Shown piece by piece: positions 1 to 64,000 of a stretch of DNA of 64,000 nt (position 1 is the stretch's first letter; every line of letters starts with the position of its first letter). A program made the translations under genes and the position numbers. The notes under the pieces were generated by a model. The model was not told the DNA's origin and searched no databases. It saw only the letters and a program-made list of their open reading frames with translations. This DNA is from Larus michahellis (taxonomy: Eukaryota; Chordata; Aves; Charadriiformes; Laridae): the NCBI RefSeq assembly GCF_964199755.1, contig NC_133913.1, positions 6,364,201-6,428,200 on the forward strand, given 5' to 3'.

Positions 1-124
1 GGGAAAAAACAGGATTATTAAGAAAAAAAAGCTATTTGCACAATGGATGCCCTGAGCTGAGCATGGCCACTCGTGAACAAACCTTTGGAGTTAAAGTAGT
101 TCTATGAAAATGAAGGACTGAAAG

Positions 125-693
125 GGACAGCAGGTCGAGGGAGGGGATTCTCCCCCTCTGCTCTGCTCTGGGGAGACCCCACCTGGAGTGCTGTGTCCAG
201 CTTTGGAGCCCCGACCACCGGCAGGACACGGAGCTGTTGGAGCGGGGCCGGAGGAGGCCCCGGAGATGCTGGGAGGGCTGGAGCCCCTCTGCTGTGGGGA
301 CAGGCTGAGAGAGCTGGGGGGGTTCAGCCTGGGGAAGAGAAGGCTCCGGGGAGACCTTCCAGCCCCTTCCAGTCCCTAAAGGGGCTCCAGGAAAGCTGGG
401 GAGGGACTCTGGATCAGGGAGGGGAGCTGTGGGACGAGGGGGAAGGGTTTTAAACTGAAAGAGGGGAGATTTAGGTTAGAGATTGGGAAGAAATTTTTCC
501 CTCTGAGGGCGGTGGGCCCCTGGCCCAGGTTGCCCAGAGAAGCTGTGGCTGCCCCATCCCTGGAGGGGTTCAAGGTCAGGCTGGACGGGGCTTGGAGCAA
601 CCTGGGCTGGTGGGAGGTGTCCCTGCCCAGGGCAGGGGGGTGGAATGAGATGATCTTTAAGGTCCCTTCCGAACCATTCTCTCATTCTGTGAA
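125..693 (+). mobile_element. CR1 LINE, 3' fragment (sense)
   Basis: This is the 3' end of a CR1 element in sense orientation. It holds the C-terminal end of the pol frame (the block around GLEPLCCG-RLRELGGFSL-KRRLRGD) and the 3' untranslated part ending in the typical GGTCCCTTCC tail with CATTCTGTGA. The 5' end is truncated. It lies upstream of the GOSR2 promoter. Confidence 0.85.
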
Positions 694-804
694 GTGGATG
701 CAGTTCAAATGACCAAAGCCAGATATCTTCGTTGACATCTTCACTGACCATCATGGGAATCTAAAATAACTACTTCACAGGGTCCACACCTGACAGACTC
801 ATGG

Positions 805-955
805 ACTGGTTTGGGTGGGAAGGGACCTTAAAGCCCACCCAGTGCCACCCCCTGCCCTGGGCAGGGACACCTCCCACCAGACCAGGTTGCTCCAAGCCGC
901 GTCCAACCTGGCCTTGAACCCCTCCAGGGATGGGGCAGCCACAGCTTCTCTGGCA
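805..955 (-). mobile_element. CR1 LINE, 3'-terminal fragment (antisense)
   Basis: About 150 bp of CR1 3' end in reverse orientation, beginning at its terminal tail (TGGTTTGGGTGGGAAGGGAC) and ending abruptly at the CACAGCTTCTCTGG position. It lies 450 bp upstream of the GOSR2 start codon. Confidence 0.85.
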
Positions 956-1163
956 GAGGCACCACATGGTTCAGGTCGGTTTGGGTGGGCTCCAAACACC
1001 CACACTGGGATGACCCCTCCCTCCCTCGAGCCCGGCGGAGCTGACCATGAGCGGACGCGGAGGCCAACCAGGGGGGAAAGAAGACAACTGCCGGCTTCTG
1101 GGGGTCAGACGGCGGGTAAAAGCACGGCACCCATTCCACAGGGCCCTGTGAGACCACATCCCC

Positions 1164-1214
1164 CCGCCCCACAGCGCCCCCCGCCCCACAGCGCCCCCCG
1201 CCCCACAGCGCCCC
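1164..1214. repeat. 17-bp tandem repeat, three copies, GOSR2 promoter
   Basis: Three head-to-tail copies of CCGCCCCACAGCGCCCC occupy the promoter about 190 bp upstream of the start codon. Each copy carries a GC-box-like core, so copy number could alter Sp/KLF binding. That effect is inference. Confidence 0.85.
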
Positions 1215-1399
1215 CCGCCGCCATCTTCTCCCCGCCCGCCGCGGGCTGTCCGGCAGCGCCCCCTGGCGGCCGCGCCGGGAGCTGCGGGCGGCGCAGGCGC
1301 CTGGAGGGCGGTGGTGGGCGTGTCCGCGGGCGGCGGAAGCGGAAGTCGGAGGGGCCGGAAGTGAAGGGCGGCGACGTGGGCGGCGGAGCGGCCGCCGCG

Positions 1400-15460
<14,061 letters not shown>

Positions 15461-18420
15461 GCTACCGAACTCTTGCTGGAGGAGGTCGCCGTTTGGAGCA
15501 AGATGGACTGTCCTCCACAGTGTCCTTTCCTCTGAGCGCCGCTTTGGCTGAGCCCCTCCTGTCAACTTCAGAGTTTACAAATCCCACTCGGACATACAGC
15601 ACGTGGAAAGCACGTCGGGAAGCACATTTTTCTGGGGGCGCTGAAGGGCCCTCTGAAAATATCCCTGGCCTTTACTGCTCTCACCTGATTGTCTGCAAGG
15701 TTAACGATCCGCTTAAAAAGGAAGCAGAAGTGAAATTTGTGCCCAGCTGTATTGCGAGGTAGCAGCGGCCTTTTGGGTGGGCAGGGATGAGGGGATGTAG
15801 CGAGCCTTTCCTGCGCCTGCTGGAGGTGGCCCCGGTCGCTGGATTTTGCAATGGAAGAATGCCACCAAGGAGAATTTCCCGTTGTGGGCACGCTCCTGCG
15901 GAATAAGTGCGCAAAAAGAGGCGGGAAGTGAAGGTATTCCCATCTGCAAACCCACCGCGTCGCTTGGTGGGAGAAGGATTTGTGGGGAAGGGTCTGAAAG
16001 CGCGGTTACAACCTCAGCCAACTTTTATGTTTACGCGTACAGTATTAACCAGCACAAACCTTCCCGGTTTAGGCTGAAACGCATCTCGGCTTACCCAAGG
16101 TATGTTTTGATACCTTTTTATGCCCCGCTGCTTCCCAGTGGAAGCTGAACGCTGCGTGCTCCCGCCTGCTCTCGCTCTGAGGCATGTCAGGGCTGCGTCG
16201 TCTCGCCGTGCTGCCCGCCAGATCCGGCCTCCCGCAGCTGTAAGACACATTTTTCAGCGCTGGTGCGCATCACGTTTTGGTGGGTTGTATTGTTCGCTTT
16301 CTGAGGCGGTTGGTTGGGGTTTTGTGCTCTGTAGCTGGCGTTTGTTGTGAATTGATGAAGGGGGCCAGTCCTCCCGGCGCTCAGACTCGGGTTTGCGGGG
16401 TTTGTGTTCCTGGAAGCGGGACAGGCTCTCGGCTGCGCTTTGCGTTCAGGGTAACGGCGGGATGGGGGCAACAGACCTTTCCCCCGAAACCCGCTGTCGT
16501 CAGAAGAGTTTCCTGAAGTGGCGTGCCGTGGGACGGCAGACATCCCTCGTCCCTGGGAAGGGTGTTCTTTGCGTTATCGTTTGTACCTGCAAAATGGCTG
16601 CGGAAGACATTCTCATACCTGTTGCCTCACGGAGATGACAGCCGGCGCAGACGGATCTCCTTGGCTGCAGACACCAATCCACGGTTATGAAATGCCTCAT
16701 CATTTAAATATGGTACTTCTCTCCCCGCGGACCGCCACAGGATTTTGGGCGTCATCCACTTCCATCAGTGGTCAGACGCGTTCCCATCCCGATGCGTGTG
16801 GAGCATTTCCAGAGGTCTGACGGTGGCCCAGAAGTGCCACATTCAGAGGATGGGGCACAATGCTGGAAATTCTTTTATTTTCTTTTCTTTTTTTTCTTCT
16901 GTCTGGAATGGTTGTGGGTCTTTGGTAACAGGTTACAAGTTCTGCATCCTCTTTGCTGCAATCAGCTCTGCTTTGATGATTACGTAGCCTGTTGCAAACT
17001 TGGAGAAATGGTATTAATAACTGTAAATAAAAATAAATGGATTTCGGTTAATATGGGCAAGTGAAAGGGGCTTTAGCCGTGCTCATTTACAGTCGCGTGA
17101 CTAAAGCGTTGACTGGCCTGTGTGCCATGGCCTGGCTTTAAAGCCCAGATGAGAGTACCCCGTTTGACCAGCTGCCACAGGCCAGTCGGCTTCTTACTGG
17201 GAGCCCGGGGCAAGGGAAGGGCCAGCAGCGCCTGCAGGAGGGGCGGCCGATGCGCCATCAGCGCCCGGATAATCCTGTCGGATGGTTCAGCAGAAGACAG
17301 CAGGGAATCCTCCATGCCCGTCGGGTGCCCCGTGTCCTGCCCGCCTCCTGGCTGGCTGTTCCCGTGCTTCTCTGCGTGTTTGATGCTTCTCGAGTGATTT
17401 GTGCTCGTCGCGTTCCACGGCCGAGGAAACCCAGCAGCCGGCCAAGCACGGAATCGGTTTTCATTGGAGCCTGGGGGACTTGAGAATTAAAAGGAAAAGA
17501 GGAAGTCTGCAGTGGGAGATCATCTGTCTTACTGTATCTTTAATCTAAATTTACCTTAAATTTATTTTAAATGTGAAATCTGATAGGTTCAGCATACTAC
17601 GGGCTTGTGAGACCGTCGTCTGTGAGAACAGTTGGGCACCGTGTAAGGGATCCCCAGCAAATCTCCTTCTGTTCTGATAAACCGGGCCAGTTCCACCTTG
17701 ATTTTATAAGGTTAGGGTTTAGCGCTTAGAGGATGGCATTTGATGGTGTCTGAAGTTTATTTAGTTGCGACCTGGCGTAGCAGGATTTCTCTTACACCAA
17801 GGTGGGACTCCAGCCAACTTGTTTTCCTTCTTTGGCTTGCGGCAGGAGCCATAAAATAATCAGAACTGGATTTTTTTTTTTTCCTGTTTTTGAGACTAGC
17901 TTGGCATTTTCATGCCTGTTTCTCTGTTCATTGATTTTGCCTTTTTAGGGTCTCCTTGTCCTTCTGTAGGCTGATGTCCTTTTTGTAAGCAAAGTGTCCT
18001 TGCTGCTCGCCGTGTCTGAAGGCCTGATGTAGGCCCTGAAGGAGCCACTTCGGTAACTGGATTTGATAATGTGCAACTTCAAATTCGTACTACATGTGAT
18101 GTCCAGAATCATTTATAAGAGTGTCTGTGCTGTCTCGGTGTAAAACCCTGGAAGCCTCGGTCATTCCAGCGTGCCACAGTAAGAGCACGGGGTCCAGGGT
18201 CCTGCTGACGTGAAATGGGACGGAGCTGGAACGCTGGTGCTCCACACGCTGCTGCTGCAGCTCTGAAGTTCCTTGTCTTACGAAAGACGGTATTTCCTTC
18301 AACAGAGCTGTTCCGCTTCCCAGCTTCTGGGGCAGAGCAAGCGTTCCAGCTGGTGGGTGAACTGCTCTCTGACAGGAGGACACTGTGGAAACTAACTTGC
18401 CTCTGGAAAAAAAACTTTTT
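15461..18420 (+). other. GOSR2 3' UTR and downstream flank
   Basis: I find no convincing coding exon here. The first ~1.6 kb is probably GOSR2 3' UTR, ending at the AATAAA pair near 17030. The remainder has T-rich runs but no element I recognise. Confidence 0.5.
17026..17037 (+). terminator. Poly(A) signals, probable GOSR2 3' end
   Basis: Two AATAAA hexamers (17026-17031 and 17032-17037) lie about 1.57 kb after the GOSR2 stop codon and are the first strong signals downstream. A longer transcript could use the signal at 18479-18484. Confidence 0.5.
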
Positions 18421-18511
18421 ACCAGTATTTTATACCTAAAGGGGCAAGGGTGGGACATGATGTGATTCATGTCATGTGAATAAAGATTTTTTTTCAATCA
18501 AAACGAAGTTG
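18421..18511 (+). repeat. Direct repeat copy 1, with AATAAA
   Basis: About 90 bp running from ACCAGTATTTT through GGGGCAAGGGTGGGACATGA to an AATAAA at 18479-18484, followed by a T run. It is repeated with few changes at 19833-19928, 1.41 kb downstream in the same orientation. Confidence 0.85.
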
Positions 18512-18704
18512 GTTACTTTGACTTAACATGTAACGTGCCCAAATACTTAAACGACTGGACAAATTCCAGTATTTTAAATCTTGATGCACATGAAGCAGAA
18601 GGCTGGTTCGGCCAAATGGGGCACCTCTGCCGGAGCTCAGCTGTGAAAGGAAGTTCCCTGAAAGTGAAGCTGTGGTGGGCTACCATGACCAATCCCAGAC
18701 TGGC

Positions 18705-19297
18705 CAGGGTGGGAAGGGCCCTCTGGAGATCATCCCCTCCAACCCCCGGCCAGAGCAGGGTCACCCAGAGCAGGTGGCACAGGAACGCGGCCAGGCGGGG
18801 TTGGAATGTCTCCAGAGACGGAGACTCCCCCACCTCTCTGGGCAGCCTGTGCCAGGGCTCTGCCACCCTCACAGCAAAGAAGTTCCTCCTCCTGTTGAGA
18901 TGGAACTTCCCATGGGCAAGTTTGTGCCCGTTACCCCTTGTCCTGTCCCCGGGCACCACTGAGAAGAGCCTGGCCCCATCCTCCTGACACCCCCCCTTTC
19001 AGTATTTATCAGCGTTGATAAGATCCCCCCTCAGCCGTCTTTTTTCCAGAGTGAAGAGACCCAAATCCCTCAGCCTTTCTTCATCAGAGAGGTGTTCCAG
19101 TCCCCTCAGCATCTCGGTGGCCCTTTGCTGTCCCCTCTCCAGCAGTTCCCTGTCCTTCTGGAACCGGGGAGCCCAGCACTGGCCCCAGAGCTCCAGCCGT
19201 GGCCTCCCCAGGGCAGAGCAGAGGGGGAGGACGAACCTCCCTCCACCTGCTGGCCACGCTCTTCGATGCCCCCCAGGATGCCATCGGCCTTCTTGGA
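18705..19297 (-). mobile_element. CR1 LINE, 3' fragment (antisense)
   Basis: Reverse-orientation CR1 3' end of about 590 bp with recognisable C-terminal pol remnants ([19 protein letters not shown]). It sits between the two copies of the direct repeat at 18421 and 19833. Confidence 0.85.
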
Positions 19298-19832
19298 GTG
19301 GACAGATGTTACTCAAAGCCAAAGCCCAGCTGACATTGAAACCAGTGCGGGATAAGAAGGGCTTGTATAAAGGCACTGGTAGCAAAAGGAACCAAAGCCA
19401 CCAGCCTGAGGCAAGGGGACGCCACAGGAGGCAGGTGGGTGATAGCGGCTCCCGGTGCCCACCAGGAAGGTGGATGGTGGCAGATGCCCCCTGGCAGGGG
19501 GAAGCAGGGCCGGCAGGGAGCGGGCTGGCTCTGGAGGCTTCTGTGAAGCCGGGAGCACGGAGCCAGATGGAAACACAGGGAGGAGAAACCAGGAAGGTCC
19601 CGCACATGGAGGGAGAGGGCGCAGTAGAAACCACGGCTGGGGGGGATGGTGGATTTTCCTCCCAGTCACTGAGACTGGATGGAGCCGGGGAGGGCTCTGC
19701 AGAGGAGGGCACCAGCAGGGAGAGGGTCACGGGGACGCTCTGGAGCAGCCCCGTCTGCACCTTGCAGTAGGAAGCGGGTCCCACCGCTCCGTGGGGTGGG
19801 AAGGTCTGGGCCAGTGTCTGCGCTGGCTCTGG

Positions 19833-19928
19833 ACCAGTATTTTGTACATAAAGGGGCAAGGGTGGGACATGATGTGATTCATGTGATGTGAATAAAGATT
19901 TTTTTTTTTTTGTAATCAAAATGAAGTT
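19833..19928 (+). repeat. Direct repeat copy 2, with AATAAA
   Basis: Second copy of the repeat at 18421-18511, including the AATAAA (19891-19896) and a longer T run. It differs by scattered substitutions and T-run length. Confidence 0.85.
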
Positions 19929-20765
19929 TGTTTTTTGTTTTGCTCCCAGTGATGGCTCGCACTGGTGAGACTGGTGGTGACAGGCTTGTGCGGCCCTGGA
20001 AGTGGCAGTGGCTCGGCAGGGAGGTGGGAATGGTGGCGGAACAGGCGTGTGGGGGGAGCAGAGCTCTGCTGTGGGGAGGACACGCAGGACCTCAGCGTGC
20101 TCTGCCCGCGCTGGGAGAGGGGCCAGACCTCCCCCCCTCCTGCCCTGACGCCGGTGACGGTGGGGGGGGCCTGGCGTCCCTGTGTCCTGCGCAGCCTTCC
20201 TGCTGGGTTCTAGTGAAGGACAGCGAAGGAAAAACTTGGGAGGGCAAAATGTGTCTGTTGAGAAAGAGGTCGTGGATATAAAACGTGAGATCAGATCGGT
20301 TGGGGAATCAGGTTAGGGGTTAGATTCTCTTTCTCTTGCAATTGTGCTTTGCTCTGCAGTAAGTCGTGTTGCCCACAGCTACGAACCACTTAGGAGACGC
20401 GGTGCAGTCCCGGTTTCAGCAGTTAAAAGCCGAGTGCGGCGTGGCTGACGTAGATGCAGATTGGAGGGGGAGATAATGACTAATGAGCCATTCTGGTTGG
20501 GTGGGACAGAATGAAGTTAGAAGGGAGATGGCACAGATACAAGTACTAAAGGATGCTTATACTTGTCTAGAGACCAAAGCGTAGTACGTATGCCTATATT
20601 ATGTGCAGTTTCCAGATCTTAACCCTATAATGCACGATTGCAACCTGTATTGAGCATCAACCCCTCCTTTAGAGTAAAGCAAACCAGTGGTAACACTCCC
20701 CCTGCCCGCAGACAGTAGCACAATCCACTGCCTCAACTGTAGAAGAAAAACCTCTTCCAGTCCAA
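19929..20765. other. Intergenic, nothing recognised
   Basis: Short reading frames only. No splice-consistent exons, known repeats or RNA genes were seen. Confidence 0.4.
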
Positions 20766-20767
20766 CG

Positions 20768-20838
20768 GCGACGGCAGGGACTCGATGATCTGAAAGGTCC
20801 CTTCCAACCCAGGCGATTCTATGATTTTATGATTCTGT
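20768..20838 (+). mobile_element. CR1 LINE, extreme 3' tip
   Basis: About 70 bp of the CR1 terminus (GACTCGATGATCTGAAAGGTCCCTTCC, then GATTCTATGATTTTATGATTC) in sense orientation. Confidence 0.75.
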
Positions 20839-21576
20839 GCGTTGTGTTTTCACGTTAGCACCGTGCAAATATAACAATTCCGGCCGTCGCTCTGCAGAGG
20901 GTGCTCCTGCCTCGCTCTTTTGTCTTCCCCAGGGGCTGCGGCCCAACCCAGCACCAGCCCCCACGGTGTGGGGTGGAATTTTGGCAGCAAACTGCCTTCT
21001 TCCTCCCCAGGCCATCACTTGGCTCTTATTCTATCGCTCTTGGTTCTCTTTGCGCCTTGATTTAGGGGAGGTAAAAAGCTTAGAGCAAAAAGGCGGGGAA
21101 TAAAACAGCAACTGTGGACCAGAGAAGAACAGTAAGTGACAGCAACATTCTGGAAATGGGCTGTAGAGGTGACAACCCAGCTGGGCCTCAGGTGACACCA
21201 GACTCACAAAATACGAGCAGGTGTATTGTCCGAGACGTGGGCTGTGCTGGACACAGCCAGGGGGTGCTGCTGCCCCTGGCCATCGGGGCATCTCCAGGGT
21301 CACCAGGCCGGCCAGCGGCGGGTGGGAAGAGCCCTGTGGAATTCCTCCGGGACCTTGCAGAGCCTGGGTTCCCGCCTGGTTCGGTGACAGGGCTCTGGGA
21401 TGAATGTACAAGTGCCTGCCTGCCTCCGGAGCCCATGGCAGAGGCCAGCTGGGAGCAGTAGGCACAGCTGCCTGCGCAGGTGACATCAGGGATCCCAGTG
21501 GCTCTGGGCAGCGTTCCCAGGACAGGGACATCACAGCAGCAAGGATGGGACGCGGCCACAGTCCTCCCCACGCTGA

Positions 21577-22008
21577 CCTGGGCTGGAGCCCCTCTGCTGT
21601 GGGCACAGGCTGAGAGAGCTGGGGGGGTTCAGTCTGGAGAAGAGAAGGCTCCGGGGAGACCTCAGAGCCACTTCCAGTCCCTAAAGGGGCTCCAGGAAAG
21701 CTGGGGAGGGACTCTGGATCAGGGAGGGGAGCCATGGGACGAGGGGGAAGGGTTTTAGACTGGAAGAGGGGAGACTGAGATGAGATCTGAGGAAGAAATC
21801 CTTTGCTGTGAGGGCGGTGAGCCCCTGGCCCAGGTTGCCCAGAGAAGCTGTGGCTGCCCCATCCCTGGAGGGGTTCAAGGCCAGGTTGGACGGGGCTTGG
21901 AGCAACCTGGGCTGGTGGGGGATGTCCCTGCCCAGGGCAGGGGGTGGCACTGGGTGGTCTCTAAGGTCCCTTCCAACACAAACAATTGCGTAAGTCTATG
22001 ATTCTATG
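21577..22008 (+). mobile_element. CR1 LINE, 3' fragment (sense)
   Basis: Sense CR1 3' end of about 430 bp, from the CTGGAGCCCCTCTGCTGTGG position through the pol C-terminus to the ATGATTCTATGA tail. It is 5'-truncated and from the same subfamily as 125-693. Confidence 0.88.
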
Positions 22009-23645
22009 ACCTGTGCACTCCGGGGACTGGGAAGAGCTGCCAGGAGGCACCCAGCCATCGGCAGGGCCGGCAGCTCCACGCAGGAAGGTCCTTCCTGGAC
22101 ACTGGATCGGAGAGGAATGGGCTGTTTCCCTCTCCCTGCTCTGGAATGTGCGTGTCAGAGCTGCGGACGGAGACCCTTTGGCTGACGCTAGGAACGAAAC
22201 ATGCTGAGCTCCGCAGCGGCATGAGCAGCCCTGGCAGCCGCTGCCTCCATTTCCAGCCTACGGCTGAGCGAGCGCTTGTAAATGAGCTCCCAGCGTTTGG
22301 GCTTATGAGTTATAACCTACAACAAAAGCCAGGAAAGGGGAAATGACTTCTTAAATGTGGTTTGGTTGTAAAGCGGAGACGTGGGGCCAGAGCCTGATCT
22401 GCCAGAAAAAGGAGACTTTGTGCCGCCTTCAGCAACCCCGGGCAGTCTCGCCTGCTGGGACCTGACGCTCAGCAGCGGGAGGTCGTTCCCTGGGGAGTTA
22501 ATGGCCACACGCAACTAACGAGCGAGCGCAGCTGAGGCTGAACCGCTGCGGCAAAGCCAGGGGAATACCCACAGCACAAAGGCCGTCGACTCTGGAGAGA
22601 GTCCTTGCGCAGCCTGGTCCCCACCACCCCCCAGCTCCCCTCCAGCCTTCCCGACCGCAGACAAAGGAGCCGGACACCGAACTCCAAAGGCAAAATGATG
22701 CCAGGAGCTTGTTCACCTTCCAGAACGAGGGAAGTCTGGTATTTTTGCAGTTGGTGTTTCCTTGCCCCACCGGGTAGATCCCTCTCTCTCTCCCCCCTCC
22801 AGCACTTTCTGTTTGCTTGTAAACACCCCCATGATGGGAAGTCTTCCTTATCCCCTCTCTTTCTCCCACCCTCTTCCCTTTGGCATGGCCAATACAGTTC
22901 AGGACACTGTATTTACGTGTGATGATCAGGTTATCGAATGAATAAACAGGATTTAACGAATCAGAGTCAAAGCTGCTTATTTGCAGGAACAAGGATCCCT
23001 ACCCCCTTTGAGAGGGGGGACACTGGGCAGTGAGTATCCTGGATATCCGCTGGGAATAAAGGCAACTACCCCAAATCCCCACCAGCTGAAGCCGGACAGG
23101 AGAGAGAGGAGTCTGAACTGCCGGGGCCGGGGGGACACACAGGAGAGCTGCGTCCTGCAGGGCCGTGCCACCGCACGGGAACCACCGACACGCTGCAGCC
23201 GCCAGCGTGCTGCTGGGGGATTAGGGGCACCCCGTGTTCATCTCCGGATCACCGGGAAAGCGGAGGGGAACAGAAGGAGGAAGGGGTGCCAGCAGCTGCG
23301 GCCAGAGGGTTTCATGGCCCGTGGAGTCGGCGACAAAGGGCTGAGTGCAGGAAGGGCAGCCTGTAAGAGCCCAAGTCATCTTGACCCTGACAAGATTCAC
23401 GGCAGAAGGTGGAGCTCCCCTTTCCTCCCCCAACACAGCGACGTGAAAAATCAACAGATCCGTGTGCAGGCTTTGCTTTGGCAGTGCAAGTGGGGAGGAA
23501 AAGGGCTTATCCCTCCCTCAGTGCTCTGGAACTGGTGGGGGTCTTCCCCACAGGGAAGGCTGGGGAAAGGACATCTTCCCTGTGCCAGCGGCCTGCAGCG
23601 CTGCTGAGGGAAAAGCATGTGCTGCGTCCTGCAGATGAGAATCAC
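22009..23645. other. Intergenic, nothing recognised
   Basis: No supported exon. A GAATAAACAGG near 22936 resembles a poly(A) signal but has no gene attached. The 208-aa open frame at 22981-23607 is low-complexity and unlike any family I know. Confidence 0.4.
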
Positions 23646-23647
23646 AC

Positions 23648-24328
23648 ACTGGTTTGGGTGGGAAGGGACCTTAAAGCCCACCCAGTGCCACCCCCTGCCC
23701 TGGGCAGGGACACCTCCCACCAGCCCAGGTTGCTCCAAGCCCCGTCCAACCTGGCCTTGAACCCCTCCAGGGATGGGGCAGCCACAGCTTCTCTGGGCAA
23801 CCTGGGCCAGGGGCTCACCACCCTCACAGCAGAGAATTTCTTCCTCAGATCTCATCCAAATCTCCCCTCTTTCAGTTTAAAACCCTTCCCCCTCGTCCCA
23901 TGGCTCCCCTCCCTGATCCAGAGTCCTTCCCCAGCTTTCCTGGAGCCCCTTTAGGGACTGGAAGGGGCTCCAAGGTCTCCCCGGAGCCTTCTCTTCTCCA
24001 GGCTGAACCCCCCCAGCTCTCTCAGCCTGTCCTCACAGCAGAGGGGCTCCAGCCCTCCCAGCATCTCCGGGGCCTCCTCTGGCCCCGCTCCAACAGCTCC
24101 ATGTCCTTTCAGTGCTGAGGACTCCAAAGCTGGACACAGCACTCCAGGTGGGGTCTCCCCCGAGGGGAGCAGAGGGGCAGAATCCCCCCCTCGCCCTGCT
24201 GCCCACGCTTCTTTTGATGTGGCCCAGGATGCGAGTGGCTTTCTGGGCTGCCAGCGCACGTTGCTGGCTCATGTTGAGCTCCTCATCCACCAACACCCCC
24301 AACTCCTTTTCCTCTGCTCTCAATCCAG
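23648..24328 (-). mobile_element. CR1 LINE, 3' fragment (antisense, ~680 bp)
   Basis: A longer CR1 3' piece in reverse orientation. It runs from the terminal tail at 23648 up to the pol block read as [17 protein letters not shown] on the minus strand. It has several frame breaks. Confidence 0.88.
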
Positions 24329-26060
24329 AACAGCAGGGAAGTAGCAGAAGGCCCTGCTCACGGTGTCCCCGCTCCAGCTGACGGCCAAGCGGAGAGGAGC
24401 TCTCGACCACCCCACCAAGGTGTGGAGGAGGGCCTGTGCACCTCGCTCTGCTCCAGCCCCAGTGGGGCACAGCACTAGCATGGGGGTGTCCGGCAGCGAG
24501 AGAACATCTGTGCAGAACCGTGCAGCGACCCACGGGGACAAAGCGGAGCTCTAGGTGTCTGTGGGTCTGGGAGCTGCACCAACCGCATGGGTGCACCTCA
24601 CCGCCGAGCGGAGCTGCTGCACCTCTGGCAGGTGCAAGTCAGGGGTGGGGAGACCCATCAGACACCACCCAGGGCTGCGGGCACCCAGCAAAACAACAAG
24701 CAACTCCAGTGCGTCCAGGCTGCCCAACGCAGAGGAATCTGTGCCTAAAGGTACACGCTGCCTCCTCTCCTCCCTCCTGAGTCAACAGTGACAACTGCAG
24801 ACACAACCATTTCTAGCCCAAATTTCCACAGGCGTTTCTGGTCAGACTGGTCCCATTGCCACAGAGCTGGTAGCTCAGAAATGGCCCAGCAGGCAGGGTG
24901 CACCCACGGGAGAGCTCACAGTCAGCACAGGCGCCGCTGAGCCGCCAAGAAACTCAGGCTGGGGGAAAAGTCACCCAGGCGTGCGCCCAGAAGCCCTCCC
25001 CGGCAGGCCAAAAGGGGCTGGTGTTACCCCACATCCCATCAATTCTCCCGGCAAGGGACACATCCCGTCTCTAGGGAAGGGGCTGAAGGCTCCAGCACTG
25101 CCCAGCACGAGAGACAGCCGATTTACCACAGGAATACATCGCTGTCACTGCAGCGATAGTCACATGAAAGTCCTCGCTCTGCCACCTTGGGGTAGGTGCC
25201 ATCTGACACACCTGTTGAAACATTCCTTGTCTTGTGGTAAACGCAAAACAATCAGAGCGCACTTCATCCCAGCAGCCCGATGACAGACGATACTGGGATT
25301 TCAAACAGTCGTGACGCTGGAGGAGGGTCACCTTTGTGTTTTACATCCTTACAGCCTGCTAGTCCTGCATTCCCAAATCACTGCAGGGAACAGTAAAATT
25401 ATGGGTTTCCTGCTTTTTACAGACGGCGGCATGTGCGGGACGTGCTGGAGGAAGCTGCCCAGAAGGATTTCAGATCCGAGAGGTCTGTCATGTGTCAGCT
25501 GCACCTACCCTACCAGACAAACCCACTCCTTGTGGTCCTTAAGCCCCGATTATTGTGGCCAGGGGATGTTTGGAATTCACAGCCATGACCTTCCAAGCCC
25601 TTTCCAGGAAGGCAGGGCTGTTGGAGAACAGTGCTCTCCCCAGGGCTGGGGACCGGGATAACGTGCCTCCTGGGAGTAGGAGCACCCGAAGCTCACCTCT
25701 GCAGCGCAGACAAGCGCTGAGATCCAACAAAAAGCAGGCAGTTACTGCACTAAGCGCTGCCAGTCTTCCACCCACTGGCAATTAAACGAGCTTAGGATAA
25801 TGGGGCCCCAATTATGGCATCTATCTGTAAAATTATAATGCTCTGGCCCACAAATCCTTCAAGCAAGCTACTGCAGGCAAACCACAACCAATCGAACAGC
25901 CGACATCTGTCACCACTTCCATTCAAAGTGACCAAAAAAAAAAAAAAAAAAATCAAATGCAGGTTGCGTGGAGGGCTTACTGTGTAAGCATTTACTTACT
26001 CAACAGAACAAGCGCGTAACAAATCACTGCAGGTGTCTCTTAGAAATATAAAATGTGTCC
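24329..26060. other. Intergenic, nothing recognised
   Basis: Short reading frames only, plus a run of about 19 A near 25,933. It lies downstream of the GTSF1-like gene on the minus strand. Confidence 0.4.
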
Positions 26061-26078
26061 AAGAGTATTCACAACCTT

Positions 26079-26084
26079 TTTATT
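26079..26084 (-). terminator. Candidate poly(A) signal of the GTSF1-like gene
   Basis: TTTATT on the plus strand reads AATAAA on the minus strand, about 540 bp after the proposed stop codon. It is AT-rich, as expected for a 3' UTR end. No closer strong signal was preferred. Confidence 0.45.
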
Positions 26085-26620
26085 CTACATTGCCAACAAG
26101 AACCTTGACAGAACTGAACTTTAAAATAATCATCATTTTACATCGGTAGCAATACAAATGGTGAAAATTCAGTATTTGGAGGAACATTCTTTTCAAAATG
26201 TGAAAAGCATTAATTTCTTCCCAGACAAAATACCACGTCTGGTTTCTTAACTCTTTGTCTTTCTATATTTAGATCCCATTTTGTACTTTGCACCCATTTT
26301 TAGAAATATACTTCTTAATCCAAACAGTTACACCATCCTAAATATGTATTTTTAGTGATTTAAACCTGCAACCCCACGCTCCCCTCCCCCCTAACAAACA
26401 CCAGTAACATTAATGTTTTAAGTGTTAGAAAACTACAAAGCCCTAATGGAAACCAGACAAGTGCTTAAGTGCACTCCTTAAACTTCACCTGTTTGGTACT
26501 GTGTGAATTGTAAGGAATTCACAGAGGATTCTCCATTATCGTATGACTCGAAGCACCACGCACCCACGTGACAGAGTTAAGGCTTAAAGCTTGAAGCCGC
26601 AAAGGCACGATGGGGATGCT

Positions 26621-29600
26621 TTCTAGAAAAAAGACAGAATTCTGTAAATGACAATATACTTGAAAACCAAAACTGTCCACTTTACACGTCCTATGCGGAC
26701 AAACTCAGATGCCGACGATATAACAAGAAAAAAAGTACATGCACATAAACTTACTTCTGGGTTTGGCTCATCCAGGTGTTTTTAATTAAACATTATGCAG
26801 TAGGAAGCGTTGGCCTCTTTACAGCTGGAGAAACTCTCAGAACTTACTTTACACTCTCCAGGCTGTAACAGGCCCTCAAATAGGAGTTCACTGGCTCCAG
26901 GTGGTATGACCACAGTTTATTGCAGAGAGTTTTCTGCTCTTCCCCAGCAAACAATCAAAACATTCTCACAAAGGTCCAGGAAGAGTTCCACAGAAACCAC
27001 TCCAGACACCATACAGTCCTGGAAACGCTAATATGTAGTGTTGCTTTGCAGATGCAAGACACGTGCTTGTGGTGCAGAGGACAAATTCCTGGAACTTGCT
27101 CTGTTCGGTGTTTCCTGGCTTTCACTGAAGCGGGACTACAATAGTTCCTGCTACAGCGAGGCCTGGATTCACACAAATCTGCCATTTTTGCAGGGTGTTT
27201 CCCCACCCCTTCGTTTACAGTTGGCACAAAACATCATACGTAGACAACTCTTTGTTGCAAATGCACATGCTTGTTTTAAGGCATTAAATCTAAGGGACAA
27301 GACTTTAGCGGCACGTGCAACCCCCCACGCTGTCCTGTTTCCCACTGTCACTTCTCTGATCAAGAACCTAATCAGACCCTACCTCCTCTACTTAAAATCA
27401 TCCCCCTTCCCCACCCTGCCACTTAAAACTGATCATTTGCTGTTTCAAGAGTTCTCCTGCTGTTTACAAACCACCAACGCAAACAGAACTTCACAGATGT
27501 TGACATTTTAATTTGGTTTGGCAGATTCAGCCTGACCCTATGGCAACTGCAGTCACTGGACTGCGCAGAAGCCATGCCTGCACAGCCCCGGAAGTACCAG
27601 GTTTAGTCGCTCCAAATGAGAAATAAGACAGTCATCCCTCAAAGCATCTTTAAGCTTCTGCTTTGCTGCTAATGGCAGATAACGGCCTGATTTCAGCATC
27701 AGACACTTCAACAGGGGAAGCTCCCTCTCACCTCCAGATGTAGTTTGATAATTTTTTTCCCCAGAAGCGCTGGTTTAAGCAGCCCTAGTTTCACCCCTGC
27801 TTTGACTTAGCTGCGCCTGACAGCGAGCAGAGTCGCACAAGGCAAGGAAATCATTTGGTTTAAGGGGGAATGGTGGCGAAAGGCGTTAGTGCGGATGGTG
27901 TGGAAGGACTTGTTTGAATAGACAGAGCCCAAGTGGCTGGGGAGCGGAGCTGGTTAAGTTAGACCGCTGTAAAGAAGGGCCTGTTAAGAACATGAACAAA
28001 GAATACAGAGGATGCTTCAAAGCAAGGATACAGAGGATGATCCAAGCACCAGATTCCCTCAGAAGGTGCTCTCAAGGAGGCAGGTGTTATATACTACCTC
28101 TCCTGTCCATGCAGCGGTGGCCATAAAGCACTGCTGCAGCCACAGATTTCAGCAGCTGCCACCAGCTACAGAAGTCACAGTGCCAAAACCACAGGCATAG
28201 TACTTACAATCTTTCCATGATACGGCGTACGGGAAGGACCCAGGGGCACGTACTCTCGAAGGCAAGCAATTCTTTTGTTCACAGGTGGTACTGGAACTGA
28301 AAGACTTCAGTTACTTCTCCTGACAAGTGCACTTGCTCAAATTTATGCATTTTGCTATAGCATGGAGGAGAGCAAGGACATAAGGGGATGATGGTACTTC
28401 GCCACTCGTAGGTGGTGGTGCTTAGAAGAGTTATAAACACCCTAAACATTAGAAAGTTTTCCAAAACGCATAACAAGTGAAACCAGATGTCGTTGTTGTT
28501 ATGGAAGGAGAGGTTTATTACAGTTGAGCTCATACAGAACTACAGAGCTGTCAGGTGCAGGACTGTTGCTGCATATGGGCTTAGATGAACCTTAAAACGT
28601 GCTCTGGCAACTCCAGTGGTACCATCACATGTTGCACACAGCGTGCAGTCACGATCCACTGTCAGATCAATGAAACAAGTCAAGGCAGCTCCATCCAGTT
28701 TGCAGCTGGCCATTAAGCTCCTCACTCCCCCAAATCGTGCTTATGCTTTGCAAAGGGCAAGAGGGGGGGATTTCTCCTAACACAGGGCCCTAATGCCTGC
28801 ACATCTGCCAAGTCTAAGGCGGCAGGAGGTCCCAAGGGACTGCTAGCTAACCATTAGCTCAACAGAAGCTCAGTAACTGTTTGAAAAGGCTCCAGAGGGA
28901 GGCACCTGGCCACGTTTCGAAAGTCAGCATAACAGCTCTGCACCTTGCTCCCCTGCACACTGACCAGACATCCAGCAGGAACCGAACATACGCCATGGGC
29001 AGGAAGAGCACCCTGCCACGTGCATAGAAGAGCACAGAGTATCTGTGTTCCTAAGGGCTTCCTTCTCTTGTACAGGCAAGTCATATGAGAAAGCGAGTAG
29101 CACCGAGCCAACACTCTAAGAACGTTCACTGTTAATCAGTATCTCTCCTCCCAGCGTTTGTGCAGCAGCAAAGCCAGCTCATGTCCAGCCATCAAGGCCG
29201 AGTTAGGAGTAGGCTGCAATATTCCTCTATACAAGACATTGTTGTAAGGAATAAAACTTGCATTCACTACCTGTTTACGCCAGAATTGGTCATGCCCCAA
29301 ATAAAAGGAGAATCTGACTGCTCTGACGACTCTGCAAAAGGAAACAGATGTTGTGGCTCAGAACTAAAACTCCAGCAACCACCATGAGAACAGGAATCTC
29401 TCTGTCGTATTTCTACATGTTCCAGACAGACTAAAAGTTGATCTAATGATGAATGTGTTTGCTTCACTAAGATTTAACTGAGCAACATAAAAAGTTATGG
29501 TGTTCCCATTGTCATCACTGCGCACTAAGTACAAAAGCTTACGTGGGAAGGAGCAGATGCTTGGAAATATATCTCCGTACCAATTACGGCAGGCATGTTG

Positions 29601-32600
29601 AATAGTTCCCTATACCAACAAAAGCCTGCAAGGTGGAGAGATGCATGGTTTCAGGAATAAACATAAGCAAGGTATCCTAAAGGCAGAGTGTGGCAGATGG
29701 GGAAGTTCCTCACCTGATTCCCAGTCTTCCTCGCACGGAGGTGCCTGCCATGTGCTCACAGCATTCATCTGCTCTCTCTGGAAGCCACAGGACTGATTCA
29801 CTTCAGGAAGAGAGAAAACTCGGTGACTAGCAGTCAATCCTGCTTCAGAGGCATTAAGTGCTTTGGATCAAGCTGTAAAACAGCCCTTGACTTAAGAGGA
29901 AACCCTGCACAGTGCAAACAGGTTAGGTACACCCAAGAGCCAGGTACTGATCTGAAATCGAGCAATTTCCAATTCACCTTTTTCAATTAACAGGAAAAGA
30001 CTCTGTCCCCTGGAACTCTGCAGCAGGAATGCTTGAGTGAAGAGGAAACCGGCTCAGAGGAATACAGGCATCACTGCAAGCCTTAGTGCAACTCCACAGA
30101 ACATAGAAACCCATCTATCTATTGTAGCGTGGCAATAGTTAAAAAGCCACTACAGGAGATGCAAAAGACACTGCATAGCACGGGATGCCTCACTAAATAT
30201 TTTGGGCATTTTGGATAGACCCCCTCCCACCTTGTCTCACTGGGCGGGAGACTGAAATCTTAACTGTACAGCAGAGGAAGCAAGAGCAGTAGCAGAGCTG
30301 CTTAGAGGAGGAATCGCCCCATCTCTTGGTGGGAGTGAACTATTCAGGTTGCCCTGGAGGACATGACCTGCAGGGGTCTGCATAGCTTAGACACCTCTTT
30401 GGTAGAAATCAACTTTTCACATGGCACCAGTGGTCAAGCCTCAACAAAGCCGTACAAAAAGAAGGGCCCATCCCTCTGGTCATTAAAGCAACCCAGCTCC
30501 TGCTGGGGGTTCTTCAATGCGCACGGTCTAGCGTACAACCTTTCTTATTCAACAAGCCTGGGAACAAAATATGTGCAAGGCTTACCGGGAGTATCTGTGA
30601 TATTCTCCTGAACCTCCCCAATAAATCAAAGCAAATAAGACTCAAGTTTCCCCAAAGCTGCTGTGCCACACAAAACTACAGACAGTAATTTGACCTCCAC
30701 TTTTTGGTTATTCTATGAGATATCCTGACAAACAGGTGACCTCAGTCCCCAGGATGAACAAACATCTCGGAGGACTCAGGGTTCTCTTACCTATATCTTG
30801 TTCAAGGATCCCTTTGTCGTTGCACTTCATTATGTGATCGCTGAGGTCAGCTTGACGAACTAGATGGCGAGCGTTGAAGGGGCACGTGGCCAATTCCTTT
30901 GCAACTTCAGGGTAGCTCTAGACAAGGGAAAACCAAAATCACATGCCATCTCTCAAGTTCACTTATCTCTTCCTAATCTATAGGAAAAACATGAGGATAT
31001 TTGTGATGTTGCTTTAAAAAAAAAAAAAAGACTAAATAAGGAATGGCAATATATTTTTAAGACACTTAGTAAAAATATAAGGGGAAACTAACATGACTGT
31101 TCTCTAAAACACAATTCACTGAGAAAGTGAGCCACCCTTGAGCTGACTGAAATGAAACACAGCCTCAGCTAAACACCCTACAATTTGCTGCAAATACTGG
31201 CAATATGGTTGCATGGCTTAAAGCACAGATGAAACTATTTTAAAAACAGTATGGGAGAGATGTTAGGCAAATCTAAACAATTCAAATATTCCTTAAACCT
31301 TTCAAAACATCAAATAAGCTGGCAGCATCCCACCCGCAGACACTGGTGCTACAGGATTACCACGCAAGTAAAACCTTTTTATCACAGACACAGGTTCTAC
31401 TGGCAGCGCTCAGCTCTCACTATGGTAAATTAGTTCACCCCCTGCAAACGATACAGCCTTTATTGGGAAAAGCACAACTTTGCCAATGCCCCAGTGTCTG
31501 CCTGGTTCTGACTGGTGCAGCTCTGCTGGTCAGGGGTCAGACCTGCGCCTGAGGCAGACGCAGAAGTGCCTTGTACAGACGCTGCCCGAGACAGCGTCTC
31601 CTCCACTACCGCCGGTATGTGACTGCAGAAGTTGTCATCACCAGGTCTACATGGCCAGGGTTGCCGAGTCCTCATGTGTCCATCATTCGCTTCATCTAGC
31701 TTGAGGAAACTATTCTGGCTGCATAGCAGAAGCTTTGCAATACTAACGCAGTTCATGCTAACCGGATTCAACTTTCTGTGCTGGCAGGGTCCCCGTTTGC
31801 GTGGCATGGCTGCATTTTGCACAAAGCAATGGGAAGCTGGCTTTGCAAAAGGAATTCAACAAACAAACAAGCAAGAAGGACAATTTCTGCCCAGACGCTT
31901 GCCCTGCAAATAATCACACAGTGGCATCTTCAGGTAGATCAGATAATAATCCCTGAGCCCTTCTTCTGTTAATTACTTACAGACACCAACTGCATCTGAT
32001 AGTCTCACTAGTGACAGTGGTGATCACTATCTCACCTCATCTGCCTAATTAGTTATGCTTGTCAAAACTGTCTGGTCATCAGTTATGCAACACAAGAACA
32101 AAACCAACATGGTTACAAGTTTACTTGACAACATTGTTCACCCGGCTCACATGTACGTTCTGGCCAAAATTTGCAGAGGATGAACAAGTAAAATTTCAGC
32201 CCTCTTGAATGCTGGAGGTACTTGCAACTTAGCTCTTCTCACCACTTTTACCTGTTTCTTAATATTTTTTAAGGCACTACTTCCACCAAAAGGAATTGTT
32301 TATAAGTACTGATAACAGGACACACACCCTCCAACTGCATCTTAACTAGATGGCACAGCACTGCTATACTATTTTAAAAACATATTGCCAAACTTAAAGA
32401 GGAACAATCGGTTTTCAAAAGGTCTCAGCAAAAACCCAAAGCTCAATCAGATGCTACCACTTGGCAGACTTAAAGAAAACAAACAAACCATGAGGACAGA
32501 GGAGAAGCGAGGAAGGAATGCTTCCTATTAAATGATTTGTATTCAAATTCTGGATAAAAGACAGCAGAGAGGGAAAAAGTCTCCTATATGTGCTGAGCCC

Positions 32601-35600
32601 AGGATATGCAGTTTCCGACAGACGCACATTAAATAGTTATTAGTAAAACAAAACAAAAAACAACCCTAGCCTTGCCATGCAGCTGCATCTTCAACACTTA
32701 AAGAATGAATTGCAACATCCCAACATTTCTACTCTGACTAGCCAGAAGGGGTGCACATAACTTGGACTGAGTGCTCCAACTGTACCTGACATCCATGTGA
32801 GCTGCTGGAAGAGACCAGAACTTCCTCCCTGACCCAACCATAAAGAATCTGTATCTCCATTCAACAAAGCCACACTGGTCTTTGGTGAATTAACATGTGC
32901 TTGAAGCCATTACTAATCAAATAATAAAGTTATATGAAATGAACACTAAACAAGGCTATTTGTCAGGAACTCACTCCACCCAGACAGAAAACGCCAACAA
33001 GAATGAGAACATGCGCGTTATATTTATGCATACAGAATTACTGCCACTCAGTGCCCTGTTTGGCAATCGGGCTTACCTTCCTACACTTTACAAGGTGATA
33101 GGGAAAGCGCCCGGCTCTGATTCGATGGTGCTTATTATACGGACATTGTATTAACCTCTCTGGATCCAAATCATCTAGTAAAATGGAAGAACAGAGAGAA
33201 AAAAAAACACAAACTAGTTAGAAAGACAGGATCTAGCATCACTAACACAGCAAAGCAGGAAAAAAAAACATAGGCTGTGATCTTAGGGAGTTAAACCAGT
33301 TCTTATTTTGAAACCACTCATTAAGGCAGGCATCTGTTTTGCATAACCAAAGAAATTCATTTTGAAGTTTGTGGTGACTGGGATGTTAGTCAAAACAGAC
33401 TGAGAATATTGAGTAGCACTGAGCATAATAACTCTTTAAGTTACCATATTAGGTAGGTAACCACACTTACTCAAAGTGAATGAGGCCAGCAGTACTTTTC
33501 CAGCTATGTTAGAGGAGGATCAGTGGGATGACGACACACCCACCAGTGCCCTCAGGAGCATCGTCAGCCTGAACCAAATCTGTTTTGATCAACAGCTACT
33601 TTTGCTGGAAACGCTGCCAGACAATGTAGTTTCATTTCTGTGGAAGTAGCCTGCTGAACATGGTGCATGTGACTTCTAAGTGAAATTCTTCATAAGTCAC
33701 GCAATTATTTAGGAGCTGAGGAGCTACTAAACCAGCTAAAACACCTAAGAATCTAGGCACTGAACAGTGAGGCAGTATGAGTCCACGCATGCATGATATA
33801 AATTTTTTATCTATCTCTAGATAAAGTATATTAAAATATTAATATCTCTATTAAAAAAACACATTTCCATATTCTCAGTGAGCAAGAGGAGCAGCGAGGA
33901 GATACAGGTCCCTTCTTCTGCCTGGGCGTCTCTTTGTGGGGCACACATCAGGGACCCAGACCAGGCTTCTTTCATCCTTTCTGCTCCGCCACTATTTTTG
34001 CAGAAGCTTTTGGCACATTTAGGATTACACAGTAGCTTAAACGGATCTAAGCATGGGCTGCTGCTGTTTAGGCTCTCCCCCGCCATCGCATCCCCTTCTC
34101 TTACACATGCATTGGTACTCAGTTGTCTCAAGAGGTAGGTCAGGGAGCTCTATCAGCCCACAGGCTGTCAGCTAGATAAGATAAGATAAGCTAAGCTAGA
34201 TAAGTCTGTTCACACGGAGCAGACTTCATGCTGTGAACCAGTAGGAAGGAAGGAAGGAAGGAAGGAAGGAAGGACGGACGGACGAACCCAATCCTTCTTC
34301 CCATCTCAGCTGTGCCGCGCTGCTGCTGTCACCTCTGCCACCTGTGAGCACCTCTTGCCTCCATTACCCAGTTTAGGTCATTAGAACAGCTGAAAACTAA
34401 AGATGACTTCATCATTAAGAAGGACTGACGAGCTTTGTACTGGTTCAGCTGCCCCTGGAAGAGCAATCAGAAGTGGTTTCTGTCTGTGAACTGGCTCAAC
34501 ACAAGATCAGACCAAGTGCATTACCAGCAAAAGGAAGGAGACAGAGACGAGTACCAGACGAAGAGGAAAGCCCTCACCACAGTACATAAAAGAGCAAACA
34601 CAAAAATCACAGGAGCTGTCTGGATTGGGTAAATAGGTGCAGTTAACACAAGGCTGCAATAAGCAAAGCCTCTGTGGCACCACAGCAATGCCAAGTGCAA
34701 ATGAGATCCCCGTCCCTCGCCACATTGCATGCAAACACAAATCCACAACAATCCAAAAAATGCATATCTGGAGTCTGCTGAGCCAACAGCTATAGGCAGG
34801 AGCAGCACTTTAACCAAATTAAGTCACTTTACTCAGATACTTCCCAAAGGCCAGAACCCATCCACATCAGAAGCACGCCTGATGTGGTAACCACATATAA
34901 CACTGGCCTAGTTAAAATATTCAGCAAAGCACTAGAATCATAGAATGTGTTGGGTTCGAAGGGACCTCTAAAGGCCATCTAGTCCAACCCCCTGCAGTGA
35001 GCAGGGACATCTTCAACTAGATCAGGTCGCTCAGAGCCGCATCCAGCCTGGCCTTGAATGTCTCCAGGGATGGGGCCTCCACCCCCTCTCTGGGCAGCCT
35101 GGGCCAGTGTCTCACCACCCTCAGTGGAAAGAACTTCTTCCTAATGGCTGATCTAAACCTGCCCTGCTCTAGTTTAAACCATTGCCCCTCGGCCTATGGC
35201 TACATGCCCTTGCAAACAGCCCCCCGCAGCTTTCCTTGAGCCCCTTTAGGGACTGGAAGGGGCTCCAAGGTCTCCCTGGAGCCTTCTCTTCTCCAGGCTG
35301 AACAATCCCAGCTCTCTCAGCCTGTCCTTACAGCAGAGGGGCTCCAGCCCTCGGATCATCTTCGTGGCCTCCTCTAGACCGGCTCCAACAGGTCCCTGTC
35401 CTTCTTGTGCTAAGGGCTTCAGAGTTGGACACAGTACCCAACAACCCCAACTCTCTCAGCCTGCCTTCATCTTCTCGGCTCAGGCACAGAGTACGGAAAC
35501 TGACCCAGGCCTGCTGTCGTGGGGCGGGGCCGGGCCGGGCCGGGCCGGGGCCTGCCTGGAGCAGAAGGCAGACACCTTCCCCGACACCTTCCCCTTCCCC

Positions 35601-35653
35601 TTCCCCCCTGCAATCCCACCCCGGGCCTCACCAAAGTCATCCTCCAGCTCCAT
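26621..35653 (-). CDS. GTSF1: GTSF1-like double CHHC zinc-finger protein, seven exons (last holds only the stop)
   Basis: Coding exons in minus-strand order are 35653-35632, 33174-33077, 30917-30791, 29800-29714, 29331-29271, 28296-28208 and 26622-26621. They join to 486 nt (161 aa plus stop) with GT-AG introns throughout. Two U11-48K-type CHHC zinc fingers are visible: Cys18-His24-His34-Cys38 and Cys52-His58-His68-Cys72. The second includes [10 protein letters not shown], nearly as in GTSF1. An acidic, Trp-bearing tail follows ([18 protein letters not shown], then [12 protein letters not shown]). In animals GTSF1/Asterix proteins bind PIWI Argonautes and support piRNA-guided transposon silencing in germ cells; mammalian GTSF1 is about 167 aa. 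The first six exons are well supported. The terminal exon is inferred: T from exon 6 plus AA after a TTTTTTCTAG acceptor makes TAA, so the C-terminus could differ. The multi-exon structure and sequence favour GTSF1 over the intronless GTSF1L. Confidence 0.85.
34243..34284. repeat. (GGAA)n/(GGAC)n microsatellite
   Basis: A run of GGAA units changes into GGAC units. It lies in intron 1 of the GTSF1-like gene, close to an AGATA/AGCTA-rich tract at about 34172-34203. Confidence 0.9.
34934..35445 (-). mobile_element. CR1 LINE, 3' fragment in intron 1 of the GTSF1-like gene
   Basis: Antisense to the plus strand, and therefore in the same orientation as the host gene. About 510 bp from the terminal AGAATCATAGAATG tip through the pol C-terminus. 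Its 5' truncation lies about 190 bp from coding exon 1. Confidence 0.88.
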
Positions 35654-35920
35654 GGCGGAGAAGGGCTCCGCGGAGCGCCAGGCCTGAAGGTCGGGGATCG
35701 GGATAGGGGCCGGGGCCGCTCCGCCAGCGGTGGCGGCCTCGTGGTCTCAGCGCCCGCGCGCCTGCGCGGCTGTTTCCTAGCAACCGCCCCCTCCCCGCCC
35801 GGGGCCCCTTCCGCCGGGGGGCGGTCGCCGGGGCAACGCCGCGGCTGGGGCCTCTCTCAGGCGCCATCTTCCCCGGGCCTGGGCCTGCGGGCGGCCCGGC
35901 TGCTGCAGGGCCAACTACGC
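35450..35920 (-). promoter_or_regulatory. CpG-rich promoter of the GTSF1-like gene
   Basis: A GC/CpG-dense block surrounds the start codon at 35653 and continues upstream on the minus strand to about 35920. It includes GGGCC runs at 35526-35550. No TATA box is seen. CR1 pieces abut it on both sides (34934-35445 and 35928-36230). Confidence 0.65.
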
Positions 35921-35927
35921 GTCATAA

Positions 35928-36230
35928 ATCATAGAATCATAGAATCGTCGAGGCTGGAAGGGACCATCATGATCATGGAGTCCAACCATCAACCCAACAC
36001 TGCCCAAAGCACCACTAACCCATGGCCCTCAGCACCATGTCTGCCCGGCTTTTAAATACCTCCAGGGATGGCGATGCCACCACTTCCCTGGGCTGCCTGT
36101 TCCAATATTTAATAACCATTTCTGTGAAGAAATTTCTCCTAATATCCATCCTAAACCTCCCCTAGCACAACTTGAGGGCATTTCCTCTTGTCCTGTCACT
36201 TGTTACTTCGGAGAAGAGACCGCCCCCCAC
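35928..36230 (-). mobile_element. CR1 LINE, 3' fragment upstream of the GTSF1-like promoter
   Basis: A different CR1 subfamily, with tip AATCATAGAATCATAGAATCGTCGAGGCTGG and a TCCAGGGATGGCGATGCCACC body. It is about 300 bp long and 5'-truncated near the TCTTGTCCTGTCAC position. Confidence 0.88.
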
Positions 36231-38684
36231 CACTCCACAACCTTTGAGTAAGGCCGGCCTGGCGCCAGGGCCCTCCTCGCCACCAGCGCTCAGGATGGGG
36301 ACTGAAAACTTGGACCCCCTTCCTAAGGTATGGAGAGCGTGTCCCTGCCCTGGATGTCTTGCAGGAGGCTGCTGCTGAGGGAGTGGGAAGGCGGCTGAGG
36401 GCATGGTGGAGCCACGCAGTGTGCAGCTCTCGTGGGTGGCCTGATCTGACGGGCTGTTTACACAAGTTTGGAGCAAGGCGATTCGGTTACCTTGCTTGAT
36501 TTCTGCTCCCACAGGTCTCCCACTTCGAAGGCTCTGAGCAAACAGACAGCTTTGAATGAAGGCCATGTTTTTACACCCTGCTTTTGGGTACATGTGACGC
36601 AGGAGGAAGAAACCTGAGGTTATACTGTCAAATGAAATCAGATATCCATGCTGCTTCTTCTCCCTGCATTACTGGGTTCAAATCCACTCACTTCTGCCTC
36701 ATGATTGCCTCATTTTGCAACCAAAATGTAAATGTTATTCATTCCAGAGGCTAGTCCAGCCCAAACCACGACATCAGTGGATGTAGAAATGGATGGAGAG
36801 ACGCTTTTTGGAAGCAGAAGGCTGGCGATGCAGGGGCTTGGATTCTGCAAACTGCCACCCTTCAGCTGCAGGATCCCCCATCCAGGCACCCCAGTGGCTA
36901 GAGCACAGCCTCTGCTTGGTCACGGGCTCGTGTGGGCTGTGTTCAAGAGCAGGTGTCACGGCTGCCGGTGCTGCTGTGGAGTGGGACACACAGGCCTGGA
37001 GAGCAGGGATGTGTGTGGAAGATGGCTGGTTAGGGGTTCATGAGCTCCTCAGAGTCATGGACATGCTGTGCTCTGTGAGGGCATCCCTGCCCTGATGTTA
37101 CATAGTGCCTTTCAGGGGTGAGGGAAGGAAACCTGAATGTCTGGAACAAGAGATGTGTTTTCCACAGCATGGAAAACACATGGTCTCAGCTTCTCGCTCG
37201 AGTCCCCCCTTTCTCCAGGGCAAGAAGAGGCAACCAAAATCTGAAAAGAGTTTGCTGCACTTTGGAGGTCAGTGTAGACACCAGTGTGTTGCTCCCTTGC
37301 AAATTTTCCTGGTAAAAACATGTCAGGACCATCACAATTTAGCTGCACGGACCTCATCCATTCCCATCCACCACACAGACCTTGATACTGCACACGAAGC
37401 AATTTGTCTTCCAGGGCTGCATCTCTGCCATGACCTTTCACTGGTTCCAGTAGGGCTCTGAGCTGGAAAGCCCCTCTCAGAGAGACATTTGCAGCTAGTT
37501 CAGGTGAATTTAGGATCCATGGACTGAAGACATATCCGCAGAAAGGGCTGCTGTTAGACTGAGGCTCGGGCTCTCTTATGCTGTCCACTCTGACACAATG
37601 AACCCTCCCCAGAGGCGTTATGAAATCTCTCCACGAGCTCCGGACAAGCAAAGGGTCTCAGCACTGCCCCAAGCAAGTGGTTGGTCTCCCAGGATCCCAG
37701 TGGGGTGTCCCCAGCTCTCTTCTCTTCCTATGCATGTGAATTTGCAAGGCTGGAGGGAGAATTTCAACCCGTCCTGGCTCCTCTTGGGCACTGGAAAGTC
37801 TCCTACCACTATCTCTCCCCAGCATCCTCCCTGGTAAGCATCCCCTAGAGCTGAAGGATCTCCAGTCCCTGCTGAGGGTGAGTCACTGCTGTCCTGATGT
37901 GCCTAAGGTCCACTGAAGCCATTGTTTACTTTCTGGCTGACTGTCCCCTCTGGGCTTGCATTGCTGAGACGCCTTTTCATCTTCCATTTGTCTGTCCATG
38001 AGAAAGCAAACTCCTCTACCCTGTTCTCTGACTGCAGCAAATCTGCTGTAGATGCCAAGTTAGGGGGACACAGCTACTCTGGTCAGGTAGAAACACTTCG
38101 GGACAAAGGGCAAACCCAGAGATTACAGACCCTAGAGAAAAAGTCGACTTGTGCTTGCACTGCTGGGCAAGTCACACACACGGAATGTTTTTACTTCATA
38201 GTCCTCCTGGCATTCATCATGCCGTAAGATTATATATCCATGACAGTGATATTCATGATCACTGCTCTGCCGTGTGCTGCACCAACATACAAGCATGGCC
38301 AGCATTTTCTTACAAAACTTGCTTTGCATTGGTATGTCCTCCTGTACATCCCCACTCCCTCTAAAGGGAATTAAACCTGTTGCAGCTGAACAGGTTTTCT
38401 CTGTAGTGAGACAGGTAGGGGGTGGGAGGATGGATGGCTTCTGATTTAGAACCTAGGTAGCTTTTCTGCAAAGAAAATAATGCTTTTTAATTTTCTCCCT
38501 CTGAATTAGATTTTGGGAACAATTTGCTGTGAAGCTGAAAACATTATCTTGTCCTCCATCATTCTGCCTCTACTTCTATCCTCCCTGGACAATATATGCT
38601 CACAGCCCACGTCTCCTCAAGGCAATAGCCCTTTCTTGGAACTGACTACAAATGAGGAGACTACAATCCTAGAATCATAGAATC
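36231..38684. other. Intergenic, nothing recognised
   Basis: 2.45 kb with only short, unrelated reading frames on both strands. No splice-consistent gene, known repeat or RNA gene was identified. Confidence 0.4.
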
Positions 38685-38846
38685 ATAGGGTTGGAAGGGA
38701 CCTCTGGAGATCATCCCGTCCAACCCCCCTGCCAGAGCAGGGTCACCCAGAGCAGGTTACACAGGAACGCATCCGGGCAGGTCTCCAGAGTTGGAGATTC
38801 CCCCACCTCTCTGGGCAGCCTGTGCCAGGGCTCTGCCACCCTCAAA
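38685..38846 (-). mobile_element. Older CR1 LINE, 3' half (split by insertion)
   Basis: The 3' tip (AATCATAGAATCATAGGGTTGGAAGGG) through TCTGCCACCCTCA. By comparison with the intact relative at 18705-19297, the next bases should read ACAGCAAAGAAGTTCCTCC. That continuation is found only at about 40745, past a younger CR1. Confidence 0.85.
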
Positions 38847-38847
38847 G

Positions 38848-40740
38848 TATGGAATCTTCATGGTTGGAAAGGACCTTTAAGATCATCGAGTCCAACCAAA
38901 CAACCTACAATCTCTGCCACTAGAGCATGCCCTGAAGTGCCACATCTAGACTTTTCTTAAACACCTCTAGGGATGGTGACTCAACCCCCTCCCTGGGCAG
39001 GCTGTTCCAGTGCCTGACCACTCTTTCAGTAAATTAATTCCTCCTAATATCTAACCTAAACCTCCCCTGCCGCAGCTTCAGACCATTTCCTCTGGTCCTG
39101 TCATTATTTACTTGAGAGAAGAGGCCAACACCCACCTCTCTCCACCCTCCTTTCAGGGAGTTGTAGAGGGCAATGAGGTCTCCCCTCAGCCTCCTCTTCT
39201 CCAAGCTAAACATGCCCAGCTCCCTCAGCCTCTCCTCATATGCCCTGGTCTCCAGAGCCCTCACCAGCCTGGTAGCTCTCCTCTGGACACGCTCCAGCAC
39301 CTCAATGTCCCTCTTGTACAGAGGGGCCCAGAACTGAACACAGCACTCGAGGTGAGGCCTCACCAGTGCCCAGTGCAGAGGCACCATCACTTCCCTGCTC
39401 CTGCTGGCCACGCTATTCCTGATACAAGCCGGAATGCTGTTGGCCTTCTTGGCCACTTGGGCACACTGCTGGCTCATGTTAAGCTGGCCATCCACCAGCA
39501 CCCCCAGGTCCTTTTCTGCTGGGCAGCTTTCCAGCCACTCTGCCCCAAGCCTGTAGTGTTGCTTGGGGTTGTTGTGACAGAAATGCAGGACCCGGCACTT
39601 GGCCTTATTAACCCTCATACGGTTGGCCTTGGCCCATCGATCCAGCCTGTCCAGGTCCCTCTGTAGAGCCTTCCTACCCTCAAGCAGATCAACACTCCCA
39701 CCTAGTTTGGTGTCATCTGCAAACTTACTGAGGGTGCACTCGATCCCCTCATCCAGATCATCGATAAAGAAATTAAACAAAACTGGCCCCAAAACTGAGC
39801 CCTGAGGGACACCACTGGTGACCGGCCACCAAGAGGATTTCGCCCCATTAATCACAACTCTCTGGGCATGGCCATCCAGCCAGTTTTTAACCCAGTGAAG
39901 AGTACACTTGTCTGTGCCATGATTCGCCAGCTTCTCCAGGAGAATGCTGTGGGGGACGGTGTCAAAGGCCTTACCAAAGTCCACACAGACAACGTCCACA
40001 GCCTTCCCCGCATCCAGAAGGCAGGTCACATGGTCATAGAAAGAGATCAGGTTGGTTAAGCAGGACCTCCCTTTCCTAAACCCATGCTGGCTGGCCCTGA
40101 TCCCTTGGCAGCCCTGCACTTGCCGTGAGAGCTCACTCAAGATGATCCTCTCCATGATCTTTCCTGGTACCGAGGTCAGGCTGACAGGCCTGTAGTTCCC
40201 TGGATCGTCCTTCCGACACTTCTTGTAGTTGGGTGTCACATTAGCCACCCTCCAGTCATCTGGTACCTGCCCTGTTGACCAGGATTGCTGATAAATGATG
40301 GAGACGGGCTTGGTGAGCTCTCCCGCCAGCTCCCTGAGTACTCTTGGGTGAATCCCATCCGGCCCCATAGACTTGTGTGTGTCTAGGTGCAGAAGCAGAT
40401 CATTGACTACTTCCTCCTGGATTATGGGTGGCTTGTTCTGCTCTTCATCCTTATCTTCCAGCTCAGGAGGCTGAGCACCCTGGGGATAGCTGGTCTGACT
40501 ATTGACGATGGAGGCAAAGAAGGCATTAAGTGTCTCAGCCTTCTCCTCGTCCTTGGTTGCAACTTTCCCCCCTGCATCCAGTAAGGGATGGAGATTCTCC
40601 CTGGCCTTTTTGTTGATGTATTTATAAAAGCTTTTTTTGTTGTCCTTAATGTTAGTGGCCAAGTTGAGCTCCAGCTGGGCTTTTGCCTTCCTAATTTTCT
40701 CTCTGTATAACCTAAGTAAAGAAAGTTCCTAACTCTGTAT
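38848..40740 (-). mobile_element. Young CR1 LINE, 5'-truncated, with long open reverse-transcriptase frame
   Basis: About 1.9 kb, 3' end at the left (GGTTGGAAAGGACCTTTAAGATC on the plus strand). On the minus strand a frame is open from about 40711 to the TAA at 39034. It includes the pre-RT segment ([18 protein letters not shown]) and the RT blocks [29 protein letters not shown] and the catalytic FADDTKLGG. The endonuclease domain and 5' UTR are missing, so it cannot be autonomous. The frame ends early at the DIRRN position, where relatives continue about 50 residues, through a change that creates TAA. It sits inside an older CR1. Confidence 0.93.
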
Positions 40741-40744
40741 AGCC

Positions 40745-40995
40745 TAAGTAAAGAAGTTCCTCCTCATGTTTAGGTGGAACTTCCTATGATCAAGTTTGTG
40801 CCCATTACCCCTTGTCCTGTCACTGGGCACCACTGAAAAGAGCCTGGCCCCATCCTCCTGACACCCACCCTTTAAGTATTTATAAGTGTTGATACGATCC
40901 CCCCTCGGTCGTCTTTTTTCCAGACTGAAGAGACCCAAATCCCTCAGCCTTTCTTCATAAGAGAGGTGTTCCAGTCCCCTCAGCATCTTGGATGT
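40745..40995 (-). mobile_element. Older CR1 LINE, 5' half (split by insertion)
   Basis: The continuation of 38685-38846, starting AAAGAAGTTCCTCCTCATG and covering the pol C-terminal block ([20 protein letters not shown] on the minus strand). A short local duplication (CCTAAGTAAAGAA at about 40709 and 40743) adjoins the junction. Confidence 0.85.
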
Positions 40996-43190
40996 GAGCA
41001 AAAGGAACTGACCTTCAATCCCCTGATTTCCTTGAGGGGAAGAAGATATACTAGATGGTTTCCTACTGTTTTAGTTAGAAGTCACTGGACAAGGTTTTCT
41101 GTCAGTAGGTCCTGCCTTGCCTAGTTTAATTCCAGGAGGTAACTGAAGACTTTACCAATGCTCTCTGGTAGTAACAACAGCAGAATAATCCTAAGATACA
41201 AGAGATAGTGTGCTTATAGAATCATAACAGTAGATCAGGAGAACAGTGTAGGCTTCTTTTAAATAGAAATATTAATAACAGACATTTTCAAGCACAGAGA
41301 GGCTTTCCTCTTCCTGTCCTTTTATCTGCAAAAATATGTAAAATCTTAACCATTTCCAGGAGCCTAAGATGGACTAAGTCTGCCAAAGGAATGAGATGTC
41401 TCCCTGCATACGTGATCTTGCAGTGGTGTATTTCTCATCTGCACTAATGCAAATCATAAAACAGTTCTGACCATTATGTAAACCCAAGGGTTTACACGCA
41501 GGAGTGACCCTTTTTATCCCCATTTCCAAATGTTCCCCAATCAGGGAATGATTGACATGTGTCTTGGATGCTAGTGGTAACTTGGCAGTGCTGGGTTAAT
41601 GGTTGAACTTGAAGATCTGAAAGGTCTCGTCCAACCAAAATGATTCTATGATTCTACGACTCGATGCCTGTCCTGAGCTGTCTGTTGGGCTGCAGAATCT
41701 AAAGCAGCCATTGCTGATACAAGGATGGGCTATGCTCCCTTCTCAAAGCGACTGGGAGAACTTCTGACAGGAAACTGTCTCTTTACAGTTACAGGTCACT
41801 CGGTGACAGAGAACGCAGGACTTTTGCAAAACTCATCCTGAGCAGCAATACATCTTGCCTTGACTTCTGCTTTCTTGGTTCCACATTTGATCTTCACCTC
41901 TTCTTTTTTCTTGAAGAAAAGGCAGGCAGAAGGGAAAACAGCTCCTCACTTATTTGCTGACAGTCTGTCCTGACAAGCCTTGAAACGCTGAATACTATGT
42001 GCTGCTCTCCAACCATGCGGGTAGTGAAAAGACTCTCACAAATTCAGGGGTACGTGGTGGTGTGAATTCAAGAGACGTCATGAACACGGCCAGCCTCTTT
42101 GGCAAGGAAGCTGAGCCATATGTGTCTGTTCCCTTAGACTGATTAGCATCTGCTCACAGCCAGAAGATCTTTCCAGTGGGGGACATGTTTATAGTGATGG
42201 AGTTCTCCAGCAGAACATATTTTCCTGACTCGTGTTTGAGCTTTTGCTTGCAAGGGGCTGGAAGATGTGTGTGGAGAAATCTGGCAGTGTCTCTGCTACG
42301 AAGCCAACTGCCAGTTAGGGCTCTGGGAGCTCCTGCATCATCATGTTCAGGAATGTGCTGAGGCTGTTCAGCAGCTCCCCTTCCTCAGCTGCAACCCTCT
42401 ACGCAGTCTTTCCTGCTGGTGACAGCACTGATTTGGAGACCTTCTGGACTTCCCTTAAAAAATGATTGGCCACAACCCTCTGCCTCTCCTTGCCCTCAGT
42501 GTCTCTCCAGAAACTTTCCCCAGGAAACCCACAGCACAGGTGGAAGTAGGACGATGTGCACCGTGAGCCTATTCACCTCATTCTCACTCTTGCTGTCCTC
42601 TGGGGCCATTTTCTACCTGAGCCTTTCCCCTCCAGCGCAGTGGCATCCAGAGCAAGAGGGACTCCCATTCCTCCCCTTCTCAAGACCTTGTGGGGCTGCT
42701 GCCCTGCCAGGGCCTTCCACAGACCAGGCTTCTCAACCAAGCTTGGGAGTGGCCACTCATCCCTTCCCCAGCGTGTGCACTGAGGCCAAGAGGGCATTTC
42801 TGGGCAGAGGCTCAACAAAGCTGTGCCTGATGGCCAGGGGCTTTGAAGGAGTCATGGATGCCTCCTCACCTGCAAGTGACAGTGCTTGAGGGGGGCCCAC
42901 TGCACTGTATCCCACCCTCCCCTCCTTTGGGAATGGTGAAGACTCTCCCTGTGTCCCATGCACCCCTAACTTCCCCATAGAAACGCCCTCCTTCCTGACT
43001 GTATGGGTCTGGAGTGTCCACAGAGGGAAGGACCATGCAGTGACAGTTAACAATCATTGTGTTAACAACCACTGCGCAACCATCCCCAACAACCCCCATC
43101 CCAGAACCACCCCTGAACAACATCTTTGTTCTTCAGTATCTTGGCAGAGCATCTGCACAGGAAAGGACAACACAAAGGCAGGGGCTGGGA
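40996..43190. other. Intergenic, mostly unassigned, with one CR1 tip
   Basis: Contains a CR1 3' tip in sense orientation at about 41600-41660 (GATCTGAAAGGTCTCGTCC, GATTCTATGATTCTACGA). Nothing else is recognised until the keratin gene 1 flank at about 43040, whose AACAACCACTGCGCAACCATCC block recurs beside other keratin genes in the cluster. Confidence 0.5.
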
Positions 43191-43201
43191 TGCATCAGAA
43201 T

Positions 43202-43207
43202 TTTATT
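43202..43207 (-). terminator. Poly(A) signal of feather keratin 1
   Basis: AATAAA on the minus strand, about 395 bp after the stop codon, in a block (TTTATTGAGTCAAAAGAGGG on the plus strand) shared with the orphan keratin end at about 50,034. Confidence 0.8.
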
Positions 43208-43600
43208 GAGTCAAAAGAGGGAAACAAGGTTGCTCTGAGTGGAGGCTGCGGTGCAGGGAGCACCAGGGTTCGATGGCTGTGGTGGAGATCCTGTCAAGTG
43301 TCCATCTGCCTGTCCCAGAGAGGGAGCAGGGCCAGCAGGTCCTCCCTAGGCTGGCTCTGTGGGGCTCACAGCCCAGGGCAGCACAAGAGAAGAAGGAGAC
43401 GGGAGGCAAAGGAGAGAGTGGAAGAGGGGAAAGGCAGGCATGGGCCGTGCTTTCTGAGAGCCCAGGCTGGCCCTGTCCTTTTTGCAAGGGTTGCTGGGGT
43501 TGCTCAGCCCCTCTGAAAGCAGCAGCACAATGTTCTGTCCCCACTCTGGTACCATCTTCTGGTTCCCTGGGAACATTCCCCAGGGCCATCGCCAGCAGCT

Positions 43601-43915
43601 TTAGCAGGGGGGGCACCTCCTGCCACAGTAGCGGCTGCCCAAGCCAGAGAGGCCGGAGAGGCCAAAGCCCCCGGAGGAGATGGGCACTCCCTCAGAGCTG
43701 AGGATGCTGCCAACGGCAGCGGAGGTGGAGGATCCCACGGCAGTGTTCTGTGGGAAGGAGCTGAGGATGGGTCCGGGCAGGGTCACCACCACAGGAGGGG
43801 GTTCAATGACGACGGTGGAGTCCTGGCACTGCCTGACACAGGGCTCATTGCAGCTGTTGGCCAGCGGGGTCGGGCCACAGGGCTGGCATGGCAGGCACGG
43901 GTTGTAGCAGGACAT
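43601..43915 (-). CDS. Feather beta-keratin 1 (corneous beta-protein), 104 aa
   Basis: A complete single-exon coding region starting [17 protein letters not shown], with a Cys-rich N-terminus. The central beta-sheet core runs around [17 protein letters not shown], followed by Gly-Leu-Ser repeats and a Cys-rich C-terminus ([10 protein letters not shown]). Feather keratins polymerise into 3-nm filaments and are cross-linked by disulphides in barb and barbule cells. The gene has the standard structure: non-coding exon 1 (ending at 44088), an intron of about 150 bp with GT-AG ends, and exon 2 from 43936. TATA is at 44148-44154 and AATAAA at 43202-43207. Compared with its neighbours it has Asn5, IEPPP instead of I(E/Q)PSP, and an acidic SSEGVP where the others have SSAGVP. 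It is the left member of the first divergent pair. Confidence 0.96.
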
Positions 43916-44147
43916 GTCTTGGGGCTGGAGGTGCACCTGGGAGAGAGGGCAGGAGAAAGCAGAGTGTGAGGGGTGGGTGAGGAACACGCTGTCACCCCAC
44001 CATGAGGGAGCCGAGGCACATGCTGGGTGAGGAGCTGAATGCTGCTCAGAGGAGGAGAGAAAGAAAGAGAAGGGGCTTCAGACTCACCTGATCCTCAAGG
44101 AGAAAGAGGTAAGAGAAGTGGATAAAGGACTGGGTACTTGGGCTGGC

Positions 44148-44217
44148 TTTTATACTGCCCCAGCACCGCCTCAGGTGCGCAGTCATGCTATATACAGGCA
44201 GTAATTTTCCAACAGAC
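44148..44217 (-). promoter_or_regulatory. Promoter of feather keratin 1
   Basis: TATAAAA at 44148-44154 (minus strand). The cluster-wide block GTCTGTTGGAAAATTA is at 44202-44217, 47 bp upstream. Non-coding exon 1 follows and ends at the GTGAGT donor at 44082-44087. Confidence 0.85.
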
Positions 44218-44219
44218 TC

Positions 44220-46680
44220 TCTAATTGAAGTCATCCCAGCCAATGGCACAGGCTCTGTTTTGGTTTTCCACAGTTCAGTGCTTTCATATTTTGATTTATG
44301 CCATGGCCATGCCCCTTTGAGTCTCCTTTCAAGTGCTGAGATGAGAGACCCAAGGATTTTCAGGTCAGGAATCCATCATTGCAGGCTGAAGATGTGACCC
44401 AGTTGCTGGGTAGATCCAGTAGAGGCAAGTAACAAGAGCTTGAGATTCTCCTGTCGGGTTGTTTGTTGCCCTGTTCAAAATAAGGAGTCCAGCATGCTCC
44501 GATGGTCACCGGTCTACTTTCCAGTGGGTGGGCTGCACTGCTCATTTTAGCTCACCTCTTCCTGATGCTCTTGCTTTTACGACAAATCTGTCAGTTTGTT
44601 TTGCCATTTCCCCTCTCTGAGCAATCTCTTGGGGTCTCCAGCCAACACCTTCAGCATATCAGAGTTATTTCTCTGTCCAATTTCTGTGCAAATGACATCT
44701 GTGTAATTTCACATATATGCATGCATATATATTTTCTCACTTGTGTGGCTGTATTCATTCTTGTAACAAAAGAATTTATTTTCCATAAAGTCTGGATATA
44801 TATGCATGCTTAGATGTGTGCATACACACAGGTGTGCATGAGCACCAGTCCATGTGTCCTTGCGTACTTCTCCTCCTCAGGGGATGTGCTGGTCATGGCA
44901 CTCTCACCCTGCTGTACACGAGCACCACAGAGCAGCTGGTTCCACAGGCCAAAAGGAGCCTAATGGCAGCCAAACAGCAATGGCATGGACCTGGCAGGGA
45001 CCTGCCCTGGGCGCCTGCACTGAAACACAACCCCTGTCTCCTGAGCTCTCTTTTTCTTGCTCCTCCAAAGCTCACAGTCTGGTACTGCAGATTTCGGAGC
45101 CTAGCAAGGACAGTTTCACACCAGTTTGGAAACTCAGTTTAATTCAGTGTATCAACATTCAAAGTGTCTTAGCATGACTGTAGTCACCACTCCCTGCCTC
45201 TCTAGGTCAGAATTCATCTTCTCCTCCTGGTGTTAAGGAGTTCAAAACAATGGAGTTAACTTTATGTACGGCGAGAAAGGCCAGGAAATCCTACCCACCT
45301 CATGAAGGACACTCCCAAGTGAATCTGCTTCTGTTGCAGTGTTAACAGTGTCCGGGATGGGACACAGGCCCCTCGTGTCCAAGAGAAAGCCGTGGGCACC
45401 TTTGCAGATAATTGACCTGACACTGAGTCAGGCAGAGGCTGAGACCTTACCAAAAACGAGGACAGATGATCTAGTGTCACTGTGCTTTGAGAGAGGAGGG
45501 GCAGACTGTCTAGGCTGCAAAGGGAGAGACAGACAGCTGACAACTCATTTGGTCTTCAGCCACACAGAGCTTTTACGTCCCACACTGGAATCCTATTTCA
45601 CCAGGAACTGCCTGGGACGGAAGGATTGTCTGATTCATGGCCACACTCACCAAACACTGCTGCTATCCTATGAGGACCGTCAGGAGAGGAACTCTTTCCC
45701 TCAGAGACTGTTGGCAGTGAAAGGAAGGGCACTGCAGGAGAGGGGGAAATGCTCTCCCTATTGAGAACTGCTTCTGCAAGAAACTTCTCCTTTGCGTTTC
45801 AGCTTGGGCTGTTCCGCTCCAAACCCTTCTTCCTCTCTTCCAGCCAGACTTTCCACGTCTGTAATCACTCCACAGTGGCGCTTGCGGGTGGGGAATGGGG
45901 TGTGCGAGAGCAGAGACAAATTCTCTACCTGTGACTGAATTCCCTCTTGCCCCATTCCTCCGTGTCCTCTGAACACTTCTGGGCACGTTTCTGCCCACAT
46001 CCCCTTCACCTGGACAAAGGTCAGAAGAATTGGCTTTGGGCTGCTGAGAGGCTCCAATAGGCAGGCTCTCACTCTGCTGATTCAATTCCCAAGATGTTTT
46101 ATCAAGTCCTTGACATATGGAAGTGGGAATCCTGTCACTTCTGGGTGCGACAGCCACCTAGATGTCCTAGGCTGGGTTGCACATGTACAGAGACGGCAGA
46201 GAGGAGAGGAGGCCAAGAAAGGGGGAAAATTTCTCCTCATACCAAGCAGTATAAGGAGATAGAGAGCTGAAACCAGAAGCACAGCCCACCAGCCTGAGGA
46301 GTGACTGCCAGTGACAATCAGAGTGAGCTGGGGTAGAGGGAGAGAGAAGGACAGAACAAGTCCTACTGCATGGGAACCTGTGGGTGTATAGCTGAGGACT
46401 GCAACACTTTGAGTACCTGGGACCCTTCCTGAAAAAAGAGTTGCAAATGAACCCACCAAGGTGCCCCAGGTTAGTGTCCCCTGCCTGCATGGGACCTCTT
46501 CGGCACTTGAGTTCTGTCCTCAGCACTGTTGTCTTCATGCCTGGAGGTCCATGGGCCTCTCATTCCAGCATTTGACGGGAGCGTCTCTGGCACAAAGGGC
46601 ATTTCAGAAATGAGGAAATGAAAAGGAGGAAATAAAGGAAACCAAATTACAAGCTGTGTGATTAGAAAGAGTATTCTCCA
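44220..46680. other. Spacer between divergent keratin genes 1 and 2
   Basis: About 2.4 kb between the two promoters, with no supported gene. The promoter-proximal ends resemble the corresponding ends of the spacer between keratins 3 and 4, including GAAATGAGGAAATGAAA near 46607 and 53817. The middle is not recognisably conserved. Confidence 0.5.
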
Positions 46681-46690
46681 TTTAAGATGA

Positions 46691-46820
46691 GTCTGTTGGA
46701 AAATTACAGCCCGTGCAGAGACAGCCTTAGGGTCTGGGGTGGTGCAGGAGCAGTATAAAAGTAAACCCAAAGCCTTATTCTCTCATTCACTTCCCTTGCC
46801 TTGCTCTCCTTGGGAAACAG
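46691..46820 (+). promoter_or_regulatory. Promoter and non-coding exon 1 of feather keratin 2
   Basis: Conserved block GTCTGTTGGAAAATTA at 46691-46706 and TATAAAA at 46754-46760. Exon 1 starts roughly 25-30 bp later and ends at 46820, before the GTGAGT donor. The intron runs 46821-47161 (TTCCAG acceptor). Confidence 0.85.
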
Positions 46821-47182
46821 GTGAGTGTGCAGCCCTTTCTGCTTCTCATCCTTCCCCAGTCTGCGGTCTCACACCCATGGATACCTCAGCAATGCCTCCT
46901 CCATCATGCCACAGCAGGGCTTGGGGATCCTTTTAATAAAAGTAGGAAGGAGGGAGAACGTCTAGCATGGAGAGAGAATGGGTCTTGGCTGAGGTGTCTC
47001 CTGAGCTATGGGCTGGTGTGGACCTTCCTAGGCTTGGTCATTCTTGGCGGGGAACTTTTGGTCTGAGGGGAAGGAGAAGCCTGTAGGTCTCCCTACAGAA
47101 ACTCCAGCTCTCCACCCAGCATGTGGGGTGACAGGGTTCTCCTCATTTCCCTCTCTTCCAGCTGCACCTCCAGCCCCAAGAC

Positions 47183-47497
47183 ATGTCCTGCTACAGCCCG
47201 TGCCTGCCATGCCAGCCCTGTGGCCCGACCCCGCTGGCCAACAGCTGCAATGAGCCCTGTGTCAGGCAGTGCCAGGACTCCACCGTCGTCATCCAGCCCT
47301 CCCCCGTGGTGGTGACCCTGCCCGGACCCATCCTCAGCTCCTTCCCTCAGAACACCGCCGTGGGATCCTCCACCTCCGCTGCCGTTGGCAGCATCCTCAG
47401 CTCTGCGGGAGTGCCCATCTCCTCCGGGGGCTTTGGCCTCTCCGGCCTCTCTGGCTTGGGCAGCCGCTACTGCAGCACAAGGTGCCGCCCCTGCTAA
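47183..47497 (+). CDS. Feather beta-keratin 2, 104 aa
   Basis: Complete. N-terminus [17 protein letters not shown], beta-sheet core at about residues 47-80, and C-terminus [10 protein letters not shown]. Exon 2 begins at 47162, 21 nt before the ATG, as in the other cluster genes. The long 3' UTR (about 410 nt to ATTAAA at 47904-47909) is homologous to those of keratins 1, 3 and 5. It forms a divergent pair with keratin 1 and is convergent with keratin 3. The function is structural, as for keratin 1. The Arg in the last CRPC is unique to this copy. Confidence 0.96.
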
Positions 47498-47903
47498 AGC
47501 TGCTGGCGATGGCCCTGGGGAATGTTCCCAGGGAACCAGAAGATGGTACCAGCGTGGGGACAGAACATTGTGCTGCTGCTTTCAGCGGGTCTGAGCAACC
47601 CCAGCAACCCTTGCAAAAAGGACAGGGCCAGCCTGGGCTCTCGGAAAGCACGGCCCATGCCTGCCTTTCCCCTCTTCCACTCTCCCCTTTGTCTCCCGTC
47701 TCCTTGTTCTCTTGTGCTGCCCTGGGCTGTGAGCCCCACAGAGCCAGCCAAGGGAAGACCTGCTGGCCCTGCTCCCTCTCTGGGCAGGCTGGACACCTGG
47801 TGGGAGCTCTGCCATAACCGTGCGGCACAGTCTCTTTTCTGCTCTTGTTACTCCCTGCACTGGGACGTCCACTCAGAGTGACATTGTTTCCCCTTTTTAA
47901 CTA

Positions 47904-47909
47904 ATTAAA
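47904..47909 (+). terminator. Poly(A) signal of feather keratin 2
   Basis: ATTAAA variant signal followed by TTCTTCTGCATCCCAGC. The same signal and context occur after keratins 4 and 6 (CATTAAAGTTCTGCTGCATCCCAGC). Confidence 0.7.
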
Positions 47910-48929
47910 ATTCTTCTGCATCCCAGCTCTGGCCTCTGTGTCATCCTTTCCCCTGCAAATACTCTCCCAAGATGCCCAGGGAGAGGGGTGTTCCTCGGGT
48001 GGTTCTGGGAAGGGGTTGTTGGGGATGGTTGTGCAGTGGTTGTTAAGACAATGATTTTTAACTGAGAGACACTGGACAGTCTTTCCAAGCAGCTTTTCTT
48101 GTAGAATGCCTGGGCATTGCTCTGCTGGTGCTCGGTGGTGGCTGATAGCCTTGTATCCGTTGTATTTTCCTCTTTTTTCCCTTCCCCTTTTAAACTGTCC
48201 TGATCTCAACCCCAGAGTGTTTCACTCTCTCACTCCTGCAATTCTCCCCCCATCCCACTTGGACAGCACATTGAGAGAACAGCTGGCGGGTGCTTCATGC
48301 TTGCCATGGTCAATACACCAGACAAATGCACATGTGGTTCTTGCCCTGCTCCTTCCCTGTCTGTGCCCAGGGATTCCTGGGAATGTGTCTGGGGAAAAGG
48401 AGCAGGGAGAGACTCAGGGCCGGAAGAGAGGCAGCAGGAGTGGACTGAGTGTCTCAAAGGGCTGTCCAGGAGCTCTCCAAAGCAATGTGGTGACCAGCAG
48501 CAAAGGCTGCAGAGAGGCTTGCAGCTGCGGAAGGGGAGCTGCTGAGCTGCTGCAGCAGAGCGCTGGGTAAGATGACACATGTCCACCCAGAGCCTTGAAT
48601 GGCAGCTGGCTTGGTAGCCACCAGCCCTGTCTCCCCACAAGAGGGAATCCTTCAGTCCATGACAAGCAACAGCCCAAAGGCAGGGCCAGGAAAAGGTGCT
48701 TTTGCGGTAACCCTATCAAAACACATGCGTCTCTCAGCACCGCTCTGGACACCGAGGACTGTCGTCAACATCCTGGCCAATATGAGCAGGACATGAGCTA
48801 CGAGCTATGGGGTAGTGACAATCCCACTCTGCTCAGCAGTCAACTGATGGCATCAGAACAGTGCTCTAATTCCAGAATGATATAATACAAGAAAGAACTT
48901 GACCGAGTGCGGTGGGTTCAGCAGAGGGT

Positions 48930-49325
48930 GTCCAGGATGGTGAGGAGCTGGAGCACTTCCCTGGGGAGGAGAAACAGGGCACAGGGCTTGCTGAGCGTGA
49001 AGAGAAGGCTTTGGTGCAAGACCTAAGAGCAGCTTTGGAGTAGCTATGGTGAGGTCCCCCAGAAGACAGATCCAGGCTCAACACTCAAGCGGTGCGTGGT
49101 TGGAGGACTAGAGATAATGGGCTCATGTTGCAAGATGAGAGGTTAGCACTCGATAAGAGGAAAATGGTTTTCACCAAGTGGAGAGTCCAACAGTAGGACA
49201 GGTTGCCTGGGAAGGTTGTGCGGTAACCGTCCTTGGACACTCATGGCTGACTGAGCTTGGAGCAAGGGGTTGGGCCCGAAGCCCTCTAGAGGTCCTTTCC
49301 AAGCTATGCCATGATCTGATGGTCC
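48930..49325 (+). mobile_element. Decayed CR1 LINE 3' relic (recurs at 56203 and 63476)
   Basis: A heavily diverged CR1 3' end: AGGATGGTGAGGAGCTGGAG, later GTTGCCTGGGAAGGTTGTG and CTCTAGAGGTCCTTTCC. It is much older than the CR1s at 23648 or 38848. Copies lie at +7,273 and +14,546. Confidence 0.6.
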
Positions 49326-49879
49326 CAGGACCACCTTTTTGTGCCTCTGCCCACGAGGGATAGGGCCAGCAATGAGAAGGAAGGGCTCAGCTTCCTGGCC
49401 AAGGAGACAGGCAGTGTGCAGGAACTCTTCGGAACGCTCCGTGAAAGGAAACAAAAGATTGCAAAAAGCATCTCTGCACCAGCTAGAAGGCACAAGACCT
49501 AAGGACTCCAGCTGTTGGGACAAATGTTTTCCCAAAGGTGCCATGACAATACGTTCCCTTACTGTTCTCTTGCTTTTATCTTCCACGTGGTTTTCTCCTC
49601 AGCCCGCAACTCTAAACCTCAATGCTTTTATTTAAGACAGGTTCTCCTAGGCTTACCTGTGAAGGTATTGCCTCTGCCTTGTCAATAACACAATTCATTC
49701 CTTCTTCTCCTCACTGCTTGCTTCACAGTGTTGAGTGTAGCAAGGAAAAAGAAAAGGTGTACACAACAAAGCGATGGTTGTGACTGAACTACATTGAGTA
49801 ACTCTATCCTGATATACCCCGTCTAGGCAGAGAAGTTTAGCAACCAGAGGGTACACCCAATTCACGACTAAGCATACTC

Positions 49880-50165
49880 AATGCAAACCCGTGTTGACGC
49901 TCGCTGCCCAACCATCCCCAATACCCCCAGCCAAAACCACTCCTGAGCAACGTCTCTTTCCCTGGGCATGTTGGGAAAGCGTCTGCAGGGAAAAGGATGG
50001 CACAGAGGCATGGGCTGGGAGGCAGCCAAACTTTATTGCGTCAAGAGAGGGAAATGAGGTCGATATGAGTGGAGGCCCCAGTGCAGGGAGCAACAGGGGC
50101 AGAAAGGGGTCTGTGCCCCGTGGCTGTGGTGGAAATCCCACCAGGTATTCATCTGCCTGCAGCCC
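49880..50165 (-). pseudogene. Orphan keratin 3' end (coding exon lost)
   Basis: On the minus strand this matches the 3' UTR tail and downstream flank of keratin 1 (TTTATT near 50033-50038 with GCGTCAAGAGAGGGAAATGAGG, and GAGTGGAGGCCCCAGTGCAGGGAGCA). No coding region follows. A CR1 reverse-transcriptase fragment begins at about 50165 instead. It is the relic of a former minus-strand keratin gene. Confidence 0.7.
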
Positions 50166-50410
50166 TTTGAGTGCGGCCGTCTAGCCAGTTCCTTATCCAC
50201 CGAGTGGTCCATCCATCAAATCCATGCCTTTACCATTTAGAGACCAGGATGTCGTGCAGGACAGTGTCAAACGCTTTGCACAAGTCCAGGTAGATGACGT
50301 TGGTTGCCCTCTGCTTATCTACCAGTGCTGTGGCAACATCACAGAAGGCCACCAAATTTGTCAGGCAGGATTTGTCTTTGGTGAAGCCATTTGGTTGGGA
50401 GGGAGAGGCT
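50165..50410 (-). mobile_element. CR1 reverse-transcriptase fragment
   Basis: The minus-strand frame reads [19 protein letters not shown] and then [18 protein letters not shown], an RT palm region with [11 protein letters not shown] degraded WIRNWLDG-type stretch follows. It replaces the body of the lost keratin gene. Confidence 0.82.
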
Positions 50411-50729
50411 GAGGGCAAGGCGCTTCCTCAGCATGGAGAAGAGAAGCCGTGGTAGAAGACCTAAAATCACTTGAGTAGCTACGGCCGCTGAAATGTATTG
50501 GGTCATTCAATCCAGCCCCGGATTGGTAGAGAAGATTAGAAAGCAGAGTGTCACAAAATGCACGACCCAGGACAGTCAAAGCAATCCTATGTTAAGAGTC
50601 ACTGAACAACCTTCTCCTACGACTCCCTCCCCAGACCACCCCTTAGCAGCATCCCTCTCCCTGTGAATCTTGGGAGAGTGCTGCAGAGAAAAGGACGACA
50701 CAAAGGCGTGGACTGGGATGCAGCGGACG

Positions 50730-50735
50730 TTTATT
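50730..50735 (-). terminator. Poly(A) signal of feather keratin 3
   Basis: AATAAA on the minus strand, about 396 bp after the stop codon. Confidence 0.8.
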
Positions 50736-51130
50736 GGGTTAGAAGAAGGAGATGAGGTCAATCCGAGTGGAGGCCCAAGTATAGAAAGCACAAGGGGCTG
50801 TGTCCGAGGCCCCGCAAGGTGTCGATCTGCCTGTCCCAGAGAGGGGGCAGGGCCAGCAGGTCCTGCCTAGGCTGGCTCTGTGGGGCTCACAGCCCAGGGC
50901 AGCACAAGAGAAGAAGGAGACGGGAGGCAAAGGAGAGAGTGGAAGAGGGGAAAGGCAGGCATGGGCCGTGCTTTCCGAGAGCCCAGGCTGGCCCCGTCCT
51001 AATGCAAGGGGTGTTGGGGTTGCTCAGCCCTTCTGAAAGGAAGAGCACAATGCTCCGTCTCCAGTCTGATACCCCAGCCTGGTACCAGTCTGGGTCCCTG
51101 GGGACCTTCCCAGGGCCATCGCCAGCAGCT

Positions 51131-51454
51131 TTAGCAGGGGGGGCACCTTGTGCCGCAGGGGCGGCTGCCCAAGCCAGAGAGGCCGGAGAGGCCAAAGCCC
51201 CCGGAGGAGATGGGCACTCCCGCAGAGCTGAGGACGCTGCCAACGGCAGCGGAGGTGGAGTTTCCAACGGCGGTGCTCTGTGGGAAGGAGCTGAGGATGG
51301 GTCCGGGCAGGGTCACCACCACGGGGGAGGGCTGGATGACGACGGTGGAGTCCTGGCACTGCCTGACACAGGGCTCATTGCAGCTGTTGGCCAGCGGGGT
51401 GGGGCCACAGGGCTGGCAGGGTTGGCATGGCAGGCACGGGCTGTAGCAGGACAT
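51131..51454 (-). CDS. Feather beta-keratin 3, 107-aa variant
   Basis: Complete. It is three residues longer than the usual 104 because the N-terminal Gln-Pro-Cys is duplicated ([14 protein letters not shown]). The core has [11 protein letters not shown] and [11 protein letters not shown]; the C-terminus is [11 protein letters not shown]. Exon 2 starts at 51475 (acceptor CAG), the intron runs 51476-51914, and non-coding exon 1 ends at 51915. TATA is at 51974-51980. The extra QPC adds one cysteine for possible disulphide bonding. It is the left member of the second divergent pair; its near-identical copy is keratin 5. Confidence 0.96.
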
Positions 51455-51973
51455 GTCTTGTGGCTGGAGGTGCACCTGGGAGAGAGGGCAGACGCAAACT
51501 ATGCCAGAAGGGTGGCGGAAGAGCAGCCTGTCACGCAACAAAGACGAAACCCTGGGAGAGAGGGCAGGGGGGAAGCAGACCGGGAGAGATGGGTGAGGAG
51601 CAGTCTGTCACCCCACCACAAGGGACCCAAGGCCTGAACCGGAGATGAGAGCTGTAGGCTGAGTGGAGTGGTCCACAGGCTTCTCCTTTCCCACAGAAGA
51701 GCCCTGCTAAAGGTGACCAAGCCCAGGGAGATGCCCGTCTCCCCAAATCTAAGGAGACGCCTCAACCAAGACCCATCGTCTCTCTGTGGCACACCTTCTG
51801 CTGCCTTCCCTCTCCCATGGCAATCAGTTCTAAGACCCTGCATTGAATAAAGGGGCACGTGTGGGCTGAGAAATCCCAGAGGAGTAGAAGGAGAAGAAAG
51901 AGCTCCAGACTCACCTTGTTCCAAAGGAGAAGGAGGTGGAGAGGAGTGGATTACAGAGAAGAGAAGGGCCCGC

Positions 51974-52041
51974 TTTTATACAGCTCCTGCACTGCCCCAG
52001 GTGCACAGTCATTTCATGCGGGCAGTAATTTTCCAATAGAC
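51974..52041 (-). promoter_or_regulatory. Promoter of feather keratin 3
   Basis: TATAAAA on the minus strand at 51974-51980. The conserved block reads GTCTATTGGAAAATTA at 52026-52041, one base different from the copies at keratins 1, 2, 4 and 6. Confidence 0.85.
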
Positions 52042-53195
52042 TCACCTCCAAAGCAAAATGTCCTACCTAATGGCACAGGTTGTGTTTTGGTTACTGTCAG
52101 CACTGCTGTTTCATTTCCCCATTTCTGACATGCCCAGTAGACCACGGAGGCTCCTTTCAAGAACCGGGATGAGAAGCGCAAGGATTTCCCAATGCAGGAA
52201 CACATCAGAACGGGCAGAAGGAAAGCCCCAAGTGGAGCCCCATGGACTTGGGTTCTTCCTCACCACCTGAGCGGTGTGTTAGGGCTCGGGACAGCGCCTT
52301 GTTCCTCCCACTCTCCTCACACCACCATGCACTTTGGCCTCACACTTTGGACCCTGACCAGCAAGAGACACAATGGCCTGGCCACTTTTCCAAACACACT
52401 GACTGTCCTGCGAGCCCCGCGAGCTGTGGGAGTGCCGGCAAGAAGGTCGTGATGAGAGCAGTGGCCATTAGGGCTTGCTGGAGGTGTGCTTGGGTACAGC
52501 TCAGTGCTTGGATATGGTTTTCCTGGGGCTAGGATGCAGCTTGCCCTGGCTGCAGGGGAACGCAGCCCTGCGTGGGAGAAGGGCCTGCAGAGAGCACACA
52601 CTCCTGGCTTGTCGTCACACCAAAAGGCTGACACACGGCCAATCCACAATTAGAGTGTGACTCGCCATGGGTAGGGAGAGTCTGTCCCAGGAAGCTTGCC
52701 TGCTAAAGGCTTTCCCTTGCCCTCCTGGGACGTGTCCCAGCTGCCTTCATGCCTGCAGGGCAGGGAAGTGCATCACCTTTTTGATGTAGTCTGAGAGCTG
52801 TTTTTGAACACAGGGCCACTCTGATCCCCTCCCCTCCCTGAGCATCCTCAGGCACGTGGCACTTCAGGGTCCTGTCAGGCCTTGCTTGCTGTGGAGTTGG
52901 GGGAAATTTCCTGGCCTCTGCCATGGTGCTGGGTTGTGCTCCAAGCTGACGAGTCCCTTGGGGCATGGGAAAGGAGGCACGGTGAAGCCCCAGTGCCGGG
53001 AGAAGATGTATCGCCTGGGACCCAGGGATGGTGAGCCCTGGCTGGTGGGGAGCTGCTTTCTGCAAGCCTTTCTTTTCCTCTGCAGAGCATTCAGGACAGG
53101 TCCTCACCACGGCCCGGTCTCTTTGTCCAGGTAGGTGAGGCCTGTGCACCCATTCCCTTTCACCCTCCAAGCATCTCTCCATCGCTGACCCTGCC

Positions 53196-53400
53196 CCAGG
53201 GGGCAGATCTACCCAGAGGAGGTTCAAGGGCTCTAGGACCATACGGTAGTTCAGTCTCCAGTCCATACTGATGCAAGAGGTTCTTCCTTTCCAGGTGCAG
53301 GACTTGATATTTTTCCTTCTTGAAGGCCATGAGGCTCCTGTGGGCCCATTTCTTGAGCCTGTCTAGGTGTGCCTCTATGGCAGCCCTGCCCTGGAGTGCA
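53196..53400 (-). mobile_element. CR1 pol fragment between keratins 3 and 4
   Basis: The minus-strand frame holds ALQGRAAIEAHLDRLKKWA and YQVLHLERKNLLHQYGLE, homologous to the post-RT region of CR1 pol (compare [19 protein letters not shown] at about 39,600). It is short and isolated inside the divergent spacer. Confidence 0.8.
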
Positions 53401-53898
53401 TCAGCTGCCATGTACGGGCCGGATTTTCTCAGGCAGTCCTTGATTTGATGGCCACCCGTTACCGGAGCAAAGGGCATCGAGAGGAAGACAGCTGAAACCA
53501 TCTGCCTTTTCTTGGAGATGCAATGGCCAGTGACTGCTGGAGTGATCTGAGAGAGAGAAGCAAGTGGCATGTCCTGAAGGGAAGAGCATGCCTGGTGATG
53601 TGTGTGGTGTGGGGCAGAGCTGGGCATCTTCCTGCAAAGGGAGTTGCGAACAATCGCGCTTCCCTGCCCCAAGCCAACATTCCCTGGCTGCACGAGACCC
53701 CAACAGCACTTGGGGCTCATCTTCTGCCTGCCGCGAAACAATTCAGCCTGGGATATCATTTGGCCTCTCATCCTGGCACATGAAAGAAGCCTGCATAACG
53801 GACAAAGCATGACAGAAATGAGGAAATGAAATGAGAGCGTTGATGGAAACAAAACTAGAACATGTGCCATTAGGTAGGATATTTTGCTTTGGAGGTGA

Positions 53899-54026
53899 GT
53901 CTGTTGGAAAATTAGTGCCTGCGTGGAGTCACCATTGGCCTTGGGCTGTGCAGGAGCGGTATAAAAGTGGGCCCTTCTCCTCACTCTCTCATCCACTCCT
54001 CTCACCTCCAACTCCTTTGGAACAAG
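53899..54026 (+). promoter_or_regulatory. Promoter and non-coding exon 1 of feather keratin 4
   Basis: GTCTGTTGGAAAATTA at 53899-53914 and TATAAAA at 53960-53966. Exon 1 ends at 54026 (GTGAGT donor follows). The intron continues to the CAG acceptor at 54402. Confidence 0.85.
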
Positions 54027-54423
54027 GTGAGTGTGAAGCCCTTTCCCTCCTCCTTTTCCTACACTTCTTTCGCTGGGATTTCGTAGCACATACCTTCTCT
54101 ATTTTCCCATGCTGTGTCTTGGAACTTCTTGGAATGGGAGAGGGAAGGGGGCAGAAGGTGTGGCACGGAGAGAGGTTGGGGCTAGGCTGAGGTGCCTGCT
54201 GAACTACGGGCTAGGCAGGGACATGCCGGGGTTTAGTCGTTCTTGGCAGAGTTCTTTTAGGATGCGGGGAAGGGGGAGCCCCTGGACCTCTCTCCACCTC
54301 TGGCTCTCATCTCCAGAATGTGACTTTGCCCCCGTGTGTTGAGGAGACAGGCTGCTCCTCACGCAGCCCTCAGGCTCTGCTTCCCTCTGCCCTCTCTCCC
54401 AGGCGCACCTCCAGCCACAAGAC

Positions 54424-54738
54424 ATGTCCTGCTACAGCCCGTGCCTGCCATGCCGGCCCTGTGGCCCGACCCCGCTGGCCAACAGCTGCAATGAGCCCTG
54501 TGTCAGGCAGTGCCAGGACTCCACCGTCGTCATCGAGCCCTCCCCCGTGGTGGTGACCCTGCCCGGCCCCATCCTCAGCTCCTTCCCTCAGAACACCGCC
54601 GTTGGAAACTCCACCTCCGCTGCCGTTGGCAGCATCCTCAGCTCTGCGGGAGTGCCCATCTCCTCCGGGGGCTTTGGCCTCTCCGGCCTCTCTGGCTTGG
54701 GCAGCCGCCCCTGCGGCACAAGGTGCCCCCCCTGCTAA
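54424..54738 (+). CDS. Feather beta-keratin 4, 104 aa
   Basis: Complete. N-terminus [17 protein letters not shown] (Arg where the others have Gln), IEPSPVVV before the beta core, [11 protein letters not shown], and C-terminus [11 protein letters not shown]. Exon 2 begins at 54403. The 3' UTR is very short: ATTAAA at 54797-54802 lies about 60 nt after the stop, whereas keratins 1-3 have about 400 nt. The missing part corresponds to an internal deletion, because TGCATCCCAGC and downstream sequence still match keratin 2. Keratin 6 is its duplicate. Confidence 0.96.
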
Positions 54739-54796
54739 AGCTGTTGCCTGTACTGAGGCTTCCACTTGGATGGACCTCGTTTCCCTCTTTTGACTC

Positions 54797-54802
54797 ATTA
54801 AA
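54797..54802 (+). terminator. Poly(A) signal of feather keratin 4
   Basis: ATTAAA, 59 nt after the stop codon. Confidence 0.7.
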
Positions 54803-55250
54803 GTTCTGCTGCATCCCAGCCTACGCCTCTGTGTCATCCTTTCACCGCAGACGCTCTCCTAAGGTGCCCAGGGAGACATATGTTGCTGAGGGGTGGTTAT
54901 TGGGAGGGGGGCGCTGGGGATGATTTTGCGGTGATTGTCAACACAGGCTTGCGTTGAGTCTGCTTAGTCAGGCACCAGGTGATCCTCTAGTTTCTAAATT
55001 TGTCTGCCTTTTTGCGTCGGGAGTGACTTACCCCACGTGGATCACTACCATCCCCTTTGCTATGCACACCTTTTCTTTTTCCTGGATAAGCTTAACATTG
55101 TGATGGAAGTTGTCAGGAGGGAATGTGGTATTGAGAAGGCACAAGCGCTAGCTTCTGAGGAGAGGCCAGGAGAACCCATCCTAACCATGGCATTCTCAAA
55201 GGGAGTAACGTAGTGCAGCGGGCTGCCTTATTGTAGAACCATAATACCAA

Positions 55251-55314
55251 AGAATCGTAGAATGGTTTGGATTGGAAGAGACCTTTAAAGGTCATCCAGT
55301 GCAACCCCCCCGGC
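55251..55314 (-). mobile_element. CR1 LINE 3' tip (recurs at 62524)
   Basis: AATCGTAGAATGGTTTGGATTGGAAGAGACC in plus-strand reading is the extreme 3' end of an antisense CR1. It is only about 60 bp and is repeated at +7,273. Confidence 0.8.
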
Positions 55315-57152
55315 CTTGTCATGTAACATCATGCTCAGCAATAAAACTGTGGGCAGTCTTTCCACAGCAGCTGCTCTTCAGAGACTGTCTGGGCATCGGT
55401 GTGCTGGTGTTAGGTTGTGGGTGATTGCCTTGCAATACATGTGTTTTTGTTCTCTGTTTTCCCTTCCCTTCTTCGATTGTCCCGATCATGACCCAAGGGT
55501 ATTGCCCTCTCTTGATATTGCCGTTCTCCCCCTACGCGACTGGGACAGCAGATCAGCAGAACAACTGTTGGGTGCTTCGTGCGCAGAAACACACTAGGAA
55601 GGCCCACAGGTCCTTGCCTTGCTCCTTCCCTGTCTGTGCCCAGGGATTCCTGGGAATGTGTCTGGGGAAAAGGAGCAGGGAGAGACTCAGGGCCGGAAGA
55701 GAGGCAGCAGGAGTGGACTGAGTGTCTCAAAGGGCTGTCCAGGAGCTCTCCAAAGCAATGTGGTGACCAGCAGCAAAGGCTGCAGAGAGGCTTGCAGCTG
55801 CGGAAGGGGAGCTGCTGAGCTGCTGCAGCAGAGCGCTGGGTAAGATGACACATGTCCACCCAGAGCCTTGAATGGCAGCTGGCTTGGTAGCCACCAGCCC
55901 TGTCTCCCCACAAGAGGGAATCCTTCAGTCCATGACAAGCAACAGCCCAAAGGCAGGGCCAGGAAAAGGTGCTTTTGCGGTAACCCTATCAAAACACATG
56001 CGTCTCTCAGCACCGCTCTGGACACCGAGGACTGTCGTCAACATCCTGGCCAATATGAGCAGGACATGAGCTACGAGCTATGGGGTAGTGACAATCCCAC
56101 TCTGCTCAGCAGTCAACTGATGGCATCAGAACAGTGCTCTAATTCCAGAATGATATAATACAAGAAAGAACTTGACCGAGTGCGGTGGGTTCAGCAGAGG
56201 GTGTCCAGGATGGTGAGGAGCTGGAGCACTTCCCTGGGGAGGAGAAACAGGGCACAGGGCTTGCTGAGCGTGAAGAGAAGGCTTTGGTGCAAGACCTAAG
56301 AGCAGCTTTGGAGTAGCTATGGTGAGGTCCCCCAGAAGACAGATCCAGGCTCAACACTCAAGCGGTGCGTGGTTGGAGGACTAGAGATAATGGGCTCATG
56401 TTGCAAGATGAGAGGTTAGCACTCGATAAGAGGAAAATGGTTTTCACCAAGTGGAGAGTCCAACAGTAGGACAGGTTGCCTGGGAAGGTTGTGCGGTAAC
56501 CGTCCTTGGACACTCATGGCTGACTGAGCTTGGAGCAAGGGGTTGGGCCCGAAGCCCTCTAGAGGTCCTTTCCAAGCTATGCCATGATCTGATGGTCCCA
56601 GGACCACCTTTTTGTGCCTCTGCCCACGAGGGATAGGGCCAGCAATGAGAAGGAAGGGCTCAGCTTCCTGGCCAAGGAGACAGGCAGTGTGCAGGAACTC
56701 TTCGGAACGCTCCGTGAAAGGAAACAAAAGATTGCAAAAAGCATCTCTGCACCAGCTAGAAGGCACAAGACCTAAGGACTCCAGCTGTTGGGACAAATGT
56801 TTTCCCAAAGGTGCCATGACAATACGTTCCCTTACTGTTCTCTTGCTTTTATCTTCCACGTGGTTTTCTCCTCAGCCCGCAACTCTAAACCTCAATGCTT
56901 TTATTTAAGACAGGTTCTCCTAGGCTTACCTGTGAAGGTATTGCCTCTGCCTTGTCAATAACACAATTCATTCCTTCTTCTCCTCACTGCTTGCTTCACA
57001 GTGTTGAGTGTAGCAAGGAAAAAGAAAAGGTGTACACAACAAAGCGATGGTTGTGACTGAACTACATTGAGTAACTCTATCCTGATATACCCCGTCTAGG
57101 CAGAGAAGTTTAGCAACCAGAGGGTACACCCAATTCACGACTAAGCATACTC

Positions 57153-57438
57153 AATGCAAACCCGTGTTGACGCTCGCTGCCCAACCATCCCCAATACCCC
57201 CAGCCAAAACCACTCCTGAGCAACGTCTCTTTCCCTGGGCATGTTGGGAAAGCGTCTGCAGGGAAAAGGATGGCACAGAGGCATGGGCTGGGAGGCAGCC
57301 AAACTTTATTGCGTCAAGAGAGGGAAATGAGGTCGATATGAGTGGAGGCCCCAGTGCAGGGAGCAACAGGGGCAGAAAGGGGTCTGTGCCCCGTGGCTGT
57401 GGTGGAAATCCCACCAGGTATTCATCTGCCTGCAGCCC
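57153..57438 (-). pseudogene. Orphan keratin 3' end, unit 2 copy
   Basis: Duplicate of 49880-50165 at +7,273, with the same features. Confidence 0.7.
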
Positions 57439-57683
57439 TTTGAGTGCGGCCGTCTAGCCAGTTCCTTATCCACCGAGTGGTCCATCCATCAAATCCATGC
57501 CTTTACCATTTAGAGACCAGGATGTCGTGCAGGACAGTGTCAAACGCTTTGCACAAGTCCAGGTAGATGACGTTGGTTGCCCTCTGCTTATCTACCAGTG
57601 CTGTGGCAACATCACAGAAGGCCACCAAATTTGTCAGGCAGGATTTGCCTTTGGTGACGCCATTTGGTTGGGAGGGAGAGGCT
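57438..57683 (-). mobile_element. CR1 reverse-transcriptase fragment, unit 2 copy
   Basis: Duplicate of 50165-50410. It carries two substitutions near 57658 and 57667 relative to unit 1, the densest local difference between the two units. Confidence 0.82.
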
Positions 57684-58002
57684 GAGGGCAAGGCGCTTCC
57701 TCAGCATGGAGAAGAGAAGCCGTGGTAGAAGACCTAAAATCACTTGAGTAGCTACGGCCGCTGAAATGTATTGGGTCATTCAATCCAGCCCCGGATTGGT
57801 AGAGAAGATTAGAAAGCAGAGTGTCACAAAATGCACGACCCAGGACAGTCAAAGCAATCCTATGTTAAGAGTCACTGAACAACCTTCTCCTACGACTCCC
57901 TCCCCAGACCACCCCTTAGCAGCATCCCTCTCCCTGTGAATCTTGGGAGAGTGCTGCAGAGAAAAGGACGACACAAAGGCGTGGACTGGGATGCAGCGGA
58001 CG

Positions 58003-58008
58003 TTTATT
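58003..58008 (-). terminator. Poly(A) signal of feather keratin 5
   Basis: AATAAA on the minus strand; unit 2 copy of the signal at 50730. Confidence 0.8.
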
Positions 58009-58403
58009 GGGTTAGAAGAAGGAGATGAGGTCAATCCGAGTGGAGGCCCAAGTATAGAAAGCACAAGGGGCTGTGTCCGAGGCCCCGCAAGGTGTCGATC
58101 TGCCTGTCCCAGAGAGGGGGCAGGGCCAGCAGGTCCTGCCTAGGCTGGCTCTGTGGGGCTCACAGCCCAGGGCAGCACAAGAGAAGAAGGAGACGGGAGG
58201 CAAAGGAGAGAGTGGAAGAGGGGAAAGGCAGGCATGGGCCGTGCTTTCCGAGAGCCCAGGCTGGCCCCGTCCTAATGCAAGGGGTGTTGGGGTTGCTCAG
58301 CCCTTCTGAAAGGAAGAGCACAATGCTCCGTCTCCAGTCTGATACCCCAGCCTGGTACCAGTCTGGGTCCCTGGGGACCTTCCCAGGGCCATCGCCAGCA
58401 GCT

Positions 58404-58727
58404 TTAGCAGGGGGGGCACCTTGTGCCGCAGGGGCGGCTGCCCAAGCCAGAGAGGCCGGAGAGGCCAAAGCCCCCGGAGGAGATGGGCACTCCCGCAGAG
58501 CTGAGGACGCTGCCAACGGCAGCGGAGGTGGAGTTTCCAACGGCGGTGCTCTGTGGGAAGGAGCTGAGGATGGGGCCGGGCAGGGTCACCACCACGGGGG
58601 AGGGCTGGATGACGACGGTGGAGTCCTGGCACTGCCTGACACAGGGCTCATTGCAGCTGTTGGCCAGCGGGGTGGGGCCACAGGGCTGGCAGGGTTGGCA
58701 TGGCAGGCACGGGCTGTAGCAGGACAT
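58404..58727 (-). CDS. Feather beta-keratin 5, 107-aa variant (duplicate of keratin 3)
   Basis: The protein is identical to keratin 3. The only coding difference seen is the synonymous glycine codon at the 51302/58575 position. Exon 2 starts at 58748, non-coding exon 1 ends at 59188, and TATA is at 59247-59253. It is intact and presumably expressed with keratin 3. It forms the third divergent pair with keratin 6. Confidence 0.96.
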
Positions 58728-59246
58728 GTCTTGTGGCTGGAGGTGCACCTGGGAGAGAGGGCAGACGCAAACTATGCCAGAAGGGTGGCGGAAGAGCAGC
58801 CTGTCACGCAACAAAGACGAAACCCTGGGAGAGAGGGCAGGGGGGAAGCAGACCGGGAGAGATGGGTGAGGAGCAGTCTGTCACCCCACCACAAGGGACC
58901 CAAGGCCTGAACCGGAGATGAGAGCTGTAGGCTGAGTGGAGTGGTCCACAGGCTTCTCCTTTCCCACAGGAGAGCCCTGCTAAAGGTGACCAAGCCCAGG
59001 GAGATGCCCGTCTCCCCAAATCTAAGGAGACGCCTCAACCAAGACCCATCGTCTCTCTGTGGCACACCTTCTGCTGCCTTCCCTCTCCCATGGCAATCAG
59101 TTCTAAGACCCTGCATTGAATAAAGGGGCACGTGTGGGCTGAGAAATCCCAGAGGAGTAGAAGGAGAAGAAAGAGCTCCAGACTCACCTTGTTCCAAAGG
59201 AGACGGAGGTGGAGAGGAGTGGATTACAGAGAAGAGAAGGGCCCGC

Positions 59247-59314
59247 TTTTATACAGCTCCTGCACTGCCCCAGGTGCACAGTCATTTCATGCGGGCAGTA
59301 ATTTTCCAATAGAC
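59247..59314 (-). promoter_or_regulatory. Promoter of feather keratin 5
   Basis: TATAAAA on the minus strand at 59247-59253 and the conserved 16-bp block at 59299-59314. It is the unit 2 copy of the keratin 3 promoter. Confidence 0.85.
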
Positions 59315-60468
59315 TCACCTCCAAAGCAAAATGTCCTACCTAATGGCACAGGTTGTGTTTTGGTTACTGTCAGCACTGCTGTTTCATTTCCCCATTTCTG
59401 ACATGCCCAGTAGACCACGGAGGCTCCTTTCAAGAACCGGGATGAGAAGCGCAAGGATTTCCCAATGCAGGAACACATCAGAACGGGCAGAAGGAAAGCC
59501 CCAAGTGGAGCCCCATGGACTTGGGTTCTTCCTCACCACCTGAGCGGTGTGTTAGGGCTCGGGACAGCGCCTTGTTCCTCCCACTCTCCTCACACCACCA
59601 TGCGCTTTGGCCTCACACTTTGGACCCTGACCAGCAAGAGACACAATGGCCTGGCCACTTTTCCAAACACACTGACTGTCCTGCGAGCCCCGCGAGCTGT
59701 GGGAGTGCCGGCAAGAAGGTCGTGATGAGAGCAGTGGCCATTAGGGCTTGCTGGAGGTGTGCTTGGGTACAGCTCAGTGCTTGGATATGGTTTTCCTGGG
59801 GCTAGGATGCAGCTTGCCCTGGCTGCAGGGGAACGCAGCCCTGCGTGGGAGAAGGGCCTGCAGAGAGCACACACTCCTGGCTTGGCGTCACACCAAAAGG
59901 CTGACACACGGCCAATCCACAATTAGAGCGTGACTCGCCATGGGTAGGGAGAGTCTGTCCCAGGAAGCTTGCCTGCTAAAGGCTTTCCCTTGCCCTCCTG
60001 GGACGTGTCCCAGCTGCCTTCATGCCTGCAGGGCAGGGAAGTGCATCACCTTTTTGATGTAGTCTGAGAGCTGTTTTTGAACACAGGGCCACTCTGATCC
60101 CCTCCCCTCCCTGAGCATCCTCAGGCACGTGGCACTTCAGGGTCCTGTCAGGCCTTGCTTGCTGTGGAGTTGGGGGAAATTTCCTGGCCTCTGCCATGGT
60201 GCTGGGTTGTGCTCCAAGCTGACGAGTCCCTTGGGGCATGGGAAAGGAGGCACGGTGAAGCCCCAGTGCCGGGAGAAGATGTATCGCCTGGGACCCAGGG
60301 ATGGTGAGCCCTGGCTGGTGGGGAGCTGCTTTCTGCAAGCCTTTCTTTTCCTCTGCAGAGCATTCAGGACAGGTCCTCACCACGGCCCGGTCTCTTTGTC
60401 CAGGTAGGTGAGGCCTGTGCACCCATTCCCTTTCACCCTCCAAGCATCTCTCCATCGCTGACCCTGCC

Positions 60469-60673
60469 CCAGGGGGCAGATCTACCCAGAGGAGGTTCAA
60501 GGGCTCTAGGACCATACGGTAGTTCAGTCTCCAGTCCATACTGATGCAAGAGGTTCTTCCTTTCCAGGTGCAGGACTTGATATTTTTCCTTCTTGAAGGC
60601 CATGAAGCTCCTGTGGGCCCATTTCTTGAGCCTGTCTAGGTGTGCCTCTATGGCAGCCCTGCCCTGGAGTGCA
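60469..60673 (-). mobile_element. CR1 pol fragment between keratins 5 and 6
   Basis: Unit 2 copy of 53196-53400, with one substitution changing Leu to Phe in the relic frame (RSLMAF to RSFMAF). Confidence 0.8.
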
Positions 60674-61171
60674 TCAGCTGCCATGTACGGGCCGGATTTT
60701 CTCAGGCAGTCCTTGATTTGATGGCCACCCGTTACCGGAGCAAAGGGCATCGAGAGGAAGACAGCTGAAACCATCTGCCTTTTCTTGGAGATGCAATGGC
60801 CAGTGACTGCTGGAGTGATCTGAGAGAGAGAAGCAAGTGGCATGTCCTGAAGGGAAGAGCATGCCTGGTGATGTGTGTGGTGTGGGGCAGAGCTGGGCAT
60901 CTTCCTGCAAAGGGAGTTGCGAACAATCGCGCTTCCCTGCCCCAAGCCAACATTCCCTGGCTGCACGAGACCCCAACAGCACTTGGGGCTCATCTTCTGC
61001 CTGCCGCGAAACAATTCAGCCTGGGATATCATTTGGCCTCTCATCCTGGCACATGAAAGAAGCCTGCATAACGGACAAAGCATGACAGAAATGAGGAAAT
61101 GAAATGAGAGCGTTGATGGAAACAAAACTAGAACATGTGCCATTAGGTAGGATATTTTGCTTTGGAGGTGA

Positions 61172-61299
61172 GTCTGTTGGAAAATTAGTGCCTGCGTGGA
61201 GTCACCATTGGCCTTGGGCTGTGCAGGAGCGGTATAAAAGTGGGCCCTTCTCCTCACTCTCTCATCCACTCCTCTCACCTCCAACTCCTTTGGAACAAG
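61172..61299 (+). promoter_or_regulatory. Promoter and non-coding exon 1 of feather keratin 6
   Basis: GTCTGTTGGAAAATTA at 61172-61187 and TATAAAA at 61233-61239. Exon 1 ends at 61299. Confidence 0.85.
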
Positions 61300-61696
61300 G
61301 TGAGTGTGAAGCCCTTTCCCTCCTCCTTTTCCTACACTTCTTTCGCTGGGATTTCGTAGCACATACCTTCTCTATTTTCCCATGCTGTGTCTTGGAACTT
61401 CTTGGAATGGGAGAGGGAAGGGGGCAGAAGGTGTGGCACGGAGAGAGGTTGGGGCTAGGCTGAGGTGCCTGCTGAACTACGGGCTAGGCAGGGACATGCC
61501 GGGGTTTAGTCGTTCTTGGCAGAGTTCTTTTAGGATGCGGGGAAGGGGGAGCCCCTGGACCTCTCTCCACCTCTGGCTCTCATCTCCAGAATGTGACTTT
61601 GCCCCCGTGTGTTGAGGAGACAGGCTGCTCCTCACGCAGCCCTCAGGCTCTGCTTCCCTCTGCCCTCTCTCCCAGGCGCACCTCCAGCCACAAGAC

Positions 61697-62011
61697 ATGT
61701 CCTGCTACAGCCCGTGCCTGCCATGCCGGCCCTGTGGCCCGACCCCGCTGGCCAACAGCTGCAATGAGCCCTGTGTCAGGCAGTGCCAGGACTCCACCGT
61801 CGTCATCGAGCCCTCCCCCGTGGTGGTGACCCTGCCCGGCCCCATCCTCAGCTCCTTCCCTCAGAACACCGCCGTTGGAAACTCCACCTCCGCTGCCGTT
61901 GGCAGCATCCTCAGCTCTGCGGGAGTGCCCATCTCCTCCGGGGGCTTTGGCCTCTCCGGCCTCTCTGGCTTGGGCAGCCGCCCCTGCGGCACAAGGTGCC
62001 CCCCCTGCTAA
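61697..62011 (+). CDS. Feather beta-keratin 6, 104 aa (duplicate of keratin 4)
   Basis: Same protein as keratin 4, including Arg in CLPCRPC and the short 3' UTR with ATTAAA at 62070-62075. Exon 2 begins at 61676. I saw no coding difference from keratin 4, which points to a very recent copy or an assembly duplicate. Confidence 0.96.
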
Positions 62012-62069
62012 AGCTGTTGCCTGTACTGAGGCTTCCACTTGGATGGACCTCGTTTCCCTCTTTTGACTC

Positions 62070-62075
62070 ATTAAA
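62070..62075 (+). terminator. Poly(A) signal of feather keratin 6
   Basis: ATTAAA, 59 nt after the stop codon; unit 2 copy of 54797-54802. Confidence 0.7.
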
Positions 62076-64000
62076 GTTCTGCTGCATCCCAGCCTACGCC
62101 TCTGTGTCATCCTTTCACCGCAGACGCTCTCCTAAGGTGCCCAGGGAGACATATGTTGCTGAGGGGTGGTTATTGGGAGGGGGGCGCTGGGGATGATTTT
62201 GCGGTGATTGTCAACACAGGCTTGCGTTGAGTCTGCTTAGTCAGGCACCAGGTGATCCTCTAGTTTCTAAATTTGTCTGCCTTTTTGCGTCGGGAGTGAC
62301 TTACCCCACGTGGATCACTACCATCCCCTTTGCTATGCACACCTTTTCTTTTTCCTGGATAAGCTTAACATTGTGATGGAAGTTGTCAGGAGGGAATGTG
62401 GTATTGAGAAGGCACAAGCGCTAGCTTCTGAGGAGAGGCCAGGAGAACCCATCCTAACCATGGCATTCTCAAAGGGAGTAACGTAGTGCAGCGGGCTGCC
62501 TTATTGTAGAACCATAATACCAAAGAATCGTAGAATGGTTTGGATTGGAAGAGACCTTTAAAGGTCATCCAGTGCAACCCCCCCGGCCTTGTCATGTAAC
62601 ATCATGCTCAGCAATAAAACTGTGGGCAGTCTTTCCACAGCAGCTGCTCTTCAGAGACTGTCTGGGCATCGGTGTGCTGGTGTTAGGTTGTGGGTGATTG
62701 CCTTGCAATACATGTGTTTTTGTTCTCTGTTTTCCCTTCCCTTCTTCGATTGTCCCGATCATGACCCAAGGGTATTGCCCTCTCTTGATATTGCCGTTCT
62801 CCCCCTACGCGACTGGGACAGCAGATCAGCAGAACAACTGTTGGGTGCTTAGTGCGCAGAAACACACTAGGAAGGCCCACAGGTCCTTGCCTTGCTCCTT
62901 CCCTGTCTGTGCCCAGGGATTCCTGGGAATGTGTCTGGGGAAAAGGAGCAGGGAGAGACTCAGGGCCGGAAGAGAGGCAGCAGGAGTGGACTGAGTGTCT
63001 CAAAGGGCTGTCCAGGAGCTCTCCAAAGCAATGTGGTGACCAGCAGCAAAGGCTGCAGAGAGGCTTGCAGCTGCGGAAGGGGAGCTGCTGAGCTGCTGCA
63101 GCAGAGCGCTGGGTAAGATGACACATGTCCACCCAGAGCCTTGAATGGCAGCTGGCTTGGTAGCCACCAGCCCTGTCTCCCCACAAGAGGGAATCCTTCA
63201 GTCCATGACAAGCAACAGCCCAAAGGCAGGGCCAGGAAAAGGTGCTTTTGCGGTAACCCTATCAAAACACATGCGTCTCTCAGCACCGCTCTGGACACCG
63301 AGGACTGTCGTCAACATCCTGGCCAATATGAGCAGGACATGAGCTACGAGCTATGGGGTAGTGACAATCCCACTCTGCTCAGCAGTCAACTGATGGCATC
63401 AGAACAGTGCTCTAATTCCAGAATGATATAATACAAGAAAGAACTTGACCGAGTGCGGTGGGTTCAGCAGAGGGTGTCCAGGATGGTGAGGAGCTGGAGC
63501 ACTTCCCTGGGGAGGAGAAACAGGGCACAGGGCTTGCTGAGCGTGAAGAGAAGGCTTTGGTGCAAGACCTAAGAGCAGCTTTGGAGTAGCTATGGTGAGG
63601 TCCCCCAGAAGACAGATCCAGGCTCAACACTCAAGCGGTGCGTGGTTGGAGGACTAGAGATAATGGGCTCATGTTGCAAGATGAGAGGTTAGCACTCGAT
63701 AAGAGGAAAATGGTTTTCACCAAGTGGAGAGTCCAACAGTAGGACAGGTTGCCTGGGAAGGTTGTGCGGTAACCGTCCTTGGACACTCATGGCTGACTGA
63801 GCTTGGAGCAAGGGGTTGGGCCCGAAGCCCTCTAGAGGTCCTTTCCAAGCTATGCCATGATCTGATGGTCCCAGGACCACCTTTTTGTGCCTCTGCCCAC
63901 GAGGGATAGGGCCAGCAATGAGAAGGAAGGGCTCAGCTTCCTGGCCAAGGAGACAGGCAGTGTGCAGGAACTCTTCGGAACGCTCCGTGAAAGGAAACAA

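Follow-up and report, generated by a model that had tools for sequence, protein, structure and literature searches.

The closest described counterparts of the locus analysed here are the beta-keratin clusters of chicken and zebra finch, for which high recombination has been suggested as a cause of copy number (Greenwold and Sawyer, 2010; PMC2894828). According to the same paper, the 61 feather genes on chicken chromosome 27 are split 50 to 11 between the two strands, and gene conversion was judged, from early assemblies, to be rare among beta-keratins (PMC2894828). Among 12 chicken genomes, nine of the 25 most copy-variable genes fall in keratin subfamilies (PMC4239369), and across 48 birds beta-keratin copy number is described as extremely variable, from 6 in the barn owl to 149 in the zebra finch (PMC4264316). 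For outlying counts, genome-build quality or domestication have been named as possible causes, while copy number showed no significant correlation with either coverage or N50 (PMC4264316). Many-gene beta-keratin clusters, unequal crossing-over as their suggested cause, and copy variation in the chicken are already known. Here we describe a gull array of divergent keratin pairs that is very probably real and young, and that would have arisen through unequal crossing-over, later exchange among its units and perhaps some gene conversion.

The window, by which we mean the whole 64,000-nucleotide stretch that was analysed (C22:6,364,201–6,428,200, in a genome of 1,405,500,149 bases and 616 contigs), was compared with itself without gaps at offsets of 500–39,999, and the next 80 kb of the contig were also tiled for units (144 kb read in all; positions beyond the window continue its numbering). 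By far the strongest offset was 7,273 (8,219 windows), and the runner-up, 14,546, is its double. Tiling gave seven complete units, each exactly 7,273 bp and all head-to-tail, at 48,347–99,257; an eighth begins with 367 identical bases, after which identity stops at 99,624. The array as a whole spans C22:6,412,547–6,463,824, and its right edge is present within the sequence read. Unit 1 (48,347–55,619) and unit 2 (55,620–62,892) lie entirely in the window, whereas unit 3 is cut by the window end, its first 1,108 bp (62,893–64,000) having no differences from either. The initial annotation had proposed a fixed offset of 7,273 bp free of indels, about ten substitutions per unit, a third unit starting near 62,893 and a continuation beyond the window. 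Self-comparison and tiling bear this out, with exactly 10 substitutions between units 1 and 2, a third start at 62,893, and seven full units plus 367 bp in place of the two visible before.

Across the seven units, 29 of the 7,273 positions vary and indels are absent. Measured against unit 1 as reference, units 2 to 7 differ at 10, 5, 4, 17, 15 and 18 positions; on average two units differ at 12.6 positions (0.17%), with a range from 1 (units 3 and 4) to 20 (units 4 and 7), and no two units are identical. The longest exact internal repeat in the array is 6,345 bp. We also noticed that the first 2,028 bp of the unit (48,347–50,374, and the same place in each unit) are without a variant in all seven copies. 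For 29 uniformly placed sites this has P of about 8e-5, or 0.0025 when treated as the largest circular gap and 0.0014 when only the 18 non-coding sites are considered, all three being post hoc values for a stretch that was spotted in the data. One guess is that homogenisation adjoining the crossover zone described below has kept this stretch uniform.

Two divergently oriented keratin genes are present in each unit: the CDS on the minus strand encodes 107 aa and that on the plus strand 104 aa. In unit 1 these lie at 51,131–51,454 (−) and 54,424–54,738 (+), and in unit 2 at 58,404–58,727 (−), with one silent difference from unit 1, and at 61,697–62,011 (+), identical to its unit 1 counterpart. 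All 14 CDSs of the array are open over their full length. The keratin identity first assigned to the pair holds: PF02422 was matched by six of the six CDSs scanned, namely the four of units 1 and 2 together with an older, diverged pair to the left of the array (43,601–43,915, −, and 47,183–47,497, +), with E-values of 1.7e-35 to 5.8e-39 and scores of 121–132 bits against a Pfam gathering cut-off of 25. A PDB search returned nothing useful (best E 0.97), and Rfam gave zero matches within the window.

Avian beta-keratin genes have a non-coding first exon and one intron ahead of the start codon. When the upstream regions of nine genes were aligned (two from the array, seven from outside it), all nine had a TATAAAA box, the donor AGGTGAGT and the acceptor CCAG, with a variable base immediately on either side of CCAG. 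For the minus gene of unit 1 the predicted TATA box is at 51,980 and the donor after 51,915, with exon 2 predicted from 51,475 provided that splicing takes the second of two acceptors; for the plus gene the corresponding predictions are 53,960, after 54,026, and 54,403, so that the two TATA boxes stand about 2.0 kb apart. The end of the minus-gene intron (51,475–51,556) contains two CCCAGG acceptor-like sites 76 bp apart, and the extra stretch resembles the neighbouring gene near 104 kb. The feather subfamily of beta-keratins is not known to have a long glycine-rich tail. Feather proteins are of about 97 aa (PMC2894828). The array proteins, of 104 and 107 aa, have no long glycine-rich tail, and we regard the genes as putatively feather-type on their length and these general features, PF02422 being a family that does not divide the subfamilies.

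How the units came to be joined is recorded at their boundaries. A tract of 367 bp, the candidate crossover zone (48,347–48,713 in unit 1), is identical at the left edge of the array, at every unit start and at the right edge. To its left lies a paralogue of the unit end (48,073–48,346), of which 48,073–48,300 is 74% identical to 55,350–55,582, while the right flank (99,258–99,942) is a diverged relative of the unit start, 87% identical with the 367 identical bases included. In a three-way alignment of the left edge, the unit 1/unit 2 junction and the right edge, the junction matches the right flank (R) throughout the part that precedes the tract, and the left flank (L) throughout the part that follows it; right-flank-type sequence thus passes into left-flank-type across 55,620–55,986, and the junction has the chimeric structure R/367 bp/L. 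Over 720 bases, the remaining five internal junctions are 1, 0, 0, 1 and 1 bases away from this one, and the right edge 4 bases, which fits an identity that ends after the 367 bases. Judged from the sequence, such a junction is the expected mark of unequal crossing-over between two spacer paralogues. The best relative of the tract outside the array is only 80% identical (in the 144 kb read), so this sequence is not simply kept constant throughout the cluster. That the two edges of the array nevertheless agree over the tract suggests that conversion took place between them, either preceding or accompanying the crossover.

These features fit a history in which one divergent keratin pair would have stood between diverged paralogous spacers L and R, unequal crossing-over inside the 367-bp tract would have produced the first duplication, and later unequal exchange between near-identical units would have both raised the count to seven and shuffled their variants. 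Short conversion tracts from other keratin genes may have added some coding variants, and the likely effect would be more template for an abundant structural protein.

The initial annotation had weighed a very recent expansion against an assembly that had duplicated one locus. The first part stands; the second does not fit seven different units and a right edge in place, and, among the candidates scored (the best 40 of 46), there is no further full copy of unit-specific DNA. A unit-specific piece of 1,187 bp had seven full copies, all of them in the array, the next-best match being 71% (again among the best 40 of 46 candidates), and a 601-bp piece had at least seven full copies among the best 40 of 3,597. 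Ordinary heterozygosity ranges high enough to take in a divergence of 0.17%, and an assembler that had duplicated one real unit, or two alleles of one unit, could have produced copies as close as these. Two alleles, however, cannot give seven different units, and the R/367 bp/L junction matches neither array edge; an assembler would have had to invent it. We therefore set assembly duplication aside as the main reading and consider it very improbable.

An error in the count of an otherwise real array is a more serious concern, although we still think it unlikely. It could arise if the arrays of two haplotypes had been joined end to end, or if units had been collapsed or added. At 51,401, 51,422 and 54,535 units 1–4 form one block and units 5–7 another, as joined haplotypes might, and units 3 and 4 are only one site apart. 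The blocks are not clean, however, since unit 2 shares six alleles with units 5–7 against units 1, 3 and 4. The near-identity of units 3 and 4 and the 6,345-bp exact repeat mean that shorter reads could miscount, whereas reads considerably longer than the repeat could resolve it; the exact count of seven is as assembled and could be wrong. That copy number varies among individuals, and that feather-keratin dosage is being expanded, as first proposed, are plausible extensions of a real array, and the 29 variable sites would serve as markers to count copies in individuals. At a bird substitution rate near 2e-9 per site per year, the mean difference between units corresponds roughly to 0.4 million years and that between units 3 and 4 to tens of thousands of years, estimates that are rough because of exchange among units.

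That exchange is evident in how the variants are distributed. Unit 2 agrees with units 5–7, against units 1, 3 and 4, at 50,375, 50,385, 51,697, 51,931, 52,331 and 52,656, but sides with units 1, 3 and 4 at 51,401, 51,422 and 54,535; at 53,920 it shares its allele with unit 1 only. In the four-gamete test 28 of the 136 informative site pairs fail, and at least three exchanges are needed (Rmin 3). The variants are thus mosaic through later exchange among units, as is expected under concerted evolution.

The variants are also concentrated in the genes. Eleven of the 29 lie in coding sequence, although this makes up only 639 of the 7,273 bp (8.8%; binomial P 1.9e-5); when a cluster of three is counted once, the coding share is 9 of 27 (P 3e-4). 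Five of the 11 change an amino acid and six are silent. This pattern bears on the alternative of an old array whose units have been held identical by selection on their DNA sequence, with neither recent amplification nor exchange. The 14 open CDSs and the variant-free 2,028 bp would agree with such selection, but coding sequence that is more variable than spacer is the opposite of what purifying selection predicts, and we find this alternative hardly credible.

What, then, supplies the coding variants of a young, exchanging array? CpG context is found at 14 of the 29 variable sites, and mutation hot spots of this kind may be part of the source. Other keratin genes may also have donated some coding variants. 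Between units 6 and 7 the plus genes differ at three positions inside 10 bp, and all three unit 7 changes occur in a CDS about 39 kb away (137,440–137,763), where 128 bases around them are identical; of 22 further CDSs aligned (13 from the array and nine from outside it), this was the only one to carry all three. Minus genes within the array also carry two of the three changes, surrounded by up to 141 identical bases, which counts against a single outside donor. At eight of the 11 coding sites both alleles are present in outside copies (10 outside relatives each), while at three of the 11 only one allele is seen among outside genes, which speaks against conversion as their source. For spacers the figure is four of the 13 sites that have a relative, and five spacer sites have none; because coding and spacer sites differ in their number of relatives (10 against 0 to 6), this comparison is confounded, and we dropped it as a test of conversion. 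We tentatively raise the idea, which we hold to be rather less than even in probability, that two opposed modes act here, crossing-over keeping the units identical while short conversion tracts from other keratin genes of the cluster import alleles mainly into coding exons. If so, the 2 kb adjoining the junction would be the most homogenised part of the unit and the genes would vary more than the spacers, and the array would copy gene pairs wholesale yet re-diversify their proteins.

The array forms the left end of a much larger keratin cluster, which includes other arrays. Among the best 150 of 386 candidates scored, at least 96 keratin matches lie on the same contig, with starts from 6,407,870 to 7,739,248, and at least 54 on C28; the C22 cluster thus spans at least 1.33 Mb, and the window holds its leftmost match among those scored. 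Further keratin genes stand to the right of the array. One stretch there, at 103,404–104,447 (C22:6,467,604–6,468,647), outside the array, is 98.4% identical to the unit over 1,044 bp that surround a minus keratin gene, whereas the next aligned stretch is 78% identical; it looks as if it had been recently converted. Other regular spacings were seen at C28:1,731,785–1,817,632, with at least 17 divergent keratin pairs about 5,220 bp apart, a number that exceeds the units of the present array, and at C22:6,716,721–6,794,459, with keratin matches, at least 17 of them, at intervals of 4.79 or 4.96 kb. Within the 10 kb read of each, long stretches reach an identity of 95% or more, at offset 5,220 in the former and 4,790/4,792 in the latter, and the array in the window is therefore one of several. 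At C22:7,052,332–7,157,694, a run of spacings near 13.3, 12.7, 14.0 and 12.5 kb is repeated with its order preserved, which suggests a higher-order repeat of about 52.55 kb. On the non-keratin side, a V-SNARE_C match at 11,411–11,524 (31.1 bits, cut-off 27.1) agrees with the earlier call of GOSR2, short of proof, a gene that presumably lies on chicken chromosome 27. A reverse-transcriptase ORF (39,034–40,368, −, 444 aa, PF00078) is one we take to be CR1-like.

No description of this array was found in the titles and the beginnings of abstracts listed, in a search that covered few subscription journals, and the main texts of PMC13431229 and PMC11745021 do not mention keratin. As far as that literature shows, what is new is a single array in which the junction, the exact unit and the pattern of exchange are all resolved; in kind it is ordinary, an unusually clean instance of a known process. 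It resembles the feather beta-keratins of microchromosome 27 in chicken and zebra finch in being part of a large tandem cluster on a small chromosome, and differs from chicken chromosome 27 in that its genes alternate as divergent pairs, and from the clusters of both species in that exchange among units is visible (PMC2894828). In its minus/plus alternation at distances of a few kb it is closer to the scale beta-keratins of chromosome 25 in these birds and to two zebra finch feather genes on the same chromosome, but those sets comprise four scale genes and two feather genes and form no near-identical array (PMC2894828). The copy-variable keratins of the chicken are known, in the portion of the study available, as copy estimates from whole-genome sequencing, with no unit or junction resolved (PMC4239369). 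Set beside these systems, a contiguous array with an intact junction and a readable pattern of variants offers a concrete mechanism for the variability of beta-keratin copy number, and it bears on whether gene conversion among these genes is rare.
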